Shown here in pieces: positions 1 through 64,000 of a DNA stretch of 64,000 nucleotides. Positions within the stretch are counted from its first letter, which is position 1. Each line of letters starts with the position of its first letter. The notes beneath the pieces are model-generated. The model was not told the DNA's origin, made no database searches, and saw nothing but the letters and a program-made list of their open reading frames with translations. Both the position numbers and the translations under genes were made by a program. Source of the stretch: Fructilactobacillus florum DSM 22689 = JCM 16035 (GTDB taxonomy: Bacteria; Bacillota; Bacilli; Lactobacillales; Lactobacillaceae); contig NZ_AYZI01000006.1 in the NCBI RefSeq assembly GCF_001436645.1, positions 1-64,000 on the forward strand, read 5' to 3'.

Positions 1-150
1 TATCATAGCGCGTTAGTAAATATTTGTCAATCATTATTTTCAATGAATTGTCACTGTTTCATCAGCACTAATCTTCTTTAATCTTGAAGACAAGAACTAT
101 CTTATAACCCTCAACCGCAACTGTCAATAGTTTTAGTCAATTAATGTCAG

Positions 151-187
151 AAAAAAACGTCATCCGATAATTTCGAATGACGTTTTA
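151..187 (-). terminator. Intrinsic terminator of pepN
   Basis: Inverted repeat with arms AACGTCAT and ATGACGTT around a short loop, just after the pepN stop codon. Read on the minus strand it is followed by a run of seven T. The 150 bases to its left are A/T-rich and I see no gene or clear signal in them. Confidence 0.75.
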
Positions 188-198
188 ACTTTAAACGG

Positions 199-2733
199 TT
201 AATTTGTGGCCGCAATAGCCAATTTAACCGCCTTTTGTTCGTTTTCTACTAATGATACTTTTCCAGCAATCAACTTGGTATCCAATTTGATTTCACGACC
301 TAGACCAGGAACATCAATTTTGGGCAGGAAGAAATCTTTAAATTCAGCTAACCGCACGGGGGTATGAAAAATCTGAGCCGTTACTGTAATGTAAGTCGAA
401 AATTCCATGTCCCCACCAACTGTGGCTTCCAACCAGTCCCAGTTCTCTCTGAGCCAGTCCCAGGCGAGCTGTTCTCCTGCAGGATTTTGTAAAACCCCAC
501 GATACCAAGCCCGTAAATCCTGTGGCTTAATGACGTCTGCATGCTTAAATTCAGTGACCAGTTGTTGTAGTCGAGCCGGATCCTGAACGTGTGGCAGTGC
601 CTGTCGCAAATCTTCTTTAAAGCTAGCATTAGAAGTTTGTTGATAAAGTTGTAATAAGCTAGTTACTAATTCCCGATTAGCAAAATGTTCAACTTCACTT
701 TGCAAAACCTGCTCCCGCACATCTGCATTCAATGCTGCTAAATTCTCTTGATATTGCCCAAATAGCTGGTGAGCTTCGCTAATCACCTGTTCATTTTTCC
801 CATAGAGTGCTGCACTCAAGGCTAATGGTCGAACTAATTGATCATCATTGCTCTCATCAGCCTTCGGCACAAACCCGAGTCGTGCAACCGTTGCCTGACT
901 GAGAGCTGCAAAGAGCATTCGCAGTTGACGTGCTGCAAGACTCCCCGGTTCCACAAATATCCGCAATTGCTGCGCAATTTGGTAAATTTCAGCATTAACA
1001 ATGCTAGCTGGACTGGTAACAAATTTTTGTAATAATGGTACCAAATCAGCGTAAGAAACCTGCTGAGCCTCAGCAAGTAACCGCAAGTCTTGCAGAATTT
1101 GGCGTTGATCAATCGCCGATAATGATTTTGCATGTTGCAAAATATCTGCTAATAATGTCTGGTCATATTTGACAATATAATGAGAGTTGTTTCCAACGTT
1201 CAAACGGAAGGGTTCCCCAGCTTGCTGGCGAAGTTGTTGGTAATCACCAACTGTTAGCGTCCGCTCCTGCATAATCTTAGTTGTCCCGTAATTACCATTT
1301 AAGGGAATCTCCCACTGCCGTCCTTGGTCTTGTCCTGCTCCAATTAAAAACTGCTGTTGGGTTAAGACCAGTTGTCCTTCTGCATTTACTTGAGCGTGTA
1401 CCATCGGATAACCAGGCTGTTCCAGCCAAGAATGCATAATTTCACCGATTTTTAAACCAGAGGCATCCTCAAGTGCTTGCCACAAATCAGATCCCTGAGC
1501 ATTTCCATATTGATGATCAGCAAAATACTGTTTCAGCCCAGCTCTTAAGGCATCATCTCCTAAGAGTGCCCGGACCATCACCAGCATCCGTGCTCCCTTG
1601 GCATAGACAATCGCTGGATCAAAAAGCGCATCAATTTCAGCCGGGTTGCGAACTTCAACGTGTACTGGTTGAACTCCATCAGTCGCATCACGTTCTAGGG
1701 CGGCTGGAACATCAGATACCTGGAACAACTCCCAAATCTTCCACGTTGGTTCTAGGGCATCAACCGCCACATATTCCATCATATTAGCAAAGCTTTCATT
1801 CAACCACAGATCGTCCCACCACTTCATAGTAACTAAATCACCAAACCACTGATGAGCTAATTCATGCGTAATTACGGTAGCAACTAAACGTTTCACGTCA
1901 AATGAAGTATTTTCTGGATCGATCAGTAGATATGCTTCTCGGTACGTAACGAGACCCCAGTTTTCCATTGCCCCCGCAGAAAAATCAGGCAGTGCTAATT
2001 GCCAAGAATTTGGCAATGGATAAGGTGTATGATAAAAATCCTCGTAAAATTCAATTGACCGCTTAGCAAGATCTAAAGCAAAGTCCAATTCTTTTGCCTC
2101 ATGCGCTTTTGTAGCAAAAACCCCGACCTGAACCCCACTGGTAGTGGTCGTTAATTTACTTTGCAACTCACCAAACGCAAACGCCACTAAGTATGTTGAC
2201 ATTTTAACGGTTGGCTGAAAGTAATGAATTCCATCCGCCTCATAATCCTCTGGCATGTTCGCCAGAATCGTTTCTCCAGGCTGTTCATCAAATTTAATTG
2301 CCAAGCGAAAGATCGCCTTAGCTTCTGGCTCATCAATGCCTGGAAAGGCTTGACGTGCAAAGGTAGTTTCAAACTGGGTTCCAACTATCTGCTTGGATTG
2401 ACCGTCAACCTTGTAGTAGGATGGATAGATTCCCATCAAACTATCGGTTAATTTCGTTTGATAAGTAACTTGCAAGGTAACCGTTGCCGGAGCAACTGGT
2501 AACGTTATCCGCAATGCTTCCGCCTCATCATCAATTTCAAAAGGAACTGCTACTCCGTCAGCAAGCACCTCACTCACAGCAAGTCCCTTTTGATTAACGG
2601 CAATTTGGGTTTGCGTAGCTTGCCCCGTAATCGTGGTTTGACCGTGAATTATTTTTGTCTGTCGATTAATATCTAAATATACATTATAATGTTCCGGTTG
2701 GAATAAATTATAGAAACGTTCAATTTTTGCCAT
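199..2733 (-). CDS. pepN: Aminopeptidase N (M1 family zinc metallopeptidase)
   Basis: Cytoplasmic broad-specificity aminopeptidase of 844 aa that removes N-terminal residues from peptides, part of the proteolytic system that feeds amino acids to lactic acid bacteria. Visible hallmarks are the exopeptidase motif GAMEN at residues 254-258, the zinc site HELAH at 290-294 and the third ligand Glu313 18 residues later. The length matches lactic PepN (about 840-850 aa) and there is no signal peptide. ATG start. It is monocistronic: its own terminator follows and a divergent MFS gene lies upstream across 120 bp. Family assignment is secure. Confidence 0.97.
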   Translation of the reverse strand: MAKIERFYNLFQPEHYNVYLDINRQTKIIHGQTTITGQATQTQIAVNQKGLAVSEVLADGVAVPFEIDDEAEALRITLPVAPATVTLQVTYQTKLTDSLMGIYPSYYKVDGQSKQIVGTQFETTFARQAFPGIDEPEAKAIFRLAIKFDEQPGETILANMPEDYEADGIHYFQPTVKMSTYLVAFAFGELQSKLTTTTSGVQVGVFATKAHEAKELDFALDLAKRSIEFYEDFYHTPYPLPNSWQLALPDFSAGAMENWGLVTYREAYLLIDPENTSFDVKRLVATVITHELAHQWFGDLVTMKWWDDLWLNESFANMMEYVAVDALEPTWKIWELFQVSDVPAALERDATDGVQPVHVEVRNPAEIDALFDPAIVYAKGARMLVMVRALLGDDALRAGLKQYFADHQYGNAQGSDLWQALEDASGLKIGEIMHSWLEQPGYPMVHAQVNAEGQLVLTQQQFLIGAGQDQGRQWEIPLNGNYGTTKIMQERTLTVGDYQQLRQQAGEPFRLNVGNNSHYIVKYDQTLLADILQHAKSLSAIDQRQILQDLRLLAEAQQVSYADLVPLLQKFVTSPASIVNAEIYQIAQQLRIFVEPGSLAARQLRMLFAALSQATVARLGFVPKADESNDDQLVRPLALSAALYGKNEQVISEAHQLFGQYQENLAALNADVREQVLQSEVEHFANRELVTSLLQLYQQTSNASFKEDLRQALPHVQDPARLQQLVTEFKHADVIKPQDLRAWYRGVLQNPAGEQLAWDWLRENWDWLEATVGGDMEFSTYITVTAQIFHTPVRLAEFKDFFLPKIDVPGLGREIKLDTKLIAGKVSLVENEQKAVKLAIAATN

Positions 2734-2853
2734 CTGGATTGCTCTCCTAGTCTTAATAAATACTTTGATTGCAATTGTAAACTATTTGTTCTAAATTATG
2801 AATACTTTTGTTTTAACGCTTACCGACAACTGAGAATCTAGAAAGGAGCCGCT

Positions 2854-4047
2854 ATGAATCATGCAACTAAAAAGGCGATTGCAATCATTATCATCGCGAA
2901 TTTCATCATTTGTCTTGGATGGAGTTTAGTAATTCCGATTGGTCCCTTTATCAAGACTCAATACCATTTAACGGCCGCCGATATGGGAATTATGACCTCA
3001 TTATTCGCCTTTTCTCAGTTCATTTTCTCTCCAATTGTCGGACGGCTTTCCGATCGCATCGGGCGCGCTCCCATCCTCACGATCGGCCTCTTACTGTATA
3101 CCATCTCTGAATTTCTCTTCGCAGCAGCAGGAACTTTGTGGTTATTCGATATTTCCCGTCTGATTGGTGGGATTGCAGCAGCCATGGTTGGGACTACCTC
3201 GATGGCTTTAGCAGCGGATCTTTCTAGTGAACGAGATCGGGCGCGCGTGATCGGGTGGCTTTCCGCTTCGTTTAGTGGTGGCTTGATTCTTGGACCCGGT
3301 CTTGGCGGCGTGCTGGCCAACGTTAGTTATAAAACTCCTTTCTGGGTTGCCGGAACTGCAGGGATCATTGCCGCAATTGTCTTTGTTTTTGGTATGCCTA
3401 GTCATCTCAAACATCATAGTCGTGGAGCAGTAGCGGACCCCAGTATCATTCGCAAGGGACGCCTTAACACCATTCTTACCAAACCCTTAGTCGCTTTATT
3501 TCTCATGATTTTAATTGCCTCTTTCGGCCTGGCTGGCTTTGAAAGTATCTACACTATCTATGTTAACCAGGTCTTTAAATTTACCCTGAATGAAATTGCT
3601 TTGGTAATGATTTTAAACGGGATCTTTTCTTTGATCCTACAAGTCATCCTTTTTGACCGCTTAGTCCGCTGGTTTACAGAAATTGGACTAACCCGATTGT
3701 GCTTTCTCATAAGCACTGCCGGGATCGTTTGGATCCTCTTGACCCAGCAACCCGTTTCCGTAATTGTGGCCACCCTCTTCATCTTCTGTGCCTTCGACAT
3801 TCTACGACCCGCTATTACCACCCTCTTAACCCGTTTTGGTCAGAATCAGCAAGGCTTAATTAACGGAATTAACGTGTCCCTTACCAGTATTGGTAATATC
3901 ATCGGTCCCATCTTTGCCGGAAGTTTAATGGACATCAATCCACACATTCCATATACGATTGTCGCTATCATCTTATTTATTTCGGCGCTGATGACCTGGT
4001 TAGTCCAACATGAATTAAGCATTCATGCTCCGCGACAACCCCAATAA
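2854..4047 (+). CDS. MFS transporter, probable multidrug or sugar efflux
   Basis: Major facilitator superfamily protein of 397 aa, with about 12 hydrophobic segments. The conserved loop 2-3 motif GRLSDRIGR lies at residues 63-71, and a motif C-like glycine-rich stretch (LILGPGLGG) around 148-156 is typical of drug:H+ antiporters of the TetA/NorA/YfmO type. An AGAAAGGAG ribosome site precedes the ATG. It runs against the replication fork direction, divergent from pepN, and is followed 43 bp later by an HdeD-like gene with which it may be co-transcribed. The substrate cannot be told from sequence. Confidence 0.85.
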   Translation: MNHATKKAIAIIIIANFIICLGWSLVIPIGPFIKTQYHLTAADMGIMTSLFAFSQFIFSPIVGRLSDRIGRAPILTIGLLLYTISEFLFAAAGTLWLFDISRLIGGIAAAMVGTTSMALAADLSSERDRARVIGWLSASFSGGLILGPGLGGVLANVSYKTPFWVAGTAGIIAAIVFVFGMPSHLKHHSRGAVADPSIIRKGRLNTILTKPLVALFLMILIASFGLAGFESIYTIYVNQVFKFTLNEIALVMILNGIFSLILQVILFDRLVRWFTEIGLTRLCFLISTAGIVWILLTQQPVSVIVATLFIFCAFDILRPAITTLLTRFGQNQQGLINGINVSLTSIGNIIGPIFAGSLMDINPHIPYTIVAIILFISALMTWLVQHELSIHAPRQPQ

Positions 4048-4090
4048 GTTGCTTACTTAAATTTCATACCGCAAAGGAGCAGTACCAAGT

Positions 4091-4630
4091 ATGTTAGCAA
4101 AACAAACTAAAAAAATAGACCACTGGTCATTACTTGCCGGAATTGGAATCATTATAGTGGGTTTCTATATCTTCATTAATCCGCTGGCCTCCCTAAGACT
4201 TCTCACCATTTTCATCGGTACGCTAGTATTAGGCATGGGCGTCTATCATCTCCTTTTAAATCATCAGGTTGCTCGAGATAATCATCAAAATAGAGGTTGG
4301 TTAATTTTTAATGCAATCCTTGATATCCTTATCGGTTCGCTCTTAATCCTAAGTAATGGCTTTAGTTTCTACCTTGTGGCACTCTTATTTTCCGTTTGGT
4401 TTATTAGTAATACCATTAGCGTGCTTAAGAAAATCATCAGCGTTAATCTACATTCTAATCAACCATTCAACGTGGTACTTTTAATCGGGGCACTTTTAGG
4501 TATTGGCGTGGGCATTTTATTTCTAATCAATCCGCTGTTAGCTAATCTGGCTGCCGTCATTTCTATCGTATGCTATTGTTTGGTAGCGGGCGTTAAATTC
4601 ATCATCCATGCCTTTAAAAAAGGGCTCTAG
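4091..4630 (+). CDS. HdeD/DUF308 family membrane protein
   Basis: Protein of 179 aa with six predicted membrane segments arranged as repeated pairs, the pattern of the HdeD (DUF308) family of small integral membrane proteins. E. coli HdeD is linked to acid resistance; the lactobacillar homologues have no established role. It sits 43 bp after the MFS gene with a GCAAAGGAGC ribosome site and probably ends that transcript. Its stop codon TAG is embedded in the left arm of the following terminator hairpin. The family call rests on topology and sequence character only. Confidence 0.75.
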   Translation: MLAKQTKKIDHWSLLAGIGIIIVGFYIFINPLASLRLLTIFIGTLVLGMGVYHLLLNHQVARDNHQNRGWLIFNAILDILIGSLLILSNGFSFYLVALLFSVWFISNTISVLKKIISVNLHSNQPFNVVLLIGALLGIGVGILFLINPLLANLAAVISIVCYCLVAGVKFIIHAFKKGL

Positions 4631-4664
4631 AAAAGATTTTTGGTCTTTTCTAGAGCCTTTTTTT
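4616..4664. terminator. Bidirectional terminator between convergent genes
   Basis: Perfect 14-bp stem (GGCTCTAGAAAAGA with TCTTTTCTAGAGCC, 4623-4636 and 4644-4657). Seven T follow on the plus strand and six A precede it, so it can end transcription both ways. It serves the HdeD-like gene from the left and the small minus-strand gene ending at 4663 from the right. Confidence 0.88.
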
Positions 4665-4815
4665 ATTTTGCGTGCAGAGCACATACAATGCTATGCGCCA
4701 TCATTCCGATTAGCATCATGTACATCGCTGGCTCCATCCCCATCGGTACAAATGCCATTACCATAGCTGTCAGTATCCAAAATAGGGTCAGACCCCAAAA
4801 AAACCACTTCATCAT
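4663..4815 (-). CDS. Methionine-rich 50-aa small membrane protein
   Basis: Short gene encoding 50 aa, 11 of which are methionine, starting MMKWFFWGLTLFW and ending CALHAK. It is strongly hydrophobic, enough for one or two membrane passes. Support for it being real: a GAGGTGAAC ribosome site 5-6 nt before the ATG, a promoter at 4845-4873, and a strong terminator directly after the stop. It follows the TSUP permease gene by 66 bp. I recognise no family. Clustered Met residues plus one Cys and two His (H41, H48) would suit soft-metal binding, but that is inference. Confidence 0.6.
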   Translation of the reverse strand: MMKWFFWGLTLFWILTAMVMAFVPMGMEPAMYMMLIGMMAHSIVCALHAK

Positions 4816-4829
4816 GTTCACCTCATTTA

Positions 4830-4873
4830 ATTGTAATCTATTTTATTTTAATTGTTTGATTACAATAATTCAA
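4830..4873 (-). promoter_or_regulatory. Promoter with flanking inverted repeat for the Met-rich small gene
   Basis: On the minus strand, TTGAAT (4868-4873), a 17-bp spacer and TAAAAT (4845-4850). A perfect 9-bp inverted repeat overlaps it: ATTGTAATC at 4830-4838 and GATTACAAT at 4858-4866. One arm lies in the promoter spacer, the other between the -10 box and the start codon, which is where a repressor would sit. The TACA/TGTA half-sites resemble those read by CopY/BlaI-type repressors, but their orientation and spacing differ from the standard cop box. Confidence 0.5.
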
Positions 4874-4881
4874 TGATAATT

Positions 4882-5664
4882 TTAGAAGTAGGCCTGATAA
4901 AATAAGACGGCAGCTAACCCAAAAGAAGCTAACGAAATTAGCACTCGTAACAAGGCTACGTTAACGTGTCGAACAATTAAGGGACCACAATACCCACCGA
5001 CCAACAAGCCCAGACCTAAGGGAAGGACTGCCTGCCAGGCAATAGTTGCCTTGAAAATAAATAAGGTTGCTGCCGTAATATTACAAGCGAAGGTCATCAC
5101 ATTTTTTACCGCATTGTAGTGCGCAAAATCCTCTCTAGTAATGACTGCAAGAATTGCTAACAAAACAACGCCACCGGCTGCTCCAAAATAGCCAAGGTAG
5201 CCTCCCACAAAGATAATGCCCAAAAAACTAGCAATCTGAATCCAGCGCCGCCGCCGAGGATGTTGCGCATCCTCTTGCAATCGTTTTTGGGCTCCACTTT
5301 CAGTCCCACGACCAGATAGCAGTAGCACGACTCCGGCAACTAAAATAAAAAACGGTACCACCTTTTCAAAGGTGGTCGCTGGAGCTACCAACAAAAATGA
5401 ACTTCCCAGCAAACTTCCGATAACGGCTAAAATTGTATAGCCAATGACCCGTTTCCACTGACCACGTAGTTCCTTCAACGAAGCTGAAATCGCCCCAACT
5501 CCAGTGAAAATTAAGGCGACCGTATTTGAAACATTGGCAATCACCGGGGGAATCCCAACCAGCAGTAGCGCTGGATAAGATGCCAACGAAGCTAGTCCCG
5601 CAATCGTTGCTAATAGACCAGCCACCACTCCTGCTGCTAGTAAAAATAAAAACTGTCCTACCAT
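4882..5664 (-). CDS. TSUP family permease (TauE/SafE-like)
   Basis: Integral membrane protein of 260 aa with about eight hydrophobic segments in two similar halves, the architecture of the TSUP (sulfite exporter TauE/SafE) family. Members move sulfite, sulfonates or other small organic anions, and the substrate here is unknown. It lies 115 bp downstream of the pox gene, separated from it by a terminator, and upstream of the Met-rich small gene. The ATG start is preceded by a weak GAAGGATGG-type ribosome site. Confidence 0.85.
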   Translation of the reverse strand: MVGQFLFLLAAGVVAGLLATIAGLASLASYPALLLVGIPPVIANVSNTVALIFTGVGAISASLKELRGQWKRVIGYTILAVIGSLLGSSFLLVAPATTFEKVVPFFILVAGVVLLLSGRGTESGAQKRLQEDAQHPRRRRWIQIASFLGIIFVGGYLGYFGAAGGVVLLAILAVITREDFAHYNAVKNVMTFACNITAATLFIFKATIAWQAVLPLGLGLLVGGYCGPLIVRHVNVALLRVLISLASFGLAAVLFYQAYF

Positions 5665-5732
5665 TAATTAACCATCCTTCTTCCTAGTGCTTAAAATACA
5701 AGCGTTATAAAACCATTGTATCCAAATCAGAA

Positions 5733-5768
5733 TAAAAAAACAGCTCTTATCAAAATAAGAGCTGTTTT
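5733..5768 (-). terminator. Intrinsic terminator of pox
   Basis: Perfect 12-bp stem AACAGCTCTTAT/ATAAGAGCTGTT (739-750 and 755-766 of the 5 kb block) with a 4-nt loop. It is followed on the minus strand by a T run. It lies 12 bp after the pyruvate oxidase stop. Confidence 0.85.
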
Positions 5769-5779
5769 AAGAAGTCGGA

Positions 5780-7597
5780 TTAAAGTCTTACACCCGCTTC
5801 ATCAAAGAAATGCGCAAGGGGTTTTAATTCTTGACCATCATATTTAGCAAAGAACTCATCTAGAGTGTAAGCACCTTTACCTTTGTTCTTAAGGTAGTTA
5901 GGACTAACCGTTTCAGAGAGTTTGCCATCTTTAATTTTAACAATGAGATCTTCTACTGGTAATCCCCGCGTCTTATCGATTTCAATATCAATTAAGAATG
6001 GTTTCCCAGCTTTAAGTGCCATCAGTGCTTCATCAAAAGCAGCTGGTAACTCAGCATAGTTTTTAACTCGAACCGCATCCAAGCCCATGCCTTTTGCAAT
6101 CATGGCAAAGTTTTGCTTCTGTAAATCCAAACCGAAGATTTGCATTGGCAAATCTTCTTGTTCGCCTTCGATAAAGCCTAAATTGCCATTTTGAGTCACA
6201 ATGTTGATGATTGGTAATTTGTACTTAACCTCGGTAACTAGATCCTGCATTACCATCGATAAAGCACCGTCCCCAGCAATGTTAAAGACCTGCTTAGTTG
6301 GATCATTTTGTTTAGCAGCAATTGCTCCTGGAACTCCAGAGCCCATTGTTGCAAAGAGAGCAGAAATAACCCATTTCTGTGCGGGTTTAACATCTAAATA
6401 ACGGAACGTATTAATGATGTTATCACCGACGTCAACAGAGAAAATCGCATCTTTTTCAGCAATTCGGTTTACTTGATTGTAAACTTGAGCTGGTAACAGT
6501 GGATCTGATTTACTAGTTAACATCTTGTGAATGTAAGCTTTCCAGTTCTGCATATCAGCAGCAGCAGCTTGGAAAAATGCTGAAGGAGCAACCTTTTGAC
6601 TGCGCTCCAAAGCTTTTTCAACAAACTTCGTTGCATCCGAAAGAATTGAAAGTTCTGGAACATGATGCCGTCCCAATTCAACTGCCTGATTGTCAATTTG
6701 AATGTATTTAAATTCATGGCTAGCATAGACGCTGTTGGCGAATGGGAAGTCCCCACCAATGGCAATCACTAGATCAGCGGTACTTAAGATCTCATCGGCC
6801 GCTTTTGAAGCAGCTCGGTTCGCTGTTCCTAAATTACCTTCGTAATCTTCGTCTAAAGTACCCTTTGCTAAACCATCAAAAATAAATGGAATTTGTAATT
6901 TACGTGATAACTCTACCAGTTTTTCACCACCGGCTTTAATGCCCCGACCAACGTGGATAACCGGACGCTTTGCTTCGTGGACTAATTCTAAGAACACGTC
7001 AACTTCCGCATCACTTGCGACTGGCTGTGGGGCTGGTTTGTCGTACGTGGCTGAGGCTGAGTCGTAGCGAACATCTGGAATTTCGGCGAACCCAAAGTCA
7101 TTTGGAATCACAACTACAGCGACACCCTTTTTCTGGTAAGCCTCGTGAATTGCTCGATCAATGACATGGGGCAGACTTTCCGGAGTCATTACAATCCGAT
7201 TATAAACAGAAACATCTTCAAAAATTGGAACTTCAGGCATTTCCTGGAAATAATTATAGTTCATATTATTATGAGGAACCTGACCGACCAAGGCTAGCAC
7301 CGGAGCATGATCCTCTTTAGCGTCATACAAACCATTTAACAAGTTAACCGCTCCTGGACCAGCCGATCCAAAAGCAACTCCTAACTTTCCAGTTAACTTA
7401 GCATGAGCAGAAGCAGCTAACGCCCCCACTTGTTCATGACGAACCTGAATGTAGTTGATGTTATCCTTCTCAGCATCCAAGGCATGGAGCGTTGAGTTAA
7501 TTGAACCACCTGGATAACCATAAACGTCCTTAACGCCATAAGCTTCCAAGACTTTAACCATCGCAACTGCTGCAGGAATCTTCTTTACATCTGTCAT
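5780..7597 (-). CDS. pox: Pyruvate oxidase (phosphate- and FAD/TPP-dependent)
   Basis: Converts pyruvate, phosphate and O2 to acetyl-phosphate, CO2 and H2O2. At 605 aa it matches L. plantarum Pox (603 aa) and SpxB. The catalytic TPP Glu is E55 in VRHEQ, and the Mg-TPP motif runs from GDGA at 442-445 to NGN at 470-472. Three TPP-enzyme domains are present: N-terminal pyrimidine-binding, central FAD, C-terminal pyrophosphate-binding. It stands alone with its own terminator. Upstream on the minus strand there is an extended -10 (TG-C-TATGAT, 7623-7631); I see no clear cre site. The H2O2 it makes fits the Mn-catalase gene at 16.7 kb. Confidence 0.95.
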   Translation of the reverse strand: MTDVKKIPAAVAMVKVLEAYGVKDVYGYPGGSINSTLHALDAEKDNINYIQVRHEQVGALAASAHAKLTGKLGVAFGSAGPGAVNLLNGLYDAKEDHAPVLALVGQVPHNNMNYNYFQEMPEVPIFEDVSVYNRIVMTPESLPHVIDRAIHEAYQKKGVAVVVIPNDFGFAEIPDVRYDSASATYDKPAPQPVASDAEVDVFLELVHEAKRPVIHVGRGIKAGGEKLVELSRKLQIPFIFDGLAKGTLDEDYEGNLGTANRAASKAADEILSTADLVIAIGGDFPFANSVYASHEFKYIQIDNQAVELGRHHVPELSILSDATKFVEKALERSQKVAPSAFFQAAAADMQNWKAYIHKMLTSKSDPLLPAQVYNQVNRIAEKDAIFSVDVGDNIINTFRYLDVKPAQKWVISALFATMGSGVPGAIAAKQNDPTKQVFNIAGDGALSMVMQDLVTEVKYKLPIINIVTQNGNLGFIEGEQEDLPMQIFGLDLQKQNFAMIAKGMGLDAVRVKNYAELPAAFDEALMALKAGKPFLIDIEIDKTRGLPVEDLIVKIKDGKLSETVSPNYLKNKGKGAYTLDEFFAKYDGQELKPLAHFFDEAGVRL

Positions 7598-7718
7598 AAT
7601 CTATACCTCCCTTTTCGTGATTATCATAGCACTATTTATTAGTTAGATAAACAATTTAGCTAAATATAATAAAACACAATTAAAAAAATTAATCTTTTTC
7701 AAATAATCCCCAACATTC

Positions 7719-8504
7719 CTATTTGAGACGGTGCTCATCATTTGCGGTAGTCGCTGGCTGGTGATGATGCTGATAAATCACGATTCCAATCGTAACCGGA
7801 ATTGTTAACACTACTCCAATCGCTGAAATCAAAGTCATAATTAGTTGAGAAACAAAAATTTTATCATTCAAAACCATCCCAAAACTATAGTGCAGCCGTG
7901 AAAACCAGATAAATAACCCAAGCAATTCACCATAAAATCCAAAAAAAAGGGTATTAAATGCTGTCCCGACAATCTCTTTACCAACACGGGTTCCCGTCCG
8001 ACGCAACTCGGCATCAGAAATTTGGTGGTTATGGGCTTGTAACTCGGTTAAACCAGTAGCAACCGCCACAGCTGCTTCCGCCACGGCACCCAAACAACTC
8101 AAAATAGTCATCGCACAAGAAACATCCAAGAACCGAACTCCCAGTTGGAGCGAGAGCCCCTCAAGATCTTCGGTATTTTCAACTCCAAATCCTTGCACCT
8201 GAGCCCAATGCTGCACGGGGATAATCAAAATTACTAGTAGTCCAACCACCAACAACGCCGTTATAAAGGCTACGTCGGCATTGCGTCCTTGCTCGTTTCC
8301 AAAATAAATGGAGACCACCAGAATAATTACTGCATTAATAAGTGTCACGATTAGATAGGGGAATCCCATCGCAATTAGCACTACTGAAATAAACACAATC
8401 CCAAAATTAAAAATTAACCCTAAAAAAGAAACAAATCCTTGGCGTCCACCCGCCAACAACATAGAAGCAAACAAGATTAGAATTAAGGCCATAATCGTTG
8501 TCAT
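7719..8504 (-). CDS. YibE/F family membrane protein, second subunit
   Basis: Polytopic protein of 261 aa with about seven hydrophobic segments, of the YibE/F-like family. Its start overlaps the stop of the upstream 371-aa partner by four bases (ATGA-type), so the two are translationally coupled and probably form one transporter-like complex. The function of the family is not established. It ends 121 bp before the pox start, with no obvious terminator in the gap. Confidence 0.8.
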   Translation of the reverse strand: MTTIMALILILFASMLLAGGRQGFVSFLGLIFNFGIVFISVVLIAMGFPYLIVTLINAVIILVVSIYFGNEQGRNADVAFITALLVVGLLVILIIPVQHWAQVQGFGVENTEDLEGLSLQLGVRFLDVSCAMTILSCLGAVAEAAVAVATGLTELQAHNHQISDAELRRTGTRVGKEIVGTAFNTLFFGFYGELLGLFIWFSRLHYSFGMVLNDKIFVSQLIMTLISAIGVVLTIPVTIGIVIYQHHHQPATTANDEHRLK

Positions 8505-9616
8505 TTAAGCACCTTCATTTCACAAACACCCCCGGCCAATAGTCCAGTAATTGGAACCGTTAATGAAATCCCGATGCCGCTAATTAAGCTCTGGACAATT
8601 CCTAAAGTCATAATCATGGAATAAGCGTATCCCCAGCTGTTGCCATTCTTTAAAAACAGCACCATCATCGGGAAAGTACTAGCTACAAAAATCAAAAACA
8701 ACACATTAATTAGCGGTCCCATGATCGAACGGCCAATTTTTCTAGCATTTAAAAACAGTTCCCAAAAAGTCAGCTGTGGTTCCTCACGGTAAATTGCAAA
8801 GAGGCTTGACGTAATGTCTGCCGACAGATCCATAATGGCGCCAAGGGCTCCAATCATACTACCAGCGTAGAACAATGGCAGGCGCTGTTGCGTCACATAA
8901 TCCATCATCTCAAAGTTCATTCCGCGCTGGTTGGTGGCCGTCAACACGAACACAGCAATTAACAACGCCGCCGCAGTCCCACCCAAAGTTGCCATAATGG
9001 TAACGACCGTCTCTTGGGATTTCCCAAAAATCAAAAACGCTGTCACAACAGTAAAAATGACCGCCAGACCCGCAAACAACCAAATCGGATTAAAGTTCGT
9101 CCGCACATCCAGTTGAACCGCACAGAAAAACAGTACGGCGTTAATCACTAAACTCAGCAATGCCATCGAACCTCGTAGTTTTAAGATTACTAACAATAGC
9201 GTCACTGTCAGCCAGATTAGAAACACCACAACCGAATCTCGCTTAAAACCAGTAATCATTTCATTACTTTTTTGGTGCTTTTTGGCATTTAAATGAACGA
9301 AAACCTGTTGTCCTGGTCGATACTCCATATCAGTTGCCTGCGCCGTCGTAAACTGGTTGGTGGTTGTTACGAGTTCTCCCTTGCGATTTCCGTTCAAAAT
9401 CCGCAAACGGAGATTTTGATTCTGTTGATAAGCTTTATTTTGAAATTCATCGGTAGTTTTTTCCCGATGCCCGTTGTGGACCTGTTCAACTTGTGCAACG
9501 GTTTGTTGGTAAAATGATGCGTTGTATCTGGTAAACAACCAGGCCACTCCACCCACCAACACAATTATGATAATTGTTAGCCACTTAACTTGAACTGCCG
9601 GTCGTTTTCGAACCAC
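8501..9616 (-). CDS. YibE/F family membrane protein, first subunit
   Basis: Protein of 371 aa with an N-terminal membrane anchor (residues 12-28), an extracytoplasmic stretch of about 100 residues with a small beta-rich character, then seven to eight membrane segments. This is the layout of YibE/F proteins, found in many Firmicutes as a tandem pair. It is coupled by overlap to the downstream second subunit. The ATG start is preceded by AGGGAGATG. Role unknown; neighbours give no clear hint. Confidence 0.8.
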   Translation of the reverse strand: MVRKRPAVQVKWLTIIIIVLVGGVAWLFTRYNASFYQQTVAQVEQVHNGHREKTTDEFQNKAYQQNQNLRLRILNGNRKGELVTTTNQFTTAQATDMEYRPGQQVFVHLNAKKHQKSNEMITGFKRDSVVVFLIWLTVTLLLVILKLRGSMALLSLVINAVLFFCAVQLDVRTNFNPIWLFAGLAVIFTVVTAFLIFGKSQETVVTIMATLGGTAAALLIAVFVLTATNQRGMNFEMMDYVTQQRLPLFYAGSMIGALGAIMDLSADITSSLFAIYREEPQLTFWELFLNARKIGRSIMGPLINVLFLIFVASTFPMMVLFLKNGNSWGYAYSMIMTLGIVQSLISGIGISLTVPITGLLAGGVCEMKVLK

Positions 9617-9694
9617 ATTCCCATCTCCCTAATTTTTACGATATCTCAATAATAGTCTATTTCACTTTAAAAGGTAGGTCCTGCCTCCTCGCCG

Positions 9695-10174
9695 TTATTT
9701 ATGATAGGGGCGATGTTGGTTAATCATGAAAGTCCGATAAAGCTGTTCGCACAAAACCACTCTCATTAACTGATGGGGCAACGTCATTGCTCCAAATGAC
9801 AGCGTTGCATCTGCACGCTGCAGAACCGCTGGCGCCAATCCTAAAGACCCACCAATCACAAAGGTTAAATCCGAATGTCCATATGTAGTCAAATTTTTGA
9901 TGGTCGCCGCCAACTCTTCTGATGAATACTGTTTTCCCTTAATCGCTAAGGCAATTACATAGTCGCGCGGTTTAATTTTAGTTAGTAGTCTGATTCCCTC
10001 CTGTTCCATGACCTGTTGTTTTTCGGCAGCACTTAAATTTTCTGGTGCCTTTTGATCGGGAACCTGCATAATTTGAAAATCACAAAATCGTCCCATTCGT
10101 TTTTGGTACTCCTGAATGGCTGCTTGAAAATATTTTTCCCTAATTTTACCAACAACTGCTAATTTAATGTTCAT
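9695..10174 (-). CDS. rlmH: 23S rRNA (pseudouridine1915-N3)-methyltransferase RlmH
   Basis: SPOUT-class methyltransferase of 159 aa that methylates pseudouridine 1915 in helix 69 of 23S rRNA, using S-adenosylmethionine. The conserved knot region FVIGGSLGL and the C-terminal [16 protein letters not shown]...YHK end are intact. The start is set at ATG 10174 because AAAAGGAG sits 7 nt before it and the length then matches the family; a longer reading frame continues upstream into the DnaA-box region but is unlikely to be used. In relatives this gene follows walJ-htrA; here htrA is missing from the interval. Confidence 0.95.
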
Positions 10175-10194
10175 AACTAACTCCTTTTCACAAT

Positions 10195-10506
10195 TTATCC
10201 ACATAGTTATCCACAGGAGGTTGTTCAATTTTATCATGAATCCGGCTTTTGCTGGGACTGTATATTTTTTCCTTTTGTCAACTACTTTTTTAGTTATCCA
10301 CATTTTTAATAACAACATATGTTCGTTAACACAAGAATTATCGCAGCCAAAGCTTGCTACATCAGCATTCTATTTTTTACGGATTTTGTTTCATGAAGTT
10401 ATCCACAATCACTGTGGATATTATTTAAAAGTTATTCACCAGCGAAAAACCTTTTCATCATCGGCTTCTTTATTTTTCACATACTTTATCCACATAGTTA
10501 TACACA
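10195..10506. other. Cluster of DnaA boxes in the rlmH-walJ gap
   Basis: Five perfect TTATCCACA 9-mers at 10195-10203, 10207-10215, 10294-10302, 10399-10407 and 10486-10494. Near-matches are TTATACACA at 10498-10506, TTATTCACC at 10432-10440 and, inverted, TGTGGATAT at 10413-10421. The first and last pairs have the same layout: two boxes 12 bp apart joined by TAG, in the same orientation. The surrounding sequence is A/T-rich. This lies about 22 kb from the dnaA-dnaN origin. The 529-bp gap holds no convincing gene. Confidence 0.85.
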
Positions 10507-10645
10507 GCAATTTCCACCGTACCTATCTGCAGTTCTTTTTTTACCTAATTTTCGACCGATTTTCGCTAACATTGTTCGAAAAGCCACTTTTCCAAACGTT
10601 AATCGTTAACAATCAATAACCCGCTAATACTAAAAAAACTAACAA

Positions 10646-10684
10646 GAAAAAAGCGCTGGGCTTGCCCTTCCTTGCTAGCTGATG
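10646..10684 (-). terminator. Weak candidate terminator of the wal operon
   Basis: On the minus strand, a G/C-rich imperfect hairpin around GGGCAAGCCC is followed by AGCGCT and six T. The stem is poor, so this is only a tentative end for the walRK-yycHI-walJ transcript. Confidence 0.3.
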
Positions 10685-10703
10685 GTTTTGATTGCAAAAC
10701 AAC

Positions 10704-11510
10704 TTATAATTTTATAATCTTTGACGGATGCTCCACATCGGTGTCTCGAAGCTGAAAATCACGTCCAACCCCTAGTCCATTACTCTGCATCATTGATGCC
10801 ACCGTCATTCGTGCTAATGACTTGGTATTATTATGATGACTGCGGTGCGCCAAAAAAATATTTTTGGTTTTTGGTCCCATCACATCCATCAATGCCTCCG
10901 TTCCAGCCACATTCGATAAATGTCCCGTAGCACTGTTAATTCTCATCTTGGTGGAATATGAGTAATCACCGGTCATTAACATTTCCGTGTCATAGTTACA
11001 CTCAAACAAATAAGCATCCGCATTTTGGATGACTCCCTCAATTCGATCCGTAATCGCTCCTGTATCAGTAACAATCACAAAGCTTTTACCATTATGATGG
11101 TAATTGTAAAATTGGGCCTGCGCTGCATCATGCGGAACCGTAAAACTCTCAATGTCCAAATCACCTAATAATTTGGTGGCGTTTGGATCAAAAAGCTGTT
11201 TTTGTTCTATCGGTATCTTGCCAATTTTACCGTCCATCGCACGCCACGTCGCCTGATTAGCATAGACATCCATGCCATATTTACGGGCTAAAATGCCAAC
11301 TCCCTTAGCATGATCGGTGTGTTCGTGCGTCACAAATAAAGCATCCACCTCACGTAGATCTTTTCCAATCGCCTGGAGTAGCCGCTCAATTCGAACTCCC
11401 GATAAGCCTGCATCCTGAATCACTTTGTGCTGAGGCGTTTCAATATACGTACAGTTTCCGCCACTCCCACTCGATAGCACGCTAATTTTTAGATCGTCCC
11501 CGCTTTTCAC
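10704..11510 (-). CDS. walJ: WalJ (YycJ) metallo-beta-lactamase-fold hydrolase
   Basis: Protein of 268 aa with the metal site THEHTDHAKG (HxHxDH) near residue 61 and the further conserved SHHNN region near the C-terminus. This identifies the YycJ/WalJ MBL-fold family, a predicted 5'-3' exonuclease-type enzyme linked to cell-wall and division coordination. The last gene of the WalRK operon; its start overlaps the yycI stop by 4 bp. In many lactobacilli htrA follows, but here the next gene is rlmH after a long non-coding gap. Confidence 0.93.
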   Translation of the reverse strand: MKSGDDLKISVLSSGSGGNCTYIETPQHKVIQDAGLSGVRIERLLQAIGKDLREVDALFVTHEHTDHAKGVGILARKYGMDVYANQATWRAMDGKIGKIPIEQKQLFDPNATKLLGDLDIESFTVPHDAAQAQFYNYHHNGKSFVIVTDTGAITDRIEGVIQNADAYLFECNYDTEMLMTGDYSYSTKMRINSATGHLSNVAGTEALMDVMGPKTKNIFLAHRSHHNNTKSLARMTVASMMQSNGLGVGRDFQLRDTDVEHPSKIIKL

Positions 11511-12358
11511 TTTGCTTCACTTTCTCCCTGAGGGTTTTCATCATTATTTGAATTAGCTACATTTACCTTTTGGGTATTAAAAGCTGCTCCATTAAAGGCG
11601 TTAATCCGATTAACTTGATTCTTGTTTGTTGCATTACTCTTAGTTGCAATCACCCACGTTGGGATATAGACATCTTTTCCGTTAATCTGTAGCAACCGAC
11701 TATAAGCCAGTTTTTTCCATAAAATCTTAGAGTTATTGGGAATTTCATTATACTGGTACAGCGAGATTACCGCACGTTCTTCTGAAATTAGTTCTGCTTT
11801 TTCATGCAAAATCTTAACTTCGGCTAGTTCTCGCTGCGAGTATCCTGTCAACTGACCATTTCGCGCAACATTAAAAGTCAAGCGACCATCAGCACTGTAC
11901 GCCAGTTGATTTTCTAGTAGCTGACTATAAACAACCTTCGTAGCTGTTGATAGATCCCGATCGTAATGGTAACTTGCGCCATCTATTACAAATCCGGGCT
12001 GCTTGATCAGTTCATTCAAACGTTTTTCCGGGTGTTCTGGATTAAGTTTATAACTATGCCGAAAATCACTTATCAAAGTATTATTATCAACCCGCGCATT
12101 CTGGTTTTTTAGGTCACCCAGGTGCTCGTTTAAATCCGTCCGAACTTCGGCAGAAAGATAGTACCCATTCGTACGTTTTTGTGAAAGCGTTCCGACCGAA
12201 ATCGAATCTCGCTTCATCTCTTTGACAATGGTATTGCCAGCACTTCCAGCATTAGTATCATCACTTTGAATATTACCATTTTTAGTCATGGTGTACAGGA
12301 AAACATCAATTACGATAAAGGCGAGCAGAAAAATTTCCTGAATACGCTTAAAATTCAT
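11507..12358 (-). CDS. yycI: YycI, regulator of the WalK kinase
   Basis: Protein of 283 aa with one N-terminal membrane helix (about residues 9-23) and a large extracytoplasmic domain, the topology of YycI. In B. subtilis YycI and YycH form a membrane complex that restrains WalK. Placement between yycH and walJ supports the assignment, since the sequence itself is divergent. The C-terminal tail is rich in Asn, Glu and Gln. It lies 5 bp after yycH and overlaps walJ. Confidence 0.88.
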   Translation of the reverse strand: MNFKRIQEIFLLAFIVIDVFLYTMTKNGNIQSDDTNAGSAGNTIVKEMKRDSISVGTLSQKRTNGYYLSAEVRTDLNEHLGDLKNQNARVDNNTLISDFRHSYKLNPEHPEKRLNELIKQPGFVIDGASYHYDRDLSTATKVVYSQLLENQLAYSADGRLTFNVARNGQLTGYSQRELAEVKILHEKAELISEERAVISLYQYNEIPNNSKILWKKLAYSRLLQINGKDVYIPTWVIATKSNATNKNQVNRINAFNGAAFNTQKVNVANSNNDENPQGESEAK

Positions 12359-12363
12359 TTCGC

Positions 12364-13674
12364 CTACTCCTTTCCGTTATTGTTGTTTAAGCCTGCTACT
12401 TGATAGTTAACCCATTGATTATCGTATTTAACAAACCACGTTGGCTGGAGCGTTACCACCAAACTATCGGCTTTGCTGGTAACCACCTGATAACCTAACG
12501 TCATCCCCTGCAATTGCTGATGACTAAGCCCACGTTGCTGTAAAGTTGCGAGTACATCACTCGTATTCGGCAAAGTTGTCTTTGAATCGTCAGTTGGAAT
12601 TGGGATCTGAAAATCGCGGAGAGAAAATTGATATTGTTCGGAGTTTTGATTGATATACCGATAAGTATAGGTACCTAATTGATCATCGCTAAAGAGCGGA
12701 AAACCCTCAATGAACAAGCGATAGACCACCGTATGGTCTTTAGCTACATAACTATCAAATTTAGTGTTGTCCAAGGGAATCCCTAACTGAATAGCATTTT
12801 GATAGGCCGCATTTAACGCATCTTCTTGCCGAACAATTCGTTTTGTTGGTCGATAATTATTATAGGTAACGTTGTCATTATGATCGAAAGTCAGCTCTTG
12901 ATCAGGAGAACTATAGGTTGTTTTCCCCTGACGATGCTTAACGTTAGCATTCGTTGCATTTCCAATGACCCGATTCAGATATGACGATTGCGACTGTTCC
13001 TGTAACATAAACGCATAGTCGTTCATAATAACTGGATTAGGGAAAAATAGCCACGGTTTTCGATTCATAAACTTAACTTCCACTCGGTTTTTAGTAACCC
13101 CATGCTGCAAGAACTTTTTAAAATTAGTTGCTTGCTTAGTAGCAAGGGACACTCGATAAACTGTTTGATTCTCATCAGCTAACAAATAAAGCTCGTGTGG
13201 TTCATCAATGGGAACCACTAGTCGTGAAACTTGCCCCAGCCCGTTAAGATCCTGATAGCGAAGTAACTTTGCGACTTTGTCGGTGGAAATCGGATTCGTG
13301 TAATTTAATGACATCGTATTTGGCTTGTGGAGGATTGCTTGATACTGTTTTTGATTATTGGTGCTAATCTGCTTCACTGCAGAAAAATGCTCTTGGCGCA
13401 GTTGTCGCAACACTTCGCCAATTAGGTTGGTAGTCGGAGACGTTACTAGGTTTTGCTGTCCTGTACTGGTGGTTTCAATTAACTGGGTTGGTGCATAGAG
13501 GTCTAATTCGTTATGCGTATTATTGTCATTATGCATGTCTGTTGTTCGATTTTGATGAGATCGACTGCTAAAGCGAGCCGGATTTGTCAGCAACGAGACC
13601 GACAAAATGATACTAATAATGACTGCAATTCCTACCATTCCTGGCAAAAAATAGTGTCTAAGCTTCTCCTTCAT
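12364..13674 (-). CDS. yycH: YycH, regulator of the WalK kinase
   Basis: Protein of 436 aa with an N-terminal transmembrane helix (FLPGMVGIAVIISIILSVSL) and an extracytoplasmic domain, partner of YycI in controlling WalK. The start is placed at ATG 13674: GAGGAGGA lies 9 nt upstream within the end of walK, and the upstream in-frame alternative is a TTG at 13701 with no ribosome site. The gene overlaps the walK 3' end by 17 bp, which suggests translational coupling. Confidence 0.88.
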   Translation of the reverse strand: MKEKLRHYFLPGMVGIAVIISIILSVSLLTNPARFSSRSHQNRTTDMHNDNNTHNELDLYAPTQLIETTSTGQQNLVTSPTTNLIGEVLRQLRQEHFSAVKQISTNNQKQYQAILHKPNTMSLNYTNPISTDKVAKLLRYQDLNGLGQVSRLVVPIDEPHELYLLADENQTVYRVSLATKQATNFKKFLQHGVTKNRVEVKFMNRKPWLFFPNPVIMNDYAFMLQEQSQSSYLNRVIGNATNANVKHRQGKTTYSSPDQELTFDHNDNVTYNNYRPTKRIVRQEDALNAAYQNAIQLGIPLDNTKFDSYVAKDHTVVYRLFIEGFPLFSDDQLGTYTYRYINQNSEQYQFSLRDFQIPIPTDDSKTTLPNTSDVLATLQQRGLSHQQLQGMTLGYQVVTSKADSLVVTLQPTWFVKYDNQWVNYQVAGLNNNNGKE

Positions 13675-15505
13675 CCCACAAATCCTCCTCAACTGCTTCA
13701 AATGGCAACGAAATGTAGAATGTCGAACCGCGACCTTCTTGACTGGTTACCCGAATATCGCCACCAAAGGATTCCATGATTTCCTTTGAAATTGCAAGAC
13801 CTAAACCACTACCGCCCTGCGCACGCGCCCGTGCCTTATCAACCCGGTAAAATCGATCAAAAATATGTTTAATCGCCGCTTGCGGCATACCCAATCCCTG
13901 GTCGGAAATACTGAGCACGATTTGGTTGTGATTTTCATATAAACGACAGGTAATCGTTCCTCCATCGGGAGAATATTTCACCGCATTATTAATGATATTA
14001 TCAATCACCTGGGTAAATCGATCCGTATCCACCTCAGCCCACAAATCTTGTTTCGTAAAATCACGTTTAATCAGATATTTTTTTGTGGTCGTTTCGTTTT
14101 TCACGATCATATCAAATCGATCCAAAATATAATTAAATAATTTATTGACGTTCACCAATTCTAGATTATATTGCTGCGTTCCAGAGTCCATCCGTGAAAG
14201 CGTGAGCAGGTCATTAATCATCCGAATCATACGGTTAGTCTCATCTTGCGCAACGTGCAGAAACTTGGGTGCCAAAGTGTGATCTTGCCATGCTCCATCT
14301 AATAATGCTTCCAAATACGAATGAACACTAGTTAAAGGTGTGCGTAATTCGTGGGACACGTTTGAAACAAACTGTCGTCGATCGGAATCAATCTTTTGTT
14401 GCGCCGTAACATCGTGAAACACACAAACAATCCCATTAATAAACCCAGATTTTCGTTGGAGCAGCGAGAAGCGGGCTGACAAAATCAATTTACGTTCCGG
14501 GGTCGAAAAATCCAAAAATTCTTGAACCGGTCGCTCGATTAAATCTTTAAGCCCATATTTTTGATCCAATTTCAAAATTTTTAGCAATGGTTGCCCGACA
14601 ACATCATCACGCCCAATGTTTAACAATTCCAAAGTTTCGTCGTTAACAATCGTGACAATCCCCCGGCGATCCGTTGCAACCACTCCATCAGTCATGTTGT
14701 CCAAGACTGAGTCGAGTCGCCGCCGTTCCGCCTCGGTAGATTCCTGTGACTCCTCCACTTGAACTGATAAATTATTGACCGCATGCGCTAACTGTCCCAG
14801 TTCATCATTACCATAAACTTGGACGTGCCCAGAATAGTCCCCACGGGCAATTTGTTCCGTTTGCTGTTTTAATTCTTCGATTGGACGCGTAATCGCCCGT
14901 GAAATAATTAAGGTCAGAATTAAACCCAAGATGATTGATAACACGGCTGCGAACAAATAAATCAGCGTGATATTATTAATGTTGTGATAAACCTGGCTTA
15001 GATTAGCCCGGATATAGACGGCTCCCTCAATGTTATTTTGATTTTTAGCACTATTAATTAGTGGTGTTACCAGCGTATAGTACCGGTTATTACCACGGGC
15101 GGTATTCTTTTCAATCGTTTTCCCACTATACAGTGAGTTTTTAATATCACTATCAGTATTTTTTTGACCAACTAAGGACTGTTGGCTGGTTTGGTTAGTT
15201 CCACGAATATTCCCGCGGGAATCAACAACCGTGATTTCGTCAACATTGCTAACATCAATATCCTGTAGAATCGTCTGAATTTGTTTATTGGCCTTAAAAT
15301 GATCCTTTCGAGCTAACTCTCGTTTCAAGGAAGAGTTGACGTAGGGCTTAAGCTGAATTGAATACTTGAAGGTACTCAAATTTTGGTACTCTAGCTGCCG
15401 CACAAAAACGGCGCCCACGGTTTCAAGGGTCAGCAACATCATCAGTACAAACACTAGGGCAATTTTGAAGTGAATGGATTTAAAAAATTTCCATTGATTT
15501 TTCAT
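13658..15505 (-). CDS. walK: WalK sensor histidine kinase
   Basis: Essential cell-wall-stress kinase of 615 aa. Domains in order: membrane helix (15-36), extracytoplasmic Cache/PAS-like domain (to about 178), second helix (180-202), HAMP (about 203-255), PAS (about 262-370), HisKA with phospho-acceptor His385 in SHELRTP, and HATPase with the G boxes (DQGLGMP, GGSGLGL). Length agrees with the family. It is 14 bp downstream of walR, forming the operon walR-walK-yycH-yycI-walJ. Confidence 0.97.
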   Translation of the reverse strand: MKNQWKFFKSIHFKIALVFVLMMLLTLETVGAVFVRQLEYQNLSTFKYSIQLKPYVNSSLKRELARKDHFKANKQIQTILQDIDVSNVDEITVVDSRGNIRGTNQTSQQSLVGQKNTDSDIKNSLYSGKTIEKNTARGNNRYYTLVTPLINSAKNQNNIEGAVYIRANLSQVYHNINNITLIYLFAAVLSIILGLILTLIISRAITRPIEELKQQTEQIARGDYSGHVQVYGNDELGQLAHAVNNLSVQVEESQESTEAERRRLDSVLDNMTDGVVATDRRGIVTIVNDETLELLNIGRDDVVGQPLLKILKLDQKYGLKDLIERPVQEFLDFSTPERKLILSARFSLLQRKSGFINGIVCVFHDVTAQQKIDSDRRQFVSNVSHELRTPLTSVHSYLEALLDGAWQDHTLAPKFLHVAQDETNRMIRMINDLLTLSRMDSGTQQYNLELVNVNKLFNYILDRFDMIVKNETTTKKYLIKRDFTKQDLWAEVDTDRFTQVIDNIINNAVKYSPDGGTITCRLYENHNQIVLSISDQGLGMPQAAIKHIFDRFYRVDKARARAQGGSGLGLAISKEIMESFGGDIRVTSQEGRGSTFYISLPFEAVEEDLWDEGEA

Positions 15506-15519
15506 AACAGTGCCCTCTT

Positions 15520-16233
15520 TTATTCGCCCTCATTTGCATCCCGCACATAGTAGCCAACGCCTCGACGTGTTGCTAACCACTGTGGATGGCTGGGATCATC
15601 TTCAATCTTTTCTCGCAAACGCCGCACGGTTACGTCAACTGTCCGCACATCTCCAAAGTAATCATATCCCCAAACAGTTTGTAACAGGTGTTCGCGTGTC
15701 ATCACCTGACCCGCATGCTGCGCTAAGTAGTGAATTAATTCAAATTCTCGATGGGTTAAATCAACCGGCTCGCCGTTCTTGGTGACCGAATACGAATCTG
15801 GATGAACTACTAAGTTTCCCAAACTAATTTCCTTTGTAGCGTTGTCCTCTGAAGAATTTGCTTCATTAACTACCAATTGGCGCCGTAAATTAGCTTTAAC
15901 CCGCGCCACTAATTCCCGATTCGAAAATGGTTTCGTAACGTAGTCATCAGCTCCAATTTCAAGTCCAAGTACCTTATCAAGTTCAGAATCTTTTGCCGTT
16001 ACCATGATAATCGGAGTGTCGTGAGTTTTGCGAATTTCTTTAGCAACCTCAAGCCCATCCATTTTAGGGAGCATTAAATCTAAAATAATCAAATCTGGCT
16101 CATCAGACTCAACCTTTTTCAAGGCTGCTTCACCATCATTAGCCACCTCAACTTCATAACCTTCTTTGGTTAAACTAAATTTCTCAATATCAGTGATCGG
16201 CTTTTCGTCATCAACTACTAAAATTTTTGCCAT
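15520..16233 (-). CDS. walR: WalR response regulator (OmpR family)
   Basis: Response regulator of 237 aa: receiver domain with acidic pocket D8-D9, phospho-acceptor Asp52 (IILDLMLP) and MVTAKD, then a C-terminal winged-helix DNA-binding domain ending in [11 protein letters not shown]...TRRGVGYYV. Controls autolysin and cell-wall metabolism genes. First gene of its operon, with AGGAGTGATT before the ATG. A 214-bp gap upstream separates it from the tRNA-Lys gene and must hold its promoter. Confidence 0.97.
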
Positions 16234-16400
16234 TAGAAATCACTCCTAATATTCTTGTTTGTGGTTCGTACTTTTCGATTATAACCAAGTTAAGCTACGT
16301 TCTTTAAACGCACTCTATCAAATTACAGTATAACATAACTAAATAAGCCCCTCATTAGTAGGCCTAATCTGCTTTTCTAAGATATTTTTCACTTTAGCTA

Positions 16401-16429
16401 TTGCAGACTAATTTCAGCTATGATAAGAT
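16401..16429 (+). promoter_or_regulatory. Candidate promoter of the tRNA-Lys gene
   Basis: TTGCAG at 16401-16406, a 17-bp spacer and TAAGAT at 16424-16429, ending 18 bp before the first tRNA base. The rest of the 16234-16447 gap shows no gene. Confidence 0.45.
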
Positions 16430-16447
16430 ACTACATGTGCTTTAAAT

Positions 16448-16520
16448 GGGCAGCTAGCTCAGCTGGCAGAGCAACGGACTCTTAATCCGTGGGTCCAGGG
16501 TTCGATCCCCTGGCTGCCCA
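16448..16520 (+). tRNA. tRNA-Lys (anticodon CTT)
   Basis: Complete cloverleaf of 73 nt. The acceptor stem GGGCAGC/GCTGCCC is perfect, the D stem is GCTC/GAGC, the anticodon stem is ACGGA/TCCGT with loop CTCTTAA giving anticodon CTT (reads AAG), and the T arm is CAGGG-TTCGATC-CCCTG. The discriminator is A and the CCA end is not encoded. It lies alone on the plus strand, opposite to its neighbours, and is closed by its own terminator. Confidence 0.96.
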
Positions 16521-16526
16521 CTAGTG

Positions 16527-16563
16527 AAAAAGCCTTGGATTATTAATAATCCAAGGCTTTTTT
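16527..16563. terminator. Terminator of tRNA-Lys, probably bidirectional
   Basis: Perfect stem AGCCTTGGATTA/TAATCCAAGGCT with A run before and T run after, placed 7 nt after the tRNA. Confidence 0.88.
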
Positions 16564-16587
16564 GATGTTTATAAACGTTGCTTTCAA

Positions 16588-16625
16588 AAAGGGATTGGTT
16601 CTGAATCAACAGAACCAATCCCTTT
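16588..16625 (-). terminator. Intrinsic terminator of the Mn-catalase gene
   Basis: Perfect 16-bp stem (AAAGGGATTGGTTCTG with its complement) and a 6-nt loop. It ends in five T on the minus strand and sits 38 bp after the gene. Confidence 0.88.
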
Positions 16626-16662
16626 ATTTAACCAATCCTTGTCATTAATAAAACTTCAACGA

Positions 16663-17469
16663 CTAGCCTTGGTGGTTGTGAAGGTGCTTGTCAGCAGGTT
16701 TAACCTTAGGAATGCCACCTTCAGCAAGTGGGTTCTCTTGGTAAGTGAACTTCTGACCATCTTTAGCAACCTGACCCTCAAATTCTTTTGAACCTTCCCC
16801 ATCAGAGAAGTTCATCAGAACGTGAGTGTATTTTTCATGTTCAATTTCTTTCATATCACCTGGTACGATTACACCGTACTTTTCCTCTAACTCTTCTTGT
16901 GCCTTCATAAATTGTAACTGGTGTTGAGTTTCTCGTGCCAGCAAGAATTTAAGCATGTCACGAACACCCTCGTCCTCAGTCATGTAGTAAAGACGACTTA
17001 CTTGTAAACGAGCTTCTGATTCGCGCACAACGTTAAACCGCATATCAGCAACTAGGTTTCCACTAGAAGTAGTGTAGGCACCCGTCCAGGCTGCTCCGTT
17101 AGGATTAGTAAGACCAGCTGTCATTCCGTGCACAATGGCAGCTTCGGGGTCCATGCCACCAACAACTGCTGCAAGGGCAGGATCCTTTTTAATTGCTTCT
17201 TCTTTTGCGTACATTGGAGCATCTTCCAACAAGTAAGCAATCATCGTTGAAATCATTTCCACGTGAGCAATTTCTTCAGTACCTGTATCTAACAACAGGT
17301 CTTTGTACTTTTCATCACCAGTTGAAGCCCAACCTTGGGCCAAGTATGACATCATCCCGGTCATTTCACCCCATTGACCACCTAATGATTCCTGGAAACG
17401 ACGAGCCATCAATGGATCTGGACGATCTGGTTTGGCGTTGTACTGTAATTTACGAGTGTGCTTAAACAT
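16663..17469 (-). CDS. Manganese catalase (non-haem pseudocatalase)
   Basis: Dismutates H2O2 with a dinuclear manganese site, giving haem-independent protection. At 268 aa it closely resembles the L. plantarum enzyme. Manganese ligands visible in the N-terminal ferritin-like bundle are Glu35, Glu66 and His69, with the second pair in the REXEAR and ETQH motifs (around 150 and 182). ATG start with AAAGGAATT. Monocistronic, with a 170-nt non-coding stretch upstream and a strong terminator. Together with pyruvate oxidase at 5.8 kb it suggests an aerobic, peroxide-producing lifestyle; the link is inference. Confidence 0.96.
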   Translation of the reverse strand: MFKHTRKLQYNAKPDRPDPLMARRFQESLGGQWGEMTGMMSYLAQGWASTGDEKYKDLLLDTGTEEIAHVEMISTMIAYLLEDAPMYAKEEAIKKDPALAAVVGGMDPEAAIVHGMTAGLTNPNGAAWTGAYTTSSGNLVADMRFNVVRESEARLQVSRLYYMTEDEGVRDMLKFLLARETQHQLQFMKAQEELEEKYGVIVPGDMKEIEHEKYTHVLMNFSDGEGSKEFEGQVAKDGQKFTYQENPLAEGGIPKVKPADKHLHNHQG

Positions 17470-17663
17470 AAAAAAATTCCTTTCTGTCTATAATGCAACG
17501 ATAACAACAACTGGCCCTATAGCTGCGAAGTACACTGGGAACCACAACTACATTGCGCACAATCTATATTAGCAAGTTGCACTGTTTTCGTCTAGTAAAA
17601 ACACTTACAAATTGATAGGAAAATTTGGTTAGTGCTGTTAATGCTGCTGACAAAAGGTTTTTA

Positions 17664-17702
17664 GTAAAAAAAACAGCCTCCGGACGAATCCGTGCTGTCT
17701 TT
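17664..17702 (-). terminator. Intrinsic terminator of the EamA transporter gene
   Basis: On the minus strand, an imperfect stem ACAGC-CGGA/TCCG-GCTGT is followed by a run of T. It lies 12 bp after the stop codon. Confidence 0.7.
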
Positions 17703-17713
17703 TTTGACTGTTG

Positions 17714-18673
17714 CTATTTTTCTAATAATTCATCTTCATCACGATTTTGGACATGATATCCATACAACGTCACAATTGAACCCACGATAATAATTGCAAT
17801 CCCAATCATCGTCGGCAAATTAATTGCTTCTCCGATCAAAAAGAAGGCACAGATCGGTGAAAGAACGGGTTTGAAAAAAAAGACTAAGGAAGCAATCGAT
17901 ACGCCGCTTTGTTGGAGCGCCAGAAAATAAAAAGCAAAGCCGCCTCCCGTAACGGCAACCCCGACAAATAATAAAATTGGCAGGTTAGCTAGGTTAACAT
18001 TGGTCATGATTGGGATATCTGCAAACATCCGCAGCCAACTCACTGACCGCAAAACTTGCGCAACGGGAGCTAGCTTAGTTATTAAAATCAGCACTAGCAA
18101 TTCTAAGGCTCCGGCGATAAAAGTAAAACTAGTCATCACCACTCCGTCTAAATGAACTTTCAAAGAGCTTGCCTGTGACATAATGCTATAAAATCCAAAG
18201 GTTGCTGCTGCTAAAATTGCCAAGGAAATTCCGATCGGATCAGTTAATTTAAACGGATCAATGATTACTAGCAAACCTACAACGGATAAAACCAGCGAAA
18301 TAATATCGGTTCTAGAAACGGCTTCATGTAAAATCAAATAAGCAAAAATCAAAGCAAAAACTGGATTACAGCTAAATAATACGGCCACAATGGCTGGTTC
18401 ACCATATACAATGGCTAGCTGGTACAGCGTCATTGAGATTACGACGCATAAAAAGCCGGTTAGCGAGAAGATCTTCCAGTCTGCTAGGTGCAAGCGATGA
18501 TGTTGCTGTCGCAACCGCATAATGGCAAACGGCAAAATTACTAACCCCCCGAGTGCAAACCGAATGAGATTCAACTGAATCGGATTAAATTGATTCCCGG
18601 CTACTTTTAAAGCAATTTCCATCAAACTAAATAGCACTGTCGACAGTGCCACGTATATCAACGATTTTTTCAT
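17714..18673 (-). CDS. EamA/DMT family transporter
   Basis: Membrane protein of 319 aa with ten predicted helices in two EamA repeats, the drug/metabolite transporter superfamily (RhaT/YdcZ-like). Members export or import amino acids, sugars or nucleobases; substrate not predictable. The start is taken at ATG 18673, preceded by GAAGGAGAA 11 nt upstream; the in-frame extension further upstream overlaps the guaC terminator and is unlikely. A single gene between two terminators. Confidence 0.85.
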   Translation of the reverse strand: MKKSLIYVALSTVLFSLMEIALKVAGNQFNPIQLNLIRFALGGLVILPFAIMRLRQQHHRLHLADWKIFSLTGFLCVVISMTLYQLAIVYGEPAIVAVLFSCNPVFALIFAYLILHEAVSRTDIISLVLSVVGLLVIIDPFKLTDPIGISLAILAAATFGFYSIMSQASSLKVHLDGVVMTSFTFIAGALELLVLILITKLAPVAQVLRSVSWLRMFADIPIMTNVNLANLPILLFVGVAVTGGGFAFYFLALQQSGVSIASLVFFFKPVLSPICAFFLIGEAINLPTMIGIAIIIVGSIVTLYGYHVQNRDEDELLEK

Positions 18674-18704
18674 AGTATTCGAGTTCTCCTTCTCTAATAA
18701 CGTA

Positions 18705-18757
18705 CAAAAAAAAACGCTGGATTGCAACCATCTCTAGATGGCTCTAATAATCCAACG
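18705..18757 (-). terminator. Intrinsic terminator of guaC
   Basis: On the minus strand, a long hairpin with outer stem CGTTGGATT/AATCCAGCG and inner stem CCATC/GATGG ends in nine T. It lies between guaC and the EamA gene. Confidence 0.75.
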
Positions 18758-18792
18758 AATTTTTATGAAAAATATTTAGCTACAAAAAGAGC

Positions 18793-19764
18793 TTAGTCAC
18801 CGTTATAAATTGTGTTTTTTAAAATCACATAGTCGACGGTTTTCAGTGCCCGCAAATCGCGCCCACCTGCATATGAAATCGAAGACTGTAAGTCCTCTTG
18901 CATTTCTTGTAACGTATTGTAAATACTACCTTTGTATGGAACTAATAGTTTTTTACCTTCCACGTTATGATAAGCGCCCTTCTGATATTCGGAGGCGGAA
19001 CCAAAGTATTCCTTATACTGCTGACCATCTTGCTCAACCTTCTTGCCAGGAGATTCCTCATGACCGGCAAAGAGCGAACCAATCATACACAGCGTCGCAC
19101 CAAAACGAAGTGATTTAGCAATATCACCATCAGTTCGAATACCACCGTCCGCTACGATTGGTTTTTGTGCTGCCTTTGCACAATAGCGAATCGCTGCTAG
19201 CTGCCAGCCACCCGTTCCAAATCCGGTCTTAATCTTAGTAATGCAAGCTTTTCCTGGTCCAATTCCAACCTTAGTTGCATCGGCGCCGGCATTTTCTAGC
19301 GCCCGCACTCCCTCTGGGGTTCCCACGTTTCCAGCAATCAAAAAACTCTGGGGTAACTTCTTTTTAATGTGTCGAATCATGTCAATAACGGCATCCGAAT
19401 ACCCATGAGCAATATCAATCGTAATGTACTCCGGAATCAATTGCTGCTGTGCTAACTGATCGATTAGCTCATACTCCGCGGGCTTAACTCCCACACTAAT
19501 CGATGCAAACAGCTGTTGTTGTTGCATGTGCTGCACAAAGCCTAGGCGTTTTTCCGGTTGAAACCGGTGCATCACGTAAAAATATCCATGTTGAGCCAAG
19601 GACACCGCTAGATCTTCATTAATCACCGTCTGCATGTTGGCCGGTACTACAGGCAACTTAAACCGACGACCACCAAGTTCACAAGTCGTCTGGCATTCAC
19701 TTCTGGATTGCACGACGCACTTGTTAGGGATTAGCTGAACATCATCATAATCAAAAACTTCCAT
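18793..19764 (-). CDS. guaC: GMP reductase
   Basis: Converts GMP to IMP with NADPH, recycling guanine nucleotides. A TIM-barrel enzyme of the IMPDH/GMPR family, 323 aa, without CBS domains. The catalytic Cys174 sits in [11 protein letters not shown], and SVGVK, GNVGT, VADGGIR and GSLFAGHEE loops are all present, as in Firmicutes type-2 GMP reductases. ATG start with TAGGAGT. Directly upstream lies a CGAACATT motif resembling a PurBox core, too weak to call alone. Monocistronic. Confidence 0.95.
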
Positions 19765-19857
19765 TTTGTACTCCTAATCACGAACATTATATCTAACAAA
19801 ATTATTTTTATTCGTTTGCACCCCAATATCATACCGAAACTAACCCCATTCGTCAAT

Positions 19858-19898
19858 AAAAAAATCCTGCTGAACCATCGTTGGCCAGTAGGATTTTT
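19858..19898 (-). terminator. Intrinsic terminator of dnaB
   Basis: Hairpin pairing AATCCT-CTG-CCA with TGG-CAG-AGGATT, T run on the minus strand, abutting the dnaB stop codon. Confidence 0.8.
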
Positions 19899-21299
19899 TT
19901 AAGCTTGGGCATATGAAATTGATGAGAACTTATTATATGACTTTACAAACAACAGCTTGACCGTTCCGCGGGGACCCGAGCGATTCTTTTCGATGATAAC
20001 TTCAACTTCACCAACGTTATCATTACCGGTATCGTTCTGCTGCTCAGAATCTTCACCATCATCACGTTCATAATAATCATCACGATACAAGAAGGCCACA
20101 ATATCAGCATCCTGTTCAATTGAACCAGATTCACGAATATCCGAAAGAACGGGACGTTTATCCTGACGTTGTTCTACTCCTCGAGATAGCTGGGATAAAG
20201 CAATTATCGGTACCTGAAGTTCGTTAGCCAATTTTTTAAGTTGTCGAGAGATTTCAGATACTTCTTGTTGTCTGCTTTCTCGTGTACTTCCTTCGATTAG
20301 CTGGAGATAGTCCACGACAATTAATCCCAGTCCCCCATCATTTGCAGCATCACGATCGGCCTCTTTTTTCAACCGCCGACAATTAGCACGAATTGAAGCC
20401 ATTCTAGCTCCAGGAGTATCATCAATAAATACCTTTGCATTTGACAACGTCCCCATGGCTACGGTTAAACTGTTCCACTCATCACTGCTTAGTTCACCCG
20501 TTCGTAAGTGGTTCGCATCAATACTACCCTCGGCACAAAGCATTCGGTTGACCAGTGACTCCGCACTCATCTCTAAGCTGAACACTGCCACCGTTTTATT
20601 AGTTTTAATCCCGACATTTTGCGCAATGTTCAGGGCAAAAGCCGTTTTTCCCACTGCTGGACGCGCTGCTAAAATAATCAATTCTCCTGGATGTAAGCCA
20701 GTCGTCATCTCGTCTAAAACCTTGTACCCAGTGGGCAGACCTGTCACATCGTCTCCACCATTTTTTGACAGTTCGTCAATCTTAGTAAAGGAAGCCGCTA
20801 GCACATCCTTGATTGCCTTAAAACCACTTTGATTTCGATTGTCAGTCACGTTCATGATATCGCGTTCTGCGTTATCTAAAACGGTCTCGACGTCCCCATC
20901 CTCATCATAGCTCGTACTAGCAATCTTAGTAGCCGTCTGAATTAGCCGCCGCAACGTCGCTTTTTTAGCAACAATCTTAGCATAGTAGACTAGGTTAGCT
21001 GCCGTTGGTACGGAGTCAGCCAGTTCAACAATGTACGCAACTCCGCCGACATCATCTAATTGGTTCTGGCTCTTCAGCTTATCGGTAACAGTCACTGCAT
21101 CGATTCCTTGATCATCGTCAGAAAGATCAAGCATTGCTTGAAAAATAAACTGATGCGCCCGCCGATAAAAATCAGCTGGTTGTAAGTACTCCATGGCATC
21201 TGGCAACGCATCCGGATTGATGAATAACGATCCCAGAACCGCTTTTTCCGCCTCATTATTATGTGGCGGGGTTCGATCTGTTAAAATGTCATTATCCAT
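19899..21299 (-). CDS. dnaB: Replicative DNA helicase DnaB
   Basis: Hexameric 5'-3' helicase of the replication fork (called DnaC in B. subtilis), 466 aa. The N-terminal primase-interacting domain (PHNNEAEKAVLGS) is followed by a RecA-like domain with Walker A ARPAVGKTA near residue 214 and the DnaB motif LSQLSRGVEQR. Start at ATG 21299, with CGAGG 6 nt upstream; a TTG six bases earlier is not favoured. It follows rplI by 36 bp, as in many lactobacilli. Confidence 0.96.
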   Translation of the reverse strand: MDNDILTDRTPPHNNEAEKAVLGSLFINPDALPDAMEYLQPADFYRRAHQFIFQAMLDLSDDDQGIDAVTVTDKLKSQNQLDDVGGVAYIVELADSVPTAANLVYYAKIVAKKATLRRLIQTATKIASTSYDEDGDVETVLDNAERDIMNVTDNRNQSGFKAIKDVLAASFTKIDELSKNGGDDVTGLPTGYKVLDEMTTGLHPGELIILAARPAVGKTAFALNIAQNVGIKTNKTVAVFSLEMSAESLVNRMLCAEGSIDANHLRTGELSSDEWNSLTVAMGTLSNAKVFIDDTPGARMASIRANCRRLKKEADRDAANDGGLGLIVVDYLQLIEGSTRESRQQEVSEISRQLKKLANELQVPIIALSQLSRGVEQRQDKRPVLSDIRESGSIEQDADIVAFLYRDDYYERDDGEDSEQQNDTGNDNVGEVEVIIEKNRSGPRGTVKLLFVKSYNKFSSISYAQA

Positions 21300-21334
21300 T
21301 TCCAACCTCGTTTCTAACCGGAAGCCTACCGGAG

Positions 21335-21787
21335 CTATTTTTCAGCCACGTGCACTCGAATAGTAGCGGTAACTTGCGGATGTAATTTAACTGGGACATT
21401 GGTATAACCCATCGTTTTAATTGGTTCAGCTAGTTCAATCTTTCGTTTATCAAGCTTAATTTGAAACTGTTTTGCCAAAACTTGAGCAATCTGCTTATTG
21501 GTAATTGAACCAAATAGGCGACCATCTTGACCAGCTTTAGCGGTTAGTTCTACCACCGTCTGTTCATTTTCAAGCTTAGTTTTAAGTTGCTGTGAATTAG
21601 CTAATTCTTCTTCTGCATGCTCTTCTGCATGTTTTTGCTGCGCTTTGACCCGGCTAATGGCTGCTTTAGTTGCTGGTTCAGCTAGTTGATTTTTAAATAA
21701 ATAGTTTTGCGCATACCCAGCTGGCATCTTTTTTATTTCACCGCGTTTTCCTTTTCCTCGCACATCTTCTAAAAAAATAACTTGCAT
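21335..21787 (-). CDS. rplI: 50S ribosomal protein L9
   Basis: Ribosomal protein of 150 aa. The N-terminal domain [17 protein letters not shown] with its Gly-rich 23S rRNA-binding signature, a long connecting helix rich in Lys/Ala/Glu, and the C-terminal domain are all present. Two in-frame ATGs exist; the second (21787) is chosen because AAGGAG is 9 nt before it and only 3 nt before the first. Lies between gdpP and dnaB, the usual order. Confidence 0.95.
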
Positions 21788-21838
21788 ATTCATCCACTCC
21801 TTTTAGTTTACATTACCAATTTAACCGCGTTTAAGCAA

Positions 21839-23854
21839 TTAAACCTCCGTTGCGGCCTCGGTTTGCTTTTTAATTGCTGCCACCAGTTCCGTGCGGGCTG
21901 CCGTAATATCTTTGTCTGCCAACTGCGTTGCTCCTGCTGTCAGATGACCGCCCCCGCCTAACTCTTCCATGATTAATTGGACATTAATTTTACCATTGCT
22001 CCGAGCTGAGATCCCAATTTTATCATTGGTCCGCTGATACACGATAAAGGAGGCTTCCACTTGGTTAACTGATAATAACGAATCAACGGCCTTAGCTGCC
22101 GTTACTGCATCATAATTGCGATCTACCTCTGCCGTAATAATTGCAATTTGGTCTGACAAGAAATCAACTAGAGAAATTAAGTGAATTTCTGCCAAATAAT
22201 TATCTCGATTTTCCTTCAAGAAATAAGAAACCTGATCCACATCTGCTCCTGATGAACGCAAATAACTAGCAGCATCAAACGTTCGTGTTCCTGTCCGCAC
22301 TGTAAATGACTGGGTGTCGACTACAATGCCGGCCAGCATCGCGGTTGCCTCTAACTCACTAATTGGTTCAACGTCCCCCGCTTGATATTCGAACATTTCT
22401 GTAATTAATTCACAAGCAGACGAAGCATAGGGCTCAACGTAGGCTAACAATGGATTTGCTGGAAAGTTTTCTCCTCGCCGATGATGATCAATAATAACGG
22501 TTCGATTACTCAACCGCTGATTCAGCTCCTGTGCTGCCCCCATGATTGGGTTCGAATGGTCAACCATAATCAATAAACTTTCATCGGTTGCTAGCTTATC
22601 GGCTTTCTCTGGAGTAATCACCGCAGCGTTTAACTCCGAATCCTGCTTAATTTCCTGCAATAGCCGTTGAATATCAGTATGCACATCCTCTTCATCAAAA
22701 ACAATGTAACACTGCTTATTGTTCATCTGCGCAATTCGTCGAATCCCCAGAGCCGCGCCCCAGCTATCCATATCAGGAAATCGATGACCATCAACAAAAA
22801 TCTGATCAGAGCTTTTCATTAAATCTTGCAGGGCATGCGTAATCATTCGTGCTCGCACTCGCGTCCGTTTTTCCATCGGATTGGTCTTTCCGCCGTAGAA
22901 ACGAGCAGGCTCATCCACCGGCTTGATCACCGCCTGATCTCCACCACGACCTAGCGCCAAATCTAGATTACTTTGAGCTAATTCTGCTAGTTTATTCAGA
23001 TCGGAATCACCATAAGCAATCCCGACACTTAGAGTAATTGGATAGTTTTGTTGAATCGTTTCTTTGCGAATTGTATCAAGGATGCTAAATTTATCCTGCT
23101 CAATCTTTTCTAGAGTTTCAACATACAGCATCATCATATAGTGATCAGCATTAATTCGTTTAAGGTAGACCCCATACTGTTGCGCCCAACTGCTAAGTTT
23201 ATTGGTAACATAGTTTCGTAAGTTAGAAATTTCTTGATCAGACATAGCTTGACTAAGCTCGTCGAAATTATCAAGATAAATTTCACCAATACTAATCTTT
23301 TCATTCTCATACTTAATTTCAACTTCGGCATATTTGGTAATATCTAAAAGATAGATCGTCTGGTATTGTCGTTGAATAAGCATTACAAACTGCCGCTGCT
23401 GCCACGTAGCGGTGAAGGCCTCTGTTTGATTCCAATGTTTGCGAATAATTTTATATAGCTCAGGTGCCGCTGTTTCTAACGCTGATCCAAAGATTCGTTC
23501 ATCAGCAAAATATTTTTGCAAGTATGGATTAATCCATTTAACTCGCTGAACTTGATCCAGCATCAAAATTCCTACCGGCATTTCTAACAGGGCTTCTTGT
23601 TCCCCACGAGAAACCACGTATGACAAGTCTGCCATGTAATTATTGACCCGCTGCTCAACTAAGTTCAGATCACGAATTACTACCGTTAAGCCTACACATG
23701 CCAACACCAGTAACAACACACCCAGCCAGAAATTATAAAGAAATGAGATTACCAACCCGCTAATTAAAATCAAGGCAATAAAAAATGAGATGTTCCGCAT
23801 CTGTCGATTCTTTAAAAAGGGTGGCACGTTAAAATGGAACGTAGCTTTTTTCAT
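21839..23854 (-). CDS. gdpP: GdpP, cyclic-di-AMP phosphodiesterase
   Basis: Membrane-bound hydrolase of c-di-AMP, 671 aa. Two N-terminal membrane helices (about 20-60), a degenerate haem-binding PAS (to about 170), a degenerate GGDEF domain with GRGGDQ instead of GGDEF, then DHH (DGHRFPDMDSWG, IIDHHRRG) and DHHA1 (GGGGHLTAGA) domains that carry the phosphodiesterase activity. All catalytic motifs look intact. Located upstream of rplI, the conserved order. ATG start preceded by AAGGATGAAAC. Confidence 0.96.
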   Translation of the reverse strand: MKKATFHFNVPPFLKNRQMRNISFFIALILISGLVISFLYNFWLGVLLLVLACVGLTVVIRDLNLVEQRVNNYMADLSYVVSRGEQEALLEMPVGILMLDQVQRVKWINPYLQKYFADERIFGSALETAAPELYKIIRKHWNQTEAFTATWQQRQFVMLIQRQYQTIYLLDITKYAEVEIKYENEKISIGEIYLDNFDELSQAMSDQEISNLRNYVTNKLSSWAQQYGVYLKRINADHYMMMLYVETLEKIEQDKFSILDTIRKETIQQNYPITLSVGIAYGDSDLNKLAELAQSNLDLALGRGGDQAVIKPVDEPARFYGGKTNPMEKRTRVRARMITHALQDLMKSSDQIFVDGHRFPDMDSWGAALGIRRIAQMNNKQCYIVFDEEDVHTDIQRLLQEIKQDSELNAAVITPEKADKLATDESLLIMVDHSNPIMGAAQELNQRLSNRTVIIDHHRRGENFPANPLLAYVEPYASSACELITEMFEYQAGDVEPISELEATAMLAGIVVDTQSFTVRTGTRTFDAASYLRSSGADVDQVSYFLKENRDNYLAEIHLISLVDFLSDQIAIITAEVDRNYDAVTAAKAVDSLLSVNQVEASFIVYQRTNDKIGISARSNGKINVQLIMEELGGGGHLTAGATQLADKDITAARTELVAAIKKQTEAATEV

Positions 23855-23933
23855 GTTTCATCCTTATACATAAATTTAATGTTTGTTAAACTTTCTTTAA
23901 TTATACCAGTGTTATCCCGAAAATTTTAGTTAT

Positions 23934-23966
23934 AAAAAAAGACTTAGCCGTAGCTAAATCTTTTTT
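23934..23966 (-). terminator. Terminator of the rpsF-ssb-rpsR operon
   Basis: Short stem AAAGA-TTAGC/GCTAA-TCTTT followed by T run on the minus strand, just after rpsR. Confidence 0.75.
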
Positions 23967-23969
23967 TAA

Positions 23970-24221
23970 CTAGTCTTCTACTACGAATGGTAACAAGCCC
24001 ATAATTCGTGCTCGTTTAATCGCAATGGTCAACTTACGCTGGTTTTTGGCACTTGTTCCACTAACTCGACGGGGTAAAATTTTACCTCGTTCTGAAATAA
24101 AGCGCCGCAATAGGTCAACATCTTTATAATCAATGTATTCGATGTGGTTAGCAGCGATAAAATCAACTTTTCGGCGTCGGTGTCCTCCACGACGTCCGCG
24201 TGCGTGTCGTTGTTCAGCCAT
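23970..24221 (-). CDS. rpsR: 30S ribosomal protein S18
   Basis: Ribosomal protein of 83 aa that forms the S6:S18 pair on the platform of the 30S subunit. Conserved core [27 protein letters not shown] and the basic C-terminal [10 protein letters not shown] are present. GGAGGGAATAAC precedes the ATG. Last gene of the rpsF-ssb-rpsR operon, which is probably controlled by the leader upstream of rpsF. Confidence 0.97.
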
Positions 24222-24256
24222 GTTATTCCCTCCTTTATATTAAGGTAAACTCTTCT

Positions 24257-24766
24257 TTAGAACGGTAAATCATCATCAGAAATATCAATTTGGTCACCAG
24301 ACCCGGCAAATGGATCAGCAGCTGGGTTATCATTGCTACTTGAGCTAGTGCCGGTGTTCGGTTGGTTATTCTGGTTATTTGGTGTCCCAAATGGATTTTG
24401 TTGCGGAGCCTGGCTACCGTTGTTGGAATTCCCCTGCGCACCACCTTGTCGGGGTTCTAGCAGCGTGAAGTTTTCTACAACTACCTCGGTTACGTAGACT
24501 CGTTGACCCTGTTTGTTTTCGTAGTTTCGGGTTTGAATCCGTCCCTCAACTCCCAGTAACGAGCCCTTGTGAACAAAGTTTGCCAAATTTTCAGCTGATT
24601 TCCGCCAAATAACACAATTGACGAAGTCAGCTTCCCGATCACCATTAGCATTAGTGAACCGGCGGTCAACAGCCAAGTTAAAGGTTCCTACGGCTGTGCC
24701 TCCTTGGGTGTATCGCAAATCAACATCACGTGTTAAACGTCCAGTTAGGACAACGGTATTAATCAT
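24257..24766 (-). CDS. ssb: Single-stranded DNA-binding protein
   Basis: Protein of 169 aa with an N-terminal OB fold ([19 protein letters not shown]), a disordered linker rich in Asn, Gln, Gly and Ser, and the acidic protein-interaction tail ending DDDLPF. Start set at ATG 24766, with GGGAG 8 nt upstream; a TTG 18 bases earlier lies between that site and rpsF and is not favoured. Second gene of rpsF-ssb-rpsR. Confidence 0.97.
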
Positions 24767-24792
24767 CTGAAACGCTCCCTTCAAATCGCAAA

Positions 24793-25086
24793 CTAGGCAT
24801 CACGCTTAACAGTCATTTGACGTAAGATGTTATCGCTAAATTTAGCTAAACGATCAAATTCGTCAATGGCCCGGTTATCATCAGCAGTTAAATTAACTAC
24901 GTGGTAAATACCTTCAGTGAAACCACCAATTTCGTAAGCAAAACGACGCTTTGACCAATCCTTTGAGTCAAGAATCTGGGCTCCATTATCAGTCAAAATC
25001 TTATCGAAGCGTTCCACTAATTCAGACTTAGCAGCTTCGTCAATGTCAGGACGAATAATGTAAGTAATCTCATACTTGTTTTCCAT
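24793..25086 (-). CDS. rpsF: 30S ribosomal protein S6
   Basis: Ribosomal protein of 97 aa with the conserved start [10 protein letters not shown] and the C-terminal RQMTVKRDA. First gene of the rpsF-ssb-rpsR operon. Its ribosome site AAGGAGG is part of the structured leader described at 25094-25141, so translation is likely repressed by the S6:S18 complex. Confidence 0.97.
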
Positions 25087-25093
25087 GAATATG

Positions 25094-25141
25094 CACCTCC
25101 TTATGGACTATCGGCTCTTCAGTGATTTGAAGAGCAAGGGG
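25094..25141 (-). promoter_or_regulatory. S6:S18 ribosomal protein leader (autoregulatory mRNA element)
   Basis: On the minus strand, CCCCTT (25136-25141) can pair with the rpsF ribosome site AAGGAGG (25096-25102). Between them lies a perfect 7-bp hairpin GCTCTTC/GAAGAGC (25114-25120, 25129-25135). The bulge on the 3' side begins at the hairpin base with a CCG trinucleotide (25112-25114). This is the architecture reported for the S6:S18 leader motif, where the protein pair binds the CCG bulge. Here binding would lock away the ribosome site. Confidence 0.7.
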
Positions 25142-25240
25142 ACTTAGATTAATTAATCTAAATCACATCTGCTAATTTTATCACGAAGTATTCTAAATTT
25201 CAATCTACGAAATGTTTTTTGCGATACGTCCCCAAATACG

Positions 25241-25275
25241 CAAAAAAAGAAACCCTCGGGTTTCTTTTTTTATTT
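25241..25275 (-). terminator. Intrinsic terminator of gyrA
   Basis: Stem AAAGAAACC/GGTTTCTTT with a tight loop and long T run on the minus strand, ending at the gyrA stop. Confidence 0.8.
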
Positions 25276-27750
25276 TTATTCAGTTTGCATTGAATCTGAT
25301 TCCTCAGCGGCGGGAGCAACAATCGTCATGGTAGCTACCTTTGAACCATCATCCAAGCGAATCAAATGCACTCCAAGGGTTGCTCGACCGGTTTGCGAGA
25401 CATCCGCAATGGCCATTCGAATCAGCACTCCCTGGGTAGTAATCAGCATCACATCTTCATCGCCAGCAACAACGTTCATTCCCACTAAAGGACCATTTTT
25501 TTCCTTAATCTGGGCGGTCTTAATTCCTTTGCCGCCACGTCCTTTAATCGGATACTGAGCCACCGGCGTTTGCTTTCCAAATCCATTTTCAGAAATTACA
25601 AAAACTTGTTGGCCTGGAATTAAACGATCGGCACCAATGACCCAGTCATTTGGACGCAGCCGAACACCACGCACCCCGGTAGCCGAACGACCCATCAATC
25701 GCACTGCATCAACTTGAAAGCTAACCGCATAACCCTGCCGAGTTGCTAAAATCATATTCTGATTAGATTTCACTAGTAAGACTTTAATTACTTCATCATG
25801 CTCTCGCAGGTTGATTGCTTTTAACCCATTATTTCTAATGTTAACAAATTCAGCCAATGCCGTTCGCTTAACCGTCCCCATCTTGGTAGTAAAGAACAAC
25901 TGGTCTGGCTGATTTGGCGCTGGATTTGCAACGTTTAAAATGGTTTGAATCTTTTCATGCTGATCAAGATGCAGCAGGTTAACAATCGGAAGTCCCTTAG
26001 CAGAACGGCCATATTCTGGCACTTCATAGGCTTTCAGCCGATAAACTTTTCCCTTATTAGTGAAAAAGAGCAAACTATCATGGGTCGAACTAGTTAACAG
26101 GTGTTCAATAAAGTCGTCTTTATTAATTCCCATCCCCTTAATTCCACGACCACCACGATTTTGCGCCTTGAAATCATCCGTTGTAATGCGTTTAACATAC
26201 CCATTGTGCGTTAGCGTAATCGTGACATTTTTATCTTCGATTAGATCCTCGTCCTCGATGTTAGTAATTTCACCAATCATCAATTTCGTCCGCCGCTTAT
26301 CGCCAAACCGCCGCTGGATGTCCAACAATTCGTTGTAGATAATCTCATTAACCCGATCATGACTGGCCAAGATCTCTTGATAGTCCTTGATCTGGGCAAC
26401 TAATTTATCATGTTCGTCTGTAATCTTGTCACGCTCTAGCCCCGTCAAACGAACTAATCGCATATCCAAAATTGCCTGGGCCTGCTTGTCATCAAGCTCA
26501 AAATTTGTAATCAATTCTTGTTTAGCAACATCACCGGTTTTTGAACTACGAATAATCTTAATTACCGCTTCAATATTATCAAGGGCTACCAATAAACCGA
26601 CTAAAATATGGGCACGAGCCTGCGCTTTTTTCAAATTAAACCGGGTTCTACGAACAATTACTTCTACCTGGTATTCCAGGTATTCGTTTAAAATCTCCTT
26701 GAGACTCAGAACTTTAGGGGAACCATCACTAATGGCTAACATATTAAAACTATATGAAGTTTGCATCAGAGTTAATTTGTATAGATTATTCAAAACCACT
26801 TCGGCGCTAGCATCGTGGCGAATGTCGATGGCAATCCGCATTCCTTCCCGGTCAGATTCGTCATTAATCGCTGTAATCCCATTAATCCGCTTATCTCTGA
26901 CCAGTTCTGCAATTCGTTCGATTAATTTAGCTTTGTTGACCATGTAAGGAAGTTCAGTAACGGCAATAATTTCTTTGCCATTTTTTTCCGTTTCAATCTC
27001 GACCCGGGCTCGTACTGTAATGTTACCCCGACCAGTTTCATAGGCTTTACGAATTCCTGATTTGCCCATCACAATTCCACCGGTTGGAAAATCAGGTCCC
27101 GGTAAAACTTCCATTAATTCTGTAACACTAGCATCCGGACGCTTCATCAAGAGATGAATTGCTGAGATAACTTCACTTAGATTATGCGGAGGAATATTTG
27201 TCGCCATTCCCACTGCGATCCCCGTTGCCCCGTTTAATAGCAGATTAGGGATTCGTGCTGGTAAAACTACTGGTTCTCGTTCGGTTCCATCATAATTGGG
27301 CGCAAAGTCAACGGTATCCTTGTTCAAATCTCGAAGCATTTCAAGAGAAATTCGGCTCAAGCGCGCTTCAGTATACCGCATCGCTGCTGCCCCATCACCA
27401 TCAACTGACCCAAAGTTTCCATGACCATCGACTAGCAAGTAACGATAACTAAAGTCCTGTGCCATACGAACCATCGCTTCATAAATAGAACTATCACCAT
27501 GTGGATGATATTTCCCCATAACATCCCCAACGATTCGCGCAGATTTTTTATATGGTTTGTCTGGAGTAACTCCCAACTGATCCATTCCATACAAAATTCG
27601 ACGGTTAACTGGTTTGAGCCCATCACGGACATCTGGCAACGCCCGCGCTACAATCACGCTCATGGCGTAATCCAAGAACGATGACTTCATTTTCCTTGAT
27701 AATTCAATGTTTGTAATCCTGCTATCAGGTGTTCCAGCGTCGTTTGCCAC
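25276..27750 (-). CDS. gyrA: DNA gyrase subunit A
   Basis: Type II topoisomerase cleavage subunit, 824 aa. The catalytic tyrosine is in [12 protein letters not shown] (about residue 124), and the quinolone-determining region reads [20 protein letters not shown], with the wild-type Ser and Glu. The C-terminal half holds six beta-pinwheel repeats including the GyrA box ([10 protein letters not shown]). It ends with an acidic tail. It follows gyrB by 54 bp; a parS-like site fills that gap. Confidence 0.98.
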
Positions 27751-27788
27751 TTGAATAACCTCCGTTCCCTCTCTTACTTGCCTGGTAA

Positions 27789-27804
27789 TGTTTCACATGA
27801 AACA
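27789..27804. other. parS-like site between gyrB and gyrA
   Basis: TGTTTCACATGAAACA, 15 of 16 positions of the parS consensus TGTTNCACGTGAAACA recognised by ParB/Spo0J. It is the exact reverse complement of the site at 38248. Confidence 0.85.
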
Positions 27805-29754
27805 TTACACATCTAGGTTTTCCACAAATTTGGCATTTGCTTCGATAAATTGACGACGAGGACCAACTTCTTCTCCCATTAACATGGTAAAAGCAGCCGC
27901 TGCAGCCTCGGCATCATCCGAAGTAACTCGCAGTAAACGACGATTTTCCGGATTCATTGTAGTATCCCACAATTGTTCCGCATCCATCTCTCCTAGTCCT
28001 TTGTACCGCTGAATTTGCGGCTTGGGCGCAGCTGGAAGCGATCCGAGCAGTGTCTGTAGTTCTTCATCGGAATCAATATACTGTTGAAATTTATTTCCCT
28101 GGCGAACCCGATATAAAGGAGGTTGTGCAATGTAGACATACCCCGCATCAATCATGGGACGCATAAAGTTATAGATTAAAGTCAACAACAGCGTTTGGAT
28201 GTGGGCTCCGTCAACATCAGCATCCGTCATAATAATTAGTTTATGATAGTGAGCTTTGTTAACATCAAATTCTGAACCAAATCCAGTTCCCATCGCGGTA
28301 AACAATGACCGGATTTCTTCGTTGGATAGAATTCGATCCATCGTGGCCTTTTCAACGTTTAAAATTTTACCGCGAATCGGCAAAATTGCCTGGGTTAACC
28401 GGGAGCGTCCCTGTTTGGCCGACCCCCCAGCAGAATCTCCCTCCACGATAAACAATTCTGAAATTTTAGGATCCTTACTAGTATTGTTGGCCAATTTACC
28501 GGGCAAGTTATTAATTTCCAAACCACTCTTTTTCCGAGTAACTTCGCGGGCTCGTTTAGCAGCAGAACGGGCCTTAGCAGCCAATAGTCCCTTTTGAACA
28601 ATCTCTCGAGCAACCTGCGGATGTTCATTCATAAACTGTGAAAATTCCTGACTAAAAACGTGATTCGTTGCTGTCCGTGCATCCGAGTTACCTAATTTGG
28701 TTTTGGTCTGCCCCTCAAATTGTGGATCTGGATGTTTCACACTAACAACCGCCGTAATGCCTTCGCGAACATCTGGCCCTGTGAGATTTTCTTCGTTATC
28801 TTTAATCAGCTTGTTGGTTCGTCCGTAACTGTTAATGATTCTGGTCAGTGCTTGCTTAAAGCCTTCTTCGTGGGTTCCACCCTCATAGGTATTGATGTTA
28901 TTAGTGAATGTTTTTAAGGTACTGTGATAATCATTTGTGTATTGTAGTGACACCTCGACAGTGATGCCATTTTCAACCCCTTCGACGTACACTGGGTCTG
29001 GAAAAACTGGTTGCCGCCCTCGATCCAAGAATTCTACGTAGTGCCTGATTCCGCCTTCATAAAGAAAGTCGTGTTCAACTGGTTCTTTTGACCGCTCATC
29101 TCGAATTGAAATCTGAAGGCCTTTGTTTAGAAAAGCTAATTCACGGACCCGGGTCGTTAGGGTCTCCATATCAAAGACGGTGGTCTCCGTAAAGACATCT
29201 GGATCCGGTAAAAAGTGCACCTTCGTACCATGCTCTTCGTGTGGTGCTGTTCCAATTTGTTTCATGGGCGTCTGTACATGCCCTCTGACAAAATCCATAT
29301 AATAGCGTTTGCCATCACGAGTAACTTCGACTGCTAGTTCGGCGGAGAGAGCATTAACCACCGAAGCTCCTACACCATGAAGCCCTCCAGAAACCTTGTA
29401 TCCACCACCACCAAACTTACCTCCGGCATGGAGAATAGTGAAAACTGTTTCTAACGCCGATTTGCCAGTTTCTTTTTGCAAATCAACTGGAATCCCCCGA
29501 CCATTATCAGTAACTGTAATACTGTTATCTTTTTCAATTACAACGCTGATTTTAGTGGCAAACCCAGCAAGGGCTTCATCGATCCCATTATCAACAATTT
29601 CCCAGACTAAATGATGCAAGCCTTGTGAATTAGTGGCTCCAATGTACATCCCGGGACGTTTACGAACTGCCTGTAATCCCTTCAAAACCTGAATCTGGCT
29701 GGCATCATATTCAAGCGCCTGCTCTGCTTTACTTTCCTCTGGCCGATCAGTCAT
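27805..29754 (-). CDS. gyrB: DNA gyrase subunit B
   Basis: ATPase subunit of gyrase, 649 aa. GHKL motifs VDNGIDEA and GRGIP, the transducer domain, and the TOPRIM motifs [13 protein letters not shown] and DADVDGAH are all present, and the C-terminus matches the family. It lies 28 bp downstream of recF in the transcript yaaA-recF-gyrB-gyrA. ATG start with AAAGGAGGAACG. Confidence 0.98.
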
Positions 29755-29782
29755 TTTCGTTCCTCCTTTGTCATGCTGTTTC

Positions 29783-30895
29783 CTACTCCAAAATCTTTCC
29801 TGCTTGAATCCGAAAAACAGCCGGACTGTGAATGAGCTTCATCGTAATATCGCTCATGCTAGTTGTTGTCAAAAACGTCTGCACTTTATCTTGAATAGCC
29901 GTCAACAAATGGGTTTGCCGCTCACAATCTAACTCGGATAAAACATCGTCTAATAATAAGACTGGATACTCCCCGGTTTCCTCTTTCATCAGATCAATTT
30001 CTGCTAGTTTGGTAGCCAGCGCTGCAGTTCGTTGTTGTCCTTGAGAACCATACACAGCTACGTCCTTTCCGTTTACCAAAAATCGTAAATCATCGCGATG
30101 TGGTCCAAACAACGTGGCCCCTTGACGAATTTCTTTATCTCGATTGGCTTCAAATTGGGCGCGCAAGCCCTGGTAGATACTCTCAACTGAAGTCAGTTTG
30201 TCCTTGGGAAGCGCTGTTACATAACTAAACTTCAAGATTTCTTTTTGATGCGAAATTTCTTGATGAATGGACTGAGACCAGTGTTGTAATTTTTGTAACA
30301 ACTGCACTCGTTGATAGATCACTTCGGCAGCATACGCCGCTAATTGATCAGACAAAACAGCTAAGTAAACCAAATCATGAGCCTGATGGAAATGCAATTG
30401 ACGCAAGTAGTTATTTCTTTGCTTTAAAATATGTCGATACTGCGTAACATTATAAAGATAGCGGTTACTCATCTGACCAAACTCGATATCCATGAATCGA
30501 CGTCGTTGTTGCGGTGCTCCTTTTACCAACTTGAGATCCTCGGGCGCGAACAAAATTACATTTAATGCGCCAATATAACTGGATAATTTTGCTTGTTCGA
30601 TGTGATTTAACTTAGCTCGCTTATTTTTGGGACGTAAACTCAGTTCTAGCTGGATCGTACCTGCGTTCCGCTGGACAACCCCGCATAAATCAGCCGTGGC
30701 CGCCTCCCAACTAATTAATTCCCGGTTATTATTAGTCCGATGACTGCGCGTCAAGGCCAAAACGTAGAGTGCCTCTAACAGATTAGTTTTTCCCTGCGCA
30801 TTGGCTCCGATTAACACGTTAATGCCAGACGAAAAATGAGCTTGCAACTTTTGATAATTACGAAAATTTTGTAATTTTAAGTCTGTCACCTGCAT
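29783..30895 (-). CDS. recF: DNA replication and repair protein RecF
   Basis: SMC-like ATPase of 370 aa that helps load RecA at gaps. Walker [14 protein letters not shown] at about 33-45, signature GSQGQQRT, and Walker [12 protein letters not shown] near residue 320. It follows yaaA by 8 bp with a GTAGGCGG ribosome site; standard origin gene order. Confidence 0.97.
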
Positions 30896-30903
30896 ACAGC
30901 CGC

Positions 30904-31122
30904 CTACTTAGCCTTGATAAAAAAAAGACCCGTTTCAGGGACTCTGATCGTATCACCCGGATACAATTTTTTCCCTCGCCGATTTTCTGGATCATCATTA
31001 ACAAAGACCGCCTTTTCACGCAAATACCACTTGGCTTGTCCACCAGAAGCAATAATATCCTGCATCTTTAATAATTGACCCAATGTTATATAGGGAGTGT
31101 TGATTACAACCTCTTTTTTCAT
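30904..31122 (-). CDS. yaaA: S4-domain RNA-binding protein YaaA
   Basis: Protein of 72 aa consisting of a single S4-type RNA-binding fold (LGQLLKMQDIIASGGQAKWYLREKAVFVN). Conserved between dnaN and recF in Firmicutes; thought to act in ribosome assembly in B. subtilis. First gene of the transcript after the dnaN terminator, with a TATAAT box at 31148-31153 on the minus strand. Confidence 0.93.
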   Translation of the reverse strand: MKKEVVINTPYITLGQLLKMQDIIASGGQAKWYLREKAVFVNDDPENRRGKKLYPGDTIRVPETGLFFIKAK

Positions 31123-31147
31123 CCTGCACCCGCTTTCAATTATCTTA

Positions 31148-31153
31148 ATTATA
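31148..31153 (-). promoter_or_regulatory. -10 element of the yaaA-recF-gyrB-gyrA promoter
   Basis: Perfect TATAAT on the minus strand, 25 bp before the yaaA start and downstream of the dnaN terminator. The -35 region is poor. Confidence 0.5.
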
Positions 31154-31242
31154 CGCTAAAAATCCTAAAAAGTACATATTGCCCATTTATAGACGATCTC
31201 AGCGATGTATAACTTTTTGCGATAAAAATCACCATTAGGAAT

Positions 31243-31278
31243 AAAAAAAGCGCATATCGAATGATATGCGCTTTTTTT
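31243..31278 (-). terminator. Intrinsic terminator of dnaA-dnaN
   Basis: Stem AAAGCGCATATC/GATATGCGCTTT with T run on the minus strand, 11 bp after dnaN. It separates dnaA-dnaN from yaaA-recF-gyrBA. Confidence 0.88.
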
Positions 31279-31289
31279 AAATTCTTTCT

Positions 31290-32429
31290 CTAAAAAGTTC
31301 TAACGGGCGTTATTAGTTGAATAAATTCATCTGGTCGCTCCAACGGCTTAATGGTAAAGGGGCGAAGTGCCGAAGTAAAGGCCACTTCGACTGGAACCGA
31401 TCCAAAGACCCGCAGTGCTTCTCGCAAATAATCTGGGTTAAATGAAATTTCAAGATCATTGCCACTCAAAGCTTGTGGTTCTAAATTTTCTTCAACCTTT
31501 CCGACATCTGGAGAATTACCGGTAATCATAACTTGCTTATCTGCCGGCTTAATCGTTAGTTTAATCACATTATTCCGAGATTCATGTGACAACAGCGAAG
31601 CTCGCTCAACTGCTGCTAGAAGCTCACCAGCTGCAAACTGAACTTTTGTATCCGAACTATTAGGAATTAGACGGGAAGTATCAGGATAGTTTCCTTCTAG
31701 CAGGCGGGAATAAAACTGTGTTTCCCCGAAGGTAAACAACACCTGATTCTCTGACAAACTAAGTTTAATTAAATCTTCCTCATCGTCTAGCATGCGCGAA
31801 AGTTCTTTCAAACTATCGCCAGGAATGACGAAATCAGCTGGCGAGGTAAGTGGACTTTCCAATTCAACTTCGCGTTGACTTAATCGATGACTGTCCGTGG
31901 CTACTGCTAATAAATGTTTTTCCAACGTAAAGTGAACTCCAGTTAGAATGGGGCGACTTTCTTGTTTTGAAACCGCAATGACCGTTTGACTAATTACTTC
32001 TCGTAACAATTTAGCTGGTAGTTCAATTTGGTGCTCATGATCAATTTCTGGCAGGTGGGGATAGCCATTTGCATCTAGTCCATTAATATTAAATTCAGAA
32101 TTCCCAGATTTAATCGTGGTTTGATACTGATCAGCAACGTCTACTTGGAGTTCTCGATCTGGGAGTTTCTTGACAATTTCTGCAAAAAAACGGGCTGGTG
32201 AGAGTACCAAACTACCGGTTGCTTGAATCTGGAGTTCGTTATCAGGGTTAGCGGTACTAATCGTGGTTTGAATTGAAATATCTGCATTACTTCCAGTTAG
32301 CATAATTTCATGGTCAGTTACATCAATTTTTAATCCCGTTAAAATTGGAATGGTGGTCTTTGCAGAAATTGCTCGTTGCACCACATTGAGTGCCTTAATA
32401 AACGCAACACGATTAATTGAAAAATTCAT
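31290..32429 (-). CDS. dnaN: DNA polymerase III beta subunit (sliding clamp)
   Basis: Ring-forming processivity factor of 379 aa with three clamp domains and the C-terminal LITPVRTF characteristic of DnaN. It is 190 bp downstream of dnaA; that gap is part of the origin. ATG start with TAGGAGGCTGACC. Confidence 0.98.
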   Translation of the reverse strand: MNFSINRVAFIKALNVVQRAISAKTTIPILTGLKIDVTDHEIMLTGSNADISIQTTISTANPDNELQIQATGSLVLSPARFFAEIVKKLPDRELQVDVADQYQTTIKSGNSEFNINGLDANGYPHLPEIDHEHQIELPAKLLREVISQTVIAVSKQESRPILTGVHFTLEKHLLAVATDSHRLSQREVELESPLTSPADFVIPGDSLKELSRMLDDEEDLIKLSLSENQVLFTFGETQFYSRLLEGNYPDTSRLIPNSSDTKVQFAAGELLAAVERASLLSHESRNNVIKLTIKPADKQVMITGNSPDVGKVEENLEPQALSGNDLEISFNPDYLREALRVFGSVPVEVAFTSALRPFTIKPLERPDEFIQLITPVRTF

Positions 32430-32459
32430 ATGGTCAGCCTCCTAGCTGGGTTTAATTTA

Positions 32460-32597
32460 ATTAAAGTAAAAGACTTAGTAGTAGTAGCAGGACCTGTTAT
32501 TTGTGTTGATAACTAGGTGAATGGTTATTAACTGCACGCGCAGTCCCTGTTGATAACTTTGTGGGTAAACCAGACTAGTTTTTCATAGTTATCCACA
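32460..32597. other. oriC, dnaA-dnaN part: DnaA boxes and DnaA-trio
   Basis: In dnaA's reading direction: TTGTGG-flanked perfect box TTATCCACA (32589-32597 on the plus strand), then two TTATCAACA boxes (32548-32556, 32504-32512). Next come a G/C-rich step and five trinucleotides TAG-TAG-TAG-TAG-CAG (plus strand 32476-32490), then an A/T-only tract (32450-32470). The trio beside an A/T-rich unwinding region matches the basal unwinding system of Firmicutes origins. Confidence 0.82.
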
Positions 32598-32619
32598 AGT
32601 GCATTATATCATTAGGCAG

Positions 32620-33945
32620 TTAATGTTTTAATTCGGTTCGTAATTCAGTGAGTTGTTTTTTTAATTCAGGATCGGTCCCTAACCGTTGACTAACTTTTTT
32701 ACAAGCATTCATCACGGTGGTGTGATCTTTTCCACCAAAAGATTCGCCAATTTTGGGTAACGAATTATCAGTTAGTTCACGGGCGAGATACATTGCAATT
32801 TGGCGAGGTTGCACAATTGATTGGACTCTTTTTTTACCCTTTAGATCTCTGACAGAAACGCTGAAATAAGAGGCCGTGGTCTTAATGATGAGCTCTGGTG
32901 TTAGGGGATTTTTAGTCTGAGTTAATTTAAGTGATCGAAGTGATTCTGCAACTAAATCCATGGTAATCGGCGTTTGTTTTAAGGCCGCATAGGCTTTGAT
33001 GTGCGATAACGCCCCTTCTAGTTCTCGGACGTTTGAGTCGATCTGACCAGCAATGTAACTCATGACGTCGTCTGAGATATCAAGTCCCTCTGATTTGGCT
33101 TTTGCTCGTAAAATTGCAGAACGTGTTTCTAAATCGGGAGCGGTGATATCAACTGATAGTCCCCATTTGAACCGTGAAACCAACCGATCGGTTAGCGAAT
33201 TGATTTCATTGGGGAGCCGGTCAGCTGTCATTACAATTTGCTTATTTTCTTCATATAAAGCGTTAAAAGTATTGAAAAATTCGTCCTGAGTTCCTTCCTT
33301 GTTAGCCAGGAACTGAATATCGTCAACTAGGAGTAGATCAACTTTGCGATAAATACCGCGAAATTCCTGCATTTTATTGTTTTGCAGGGCGTCAATGAAG
33401 TCATTAGTAAATTTTTCGGTCGTAACATACTTCACAACGGCCTCTGGATGGTTAGCGAGGACTTTGTTACCGATGGCCTGCATCAGGTGGGTTTTACCAA
33501 GGCCAACTCCACCATAGAAAAAGAGTGGATTATAGACTTTTCCAGGATCCTCTGAGACGGCTAAAGCAGCCGCATGTGCCATCTGGTTTCCCTGCCCAAT
33601 TACAAAGGTATCAAACGTGTAGTTTGGATTGAGATGGGGATCAGTCACCGGCTTTTGGGTAACCGGTTGCTGGGGGCGTGTCAGCGGTTGGGCGTCACCT
33701 GGCAAGATGGTTTTGGGGGTGATATCTTGATGGGTAATACCGTAGGCATACTCAATAAATGATGAAGTTAAATTACTGTTCCAATAATCTTGGTGCAATG
33801 AGGTAGGCACCTCAATCGTGAGGACCTTTCCGTCAAAGGAAATTGGTTTTGCTGAATCAATCCATGTGGCAAACGTATTATGATCAAATTTAGGGTTTGC
33901 TTTGAATTTTGCTTTGATTTGATTCCAAAGGTCTGTTTCATTCAT
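32620..33945 (-). CDS. dnaA: Chromosomal replication initiator DnaA
   Basis: AAA+ initiator that binds TTATCCACA boxes and melts the origin, 441 aa. Domain I at the N-terminus, a Pro/Gln-rich linker (residues about 85-105), Walker A GGVGLGKTH near 149, Walker B LLLVDDIQF, and domain IV with the signature GGKDHTTVMNACKKV. Start at ATG 33945, with GGAGGACGA before it; the nine-codon upstream extension covers the ribosome site. First gene of dnaA-dnaN. Confidence 0.98.
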   Translation of the reverse strand: MNETDLWNQIKAKFKANPKFDHNTFATWIDSAKPISFDGKVLTIEVPTSLHQDYWNSNLTSSFIEYAYGITHQDITPKTILPGDAQPLTRPQQPVTQKPVTDPHLNPNYTFDTFVIGQGNQMAHAAALAVSEDPGKVYNPLFFYGGVGLGKTHLMQAIGNKVLANHPEAVVKYVTTEKFTNDFIDALQNNKMQEFRGIYRKVDLLLVDDIQFLANKEGTQDEFFNTFNALYEENKQIVMTADRLPNEINSLTDRLVSRFKWGLSVDITAPDLETRSAILRAKAKSEGLDISDDVMSYIAGQIDSNVRELEGALSHIKAYAALKQTPITMDLVAESLRSLKLTQTKNPLTPELIIKTTASYFSVSVRDLKGKKRVQSIVQPRQIAMYLARELTDNSLPKIGESFGGKDHTTVMNACKKVSQRLGTDPELKKQLTELRTELKH

Positions 33946-34000
33946 ACGAAGTCGTCCTCCTAGGAAAAACATAGCCGTAGTTTAGCACGAAAAAAATAAG

Positions 34001-34260
34001 TTTTCCACAGAGGTAATCAGTCTGTGTATAAATGTTTCACATTAGTGGTAAAAGTTTTCCACAAGGGTGTGAATTAAAATCAAGTCCAGGTAAAAAATTA
34101 AGTTTTCAACCACTTGCTGTGGATAACAAAAGCCTGTTATAAATAGTTTTAGACTAGATCTATAAATTTATTAACAACCTGTGGATAAAAATAAATAACA
34201 GCTGTGGATTTGTGGAAAATATTGGGAAAACATTGTTAATATATGCTACAGTTATCCACA
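34001..34260. other. oriC, upstream part: DnaA-box cluster before dnaA
   Basis: DnaA boxes at 34001-34009 and 34055-34063 (TTTTCCACA), 34118-34126 and 34180-34188 (inverted perfect boxes), 34203-34211 and 34211-34219 (inverted one-mismatch boxes sharing a base), and 34252-34260 (perfect). The 487-bp gap between dnaA and rpmH holds these plus the two divergent promoters and no gene. This is the incA/B-like part of a bipartite origin. Confidence 0.88.
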
Positions 34261-34333
34261 GGAATTCACAGGTGTTTTTTATGAAACTTTTTTTAAAGCC
34301 ACGGATTGTGGGCTGTAATCGGAAATTAGTTCT

Positions 34334-34361
34334 TTGCGCAAATTTTGTTTTGTGATATCAT
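34334..34361 (+). promoter_or_regulatory. Promoter of rpmH
   Basis: TTGCGC (34334-34339), 16-bp spacer and extended -10 TGA-TATCAT (34353-34361), about 70 bp upstream of rpmH. Confidence 0.5.
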
Positions 34362-34432
34362 TGAAAGGAAATACTAGTTAGAGTATTAATTAAGCGAATT
34401 AGGTAATCAAAAGAAAGTAAGGAGGGTTTGTA

Positions 34433-34567
34433 ATGAAGCGAACTTACCAACCTAAGAAACGTCACCGTAATCGGGTGCATGGTTTCCGTGCCCGGATGAG
34501 CACTAAAAATGGTCGTAGAGTATTAGCTCGTCGGCGGCAAAAAGGTAGAAAAGTATTGTCTGCATAG
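34433..34567 (+). CDS. rpmH: 50S ribosomal protein L34
   Basis: Very basic 44-aa protein beginning [19 protein letters not shown] and ending RKVLSA, full family length. Ribosome site AAGGAGG lies 8 nt before the ATG. First gene of the rightward rpmH-rnpA-yidC block next to the origin; a hairpin terminator follows, so downstream genes rely on read-through or their own promoters. Confidence 0.98.
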
Positions 34568-34597
34568 ACCACTGATTCTTCGGTGGCCTTTTTTATT
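34568..34597 (+). terminator. Hairpin terminator or attenuator after rpmH
   Basis: Seven-bp stem CCACTGA/TCGGTGG (one G-T pair) with a 4-nt loop, followed by six T, between rpmH and rnpA. Confidence 0.7.
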
Positions 34598-34628
34598 TTA
34601 AACAGACGGTAGTTTGGAGACCCTTTTA

Positions 34629-34991
34629 ATGAAAAAGTCATATCGCGTAAAAAAGGAAGCAGAATTTCAGCAAGTTTTTGAAAAACATCAATCAGTTGCT
34701 AATCGACAATTTGTAATTTATCAAATGGAAAAACCGGGTCAGGTACATTTCCGAATTGGGATTTCGGTTGGGAAAAAAGTTGGCAATGCAGTACATCGGA
34801 ATTGGGTTAAACGGCGAATCCGCCAGACTATGACGGAACTAAAGCCTAAATTACGTCCGGATGTTGATATTTTGATAATTACTCGTCCGCAGGCGGATGG
34901 AATGTCGATGGACGCAGTGCGGGCGAGTCTCAGGCACGTATTAAAACTGGCCCAGCTCCTGGAAACTGATGAACATGGGGAAGAATCGTGA
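34629..34991 (+). CDS. rnpA: Ribonuclease P protein component
   Basis: Protein subunit of RNase P, which matures tRNA 5' ends, 120 aa. The signature RIGISVGKKVGNAVHRNWVKRRIRQ is intact. Start chosen at ATG 34629, with TTTGGAG 9 nt upstream; a TTG fifteen bases earlier overlaps the ribosome site. Its stop overlaps the GTG start of yidC (GTGA), indicating coupling. Confidence 0.97.
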   Translation: MKKSYRVKKEAEFQQVFEKHQSVANRQFVIYQMEKPGQVHFRIGISVGKKVGNAVHRNWVKRRIRQTMTELKPKLRPDVDILIITRPQADGMSMDAVRASLRHVLKLAQLLETDEHGEES

Positions 34992-35821
34992 AAAAAAATA
35001 AAAAATATCGTTTGCTAGCGCTGATCGGCAGTTTGGGAATTTTATTATCTGCTTGTAGTACAGCGCCAATTAATAGTCATAGCAGTGGTATCTGGGATGG
35101 TTTAATCGTTTATAATTTCTCGCGCGCCATTATTTGGCTATCACGAGCTTTTAATAACAATTATGGAATTGGAATCATTCTGTTCACAATTGTGGTTCGT
35201 ATTATCATCTTGCCACTGATGATTTATCAAACACGCAGTATGAAAAAGACTGGGGAGTTACAGCCGCAGCTGAAAGCTTTACAGCAAAAATATTCATCAC
35301 GAGATACTGAGACGATGATGAAGTTACAAACGGAACAACGCCAACTTTATAAAGAAGCTGGGGTGCATCCGATTGCTAGTATGCTACCGCTGATAGTTCA
35401 ACTGCCGATTATTTTTGCTTTGTATCAAGCAATTTTGCGAACGCCAGTGTTGAAAACGGGAGAGTTTCTCTGGTTACAATTGGGGAACCGCGATCCATAT
35501 CTGGTGTTACCAATTCTAGCAGCGCTCTTCACCTTCTTTAGTTCTTGGCTTTCGATGAAATCTCAACCGGAGACAAACGGAATGGTGATGATGATGACCA
35601 TTTTCATGCCGATTGTAATCTTTTTTACGGCCTTGAGTGTTCCATCTGCGCTTTCGCTATACTGGGTGGTGACTAATGCTTTCCAGGTGGTGCAGACGTT
35701 GTTTATTCAGAATCCGTGGAAAATGCAACGAGAACGGGATGAAAAGGCACGGGCTCAAAGGGAGCATGATCGAGCAGTTGCCAAGGCCGTTCGGCGGGCA
35801 AAACGCAGTCACAAAAAATAG
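34988..35821 (+). CDS. yidC: Membrane protein insertase YidC (lipoprotein form)
   Basis: Inserts and folds membrane proteins with or without SecYEG, 277 aa. N-terminal lipoprotein signal with lipobox LSAC (Cys about residue 22), five membrane segments, the positively charged groove Arg in VVRIIILPLMIYQTRSMKK, and a very basic C-terminal tail. GTG start overlapping rnpA. Origin-linked copy, as in other Firmicutes. Confidence 0.96.
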   Translation: MKKNKKYRLLALIGSLGILLSACSTAPINSHSSGIWDGLIVYNFSRAIIWLSRAFNNNYGIGIILFTIVVRIIILPLMIYQTRSMKKTGELQPQLKALQQKYSSRDTETMMKLQTEQRQLYKEAGVHPIASMLPLIVQLPIIFALYQAILRTPVLKTGEFLWLQLGNRDPYLVLPILAALFTFFSSWLSMKSQPETNGMVMMMTIFMPIVIFFTALSVPSALSLYWVVTNAFQVVQTLFIQNPWKMQRERDEKARAQREHDRAVAKAVRRAKRSHKK

Positions 35822-35828
35822 TTTAGGT

Positions 35829-35862
35829 AACCACGAATAGAAATATTCGTGGTTATTTTTTA
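35829..35862 (+). terminator. Intrinsic terminator after yidC
   Basis: Perfect 11-bp stem AACCACGAATA/TATTCGTGGTT with four-nt loop and T run. Confidence 0.85.
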
Positions 35863-35973
35863 ATCAATTATATTTTTCGAAATTTAATAATCTAAAATCT
35901 AAAAACCTCTTTTTAGTCGGTTGCTTTTGTGCTATGCTGAACAAATGAAATTAAATTGTGGGAGATTGAAATC

Positions 35974-36702
35974 ATGCCTAAGTACAAAGGCGACACGCTT
36001 GCAGCAGCAATTGAAAATGGATTAACAGCATTACAACTTGATCGAAAAAATGCACAAATAAAAATTTTACAGCAACCACAACCCGGTTTTTGGGGGTTAT
36101 TTAAGAAACCAGCACAAGTCGAAATCAAACGGCAGGCAGTTTCTAATGCTCAGCAAGCCACCTTGCCTGAGCAGCAACCTGAGGGAGAAGCAGCGCAACC
36201 AGTCACTCAGCGACCAGCTGCAACGCGGCCGCAGACTAGATTCGACAAAAACTATGCGGTGGTTCATGATCTAGCTACCTATTTGCAAAATGTTTTAGAC
36301 CAGCTGGGGATTACAGCAACGCTGAAAGTGGCAATGCCTACTAGTAAGTACGTGTACATTGATTGTCAGACGGATAAGGAAGGCTTGTTAATTGGAAAAC
36401 ACGGGCGTACGATTAATGCGCTTCAGCAACTTTGTGAATTTTATTTGAACAATCATGGGGTTAATTATGTTGAAGTAACCGTAGATACCGCTGATTACCG
36501 GGCACGACGTCGGGTGATTTTGTCTGATTTAGTGCGCAAGACGGCGAGAGATGTCCAAATGAGTGGTCAGCCTGTCCATCTGGATGCTATGCCAGCTGCA
36601 GAACGAAAACAGGTGCACAGTGAAATTGAGGTCTATGATGATTTGATGACCTATTCGATTGGAAATGATCCTAACCGCGAAGTAGTTGTGGCACCTCGAT
36701 AG
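35974..36702 (+). CDS. jag: KhpB/Jag (EloR) RNA-binding protein
   Basis: Protein of 242 aa: Jag-N domain (residues about 3-50), a Gln/Pro/Ala-rich linker, a KH domain with GKHG (about residue 143), and a C-terminal R3H domain (RRVILSDLVRKTARDV...AERKQVH). In streptococci it controls cell elongation with KhpA. Start at ATG 35974, with GGGAG 9 nt before; the upstream in-frame ATG 35956 lies before the ribosome site. Own promoter likely (extended -10 TGC-TATGCT upstream). Confidence 0.95.
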   Translation: MPKYKGDTLAAAIENGLTALQLDRKNAQIKILQQPQPGFWGLFKKPAQVEIKRQAVSNAQQATLPEQQPEGEAAQPVTQRPAATRPQTRFDKNYAVVHDLATYLQNVLDQLGITATLKVAMPTSKYVYIDCQTDKEGLLIGKHGRTINALQQLCEFYLNNHGVNYVEVTVDTADYRARRRVILSDLVRKTARDVQMSGQPVHLDAMPAAERKQVHSEIEVYDDLMTYSIGNDPNREVVVAPR

Positions 36703-36709
36703 TTATAAT

Positions 36710-36738
36710 TTGACAATGATAATGGTTAAATTTAACAT
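36710..36738 (+). promoter_or_regulatory. Promoter of mnmE
   Basis: Perfect TTGACA (36710-36715), 17-bp spacer and TAACAT (36733-36738), just after the jag stop. It would start an approximately 110-nt mnmE leader. Confidence 0.65.
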
Positions 36739-36772
36739 GAGATTAAGTTTAATTTATCTTGATAAAGTAGTG

Positions 36773-36822
36773 AAAGTACTTTGTCCCAGGGCAATCGCAT
36801 GTCTGGGGTGGGTACTTTTTTT
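36773..36822 (+). terminator. Leader terminator or attenuator upstream of mnmE
   Basis: Two-part stem AAAGTAC/GTACTTT (36773-36779, 36812-36818) and CCCAG/CTGGG (36785-36789, 36803-36807), followed by seven T. It lies between the mnmE promoter and gene, so it may regulate mnmE rather than end jag. Confidence 0.6.
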
Positions 36823-36853
36823 ATGTAATGAAGCGGTTGGGAGGCTTTGAAGC

Positions 36854-38245
36854 ATGTCATTGATGACAACGGATTACGATACAATTGCAGCTATTTCGAC
36901 TCCGCCAGGTGTTGGTGGGATCGCAATTGTTCGGGTGAGCGGGAGCACTGCTATTGCACTGGTTGAAAAGGTTTTTTCTGGACCAGATTTAACTAAAGTG
37001 GCAACTCATACGATTAACTACGGTCATCTGATCGATGCGGGTGCTCATCGAGAAACCGTTGATGAAGTCATGGTGACGGTAATGCGGGCGCCACAAACTT
37101 ATACTAAAGAAGATATCGTTGAGATTAATTGTCACGGAGGGATTGAAGTTACTAACCAAGTACTTCAGTTAGTTTTGCGGCAAGGGGCACGATTGGCCGA
37201 GCCGGGAGAATTTACCAAGCGGGCTTTTTTGAACGGTCGCATTGATTTATCGCAGTCCGAAGCAGTGATGGATTTGATCGATGCCAAGACAGCAACAGCA
37301 CAAAAGGCAGCGTTGAATCAGTTGGATGGTAGTTTGTCACGGGTGGTCAAACGATTGCGCCGAGAGTTAGTGGATTTACTGGCAAACGTTGAAGTGAATA
37401 TTGACTATCCCGAATACGATGGTGCAGAGACAGTCACCACGAAACTAATGCAAACAAAGACCAATAAAATTATGCAGGAACTAGATGAGCTACTACAGAC
37501 GGAACAACAAGGTAAAATCTTACGTGATGGCTTGGAAACCGCAATTGTTGGTCGGCCTAACGTGGGGAAATCTAGCCTATTAAATTGTTTATTACATGAA
37601 AATAAGGCAATTGTAACTGATGTTCCGGGAACGACCCGTGATGTTCTCGATGAGTATGTTAATGTGCGCGGGGTCCCGCTCCACCTGATTGATACGGCTG
37701 GGATTCGAAAAACTGACAACCAGGTGGAAAAGATCGGTGTCGATCGGTCCAAAGCGGCTTTGAAAAAGGCTGACTTGGTGTTGTTGGTATTAAATGCTAG
37801 TGAAAAACTAACGGCTGGTGACCGAGAGTTACTAGCAGCAACCCAAGACAGTAAACGCATAATCTTATTAAATAAAACTGATTTACCGGAACTAATTGAA
37901 CTAGATCAACTGGATGTTCCAAAAGCAACCCTTATAAAAACCTCTGCGGTAGCTGAAAATGGAACTAGGGCACTCGAAGCAGCGCTTGCAAAACTATTTT
38001 TTGAAGAGGGAGTTACTTCCACCCAGCTCGATGTCATGGTTACGAACGCTCGGCAGGCTAGCTTGTTAGAGCAGGCTCGGTCTGCTTTGCAGACTGTTTT
38101 GGAAGGGCTGAAGCAAGGGTTGCCAGTTGATATTGTTCAAATTGATTTACAACGAGCTTGGGAGTTTTTGGGTGAGATAACCGGTGACAACTATGATGAT
38201 GAATTGATGGATCAATTATTTAAAAAATTTTGTATTGGAAAATAA
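36854..38245 (+). CDS. mnmE: tRNA modification GTPase MnmE (TrmE)
   Basis: With MnmG it installs the 5-carboxymethylaminomethyl group on wobble U34 of certain tRNAs. 463 aa: N-terminal formyl-THF-binding domain, helical domain split around a G domain with GRPNVGKSS (G1), DVPGTTRD (G2/G3 region), DTAGI and NKTD, and the conserved C-terminal FCIGK with the required Cys. GGGAGG lies 9 nt before the ATG. mnmG follows after a 35-bp gap containing a parS-like site. Confidence 0.98.
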   Translation: MSLMTTDYDTIAAISTPPGVGGIAIVRVSGSTAIALVEKVFSGPDLTKVATHTINYGHLIDAGAHRETVDEVMVTVMRAPQTYTKEDIVEINCHGGIEVTNQVLQLVLRQGARLAEPGEFTKRAFLNGRIDLSQSEAVMDLIDAKTATAQKAALNQLDGSLSRVVKRLRRELVDLLANVEVNIDYPEYDGAETVTTKLMQTKTNKIMQELDELLQTEQQGKILRDGLETAIVGRPNVGKSSLLNCLLHENKAIVTDVPGTTRDVLDEYVNVRGVPLHLIDTAGIRKTDNQVEKIGVDRSKAALKKADLVLLVLNASEKLTAGDRELLAATQDSKRIILLNKTDLPELIELDQLDVPKATLIKTSAVAENGTRALEAALAKLFFEEGVTSTQLDVMVTNARQASLLEQARSALQTVLEGLKQGLPVDIVQIDLQRAWEFLGEITGDNYDDELMDQLFKKFCIGK

Positions 38246-38247
38246 AA

Positions 38248-38263
38248 TGTTTCATGTGAAACA
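38248..38263. other. parS-like site between mnmE and mnmG
   Basis: TGTTTCATGTGAAACA, 15 of 16 matches to the parS consensus, starting 3 bp after the mnmE stop codon. Confidence 0.85.
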
Positions 38264-38280
38264 CGAAGGGGGTTTTCCGA

Positions 38281-40209
38281 GTGGAAAAGTTAAAAGAGAC
38301 CACCGTCCAGCACCCGTACGATGCGGGTCACTATGATGTTATCGTAGTAGGAGCGGGCCATGCTGGTTGTGAAGCTGCATTGGCTGCTGCGCGAATGGGA
38401 CAGCGAACATTGTTATTAACCATTAGCCTAGAGATGGTGGCATTTATGCCCTGTAACCCTTCGCTTGGTGGTCCGGCAAAGGGAACCGTCGTCAGAGAGA
38501 TTGATGCACTGGGTGGTGAGATGGGTAAAATCATTGACCAAACGTACATTCAGATGCGGTTGTTGAACACAGGAAAGGGACCAGCAGTTCAAGCGCTACG
38601 TGCCCAGGCCGATAAGCATGCTTATCATGCCGCAATGAAGCACGTGATTGAACAACAGGAAGGCCTGGTATTGCGGCAAGCAATTGTTGATGATTTGTTG
38701 GTAACTAGCGACCAGATCGATGGCGTGGTTACCAACACGGGAGCAGCTTATTATGCCCCGGCAGTGGTTCTAGCTACCGGCACCTCTGCTCGTGGTCAAA
38801 TTTATATTGGCGAATTGCGCTATTCCTCTGGACCGAATAATTCGGTACCTTCGATTAGACTTTCGGAGAATCTAGCTGCGAAGGGGTTCCCATTGGAGCG
38901 GTTCAAAACTGGCACCCCGCCGCGGGTAAATGGGAAAACAATCGACTATACAGAGCTAGAGGAACAACCGGGTGATGCGCAACCGCATCATTTTAGTTTC
39001 ACAACAGCGTATGATGATTATTTGTCAGTGGCAGATCAGGTTTCCTGCTGGCTCACTTACACTAATCCACAGACACATCAGCTCATTCGAGATCATCTAG
39101 ACCGGTCTCCACTGTTTAATGGAGTACTTGATGGGATTGGTCCGCGGTACTGTCCGTCATTAGAAGACAAGGTTGTTCGCTTTGCTGATAAGGACCGACA
39201 CCAGGTTTTCTTGGAACCAGAAGGACGTGAGAATGAAGAATGGTACGTTGACGGGATGTCAACTTCAATGCCAGAAGAAATTCAACAAGAAATGTTGCAC
39301 TCCGTTAAGGGGCTCGAACATGCTGAACTCATGCGACCAGGCTATGCTATTGAATATGACATCATTCCCCCTGACCAAATGAAGCCTAATATGGAAAGCA
39401 AACGAATTGCTGGACTGTTCACCGCCGGTCAGACGAATGGGACATCTGGTTACGAAGAAGCAGCGGGTCAGGGTCTACTGGCTGGGATTAATGCGGCTCG
39501 AAAAAACCAACAATTGGAACCCGTTGTTTTAAAGCGGTCTGATGGATATATTGGGGTGTTAATTGATGACTTAGTGACCAAGGGGACGAATGAACCTTAT
39601 CGGCTATTGACTAGTCGAGCTGAGTACCGGTTGTTATTGCGAAATGATAATGCCGATTTACGCCTAACCCCCTTGGGTTATGAGCTGGGTTTGATTTCAG
39701 AAGCACGCTATTTAAGGTTCAAAAAGAAGCAAGCAGCGATAGCTTCAGAATTGCAACGATTACAAACTATCCGAGTTAAACCAGGAGCAGCTGTCAATGA
39801 TTTTGTGACCCAGCATGGCGACAAGCCATTGCAAGATGGTATCGTGGCAGCCCAATTTTTGCGACGTCCTTACGTTGATTATGATCAGTTATTAAAGTTT
39901 ATTCCGGCCCGAGAAACGCCCTTAGCTCCAGAGGAAGTTGAACAGGTAACGGTTCAAACAAAATACGCTGGCTATATTCAAAAAGAAGAAGAAAAGGTAG
40001 CTAAATTGCGCCGGATGGAACAAAAGAAAATTCCTGCAAGCATTGATTACGATGAGATTGCGGGGATTGCTACGGAGGGACGGGAAAAATTAAAACAAAT
40101 TCAACCAGCAACCTTAGCACAAGCTGCCCGCATCAGTGGTGTTAACCCCTCAGACTTGTCGATTCTGAGTGTGTATATCCAACAGGGGCGAGTGGCAAAG
40201 ACGAAGTAA
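38281..40209 (+). CDS. mnmG: tRNA U34 modification enzyme MnmG (GidA)
   Basis: FAD-dependent partner of MnmE, 642 aa. Dinucleotide-binding motif [10 protein letters not shown] at about 22-31, the catalytic-loop [11 protein letters not shown], the second GidA signature [16 protein letters not shown], and the C-terminal helical domain ([10 protein letters not shown]). GTG start with GAAGGGGG upstream. Ends the origin-linked housekeeping block. Confidence 0.98.
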
Positions 40210-40258
40210 ATTGATTGATCAGTCTGATGTTCATTTTTCTGCGGATGCAGAAATTTGT

Positions 40259-40280
40259 TCAGCAACAGGCTGGTTTTTTT
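40259..40280 (+). terminator. Probable terminator of mnmG
   Basis: Short CAGC/GCTG stem directly followed by seven T, with a second hairpin (TTTCTGC/GCAGAAA) just upstream. Weak but well placed. Confidence 0.5.
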
Positions 40281-40324
40281 GTTTATAATACAAATATAGC
40301 CTTGCGATAAAGGGAGGACGCACG

Positions 40325-41122
40325 ATGAAATTCTATACGAATGATCGGATTGAAATTGCCTATGATGATTTTGGCAATTCAACGCAAACACCAGTTGTGA
40401 TTCTTTCTGGAATCGGAGCGTACAAGGAATATTGGCAAGCAACCATTCAGGCCCTAGTAGCGAAAAACTACCGGGTTATTAATATTGACGCGCGGAATCA
40501 GGGTCAGTCGGAACATACTAGAAAGGGATTGCGAATTACTCGGCATGCAATGGATCTGCGGGAATTATTAATAAAGTTACACGTGAAACATCCCATTTTA
40601 ATGGGTAATTCGATGGGGGCAGCGACCATGTTTGCTTACGTTTCTTTGTTTGGGGAGCAAGAGGTGGCAGCCCTAGTAGATGTTGATCAAAGTCCTAAGA
40701 TGATTAATGATGATCAATGGCAGTATGGTTTTACTGATTTACATTGGGATGACTTTCATATGCGGCTTCGCCAGCCCTTAGGGAAGCCGACCTATCATAA
40801 TTTTGATGATCAATTGTTTGCAAAATTGCAAACTCTGAAACAACAATACCCTTACGATGCAGAGTTAAATTATCCCCTATTACTTGATCATGCAACGCAG
40901 GACTGGCGCGATGTTGTCACGAGCCTGCAAAAGCCGTTGCTGGTGGTTACGGGCGACCACTCGCCCTTTTTCCCAGTAGCGATTGGAAATGTCATGGAGC
41001 AAATGAACCCGTTGGTACAGGCGACGACTATTATGAATGCTGGGCATTTAGTTATGGCAGAACAGCCCTGCCAATTTAATCAAACTTTGTTATCATTTTT
41101 AGCAACAGTTGGTGCGGCTTGA
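40325..41122 (+). CDS. Alpha/beta hydrolase
   Basis: Alpha/beta hydrolase-fold protein of 265 aa. Nucleophile elbow GNSMGA (Ser near residue 96), acid in VTGDHSPF, and catalytic His in NAGHLV near the C-terminus; oxyanion region LSGIGAY. No signal peptide. AGGGAGGACGC before the ATG. Substrate unknown. It sits just upstream of the citrate operon (45 bp) and contains a parS-like site in its coding sequence at 40575. Confidence 0.88.
   Translation: MKFYTNDRIEIAYDDFGNSTQTPVVILSGIGAYKEYWQATIQALVAKNYRVINIDARNQGQSEHTRKGLRITRHAMDLRELLIKLHVKHPILMGNSMGAATMFAYVSLFGEQEVAALVDVDQSPKMINDDQWQYGFTDLHWDDFHMRLRQPLGKPTYHNFDDQLFAKLQTLKQQYPYDAELNYPLLLDHATQDWRDVVTSLQKPLLVVTGDHSPFFPVAIGNVMEQMNPLVQATTIMNAGHLVMAEQPCQFNQTLLSFLATVGAA
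40575..40590. other. parS-like site inside the hydrolase gene
   Basis: AGTTACACGTGAAACA matches the parS consensus at 15 of 16 positions, with the mismatch at the first base. It includes the full CACGTG core. Confidence 0.75.
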
Positions 41123-41167
41123 AAATCCAGATAATTATTATAAGAAACTTCTAATGGAGGAACCACG

Positions 41168-42316
41168 ATGACAGATGATGTTTTTGAAATACACAAGAAA
41201 CATACCGGAATTTTAGGAATTGAAGGAGATTTCCCCGTTGAAAACAAGGAGGAATTGGGCTTGGCTTATACACCGGGCGTGGCTCAGGTCGCAAAGGCCA
41301 TCCAAAAAGATCCTAAACTAAAGGATGTTTACACGATGAGCGGGAAGCTAGTGGCAGTTGTGACTGATGGAACTGCTGTTTTGGGTCTAGGAAACATCGG
41401 ACCAGGAGCAGGGTTACCGATTGTAGAAGGCAAGGCGTTGCTGTATAAAGATTTAGCTCAAGTAGATGCCGTTCCGTTAGCATTGGAACCAGAGGATGCT
41501 ACAACTATGGCGCATAATTTACAGGCGATCGCCCCTTCCTTTGCAGGATTTCATCTAGAAGATATTGCGGCACCAAAGTGTTTTGAATTAGAAGAAGAAT
41601 TGCGAAAACTGGTTGATATACCAGTTTATCATGATGATCAAGAAGGAACGGCGATTGTGATTCTAGCTGGGCTAATCAATGCTGCACGAGTGGTTCAAAA
41701 GCCACTGTCAGAGCTAAAAGTTGTCTTAAACGGGGTCGGCGCCTCCGGAGTAGCAACAGCTCGTTTGTTAGCTGCAGTTGGACTGAAGCGGGTAACGTTG
41801 GTCGATGTCGATGGAGTCGTTCATCCTGATAGCCAAAATTACAATCATTATCAAACTGATTTGGCGCAGAACTTTCAAGGAGTGGCTGGGGAAACCTTAG
41901 ATGATGTGATTGCTGACCAGGACGTTTTTATTGGTTTATCAGTAGCCAACGTTTTAAGTCCCCAACAAGTTCAGCGGATGGCAGCACAACCGATCATTTT
42001 TGCGTTGGCTAATCCAGTCCCAGAGATTGATCCAGAAGAAGCTAGAGCAGCTGGTGCGACGGTCGTGGCCACTGGCTCTAGCAAGTATCCTAACCAAGTT
42101 AATAATATCTTAGCTTTTCCCGGCTTGTATCGAGGATTATTACAGAGTGGCATTAAAAGTGTGACGCCTGCCATGGAAGCCACGGTTGCAAAGGCGCTGG
42201 CCGGGATGATTGCAACGCCAACTGCTCAAACAATTGTGCCCGGAGTTTTTGACGCCGGGGTGGTTCAAACGGTTTCGCAAGCAGTCATGGAGTTAGAAAA
42301 TAATACAGAGAAGTAG
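41168..42316 (+). CDS. mae: NAD-dependent malic enzyme / oxaloacetate decarboxylase of the citrate cluster
   Basis: Member of the malic enzyme family, 382 aa, short form. Conserved YTPGVAQV near residue 37, VVTDGTAVLGLGNIGP, DDQEGTA metal-site region, and nucleotide-binding GVGASGVA. The CitM-type homologue in citrate clusters of lactococci and weissellas works as a soluble oxaloacetate decarboxylase giving pyruvate and CO2, the next step after citrate lyase. Being the first gene of the citC-D-E-F operon supports that role here; malate oxidation is possible too. TGGAGGAACC precedes the ATG. Confidence 0.92.
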   Translation: MTDDVFEIHKKHTGILGIEGDFPVENKEELGLAYTPGVAQVAKAIQKDPKLKDVYTMSGKLVAVVTDGTAVLGLGNIGPGAGLPIVEGKALLYKDLAQVDAVPLALEPEDATTMAHNLQAIAPSFAGFHLEDIAAPKCFELEEELRKLVDIPVYHDDQEGTAIVILAGLINAARVVQKPLSELKVVLNGVGASGVATARLLAAVGLKRVTLVDVDGVVHPDSQNYNHYQTDLAQNFQGVAGETLDDVIADQDVFIGLSVANVLSPQQVQRMAAQPIIFALANPVPEIDPEEARAAGATVVATGSSKYPNQVNNILAFPGLYRGLLQSGIKSVTPAMEATVAKALAGMIATPTAQTIVPGVFDAGVVQTVSQAVMELENNTEK

Positions 42317-42324
42317 GTGGTGAC

Positions 42325-43374
42325 GTGAATCCAGAAATTAGAGCGCTCAATCTCCAAGCAGAAGATAGTAAAAGGCAGTGGGAAGACTTCTTAATTGGAT
42401 TAGGCATTCAGGATTTTTCTGATACGGAAGTTAGCCAGTTAGATCAAACCCTGGGATTGTTTAGTGATGGACAGTTAGTGGCGACTGGGTCTGCGGCAGG
42501 CAATATTTTAAAGTATGTTGCAGTTAACCATACGGATTTAGAGAGTGCTGGTTATTTTAATCGAGTGGTTTCAGCATTACTGACGAATCTGAGTCAACGG
42601 GGAATTTTCCATGTGCTGGTTTATACCAAGCCACAATACTCGCTTAGTTTTCAAAGAGTCGGCTTTCAAGAGATTGTTCACAGTGAAACTGCCGCCTTTT
42701 TGGAAACAGGTGATACCAGCATTTCAGATTATCTAGCCAAGCTTCCTCACGATTCCAGTGGACAAGCTGGTGCAATTGTTATGAATGCTAACCCGTTTAC
42801 TTTGGGTCATCGTTTTTTAGTGGAACAAGCTGCTACCCAGTGTGATCGAGTCTATGTCTTTGTTGTCAGTACTAATCGGTCGTTGTTTAGTGCGAAGGAA
42901 CGGCTGGACTTGGTGCGGGCGGGGACGGCTGATTTAAAAAACGTTATCGTGGTACCAGGGGCTGATTATCTGGTGAGCTATGCGACGTTTCCAGCCTATT
43001 TTCTTTCAGCGACCACGGATAAAATCGTTTATCAAACGACGATTGATGCACTCATTTTCAAGGAACGCATTGCTCCAGAAATTGGGATTGCCACCCGCTT
43101 TTTAGGAACAGAACCGCAGTCTAAAACGACTGACACATATAACCAAGTGTTACAACGAGTTCTACCACCAGCAGTTCGTGTGACCGTCTTACCGCGCAAA
43201 ACAGCTCCTGACGGTCAGGTAATCTCCGCACGGGTGGTTCGGTATGCGATAAAAAATGATATGATTAAAAGCGTTCAAGCCATTGTTCCGGTTTCAACGT
43301 ATACATTTTTAAATAATCATTTAGAAGAATTACAGCAGCGGATTAAGAAAGGAATGAAGATTGATGGAAATTAA
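42325..43374 (+). CDS. citC: [Citrate (pro-3S)-lyase] ligase
   Basis: Acetylates the prosthetic group of citrate lyase to switch it on, using acetate and ATP, 349 aa. An N-terminal GNAT-like domain is followed by a nucleotidyltransferase domain with the motif NANPFTLGHRFL (HxGH type, about residues 153-164). GTG start preceded by AGGTGG, 8 bp after the malic enzyme gene; its 3' end overlaps citD. Confidence 0.95.
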   Translation: MNPEIRALNLQAEDSKRQWEDFLIGLGIQDFSDTEVSQLDQTLGLFSDGQLVATGSAAGNILKYVAVNHTDLESAGYFNRVVSALLTNLSQRGIFHVLVYTKPQYSLSFQRVGFQEIVHSETAAFLETGDTSISDYLAKLPHDSSGQAGAIVMNANPFTLGHRFLVEQAATQCDRVYVFVVSTNRSLFSAKERLDLVRAGTADLKNVIVVPGADYLVSYATFPAYFLSATTDKIVYQTTIDALIFKERIAPEIGIATRFLGTEPQSKTTDTYNQVLQRVLPPAVRVTVLPRKTAPDGQVISARVVRYAIKNDMIKSVQAIVPVSTYTFLNNHLEELQQRIKKGMKIDGN

Positions 43375-43657
43375 ACAGACCGCCATCGACGGTACGTTAG
43401 AGTCATCAGATATTCAAATTACGGTTAGCCAAGGAACTGCTGGTGTACAAATCGAATTGACCTCCGATGTCGCCGAGCGTTTTGGGACACAGATTAAAGC
43501 AACAATTGCGCAGATTGCCAATGACTTTCAGCTTGAAAATGTCAAAATTAAAGCCGTTGATCAAGGCGCATTGGACTGTGTCATCAAGGCTCGAACAATT
43601 ACTGCCATTCAACGAGCACTGCAAACTAGTGCTGAACCAGCATGGGAGGTACTCTAA
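43364..43657 (+). CDS. citD: Citrate lyase gamma subunit (acyl carrier protein)
   Basis: Acyl carrier protein of 97 aa. The serine that receives the 2'-(5''-triphosphoribosyl)-3'-dephospho-CoA group is Ser14 in GTLESSD. ATG start at 43364, overlapping citC by 11 bp, with AAGGA upstream. The stop overlaps the citE start (TAATG). Confidence 0.96.
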   Translation: MEIKQTAIDGTLESSDIQITVSQGTAGVQIELTSDVAERFGTQIKATIAQIANDFQLENVKIKAVDQGALDCVIKARTITAIQRALQTSAEPAWEVL

Positions 43658-44571
43658 TGGTTTTTAAACAAGATCGGTTACGGCGAACCATGATGTTTGT
43701 TCCTGGAAACAATGCGGGAATGCTGAAAGACGCTGGTATTTACGGAGCTGACTCGATTATGTTTGATTTAGAGGATGCGGTTTCACTGGCAGAAAAGGAT
43801 TCTGCTCGGACATTAGTCTATGAGGCATTGAAAACGGTTGACTACGGTGATACCGAACTGGTGGTTCGAGTTAATGGTTTGGATACTGAATTTGTCAAAG
43901 CTGATGTTTTGGCAATGGTTAAAGCCGGAATTGATGTCATCCGGATTCCTAAAACTGAAAATGCTGCAATGATTAAAGAGATGGAGTCACTAGTTGCTGA
44001 GGCAGAACAACGCTTCGGTCGACCAGTGGGGAGCACGCACATTATGGCAGCCATTGAAAGTGCTGAAGGCGTTTTAAATGTACCCGCAATTGCTAAGGCC
44101 TCTGAGCGGATGATTGGGGTAGCGTTATCAGCAGAGGACTATACTACTGATTTGCAGACGCACCGTTATCCAGATGGCAAGGAATTAGAATTCGCCAGAA
44201 ACATGATTATTCATGCGGCGCGGGCAGCGCATATTTCTGCGTTTGACACGGTATATACGGATGTTGATAATACGCAGGGATTGATTGATGAAACCGAGTA
44301 TATTCATCAATTAGGTTACGATGGAAAGTCGGTTATTAATCCGCGACAAATTCCAGTAATTAATTCGGTTTTTGAACCAACTGAGGCTCAAGTTAAAAAC
44401 GCTCAAAATGTTATTGCTGCCATTGAACGAGCACATCAAGCTGGTTCTGGAGTTATTTCTATGAACGGTCAGATGGTTGATCGACCTGTGGTTTTGCGGG
44501 CTGAACGAGTTATGAAACTAGCCCAAGCATCTGGAATTGTCGACAAGGAGGGTCATTACATTGGAAAATAA
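43657..44571 (+). CDS. citE: Citrate lyase beta subunit
   Basis: Citryl-ACP lyase subunit that cleaves citryl-ACP to oxaloacetate and acetyl-ACP, 304 aa. Conserved [11 protein letters not shown] start, [12 protein letters not shown] metal/substrate site and IESAEGV. Start ATG 43657 overlaps the citD stop and has GGGAGG 8 nt upstream. Overlaps citF by 11 bp. Confidence 0.97.
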
Positions 44572-46099
44572 GTTAGGTCGAACGTTACCAGCAGACGTCA
44601 TGGAACAGTTACAACTGACCCCATTTCAAACCACCGAAATTGGGAATCCTGAAGTTCAACGGACGGCTCCTCAGGTCCGGTTGTCAACCGGAAATGATAA
44701 AGTTACGAATGATTTGAAAAAAATTATTCAAGAAAATGTTCATGATGGTATGACGATTTCTTTTCATCATCATTTCCGTAATGGAGACTTTGTTTTTAAC
44801 CAAGTAATGAAAATTATCATGGAACTAGGAATCAAGAACCTCACCTTGGCCCCTTCTTCACTAACAGGAGTTATGAATGACGTTGCAATTGAAGCAATCA
44901 AACAGGGAACGGTAACTGCCATCACAACTTCTGGAATGCGGGGCTCGCTAGGAGATGCAGTCTCACATGGTTTGCTAGCTAAGCCGGTGATTTTCCGGTC
45001 ACATGGTGGTCGGGCACGAGCCATCGAAAACGGCGAAATTAAGATTGACGTCGCTTTCTTGGGAGTTCCTAATGCGGATCGTTGTGGAAATGCCAATGGT
45101 AGTTATGGCGATGAAGCCTTTGGTTCTTTAGGCTATGCTTTGATGGATGCCAACTATGCTAACAAAGTGGTTTTGCTAACCGATAATCTAGTTGATTATC
45201 CCAACACCCCTGCTTCTATCAAACAAACTCAAGTTGATTACGTGGTAGAGGTTGATCAGGTTGGTGATCCGGATAAAATTGGTTCAGGAGCTACCCGCTT
45301 TACGAAAGATCCTAAAAATTTAAAGATTGCTAACTTAGTAAGTGATGTAATTACTAATTCAAGCTACTTTAAAGATGGATTCTCGTTTCAAACTGGTTCT
45401 GGTGGAGCTGCTTTGGCAGTTACTCGTTACTTGCGAGCTGCCATGGAAGCAAGTAATATCCATGCTTCGTTTGGATTAGGTGGGATTACTAATCCAATGG
45501 TGGAGCTACTAGAAGCGGGCTTGATTGATAAATTGATGGACGTCCAAGACTTTGATAAAGTGGCAGCGCAGTCCATGAAAAACAATTTAAATCAACAAGA
45601 AATCGATGCTTCTTGGTATGCTGATCCCGATAATAAAGCCGCCATGGTGGATCAGTTGGATGTTTCCATTTTGAGTGCGCTAGAAATTGATACGGACTTT
45701 AATGTCAATGTCTTGACTGGTGCTGATGGAATTATTCGCGGAGCGGTCGGTGGTCATCAAGATGCAGCCACTGCCAAGCTAACCATCATTTGTACTCCAT
45801 TAGTACGAGGTCGTATTCCCTCAGTTGTTAAGAGTGCGAATACCGTGGTCACTCCCGGAAGCTCCGTTGATGTTTTAGTAACAGAACGTGGAATTGCTGT
45901 AAATCCGCAACGACCAGATTTATTAGCACAGTTGCAAAACGTACCGGGACTCCAAATCTATTCGATTGATGAGTTAGCCGAGCTAGCCCAACAAATTGTT
46001 GGTACAGAAGCCCCATTAGAGTTTACTGATCGGACGGTTGCGCTTGTGGAATATCGTGATGGCTCAATTATCGATGCCATTAAACAGCGTAAAGATTAA
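44561..46099 (+). CDS. citF: Citrate lyase alpha subunit (citrate CoA-transferase)
   Basis: Transfers the acyl carrier onto citrate, 512 aa, a CoA-transferase-fold protein with GxGG-type loops (FGLGGITNP). It begins with TTG at 44561, since [13 protein letters not shown] is the family start and AGGAGG lies 9 nt before the TTG; the longer in-frame extension reads into citE. The translated start overlaps citE by 11 bp. A terminator follows. Confidence 0.95.
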
Positions 46100-46111
46100 A
46101 ATTATAAAGTG

Positions 46112-46140
46112 GCTGCTGTCTATTTGATAGCAGCTTTTTT
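46112..46140 (+). terminator. Intrinsic terminator between citF and citX
   Basis: Nine-bp stem GCTGCTGTC/GATAGCAGC (one G-T pair) with a 5-nt loop and six T, 12 bp before the citX start. It would cut expression of citXG relative to the structural genes. Confidence 0.8.
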
Positions 46141-46152
46141 GTGAGGAATTAG

Positions 46153-46698
46153 ATGGCAATTAATATTTTTAAAAAAGGCACTCCGCAAACCATTGCCGAG
46201 GTATTGCACAATAAAGACAAACGAGTCCGCTACCAACAACAGTTATTGCGAGAATTTCCAGATGCCACCGTGGTGGCGATTAAACTCAACATTCCAGGAC
46301 CAATTAAGACGAATTCAGAGATTGAACAGCTATTTCAGGTGGGTTATCAGCGGTTTATGGACCAGCTAACTACCTTGACGCCGATTATTAAGACTAAGAC
46401 CGAGGTAGCGCCAACGGGACCAGAAGCATGGTTGGTGGTGACGAGGGCTGCTAGTGACGTCAAACACGTGGCGGTTAGGTTTGAAGATCACGATCACCTG
46501 GGGCGGTTATTTGATGTGGATGTGCTTAATCGGACGCATGGAACCTACCATCGAGCGGAGTTATCAGCTTCCAAGCGGACTTGCTTTTTGTGTGGTCGTC
46601 TGGCTAAGGAATGTGGTCGGAACCGGACGCATTCTGTAGAAGCGCTCCAAGCATATGTGAACCAGCTGTATTACGAGGTGTTTCAAGATGACAAGTAG
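46153..46698 (+). CDS. citX: Apo-citrate lyase phosphoribosyl-dephospho-CoA transferase
   Basis: Attaches the prosthetic group to CitD, 181 aa. Conserved GRLFDVDV (about residues 115-122) and the C-terminal Cys-rich CFLCGRLAKECGRNRTHSV element are visible. A GAGGAAT ribosome site sits inside the space after the citF terminator. It overlaps citG by 11 bp. Confidence 0.95.
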   Translation: MAINIFKKGTPQTIAEVLHNKDKRVRYQQQLLREFPDATVVAIKLNIPGPIKTNSEIEQLFQVGYQRFMDQLTTLTPIIKTKTEVAPTGPEAWLVVTRAASDVKHVAVRFEDHDHLGRLFDVDVLNRTHGTYHRAELSASKRTCFLCGRLAKECGRNRTHSVEALQAYVNQLYYEVFQDDK

Positions 46699-47569
46699 AC
46701 TAAGCGAACAGCCACTCACCCAAACGAGTCAGGCCGACGTGGTGCAGGTGGCAATTAAGGCGCTTCTCTACGAAGTGACGGCGAATCCCAAGCCCGGGCT
46801 AGTAGATCCGACGGGAAATGCTAGTCATCCTGATATGAATGTGTTTAACTTTATTGATAGTGCGCTGGCGATGCAGCCATATTTACAAGCTTGTTATCGC
46901 TGTGGGGCTCAATTTCAAAAAAAAGATTTAACGCAGTTGTTTCAGGAACTACGACCTTTAGGGAAAACTGCAGAAAAGCGAATGTATCAAGTAACCAAGC
47001 AGGTTAATACGCATAAAGGGGCCATCTTTGCGCTAGGGATTTTAGTGGCAACCGTTGCACTAACGGTGCAACAGCTAGCGCAGCCGACTTTATCTGCCGT
47101 AATAACTAGGGAACGTCTCCTTACGAAAGACCTAGTTCGCAAAGATTTTGCTGTTTTGCAGCAACGACCGCCCCAGACGGCGGGGGAACGGCAGTATTTA
47201 CAGTACGGGACAACGGGAATTCGAGGAGAGGCAGAAACCGGATTTGCAACGGTAATGAACTTTGGGCTGCCTTGGCTCGTTGATAGTCAAGGGAGTACCA
47301 ACGAGCGTTTATTGTTAGCATTAATAGCAATTGTTACTAATAGCAACGATAGTAATTTAATTAAGCGGGCGGGTAATCGACAGATTGTGGCCACCGTTCA
47401 TGGTCAATGGCAAAAGCTGCTGATAACTTACTCCCAAACTAAGCAGTTTCCACAGCAGCAGTGGCAACAAATCTGTCATGATTTTGCACTCCAAAAGCTG
47501 AGTTTGGGTGGCTCAGCCGATCTCTTAATTGTGACAATCTTCTTAGCGAAGTTAATACAAAAATTTTAA
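46688..47569 (+). CDS. citG: Triphosphoribosyl-dephospho-CoA synthase
   Basis: Makes the precursor of the citrate lyase prosthetic group from ATP and dephospho-CoA, 293 aa. Signature NPKPGLVDPTGNASHPDMN near residue 35 and GIRGEAETGF in the C-terminal part. Overlaps citX; last recognisable gene of the citrate operon. No citrate transporter or cit regulator follows. Confidence 0.95.
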   Translation: MTSRLSEQPLTQTSQADVVQVAIKALLYEVTANPKPGLVDPTGNASHPDMNVFNFIDSALAMQPYLQACYRCGAQFQKKDLTQLFQELRPLGKTAEKRMYQVTKQVNTHKGAIFALGILVATVALTVQQLAQPTLSAVITRERLLTKDLVRKDFAVLQQRPPQTAGERQYLQYGTTGIRGEAETGFATVMNFGLPWLVDSQGSTNERLLLALIAIVTNSNDSNLIKRAGNRQIVATVHGQWQKLLITYSQTKQFPQQQWQQICHDFALQKLSLGGSADLLIVTIFLAKLIQKF

Positions 47570-47598
47570 TCATGTACCCATGAAGGAAGTGATTTAAG

Positions 47599-48489
47599 AT
47601 GGAACGCTTTATTGATCGAACCCCGACATTTGTGCCGGCTGAGACTGCTGGAATCAACCGGCAGTTCTTGTCACTGAACTATGCTGAAGGGGAACGTCAT
47701 CAACTAGATTTATATTTACCAAACCAGGCTTTAGAACAACATCCAGTGATTATTGATATTTATGGGGGCGGGATGTATTTTGGACAGCGTAGTTCGCAAA
47801 AACTAAACGGAGCCTTGCAATTGCTCCGACGAGGCTTTGCCGTGGTTAGCCCCGACTATTCGTTAAGCTACATGGCTCCGTTTCCAACCCCAATTTACGA
47901 GTTAAAAGCGGTTATCAGATGGGTAAAGGCTCACGCCGCTAGCTATCACCTCAATCCGCGGCAGATCTTCTTAATGGGAGAATCTTCTGGAGCGCAGTTG
48001 GCGATGGTGACCGCTGCTAGTACTACTGCTGGGAAATTGATTAGTTCATTTGGAGGTAATTTTAAATATTCTGACCAAGTGCAGGGGGTTATTGCTTCTT
48101 ACGGTCCCTATGATTTGGCCCTGATGAAACCGCAATTTGCGGTGCTAGGACAAACGCCCAAGTTTGCTGAAACGGGAGCCGCTGATTCCTTTGAAGGAGT
48201 AATGCTAGGTTTTCAACGTCCCGACAAAGTTTTGGAGCGAAATGCGCAAGCCAACCCGGCCACCTATTTTACGAACAACATGGTTCCGACCTTGCTGTAT
48301 GCGGGGACGGGTGATCGGGTTGTCCCTTACTTACAAACCATTAACTTAGCTGCAGAGTTGACGGCGGTTATTGGAAAGGAAAAGGTTGAATTACGGATAT
48401 TACCAGATGTTGCTCACGGACCAGCTGGGTTTATGAATCAAGCGGTTTGGGATGAAAAAACTTCCTTTTTACGGAAACATAGCCATTAG
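47599..48489 (+). CDS. Alpha/beta hydrolase, esterase-like (BD-FAE/HSL type)
   Basis: Alpha/beta hydrolase of 296 aa. Oxyanion-type loop IYGGGMYF (a GGG(X) loop, about residue 53), nucleophile elbow GESSGAQ (Ser near 131), and a probable acid/His pair in GTGDRVV and VAHGP. No signal peptide. It starts 29 bp after citG with GAAGGAAGTG, so it could be co-transcribed with the citrate genes; no functional link is known. Confidence 0.85.
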   Translation: MERFIDRTPTFVPAETAGINRQFLSLNYAEGERHQLDLYLPNQALEQHPVIIDIYGGGMYFGQRSSQKLNGALQLLRRGFAVVSPDYSLSYMAPFPTPIYELKAVIRWVKAHAASYHLNPRQIFLMGESSGAQLAMVTAASTTAGKLISSFGGNFKYSDQVQGVIASYGPYDLALMKPQFAVLGQTPKFAETGAADSFEGVMLGFQRPDKVLERNAQANPATYFTNNMVPTLLYAGTGDRVVPYLQTINLAAELTAVIGKEKVELRILPDVAHGPAGFMNQAVWDEKTSFLRKHSH

Positions 48490-48534
48490 TGTTAAAATAG
48501 TGGGTAATAGTGAAAAAGAAGCAAGGAGCTCAGA

Positions 48535-49170
48535 ATGAAAACCTTTAAAAGTATTTTTAGCTGGATAATTCCAATTGTAATTGGACTAGCAATTGCATTG
48601 CTAATTCGACAATTTGTGTTCACAATGGCGCGGGTTGATGGTCCGTCAATGGAACCAAACCTCGTCAATAATGAGCGCATCATTGCTTGGCGACAGGCAA
48701 AAATCAAGCGAAACAGTGTAATTGTCTTTAATGCATCAGGAGTTGATCCGGATGCAGCAGCAAACACTAGTTTTACTAAACGAATCCTGGGAACTGCCGG
48801 GACAGATTATGTCAAGCGTGTTGTGGGGATGCCCGGGGATACCGTCGCTTTTCAAAATGGTAAGATTTTGATTAATGGTAAAGTGGTCGACCAGGGTTAC
48901 ATCAGTAAAACGGAACAGCGCAAGGGAACCGAATATGAAGCCCAGCCAGGAAATTGGGATTTGAAATCACTTTCAACCAACTGGTCAAAGGACAATGGTG
49001 CGATGAAGGTTCCACAAGGAAAGTATTTTGTTCTAGGAGATCATCGTTCGGTGTCAAATGATAGCCGGTACTGGGGCTTTGTTCCTCAGGACAAGGTCAT
49101 TGGGGTCGTGAAAACCTTCCCATGGTCAACCACTAAGCAACAACGTGAAAATGTAAATGATCGAAGTTAA
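48535..49170 (+). CDS. lepB: Signal peptidase I
   Basis: Membrane-bound protease that removes Sec signal peptides, 211 aa. One N-terminal helix (about residues 10-30), catalytic Ser in GPSMEPN (about 38), catalytic Lys in KRVVGMPGD (about 97) and box E GDHRSVSNDSR. Gram-positive Sip size. Ribosome site AAGGAGC before the ATG; its own terminator follows. Confidence 0.95.
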   Translation: MKTFKSIFSWIIPIVIGLAIALLIRQFVFTMARVDGPSMEPNLVNNERIIAWRQAKIKRNSVIVFNASGVDPDAAANTSFTKRILGTAGTDYVKRVVGMPGDTVAFQNGKILINGKVVDQGYISKTEQRKGTEYEAQPGNWDLKSLSTNWSKDNGAMKVPQGKYFVLGDHRSVSNDSRYWGFVPQDKVIGVVKTFPWSTTKQQRENVNDRS

Positions 49171-49171
49171 T

Positions 49172-49206
49172 AAAAAAGCTGATTATAATTAATCAGCTTT
49201 TTTATT
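49172..49206 (+). terminator. Intrinsic terminator of the signal peptidase gene
   Basis: Stem AAAAGCTGATTA/TAATCAGCTTTT, T run, directly after the stop; its A/T flanks are nearly symmetrical. Confidence 0.85.
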
Positions 49207-49272
49207 TTCTGAAATTGCTATTTTATTGAGAAACGGCTAGAATGACAACTAAAATTTAAAGGAGCAAACCTC

Positions 49273-50598
49273 ATGACAGAGTTCAATCACCCCCTTACGC
49301 CAGATGTTATTCAGAGCTTGCAAGCTCAGCTTCATGCTCGTCCGGATTATCGGATGATTACTAATGCAGTGGCTAAAAACGGGATTAAACAGGCAGCCTA
49401 CAATGCTCAGGTGCCGGCAAAGTTGAATCGAACATTTTCAATTGAGTTACCGACGGGCAAGGTTGCTAATCAAAAGAAAAGCGGACGGTGTTGGCTTTTT
49501 TCGATTTTAAATACGCTGCGCCACCAATTTGCAGCACAATATCACTTTAAAGATTTTGAGCTATCAGAAAGTTACTTGTTTTTTTGGGACAAATTGGAGC
49601 GTGCTAATATTTTTTATGATCGCATGATTGCACTTGCCAACCAACCAGTTCATGATCGAGAAGTTTCTTATTATCTGGATAATCCAGGGTCCGATGGGGG
49701 ACAATGGGCGATGGCGGCGGCCCTAATTGAAAAATATGGAGTTGTTCCACGTGAAACATTTCCAGAGACTGCTAACACCGAAAATACGGCAGCGCTTGAA
49801 CAATTACTGAACCGAACCCTCCGCAGTGATGCACTAAAGTTAAGAAATTTAATTCAACAGCAAGCAAGTGATGAACAACTTAACCAAGCTAAAACGGCGG
49901 CCCTTGCAACCGTTTACCGAATGGTTTCAGAAAGTTTGGGGGAACCACCGGCGCAATTTGACTTCGAGTACCGGGATGATCAGCACCAATATCAGCTCGA
50001 TCAGGGACTTACGCCGATCCAGTTTTATCAAAAATATTTCTCGAATGATTTGGATCAATATGTGGTTTTAAGTAATGATCCTAGCAAACCGATGCAACAA
50101 AAATTTGCCCTACCTAGTCAGAACAACGTGGTCGGTGGGCGTGAAATTGAATTTATTAATTTACCAATGAGTAAGCTTAAGCAGGCAGCTATTAAACAAT
50201 TGCAGGCAGGAATTAGTGTCTGGTTTGGTAATGATGTCTTACAGCAGTCAGATCGTCAGGCTGGTTTATTGGACCGTGATCTATACCAAGAAGCACAGTT
50301 GTTTGGACTTGAACCGCAGCTCACAAAAGCGGAAAGATTTTCCATGCATGATGCAGAAGTTAGCCATGCGATGACTCTCACGGGGGTTGATTTGCAAAAG
50401 GGACAACCGGTTAAATGGAAAGTTGAAAATAGTTGGGGCGATCAAGTTGGAGTTAAAGGCTATTTTGTAATGGCAGATAATTGGATGGATGAATTTACCT
50501 ATGAAGTAGTTGTTAAGCGTGACTACTTGGATGCAACTGACCAGTTGGTATTAGAACAACCAGCACAAACCCTGTTGCCATGGGATCCACTGGCCTGA
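49273..50598 (+). CDS. pepC: Aminopeptidase C (C1 cysteine peptidase)
   Basis: Cytoplasmic bleomycin-hydrolase-type aminopeptidase of 441 aa. Catalytic Cys in KKSGRCWLFS (about residue 73), His in SHAMTLTGV and Asn in ENSWGD near the C-terminus. Full family length. Ribosome site AAAGGAGCAAACC. It carries a perfect parS site in its coding sequence at 49743. With PepN it belongs to the peptide-use system. Confidence 0.97.
   Translation: MTEFNHPLTPDVIQSLQAQLHARPDYRMITNAVAKNGIKQAAYNAQVPAKLNRTFSIELPTGKVANQKKSGRCWLFSILNTLRHQFAAQYHFKDFELSESYLFFWDKLERANIFYDRMIALANQPVHDREVSYYLDNPGSDGGQWAMAAALIEKYGVVPRETFPETANTENTAALEQLLNRTLRSDALKLRNLIQQQASDEQLNQAKTAALATVYRMVSESLGEPPAQFDFEYRDDQHQYQLDQGLTPIQFYQKYFSNDLDQYVVLSNDPSKPMQQKFALPSQNNVVGGREIEFINLPMSKLKQAAIKQLQAGISVWFGNDVLQQSDRQAGLLDRDLYQEAQLFGLEPQLTKAERFSMHDAEVSHAMTLTGVDLQKGQPVKWKVENSWGDQVGVKGYFVMADNWMDEFTYEVVVKRDYLDATDQLVLEQPAQTLLPWDPLA
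49743..49758. other. Perfect parS site inside pepC
   Basis: TGTTCCACGTGAAACA, matching the parS consensus TGTTNCACGTGAAACA at every position, about 17 kb from the origin. Confidence 0.92.
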
Positions 50599-50662
50599 CG
50601 AAAAAACCCGACATTTTTGCTAGGGTTCTAGTATGATAAATAGTAGAGAGAGGAGCCAGTAT

Positions 50663-52135
50663 ATGAACATTTTTCTACTAATTTTCTTAGCAATCATTGT
50701 GATCAATACGATTGCAGCAGTAATAACAGTTTTTCGGCAGCCACGAAACATTGCAGCCACGTGGGCTTGGCTACTAGTTTTGATTTTGATTCCCGTTGTT
50801 GGATTTATCATTTATTCCTTTTTTGGGCGGCGCTTACCCAAAAATCAATTAGTACGGTTATCTGATAGTAGCCGGCGTCAGGTTGATCAAGTAATCAAAG
50901 AACAAAAGCAAGAGTTGGCTGGTCTCAAAGGACCAGGATTGACCACGAATCAGCAGATTATTAAGAAAGCTTCTGGCTTGATTGAAATGTTCATGAATTC
51001 AGATACAGCCCCGTTGTTGTCGAATAACGAGGTAGAGACGTATACAGATGGGGAACCATTCTTTAAACAATTTTTTGCTGATCTCGAGGCCGCTGAAAGT
51101 TCTATTAACATTGAATTTTATACGTTTTATGCTGATAAAATCGGTCATCAAACGCTGGATTTGCTGGTAAAGAAGGCCCAAGCGGGAGTTGATGTGCGGG
51201 TTATTTATGATGACTGGGGTTCTTTAGGGACCACGCAAAAGTTTTTTAAACCGCTGCTGCAAGCTGGTGGGCATGCTTTTCCGTTTCTTCACAACCGGTT
51301 TAATCTGCTCGATATGCGAGTAAACTTTCGCGATCACCACAAGGTAGTGGTCATTGATGGAAAGTACGGCTATATTGGTGGTTTTAATATTGGTGATCAG
51401 TATCTAGGTCGCAAACCAAAATTTGGAAATTGGCGGGACGGCATGATTAGAATCTATGGTAAGGGAGTTTATGGGTTACAATCTCGCTTTTTACTAGATT
51501 GGAACGGAACAGATCCCACGACGGCCATTGATCCTAATTTGCCAGTGCAGAGTGCCAAGTATTTCCCAGAAATAGAGAATCAGGGAGCTGCAATGATGCA
51601 AATTGTGTCTAGCGGTCCGGATCCACAGTTAGAACAGATTAAAACTGGTTACATCAAGATGATTTCTTTGGCAGAACATTCGATCAAGATTACTACGCCG
51701 TATTTAATTCCAGATTCTTCAGTTCTGGATGCCCTTAAAATTGCTGTTCAGTCAGGGGTTGACGTCCAAATTGTAACACCAAATATGCCAGATCATCCCT
51801 TTGTTTATCGGGCGACTCAGTACTATTCACGAAGACTAGTAGAGTTGGGGATTAAAGTTTACGCATATAACCAAGGGTTTATTCACGCTAAAACGGTAGT
51901 AGTTGATGGTGAAATTGTATCAGTCGGATCTGCTAACTTAGATTATCGAAGTTTTGAACTTAACTTTGAATGTAATGCCTTTATCTATGATAAAGAGTTG
52001 GCTGATCAGTTTGAAGCGATCTTTGCTGAGAGTGTTGCTGCCAGTACGCCCCAAACGACAGCAGTATTTGCTAGTCAATCGCATTGGTTGAACTTTAAAC
52101 AACATTTTAGTCGGTTATTGTCACCCTTATTGTAA
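50663..52135 (+). CDS. cls: Cardiolipin synthase
   Basis: Joins two phosphatidylglycerols into cardiolipin at the membrane, 490 aa. Two N-terminal membrane helices (residues about 3-60) and two phospholipase-D HKD motifs, DHHKVVVIDG (about 230) and HAKTVVVDGEIVSVGSANLD (about 410). Start at ATG 50663, with AGAGAGGAG upstream; an upstream in-frame ATG at 50633 precedes the ribosome site. Promoter in the short gap after pepC. Confidence 0.95.
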   Translation: MNIFLLIFLAIIVINTIAAVITVFRQPRNIAATWAWLLVLILIPVVGFIIYSFFGRRLPKNQLVRLSDSSRRQVDQVIKEQKQELAGLKGPGLTTNQQIIKKASGLIEMFMNSDTAPLLSNNEVETYTDGEPFFKQFFADLEAAESSINIEFYTFYADKIGHQTLDLLVKKAQAGVDVRVIYDDWGSLGTTQKFFKPLLQAGGHAFPFLHNRFNLLDMRVNFRDHHKVVVIDGKYGYIGGFNIGDQYLGRKPKFGNWRDGMIRIYGKGVYGLQSRFLLDWNGTDPTTAIDPNLPVQSAKYFPEIENQGAAMMQIVSSGPDPQLEQIKTGYIKMISLAEHSIKITTPYLIPDSSVLDALKIAVQSGVDVQIVTPNMPDHPFVYRATQYYSRRLVELGIKVYAYNQGFIHAKTVVVDGEIVSVGSANLDYRSFELNFECNAFIYDKELADQFEAIFAESVAASTPQTTAVFASQSHWLNFKQHFSRLLSPLL

Positions 52136-52149
52136 GGAGTTGAAACGAT

Positions 52150-52236
52150 ATGACGACGAAAGCAGTGACAAAACGAACTTTATTGCTTCTAGGGGTCGTT
52201 ATAGCGACGTTGTTGCCTAGTAAACGATGTCGTTAG
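52150..52236 (+). CDS. 28-aa hydrophobic small ORF after cls
   Basis: Encodes 28 aa with an AAGGAG ribosome site 10 nt before the ATG: a basic start (MTTKAVTKRTL), a hydrophobic stretch LLLLGVVIATLLP and a basic end SKRCR. It may be a small membrane peptide or the truncated remnant of a longer gene. It starts 14 bp after cls and ends before a terminator. I recognise no family. Confidence 0.35.
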   Translation: MTTKAVTKRTLLLLGVVIATLLPSKRCR

Positions 52237-52246
52237 TACCGTGACA

Positions 52247-52288
52247 AGCTTCAGATGTTACAAAAAGCAACATAAAAGCTGGTTTTTT
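52247..52288 (+). terminator. Probable terminator after cls and the small ORF
   Basis: Two-step hairpin AGCTT/AAGCT and ATGTT/AACAT ending in six T. Confidence 0.55.
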
Positions 52289-52355
52289 GCTACTAAGTTA
52301 CGTAAAATTGAAAATAACTGCTTAATAAATTCCTAATAAAAGGAGGGACATGCGA

Positions 52356-53096
52356 ATGTCAGCGATTATTAAATTTAAAGATGTCGATAAATATTATGGG
52401 GATTTTCATGCCCTGCATGATATTAATTTAGAAATTGATGCTGGAGAGACGGTTGTGTTAATCGGACCTTCTGGTTCAGGGAAATCAACCCTCTTGAGAA
52501 CGATTAATGGTTTAGAAACGATTCAGAAAGGTTCATTAGTAGTTGATGGAGCCGATGTGTCTAGCAGTCAGACAAATTTAAACCAACTACGAACCGATGT
52601 TGGTATGGTGTTTCAACATTTTAATTTATATAATAACAAAACAATTCTAGAAAATATTATGTTAGCACCACGCTTAGTGCTTAAACGAAAGCCAGAAGAA
52701 AACGAAAAAATTGCACAGCAGCTCCTGAAACGGGTCGACTTATCTGATCAGGCACCCAAATATCCGGCCCAGTTATCTGGAGGCCAGCAACAACGAATTG
52801 CAATTGCGCGTTCATTAGCAATGGATCCCAAGGTTCTATTGTTCGATGAACCGACGTCAGCTCTTGATCCAGAAATGGTTGGTAGTGTGTTAAGCGTTAT
52901 GCGGGACATTGCTAAAAATTCTGACATGACGATGCTGGTGGTGACCCATGAAATGGAGTTTGCGCAGGCCGTTGCTGACCGAGTAATTTTTATGGCCGAT
53001 GGTCGGATCATGGAAGACGAACATACGGATACTTTCTTTGCACATCCTAAGAGCGAACGAGCTCGTAAGTTCTTATCACAAGTTGAGCATCATTAG
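52356..53096 (+). CDS. glnQ: Glutamine-type amino-acid ABC transporter ATPase
   Basis: ABC ATPase of 246 aa for polar amino-acid uptake (GlnQ/HisP type). Walker A GPSGSGKST (about 35-43), Q-loop MVFQHFNLY, signature LSGGQQQR and Walker B VLLFDEPTSALDPE. Start at ATG 52356, with AGGAGG 9 nt before; an earlier ATG six bases upstream is too close to that site. First gene of a four-gene operon. Confidence 0.95.
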   Translation: MSAIIKFKDVDKYYGDFHALHDINLEIDAGETVVLIGPSGSGKSTLLRTINGLETIQKGSLVVDGADVSSSQTNLNQLRTDVGMVFQHFNLYNNKTILENIMLAPRLVLKRKPEENEKIAQQLLKRVDLSDQAPKYPAQLSGGQQQRIAIARSLAMDPKVLLFDEPTSALDPEMVGSVLSVMRDIAKNSDMTMLVVTHEMEFAQAVADRVIFMADGRIMEDEHTDTFFAHPKSERARKFLSQVEHH

Positions 53097-53114
53097 AAAT
53101 CGAGGTGACCTAGC

Positions 53115-53978
53115 ATGAGTAAATTTAAACTAAAACGCATCGGGCTAGTGGCATCTGTGATCCTAGTCTTGGTCATCATTGGTGGCATCTTTTTTGGAAT
53201 TAATGCGCAAAAGCAGCAACTCAAGGGAACTGATAAGCTGCAAACCGTCAAAGAAACACACACAATGCGGTGGGGGGTTAAGTGTGATACCCGACTATTT
53301 GGCTTGATTGATCCTAAAACTGGTGAAAGTCAGGGCTTTGATGTGGATATTGCCCGAGCAGTAACTGCGCAAATTGCAAAAGATCAAGGAACCACAATTA
53401 AACCAGAGTTCACACCAGTAACCACGAATTCTAAAATTCAATTACTAAAAAATAACCAAGTTGATGCAGTAGCTGCATCGATGACAATTACGCCGGAACG
53501 GGCCAAGGTGGTTGATTTTACTAAGTCATATTTTCCCGCGGGACAATCTATTTTAGTGAAAAAAGGGTCACCAGTTACGAGCATTCGTGATTTAAATAAT
53601 CCTAAATATACGGTAATTGGAATCATGGGAACAACGGCGCTGGATACAATGAAGAAATTCGCGCCAAATGCTAAGGTGATTGCCATGCCGGATAACTCGC
53701 AGGCTTTAAGCGCCCTAGAATCTGGACAAGGGGATGCCATTACGACCGATAATGCCATTTTGTATGGGCTCGCCCAACAGAGTCATGATACCCAAGTTGT
53801 GGGCAAACCTTTTACTAACCAGCCATATGGGTTAGCAGTCAATAAAGGACAGGCGTCATTACGCAAGGCGGTAGATCGAGCGTTACAAGAAACGATTGAC
53901 AACGGCACTTATAACCGGTTGATCCAGAAATGGTTCTCAAACATTCCGGGATTGGATTGGAGGGAGCTCACAAAATGA
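53115..53978 (+). CDS. Glutamine-type ABC transporter substrate-binding protein
   Basis: Family 3 solute-binding protein of 287 aa. N-terminal membrane helix (about 10-30), then the periplasmic-binding fold (MRWGVKCDTRLFGL, ESQGFDVDIARAV, VDAVAASMTITPERAKVVDFT). There is no lipobox Cys after the helix, so it seems anchored by an uncleaved helix or released, unlike the usual lipoprotein. The stop overlaps the next start. Amino-acid specificity is inferred from the operon type. Confidence 0.92.
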   Translation: MSKFKLKRIGLVASVILVLVIIGGIFFGINAQKQQLKGTDKLQTVKETHTMRWGVKCDTRLFGLIDPKTGESQGFDVDIARAVTAQIAKDQGTTIKPEFTPVTTNSKIQLLKNNQVDAVAASMTITPERAKVVDFTKSYFPAGQSILVKKGSPVTSIRDLNNPKYTVIGIMGTTALDTMKKFAPNAKVIAMPDNSQALSALESGQGDAITTDNAILYGLAQQSHDTQVVGKPFTNQPYGLAVNKGQASLRKAVDRALQETIDNGTYNRLIQKWFSNIPGLDWRELTK

Positions 53979-54625
53979 TCGATATTTTTACACAAAATTG
54001 GCAAACCATTTTAAATGGTTTCTGGGTGACGATCCTTTCCTCTGTGATTGGCTTGGTCGGCTCGCTCTTATTAGGGACAATTTTTGCACTTTTAGAACTG
54101 GCACCGAGCCGTAGTCTGCGAATCATTGGGACCGCTTTTGTCGAATTCTTTCGGAATATTCCGTTGCTAGTGATCACTATGTTTTTCTACGTCGTAGTTT
54201 CATCGAGTTTTAAAATCGGTGGTTTTTGGTCTGGAACCATTGGGTTAATTCTCTATACATCAGCTTTTATTGCTGAGTGTTTGCGCGGAGGAATTGCTTC
54301 GGTTGATGCTGGTCAAATGGAGGGTGCCCGGTCAAATGGTTTGACCTATACCCAAGCAATGACCCACATTGTTTTACCCCAAGGTTTCCGGCTGGCAATT
54401 CCCTCACTTGGGAATCAGTTTATTAACTTAGTTAAAAATTCTTCGATTTTATCATTTGTGGCGGGATTTGATTTGATGTACCAAGCAAATGTTATTTCGG
54501 GGGCCAACTTGGATCCATTTAATACGTACATTATTGTAGGAATTTTGTATCTATTGATTACGGCCTCCGTTTCCTGGGTGGTCAAACGACTTGAAAATCG
54601 GATTGGAAAGGAGGTTATTCGATGA
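53975..54625 (+). CDS. Amino-acid ABC transporter permease 1
   Basis: Permease of 216 aa with five helices and the EAA loop signature (EGARSNGLTYTQAMTHIVLPQGFR). Start at ATG 53975, overlapping the binding-protein stop as ATGA, with GGAGGGAG upstream. Overlaps the next permease by 4 bp, so the operon is tightly coupled. Confidence 0.93.
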   Translation: MIDIFTQNWQTILNGFWVTILSSVIGLVGSLLLGTIFALLELAPSRSLRIIGTAFVEFFRNIPLLVITMFFYVVVSSSFKIGGFWSGTIGLILYTSAFIAECLRGGIASVDAGQMEGARSNGLTYTQAMTHIVLPQGFRLAIPSLGNQFINLVKNSSILSFVAGFDLMYQANVISGANLDPFNTYIIVGILYLLITASVSWVVKRLENRIGKEVIR

Positions 54626-55266
54626 GTGGAGCATTTAGTACCAGTAACGTCCAGTATCTACTTAAGGGTCTAGGCGTGACCGTGGGAGTTTCCATAATCT
54701 CAATTATTATTAGCTTTATTGCCGGCTCTGTTTTGGGAATTATTTTATATGAAAAAGTTCCGTACTTTACCAAAACAGTTCGCCTAATCGTAAACACAAT
54801 TCGAAATCTTCCCCTCCTGTTAATTATCTTTTTCACCTACTTTGCGCTACCAAAATTGGGAGTTGAACTGAATGCTTTTTCGGCAACGGTCTTTGCGATG
54901 TCTGTTTTTGAAGCGACAATGGTTGCAGAAATCATCCGCGGAGGCTTACTTTCGGTGGGAATTGGACAGACTGAGGGAGCCCTTTCAACCGGGATGAACA
55001 AGGTGCAGACGCTTTGGTACATTATTCTTCCCCAAGCGTTGAAGCGCTCGATTCCACCGTTGATTTCCCAATTCATTTCGCTAGTAAAGGATACATCGTT
55101 GGCGACAGCAATCGTTTTACCTGAATTAATGTTTCGTTCTCAGGTAATTTATGGGCAGAACCCTAAATATATGGTTCCGATGTTTATTACGATTGCAGCA
55201 CTCTATTTTGTAGTTAATTATAGTTTATCGCTGTTGGCTAAATGGTTTGACAAGCGGTTAGTTTAG
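54622..55266 (+). CDS. Amino-acid ABC transporter permease 2
   Basis: Second permease subunit, 214 aa, five helices and EAA loop EGALSTGMNKVQTLWYIILPQALKR. ATGA overlap with permease 1 and a GGAAAGGAGG ribosome site. Completes the ATPase-binding protein-permease-permease importer, probably for glutamine/glutamate. Confidence 0.93.
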   Translation: MSGAFSTSNVQYLLKGLGVTVGVSIISIIISFIAGSVLGIILYEKVPYFTKTVRLIVNTIRNLPLLLIIFFTYFALPKLGVELNAFSATVFAMSVFEATMVAEIIRGGLLSVGIGQTEGALSTGMNKVQTLWYIILPQALKRSIPPLISQFISLVKDTSLATAIVLPELMFRSQVIYGQNPKYMVPMFITIAALYFVVNYSLSLLAKWFDKRLV

Positions 55267-55282
55267 CCATGTAGTTAGTAAG

Positions 55283-55313
55283 CAGTTTTGCGAATGGGCA
55301 GGACTGTTTTTTT
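55283..55313 (+). terminator. Intrinsic terminator of the amino-acid ABC operon
   Basis: Nine-bp stem CAGTTTTGC/GCAGGACTG (two G-T pairs), 6-nt loop, seven T. Confidence 0.75.
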
Positions 55314-55333
55314 ATTTGAAAAAGGAGTAATTT

Positions 55334-55699
55334 ATGAGACTCTGGCATGAGGCTTTAATCCCAACCCTGCCACGACAGCAACTGTTAGGGCAACATCGAG
55401 AATGCGCTGCTCTGCGCGGCAATGGGTGGGGACGTAAACATGCAACGGTTAATTACGTTTTTAATTATTCGCCTTATAAGCTCTACCAATTTCACGTTAA
55501 AGTGCTAGATGAAATGAAACGGCGCGGATACCATCCAGATGAGCACTGGTATGATGCCTGTTATCGCGGTAAAAGTTGCCCGCCCTATGAAACCATCAGT
55601 CCGATTCCTCCAACGGAGCCGTTGTACCCCGAGCATAATCCCGCCTATCTCCAATTTTGCATTGATAAGTTAACCAATTGGCAACAACAGCAAAAATAA
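55334..55699 (+). CDS. Pyrimidine dimer DNA glycosylase-like protein (Pyr_excise/TIGR02328)
   Basis: Protein of 121 aa that begins MRLWHEALIPTLPRQQLLGQHRECAALRG, the pattern of the TIGR02328/Pyr_excise family related to phage T4 endonuclease V. Wide in lactobacilli; repair activity is presumed rather than shown. The conserved N-terminal His/Arg cluster and central YQFHVKVLDEMKRRGY are present. Own ribosome site AAAGGAG; transcribed on its own after the ABC operon terminator. Confidence 0.8.
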   Translation: MRLWHEALIPTLPRQQLLGQHRECAALRGNGWGRKHATVNYVFNYSPYKLYQFHVKVLDEMKRRGYHPDEHWYDACYRGKSCPPYETISPIPPTEPLYPEHNPAYLQFCIDKLTNWQQQQK

Positions 55700-55815
55700 T
55701 CGAATGCTTACCGCCGGGATAGAGAGCTAGTTGCTGAAAAGTATAGCCAACTCCCGTAAAATAAATTTAGTGATGTTGTCCGACTTTTTAGAAAATAAGA
55801 TAGATTGGGGTTTTT

Positions 55816-57408
55816 ATGTATTTATTGCTGTCGGTGCTACCAATTCTGTTACCAGTATTCTTTTTGGGGGTTTTAAATTGGCCTGCTCCCAAGGGGATGG
55901 GGATTAGTGCTGTCATGATTATGATAGTCGGATTTTTCTTTTGGAAAATGCCGATTTTGGCCGTAACTGCTTCCTTATTGCAAGGAATTCACAAGAGTTT
56001 GCCGATTGTTTGGATTTTATTTGGAGCACTCCTGTTGCTACGAGCCTTGGAATTCACTAATTCCATTCAACGAATTAACCTTGGGTTTACACGATTAACT
56101 ACGGATATGCGACTGCAAGCAGTGATTGTGACCTTTCTCTTTGGATCCTTAATTGAAGGGGTTTCCGGGTTTGGAACCCCGGCAATGGTAACCGCGCCAC
56201 TGCTAATTGCACTGGGTTTTAAACCGTTGTCTGCGGTAGTGTTGGCCTTAGCTGCTGATTCGACTGCTTCTTCTTTTGGCGCAGTAGGGACTCCGTTGAC
56301 AGTTGGTCTTAGTAATACGCTCTCCGCTGGGGGTCTGGAGAACGTTAGCACCAAAATTACGACCGTTGAATTAATTAGTGGAACGTTTTTGCCATTAATT
56401 TTAATCTTTTTACTAGTCGTATTACTCCCAAATCAGCAGCAAAAAAATAAGCTTGGCAGCGTCTTAGAATTAGCACCGTGGGCTTTGCTAATTGGTTTTT
56501 GCTATAACGGGATTGGTTGGATAACCCAACATTTTTTGGGACACGAAATGGTGGCCATTATTAGTTCGATTGGGGCGTTAGGCTTAGCAGTTCTGACGAT
56601 TCGGTTGCATTTCCTTCTACCCGCCAAGCTTGAAAAACACCCTTGGCAGCAGACGCCTCAGTCTCGTGAGTTGAATTCGGCTGAGTCAGTGACTATGCCG
56701 CTATGGCTAGCGTGGTTTCCCTACGTATTAACGGTGATTTTGTTGGTTTTACCTAAATTTGTACCAGCAATCCATCATTTCTTAACTAACCAGGTCAACC
56801 TGTCCTGGATGAAAATCTTGGGCTTTAAGACGATTAACTCCGAGTGGTTATTATTGGCTTCGCCAGGGACGGTGCTGGTGTTAGTGGCGATTGTAACGTT
56901 ATTAATTCATCGGGTATCTTGGGCGGACTTTGGCACGGAGACCAAACAAGTAGTTGTTTCGATGAAGTATACTGTTTTGGCGTTGGTAGTAACGCTGGTA
57001 ATGGTTCAAGTGTTCACTAATTCAGGGATTAATACCAGTTCTTTAGCTAGCATGCCAGAATTTTTGGCAGAAAAATTAGCGCACGCCTTTAGTGGAATTT
57101 GGCTCGGAATTGCACCACTGTTAGGTGGATTGGGATCATTTGTAACTGGCAGTACGACTGTTTCAACCTTGACATTTGCACCGGTACAGGCAAGTGTGGC
57201 TAAGGATGCTGGTCTGGATGTTGACCTTGTGTTGGCGCTACAAGTGATTGGGGCTTCGATCGGAAACATGATTTGCATTCATAATATTGTAGCGGTAAGT
57301 GGGGTAGTCGGTCTAACTGGCAAAGAGGGACAGGTACTGCGTGAAAACGCCCTACCGGTATTGTTTTACTTTGGATTACTGCTAGTTGCTATTATGATTG
57401 TTAGTTAA
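55816..57408 (+). CDS. lctP: L-lactate permease (LctP/LldP family)
   Basis: Membrane protein of 530 aa with about 12-14 helices, LctP family of lactate/glycolate:H+ symporters. Conserved EGVSGFGTPAMVTAPLL and GAVGTPLTVGL motifs (about residues 115-160), and GSFVTGSTTVSTLTFAPVQ in the C-terminal half. No lactate oxidase gene in the window, but import of lactate would feed pyruvate to Pox under air. Weak ribosome site (GGGG) before the ATG. Confidence 0.93.
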   Translation: MYLLLSVLPILLPVFFLGVLNWPAPKGMGISAVMIMIVGFFFWKMPILAVTASLLQGIHKSLPIVWILFGALLLLRALEFTNSIQRINLGFTRLTTDMRLQAVIVTFLFGSLIEGVSGFGTPAMVTAPLLIALGFKPLSAVVLALAADSTASSFGAVGTPLTVGLSNTLSAGGLENVSTKITTVELISGTFLPLILIFLLVVLLPNQQQKNKLGSVLELAPWALLIGFCYNGIGWITQHFLGHEMVAIISSIGALGLAVLTIRLHFLLPAKLEKHPWQQTPQSRELNSAESVTMPLWLAWFPYVLTVILLVLPKFVPAIHHFLTNQVNLSWMKILGFKTINSEWLLLASPGTVLVLVAIVTLLIHRVSWADFGTETKQVVVSMKYTVLALVVTLVMVQVFTNSGINTSSLASMPEFLAEKLAHAFSGIWLGIAPLLGGLGSFVTGSTTVSTLTFAPVQASVAKDAGLDVDLVLALQVIGASIGNMICIHNIVAVSGVVGLTGKEGQVLRENALPVLFYFGLLLVAIMIVS

Positions 57409-57521
57409 GCTCGCTTAACGTAGTTGGATAGACTGAAATTTCTAATTTATCCAGTTTTTAATTTAAGACGGTAGTCAAGAAAGGACTGGGGTTAACACAG
57501 TTGCTTGCTAAGGGTATGTTT

Positions 57522-57562
57522 AAAAAATAAAGCTGTCCTTATTACGGGCAGCTTTATTTTTG
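57522..57562. terminator. Bidirectional terminator between lctP and the keto-acid decarboxylase gene
   Basis: Stem AATAAAGCTG-CC/GG-CAGCTTTATT with A run before and T run after, in the gap between two convergent genes. Confidence 0.82.
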
Positions 57563-59227
57563 ATTATTTTTTTTAACTAGTTTACTGAATTTTTTTAAAT
57601 TTGCTGGAGCATCCGTTTTTTCAAGCCGAAGTTGCACAATAGTTAGCGGTTGGTTTGCCGGTTGTAGTTTTTTCAAGACACTAATTAGCTCAGCGTTAGT
57701 TTTGACGTCAAAGAATTGAGCCGTCTTTGCAGTGGCACCAAAAGCGGGCAGGAGCGTTTGGTAATTAAGCTGGGGAACATCATTATATGAAGCAGTTAAC
57801 CCCTGAATAACTCGTTCGATGGTATAACCTTGGTTATCTAAAATAAAAATTAACGGTTTTAATTGGTTTTTAATAGCAAAAGCGAGTTCTTGCAGTGACA
57901 ATAAGATTGATCCCTCACCAATTGATAGGATGACTCGGTGCTGGCGATTTGCTAAGCTAGCACCGAGCGCGGCTGGAAAGGTATAGCCAATCGCAGCCCA
58001 TAAAGATTGACAAATATAGCAATTATCTCCAGGCAACCGATTATTTTCTAATGCGAAAAGGGAGGTTCCGTGTTCTACCACTAGAGTATCACCGGTTTGT
58101 ACGAAGGTTTCCAGGGCCTGACGATAAAAATCTTCTGTCAGAGGCTGTTGCTGTCCACTTGGCAGGGGAGTCAACTGAAATGGATTTGTGGGACCGGCTT
58201 GATGACAGACGTTAGGGCTCTGGCAAAGCGCCTTAATTGTCGCAGTAAAATTCTCTGGATTTGCTGGGAAACGCTGTTCACCTAAAAAGTTAATTTCTTG
58301 CGGAGTCAGTAAAATGGTGTTGTAGTTAGCAAAGGTTTGCGTAAAACCACCCGTGCTAACATCTGATAAGATTGGTCCGAGTGCTAAATAAAGATCGGCT
58401 TGTTGCATGAATTGCTGAACCACCGGATTAGAGATATTGCCGGTATAGGTACCTATGAATTGAGGGATATTTTCGTCAATAACCCCCTTACTTTCATTTA
58501 GATCGACAAAAGGTAACTGGTGCTTAGTAATAAATTTTTGGACAACGTTTTTAAGGTGAAAACGTTCGACCGCAGATCCAATGATAAGCACGGGATGTTG
58601 TGCCGTGTTTAATTGTTGGCAAATGTCGTTTAATAGCGTTAGTGGTGGTGTCTCTGGTTTTGTTGACCCAGCAATTAGTGTTGGAATGCGGGTCTTGAAA
58701 ACTGGGTTGACCTGTAAATTAGCTAGGTTTACTGGTAATTGAAGATAGCCGGGTTGCTTGGTTTGTAACATGGCTTGGATGACACGATTGATTTCCGTAA
58801 TGGCGTTATTGACCGTTATTTGACCGGTAATTATACCGAGGTTTTGATGGATTTGCTTAGAAAAACTAAAATCCTGATGAGGTAGCGAGTGGTGAACGAG
58901 TTGTCGGGTTTGTTGGGTTGTAGTAGCGGGAGTTCCCACAATCTCTAAAACAGGAACACGCTCAGCCTGACTACCGGTTAAACCGTTAAGGGCACTCAGT
59001 TCACCAACACCAAAGGTTGTTACTAGGGCACTAAAACCATTTTTACGAGCATAACCGTCTGCTAAATAGGCAGCATTTAATTCATTCAGATTACCCCGCC
59101 AGGTTAAATCGGTTCGCTGCTCAAGGTGATCTAAGAAATTTAAATTGTAGTCACCAGGAACCCCGACCACGTCGGTGACACGCAAATATTTTAGGATATC
59201 GAGCAAATAGTCTGAAATTGTATACAT
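57554..59227 (-). CDS. Thiamine-diphosphate 2-keto-acid decarboxylase (KivD/PDC/IPDC type)
   Basis: Decarboxylates a 2-keto acid (branched-chain, phenylpyruvate, indolepyruvate or pyruvate) to an aldehyde, 557 aa. VPGDYNLNF (Asp near 27), catalytic Glu in GNLNELNAAYLADGYAR (about 50), and HH pair in VHHSLPHQDF are those of the KivD/PDC family. The Mg-TPP motif reads GEGS instead of GDGS, with LDNQGYT later keeping the second Asn and Gly ligands. Start at ATG 59227, with TGAGG 9 nt upstream; a GTG 15 bases earlier is the alternative. Convergent to lctP. Confidence 0.9.
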   Translation of the reverse strand: MYTISDYLLDILKYLRVTDVVGVPGDYNLNFLDHLEQRTDLTWRGNLNELNAAYLADGYARKNGFSALVTTFGVGELSALNGLTGSQAERVPVLEIVGTPATTTQQTRQLVHHSLPHQDFSFSKQIHQNLGIITGQITVNNAITEINRVIQAMLQTKQPGYLQLPVNLANLQVNPVFKTRIPTLIAGSTKPETPPLTLLNDICQQLNTAQHPVLIIGSAVERFHLKNVVQKFITKHQLPFVDLNESKGVIDENIPQFIGTYTGNISNPVVQQFMQQADLYLALGPILSDVSTGGFTQTFANYNTILLTPQEINFLGEQRFPANPENFTATIKALCQSPNVCHQAGPTNPFQLTPLPSGQQQPLTEDFYRQALETFVQTGDTLVVEHGTSLFALENNRLPGDNCYICQSLWAAIGYTFPAALGASLANRQHRVILSIGEGSILLSLQELAFAIKNQLKPLIFILDNQGYTIERVIQGLTASYNDVPQLNYQTLLPAFGATAKTAQFFDVKTNAELISVLKKLQPANQPLTIVQLRLEKTDAPANLKKFSKLVKKNNQK

Positions 59228-59287
59228 ATAGGTAAGCCTCACTTGATAGGAAAAATAACTTCAAATCAAGTTTATCACTTTTAAAGA

Positions 59288-60598
59288 TTATTGATTGAGA
59301 ATCCATAGAAATATCACGAAAATGATGGCAAGACCATACATCATGAGACCAACTTCTTTACCACGTTTGGCAGCAATCATGGTAATTGGATAAGCAATGA
59401 ATCCCAAAGCAATTCCATCTGAAATACTGTAAGTAAGGGGCATCCCAATGGCAATTAGAAAAGCGGGAGCGGCTACCTCGAATTTGTTCCAATTGACTTG
59501 TGCTAGGGATTTCGCCATTAAAACGCCGACAATGATAAGGGCTGGGGCTGTAATTTGACTAGTGATAACCGAAAGAAGTGGCGAAAAGAAAGTTGCTAGA
59601 ACAAACATTATTCCGGTGACAACTGCGGTGAATCCGGAGCGTCCACCGACAGCAATTCCTGCCGATGATTCTACGTAAACACTCATGGGAGAGGTTCCGA
59701 GGAGAGAACCTACTAGCATGGTAGTAGAATCGGCAGCGAGCGCCCGTCCGACTCGTGGCATCTGGTTATTTTTCATGTAGCCGGCCTGTTCTGCTAGACC
59801 GATTAACGTCCCTGCTGTATCGAAGAAGGTCACTAAGAGAAAGGTTAGAACAACTACAAATAATTGCGGGGTATTAATCTTATCGAGATTAGAAAGGCTG
59901 ACGAGAAAAGTTGACTTAATGCTGGGAACTCCTGCAACCAGTGCACTAGGAAGTTTGATCAAGCCGGTTCCCATGCCAATGATGGAAGACAGTACCATTC
60001 CGATAAAAATTGCGCCAGGAATGCGGGCGCTCATCAAAAAGAGGGTAATTAATAGCCCGGCAATTGTCAGAAGGGTTGTGGGAGTGGTGAGTGATCCCAG
60101 ACTGACAAGGGTATCTTTATTAGCAACAACGAGTCCCCCGTTGTTAAATCCAAGAAAGGCGATAAATAGTCCGATTCCGCCACCGATGGCTGCTTTAAGA
60201 TCGGTTGGGATGGCATTAATAATCAACTCTCTTAATTTGACGGCTGTTAGTAAGACAAAAAGAACGGCAGCAATTAAAACTCCGCTCATGGCTGTTTGCC
60301 AAGGAATTTTCATTCCAATACAGACAGAGTAAGCAAAGAAAGCATTGATTCCCAATCCGGCGGAAAGGGCAAACGGATAGTTCGCTAAGACGCCCATCAA
60401 GATACAACCAAAAGCAGTTGCCATGGCGGTCGCCGTGAAGACGGCTCCTTTGTCCATTCCCGTTGCTCCGAGAACGTTCGGATTTACAAACAGAATGTAA
60501 ACCATAGAAATAAATGTAGTAATCCCGGCAAGGGTTTCGGTCTTGAAATTAGTCCTGAGTTCTTTAAAATGAAAAAAAGTTGCTATTCTGGTTCCCAT
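59288..60598 (-). CDS. NCS2 family purine permease (PbuG/AzgA type)
   Basis: Nucleobase:cation symporter of the AzgA-like branch of NCS2, taking up adenine, guanine or hypoxanthine, 436 aa with about 12-14 helices. Conserved ETLAGITTFISMVYILFVNP, GLGINAFFAY, FFDTAGTLIGL and SSAGIAVGGRSG. ATG with AAAGGAG. The upstream region carries PurBox-like inverted repeats, suggesting PurR control. Monocistronic. Confidence 0.93.
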   Translation of the reverse strand: MGTRIATFFHFKELRTNFKTETLAGITTFISMVYILFVNPNVLGATGMDKGAVFTATAMATAFGCILMGVLANYPFALSAGLGINAFFAYSVCIGMKIPWQTAMSGVLIAAVLFVLLTAVKLRELIINAIPTDLKAAIGGGIGLFIAFLGFNNGGLVVANKDTLVSLGSLTTPTTLLTIAGLLITLFLMSARIPGAIFIGMVLSSIIGMGTGLIKLPSALVAGVPSIKSTFLVSLSNLDKINTPQLFVVVLTFLLVTFFDTAGTLIGLAEQAGYMKNNQMPRVGRALAADSTTMLVGSLLGTSPMSVYVESSAGIAVGGRSGFTAVVTGIMFVLATFFSPLLSVITSQITAPALIIVGVLMAKSLAQVNWNKFEVAAPAFLIAIGMPLTYSISDGIALGFIAYPITMIAAKRGKEVGLMMYGLAIIFVIFLWILNQ

Positions 60599-60610
60599 AC
60601 CTAACTCCTT

Positions 60611-60694
60611 TAAATAAAGTTCGTTAATTAACGAAATAAGTTCTAATTAATCATACAACGAGCGCGATATTTTTTCAAACACGAACTTTATTTA
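60611..60694 (-). promoter_or_regulatory. Inverted-repeat operator region of the NCS2 permease (PurBox-like)
   Basis: A perfect 14-bp inverted repeat, TAAATAAAGTTCGT at 60611-60624 and its complement at 60681-60694. An overlapping 16-bp perfect palindrome, TTCGTTAATTAACGAA, lies at 60620-60635. The CGAAC core with flanking A/T matches the PurBox (AWWWCCGAACWWT) in outline, though the two C before GAAC are reduced to one. A PurR-type regulator is likely but not shown. Confidence 0.55.
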
Positions 60695-60791
60695 TTTTTA
60701 AAAATTCAGAGATTGTTCAGCTAACCTTAAAATGATTTAAAATAGAGCTAGTTTAAAAAGTGGTTTGCTAGTTGAAAGAGAGAGGGCGCTC

Positions 60792-61370
60792 ATGACACAA
60801 ATGAAACAAATTTTACTGGTTGGCACTGGTCCGCTAGCAACTGGGATTAAGATGCGTTTTCAGGATGATTCCCACTGGTCCCTAACTCAGATAGCTGGAA
60901 CGAGCGAGCAACTGGCGCAGATAAATCAACTGCAAACACAAGTACCACTAATAATTATTTTTGCATTATCTGGGCATGGGACTGACTTTGTGATCCCCGA
61001 AGTGTTAGACCATCCATTGGTACGGAAGGGATCAATCAATCGGATTATTATGATTGCTACGGCGGGAATTGATCAAGAAGTACAAGGGAGTTTGAAATAT
61101 AACGAGATCAATGATGTTCCCGAGTACCTGCGTGAACAGCGATATGCGGTAAAGGTGATTGATGAAACTGAAGTTCCCTATACGATTTTTCGTCCTGGAG
61201 ATTTAGTTGCGGGTGGAACTCGTCCAATTAATTTGTTTGCCGAAGGAACCCAGATGCCAGCTGGAGAAGTTTCATATGAAACAATGGCTAGTTTAGTGAT
61301 GCAAGCAGTTGTAACGGATCGCTTTCTTAATCAGTCGGTGGGCGTTGTTGCAAGCAGTAAGGAGAATTAA
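60792..61370 (+). CDS. NAD(P)-binding Rossmann-fold protein
   Basis: Protein of 192 aa of the NAD(P)H-binding/SDR-like family (YwnB/NmrA-type). Glycine-rich nucleotide site ILLVGTGPLATGIKMRF near the N-terminus; a conserved TIFRPGDL-type motif near residue 136. Start at ATG 60792, since AGAGAGAGGG precedes it; the longer extension starts before the ribosome site. Its stop overlaps the rexB start. Function unknown. Confidence 0.85.
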   Translation: MTQMKQILLVGTGPLATGIKMRFQDDSHWSLTQIAGTSEQLAQINQLQTQVPLIIIFALSGHGTDFVIPEVLDHPLVRKGSINRIIMIATAGIDQEVQGSLKYNEINDVPEYLREQRYAVKVIDETEVPYTIFRPGDLVAGGTRPINLFAEGTQMPAGEVSYETMASLVMQAVVTDRFLNQSVGVVASSKEN

Positions 61371-64000
61371 TGACTTTAAAATTTATTTTGGGACCAGGGA
61401 GTGCTGACCATGCCGGTGCCGTTATCGACGATCTACAGCACCAAATGGCAAAAAAAAGGACAGACACCTTTTTTTATGTGGTACCTAATAACGTTAAATT
61501 TGAATCAGAATTGCAAACGCTGCGGAGTTTAAATCAAAAACAGCAGCCAGTTTATGCGCAAAATCAATTGCAAATTTTCTCATTTTCGCGACTAGTGTGG
61601 TATTTTCTGAATACTAAAGCTGCTTATCAGTTGCCGAAATTATCACCAATGGCAATTAATATGATAATTTATCAAATTATTGAAGATCGGCGGGCTGATT
61701 TGACGGTCTACCGTGGTGAGGGGAAACAAGCCGGCTTCATTCAACAGGTTGCCGATCAGCTAATGGAACTACAACAAGGGGGCATTAGTGCCGATAACTT
61801 AGCGCAACTAAGTGATTTGGGAGCTGACCAAGTCAATCCCGAATTGCATGATAAACTCCATGATCTACAAATTATTTATCAAGAGTTCGTGCAACGAACC
61901 GATGGGCAATACTTGTACCAAGCAGAACTACTGGAACTACTTAACGAGTATTTATTAGGTCTGGATGATGCCCAAATTAGTACGATGCATTTTTATTTTA
62001 GTCAGTTTAAAAATTTTTCCGCCCGCGAGTTACAAATTATTCAGACACTGATTACAAGGGCACAAGTCACCATCGATTTAAATCTCACTCAAGCAGCCAT
62101 AGCAGCAAATGAGGAAAGCTTGTTTGCGCAACCGACACAGCTATATCATTATTTAACTGATTATGCAGAGCAACATGCAAAAAAGCTTGCTGATCGTTGG
62201 GCAACGTCGCGGTCGCAAGCACTCGGCTTACAACAGTTAGAAGAATATTGGATTGCTAGTAATGAAATGGAGACGCCGCTCCCGCCTAGTCCCCACCAAA
62301 ACGATGCGCTGCAGGTCAGCGTTACTAAAACGGCTTTTGCAGAATTAATGCAATTGGCAACCGAGATTCGGCGATTGGTAGCAACTGGAAACTATCGGTA
62401 TCGCGATATTTTGGTAACGGCGCGACAGCTGGACCAGTATCAGTCAATTTTACAGCCGGTTTTTTCAATGTTACAAATCCCATATTTCACCGATAATCAA
62501 CAACAGATGGATCAGCACCCGTTAGTGGGGATGTTAGCTAGTTTATTAGCAATTGACCGCCCTAATCGAGCCCAAAATTATCGCTATGACGATGTGATGG
62601 CGCTCTTAAAATCCGAATTATTACTTCCTCAAGATGACGAGGGACACCCTTTAGAACTAAACCGATATCGGCGGGCAGTGGCATTGTGTGAAAATCTAGT
62701 GTTGAAAAACGGATACCAAGGAAAACGGTGGACGCAAGCGCAAGATTGGATGTATGCACAAGCCTATAATGCTGAAACTGGGGTCGTGGTTGATAAAAAC
62801 CAACAATTATCAAAAGAAATCAATCTGATTCGCCACTTTATTAAAAACAATTTGCCCCCGTTTTATCGCCAGTTAAAGCAAGCTCCCGACGGGAAAACGG
62901 CTGCGACGGTCTTGTATCGCTTTTTGGTTAACCATGGCGTGCCAGCTCGTTTACAAGAATGGCAGACGAACGCGACTGAAGCAGGACAGTTACAGGCCGC
63001 TCGCCAGTCGGAACAGGTCTGGGATCAATTTTGTCAGATTTTAGATGACTATGTAGCCGTGCTAGGCCAGCATGAGTTTGTTGTTGACGATTTTTGGTCA
63101 TTGTTGCAAGCCGGGTTTGTAGGAGCTAGCTACTCTCAGATTCCTTCGACTTTAGATCAAGTTACGATTTCTGAGGCGGGTCGAGTGCATCTTCCAGATA
63201 AAAAAATCACTTTCATCTTAGGTGCCGATGACACTAATTTTCCAGCGAAAATTGATAATCAGCAGTTACTAACTGATGGAGATCGTGACCAATTAGAAGC
63301 AGGGTTGTATCCTGATCAGTATCTGCAAGCAACTAGCACGCAACAAATGTTAAATGAGCCGTATGATGATTACCTGTTAATGATGACACCGAGTGATCGA
63401 TTATATTTTTCCTATAATCTCGGGGGTGATGTGGCTGAGCAACAAAAGCAACTGTCTCCATATGTCGCTCGCATTCAAAATTATTTTGATTTACCTCTCA
63501 GAACGGTTAACGATACTCCCACTGGGCAAGAAACTAATCTGACTCCGTACCTAGGAACGGCGCGATCGGCGCTACATTATTTGTTGCCAGCTTCTCTGGC
63601 TAGTAAAAAGGCTGGTTTGCCACTAAGTAGTGACTGGCAACAGGTGCAGACAGTATTACTTAATGCACCTGATCAAGGACTACAACAGTTAACGAAGCGG
63701 TTACTTGCCAGCTTGCAGTATAAGAATGAACCGGAAAATTTACGTCCAGAGATTGTAACGGCCTTGTATGGCACGAATCTGACGACTTCAATTTCTAAAT
63801 TAGAAGATTTTTATCAAAATCCATACGAATATTTCTTAAAGTACGGATTGCAGCTCCGTGAACGATCGGAGTTTGAAATTAGTCCGACCGATACGGGACA
63901 GTTTTTCCACGAAGCACTGGATCAGTTTAGTAAAGCAGTTAGAGAACAACGGTTGGATCTGGCGGCTTTGAGCGATGCAGATCTTAGCGAACTGGTGTTA
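61370..64000 (+). CDS. rexB: ATP-dependent nuclease subunit B, RexB/AddB (partial, 3' end beyond window)
   Basis: Subunit of the RecBCD-like RexAB/AddAB helicase-nuclease that processes double-strand breaks. At least 877 aa are in the window; the family is about 1,180-1,250 aa. N-terminal FILGPGSADHAG and FFYVVPNNVKFESEL are typical, and the C-terminal region before the edge reads NPYEYFLKYGL...SPTDTGQFFHEALDQF, the start of the nuclease domain. ATG overlaps the previous stop (TAATG) with AAGGAG upstream. rexA is expected just beyond the right edge. Frame followed to the end without stops at the places checked. Confidence 0.93.
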   Translation, partial: MTLKFILGPGSADHAGAVIDDLQHQMAKKRTDTFFYVVPNNVKFESELQTLRSLNQKQQPVYAQNQLQIFSFSRLVWYFLNTKAAYQLPKLSPMAINMIIYQIIEDRRADLTVYRGEGKQAGFIQQVADQLMELQQGGISADNLAQLSDLGADQVNPELHDKLHDLQIIYQEFVQRTDGQYLYQAELLELLNEYLLGLDDAQISTMHFYFSQFKNFSARELQIIQTLITRAQVTIDLNLTQAAIAANEESLFAQPTQLYHYLTDYAEQHAKKLADRWATSRSQALGLQQLEEYWIASNEMETPLPPSPHQNDALQVSVTKTAFAELMQLATEIRRLVATGNYRYRDILVTARQLDQYQSILQPVFSMLQIPYFTDNQQQMDQHPLVGMLASLLAIDRPNRAQNYRYDDVMALLKSELLLPQDDEGHPLELNRYRRAVALCENLVLKNGYQGKRWTQAQDWMYAQAYNAETGVVVDKNQQLSKEINLIRHFIKNNLPPFYRQLKQAPDGKTAATVLYRFLVNHGVPARLQEWQTNATEAGQLQAARQSEQVWDQFCQILDDYVAVLGQHEFVVDDFWSLLQAGFVGASYSQIPSTLDQVTISEAGRVHLPDKKITFILGADDTNFPAKIDNQQLLTDGDRDQLEAGLYPDQYLQATSTQQMLNEPYDDYLLMMTPSDRLYFSYNLGGDVAEQQKQLSPYVARIQNYFDLPLRTVNDTPTGQETNLTPYLGTARSALHYLLPASLASKKAGLPLSSDWQQVQTVLLNAPDQGLQQLTKRLLASLQYKNEPENLRPEIVTALYGTNLTTSISKLEDFYQNPYEYFLKYGLQLRERSEFEISPTDTGQFFHEALDQFSKAVREQRLDLAALSDADLSELVL

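Follow-up and report, generated by a model that had tools for sequence, protein, structure and literature searches.

A DnaA-box cluster beside rlmH in Fructilactobacillus florum, probably the lactobacillar counterpart of the Bacillus subtilis yydA cluster

Introduction

In Bacillus subtilis the DNA that precedes yydA and lies downstream of yyzF is reported among eight high-affinity DnaA regions, with seven DnaA sites and a Kd of 0.16 uM for ATP-DnaA (PMC4447404, Smith and Grossman 2015), and a review lists yyzF-yydABCD as directly regulated by DnaA (PMC8203912). Removal of six B. subtilis clusters is described as causing early initiation (PMC5295017 and PMC13220808, reviewing Okumura 2012), and we infer that the yydA cluster was one of the six. 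Raising DnaA about tenfold is, however, stated to have left B. subtilis without over-initiation (PMC13220808). Escherichia coli datA is likewise a non-coding, high-affinity DnaA-box cluster away from oriC, which according to PMC5295017 needs IHF and promotes ATP hydrolysis. Boxes are furthermore concentrated near oriC in E. coli, an enrichment read as favouring titration (Olivi 2025, PMC12371093); Bacillus and Firmicutes go unmentioned in that paper. For the neighbourhood considered here, an HtrA review places htrA next to rlmH, near oriC, in several Gram-positives (PMC12826053).

Here we describe a DnaA-box cluster in Fructilactobacillus florum DSM 22689 = JCM 16035 (GCF_001436645.1). The DNA analyzed, called the window below, is the stretch of 64,000 nucleotides at positions 1 to 64,000 of contig NZ_AYZI01000006.1, forward strand. 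The cluster occupies an intergenic region of 529 bp (10175..10703) between rlmH, encoding 23S rRNA pseudouridine-1915 methyltransferase (9695..10174, minus strand; NF000985, E 2.6e-71), and walJ, encoding an MBL-fold protein of the wal operon and named by its position beside walK (10704..11510, minus strand). The RlmH of the window matches B. subtilis YydA (PDB 1to0, E 4e-54). The locus thus shares with the yydA cluster its downstream gene (YydA being RlmH), the number of sites (seven DnaA sites there and seven boxes here) and a place on the oriC side of the chromosome, but differs from it by having lost htrA and by containing a LexA-like site. B. subtilis has six clusters outside oriC, whereas F. 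florum has a single compact multi-box place. As compared to datA the locus is a different one, and unlike the broad regional enrichment in E. coli it is one compact, conserved place. Among the literature matches listed (most subscription papers lie outside the search), none describes conservation of the cluster or a LexA site at rlmH in its title or abstract; apparently new are the spread of the cluster, its independence of both neighbours and the embedded LexA-like site.

Layout of the cluster

Five perfect boxes (TTATCCACA) start at 10195, 10207, 10294, 10399 and 10486, all on the plus strand, and two further sequence matches have one mismatch each. A start-proximal tandem pair is formed by the perfect boxes at 10195..10203 (-29 relative to rlmH) and 10207..10215, joined by a TAG linker, and is followed by perfect boxes at 10294..10302 (-128) and 10399..10407 (-233). 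The latter has an inverted one-mismatch neighbour on the minus strand (ATATCCACA, 10413..10421), and the far tandem pair combines a perfect box (10486..10494) with a one-mismatch box on the plus strand (TTATACACA, 10498..10506), again over a TAG linker. A first-pass annotation made from the letters alone had counted five perfect and at least two near boxes in 312 bp and had noticed two pairs with the same 12-bp spacing and TAG linker; both observations are confirmed (10195/10207 and 10486/10498). Its statement that the boxes lie on both strands holds only through the one-mismatch box at 10413 and fails for the perfect boxes. The box at 10399 and its inverted neighbour (10399-10421) can pair as an 8-bp hairpin (z -2.4), to which we give little weight.

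The gap has a GC fraction of 0.34, as compared to 0.43 in the window. When it was shuffled 2000 times with dinucleotides preserved, perfect boxes occurred on average 0.012 times (maximum 1) against five observed; when up to one mismatch was allowed the mean was 0.22 (maximum 3) against seven observed. The whole genome contains 17 perfect boxes, five in the rlmH-walJ cluster, four at oriC and eight isolated, whereas the reversed box pattern gave four matches. The rlmH-walJ cluster is the only place in the genome outside oriC where more than one perfect box lie close together, and, as an intergenic group of several consensus boxes away from oriC, it has what characterizes a B. subtilis-type cluster. 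As a separate observation, a pyruvate oxidase gene (TIGR02720, 5780-7597 in the window) lies four genes downstream.

Conservation in genus, family and class

Within the genus the start-proximal tandem pair (-30/-42) was found in all nine genomes surveyed and the far tandem pair (about -321/-333) in eight of the nine. A loss of the boxes in close relatives that keep the gap, which the first-pass annotation had set down as speaking against its reading, was thus not seen. Most of the remaining boxes recur in these nine genomes at about -128, -233 and -247 (inverted). Pairwise identity was 74% in box columns as compared to 57% in the columns outside, where some non-box blocks are also invariant.

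For the wider survey we counted a cluster when at least three boxes, each with at most one mismatch, lay within 500 bp before rlmH. The family sample (f1, taken to be Lactobacillaceae, in a class taken to be Bacilli) consisted of 153 genomes from 40 genera, that is 150 of the 151 rlmH-bearing genomes (G266 had no listed place) together with G004, G005 and G008. A cluster was present in 131 of the 153 genomes and in 34 of the 40 genera, as compared to 4 of 3060 shuffled sequences. The reversed control motif never occurred twice or more before rlmH (0/145 family genomes), and at 800-1300 bp upstream of rlmH three boxes were found in one of 145 genomes only, namely G023, whose cluster is displaced.

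Outside the family we sampled 105 genomes of the class, 94 of the 191 rlmH-bearing genomes among those listed plus 11 more; 29 were best matches and 60 were chosen for family spread, with families of divergent RlmH under-sampled. At least three boxes before rlmH were seen in 61 of the 105 genomes and 19 of 39 families, and the reversed motif occurred at least twice in one of 101 genomes and never three times. Among 38 other families, 20 had no sampled genome with three boxes before rlmH. Members of f12 and f30, for instance, are without the cluster in the sampled genomes although their rlmH can lie close to dnaA; because families without the cluster include some of this kind, the class can do without it. 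Among 25 rlmH loci, mostly from Clostridia, there were no perfect boxes and never more than two near matches. One genome from another family of the class (G153, L343, 2586-3141) has ten boxes with at most one mismatch, one reading frame away from rlmH.

Distance from dnaA

The distance between rlmH and dnaA was taken from 97 genomes that carry the two on a single contig, omitting G319 and G346, which are ambiguous at contig ends. Among the 87 cluster carriers the median was 42 kb (range 6-319 kb) and 78 lay within 100 kb; in the window the cluster is about 22 kb from oriC, an oriC-proximal place as expected of a yydA-type cluster. At the other extreme, rlmH lies 1.09 and 1.14 Mb from dnaA in G018 and G322 and has no box before it. 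These two genomes share one genus and are therefore counted as one event; G296, the third surveyed member of that genus, also has no box before rlmH. In G018 the order is walJ-htrA-rlmH, the latter two genes being about 28 bp apart, and among 15 of its 27 perfect boxes, those listed, no cluster was found apart from oriC. A simple rule of distance is contradicted by several families of the class in which rlmH is close to dnaA and the cluster is nevertheless absent.

The neighbouring genes come and go

The order walJ-htrA-cluster-rlmH is frequent in the family (L292, L296, L299 and L330), in agreement with the first-pass annotation, which had given htrA as usual between walJ and rlmH. It had also noted that htrA is missing from the gap; we found no htrA match at E<=1e-20 anywhere in the genome of the window. 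At this threshold htrA is absent from eight of ten genus genomes, including that of the window, and present in G003 and G007, and all eight htrA-less genomes retain the cluster. In G007 the order is walJ-htrA-cluster-rlmH with box positions near-identical to those of the window. Since G007 carries htrA, cluster and rlmH together, the cluster predates the loss of htrA. The suggestion that it arrived upon the loss of htrA, as a replacement for that gene, is refuted by the gene order and near-identical boxes of this genome and by the 131 of 153 family genomes with a cluster.

The other neighbour can be lost as well. In the congener G003, which stands outside the family count of 153, rlmH gave no match at E<=10. 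Seven boxes that repeat the 12- and 74-bp spacings stand after htrA in this genome, together with the GTTAACGAACATATGTT block and TTGACA (L329, G003:C2:16000-30000, 4991-5447). Such a loss of rlmH is unusual, the gene being present in 151 of 151 family genomes.

Fewer than three boxes precede rlmH in 22 family genomes. In nine of these the cluster was located apart from the gene, at 0.5-18 kb or on another contig. It lies beside htrA about 17.5-18 kb from rlmH in G267 and G347, and 1.4-3.7 kb from rlmH in G326, G270, G349 and G300, adjoining htrA in the first three of these, with no htrA in the stretch read for G300. In G276 it is beside htrA on a different contig from rlmH, and in G023 and G327 it is again beside htrA, 0.5-1.2 kb from rlmH, with a short reading frame between or overlapping. 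Two boxes are kept before rlmH in G364, G336, G359 and G258, and none in the three genomes of the genus of G018. In G254, where rlmH is without boxes, two inverted pairs of perfect boxes (L287, 4270-4474) lie on the far side of gyrA and one more reading frame, at about 10 kb from dnaA, and are possibly a replacement cluster. The remaining five genomes (G020, G297, G323, G240 and G306) are below three boxes before rlmH; in G020, G297 and G323 no cluster was found in the stretches read around or upstream of rlmH. That the cluster is often kept through loss of htrA and through loss or displacement of rlmH suggests a function of its own.

Titration of DnaA or control of rlmH

We consider it probable that the cluster is the family copy of an ancient origin-proximal DnaA-box cluster, the yydA locus, serving as a DnaA sink that possibly also represses rlmH. 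The sequence of the cluster, its spread, layout, gene order and location are observed; a shared ancestry with the cluster at yydA in B. subtilis, binding of DnaA, its titration and repression of rlmH are proposed. DnaA would be expected to bind the boxes of the cluster. Since 78 of 87 carriers have rlmH no more than 100 kb from dnaA, the cluster would be copied early in a replication round, and the new binding capacity arising soon after initiation would lower free DnaA and thereby restrain re-initiation. Because the boxes surround a promoter-like TTGACA and the rlmH leader, bound DnaA would probably repress rlmH where this gene is still attached. A DnaA-titration site, one of the functions offered by the first-pass annotation, is hence the best-supported reading, as the cluster stands at the same gene as the yydA cluster and persists without rlmH. 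What weighs against it is that the class can do without the cluster and that tenfold DnaA brought no over-initiation in B. subtilis (PMC13220808).

The boxes could instead be mainly an operator through which DnaA, perhaps with LexA, tunes rlmH, titration being a side effect. We regard this as clearly less probable. In its favour, 120 of 145 genomes have a box no farther than 100 bp from the start of rlmH, a pair at about -30/-42 recurs in several genera, and the listing of yyzF-yydABCD as DnaA-regulated (PMC8203912) points the same way. The TTGACA hexamer (10276..10281, minus strand) is found at -107/-108 and 12 bp from a box in nine of nine genus genomes, frequently with an ACAG-like motif after it, and in 6 of 145 genomes, from three genera, rlmH is preceded by TTGACA-17-TATWGT (reversed control 0). 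In the window, however, no good -10 was recognized downstream of TTGACA, nor was one recognizable in the nine genus genomes, and sigma-70 promoter matches for rlmH in the window were not above chance (two as compared to a shuffle mean of 3.3). Against a main role as operator stand also the retention of the cluster in G003, which has no rlmH, and its stay beside htrA where rlmH has been separated.

A LexA-like site within the cluster

The cluster contains a candidate site, CGAACATATGTTGT (10312..10325, minus strand), which fits 12 of the 14 letters of CGAACRNRYGTTYC, presumably the LexA/SOS-box consensus. GTTAACGAACA is present in nine of nine genus genomes. In the genome of the window CGAACRNRYGTT has eight matches as compared to two for the control: one each before lexA, dinB and a Y-family polymerase gene, one in the cluster, and the other four within reading frames. 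Allowing up to two mismatches, 75 of 145 upstream regions in the family contain CGAACNNNNGTTCG, as compared to 18 for the control, and when one representative was taken per genus the palindrome occurred, again with no more than two mismatches, in 17 of 39, against a mean of 3.4 and a maximum of 8 in 200 shuffles. With the asymmetric LexA consensus the excess in the family was weaker, at 23 vs 6 of 146 with one mismatch and 72 vs 42 with two, and outside the family 2 of 105 matched at one mismatch. The site also appears in 8 of 11 displaced or substitute cluster stretches (0.3-1 kb, a count without control), being absent from G267, G347 and G254. In G248, G249 and G256, for example, it lies after the TTGACA-17-TATWGT promoter.

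These matches raise the idea of a composite stress element in which LexA and DnaA sites act jointly, so that DNA damage would alter the sequestration of DnaA or local transcription. It is favoured by the excess of the palindrome among genus representatives, by the places of CGAACRNRYGTT in the genome of the window before lexA, dinB and the Y-family polymerase gene, and by the persistence of GTTAACGAACA in the genus and of the block in rlmH-less G003. Nevertheless we regard it as rather unlikely, since the window has an imperfect right half-site, the asymmetric consensus shows a modest excess in the family and is scarce outside it, and the displaced clusters of G267 and G347 are without the site.

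Comparison with oriC

The oriC of the window (32430..34613) consists of dnaA with boxes on both sides. Seven boxes with at most one mismatch (three perfect) lie upstream of dnaA and four (one perfect) between dnaA and dnaN, which bears out the claims that the cluster equals oriC in box density and that oriC is more than 20 kb away (about 22 kb). In the dnaA-dnaN gap four TAG triplets follow in a row (32476-32487), a DnaA-trio-like unwinding signature, and within the window a run of four such triplets is found only there. The gap 10175-10703 has no run of four; a single run of three lies there at 10624, with the nearest box 118 bp off, and is one of 16 such runs across the window.

Two further readings put forward in the first-pass annotation, a second loading site for DnaA and a remnant left by an old origin, are thus unsupported and in our view very improbable. 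The box density and an 85% A/T 27-mer, present in the cluster gap and also at oriC, would agree with either, but the cluster is without a DnaA-trio run beside its boxes and is not adjacent to dnaA or dnaN, its one run of three is unremarkable, and the boxes and trios of the oriC at dnaA are intact. A remnant would moreover be expected to decay, yet both tandem pairs are kept in the genus as described above. That the gap is a neutral A/T-rich spacer with boxes there by chance fits its low GC but is practically untenable given the shuffle statistics and the family-wide recurrence of the boxes.

Implications

Titration and regulation of the next gene, as reasons for clusters outside oriC, have so far been hard to separate. 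Evolution partly separates these roles at the present locus, where the cluster outlives the loss of htrA and the loss or displacement of rlmH. Since nowhere else outside oriC in this genome do several perfect boxes lie close together, a single deletion in F. florum might address a question that needed six in B. subtilis. It is also conceivable, if unlikely, that the locus acts in the family as an independent DnaA sink coupled to the SOS response, with LexA and DnaA sharing a conserved element near oriC. If this were true, DNA damage would change the amount of DnaA held at the locus, and the element would be selected whatever genes flank it.
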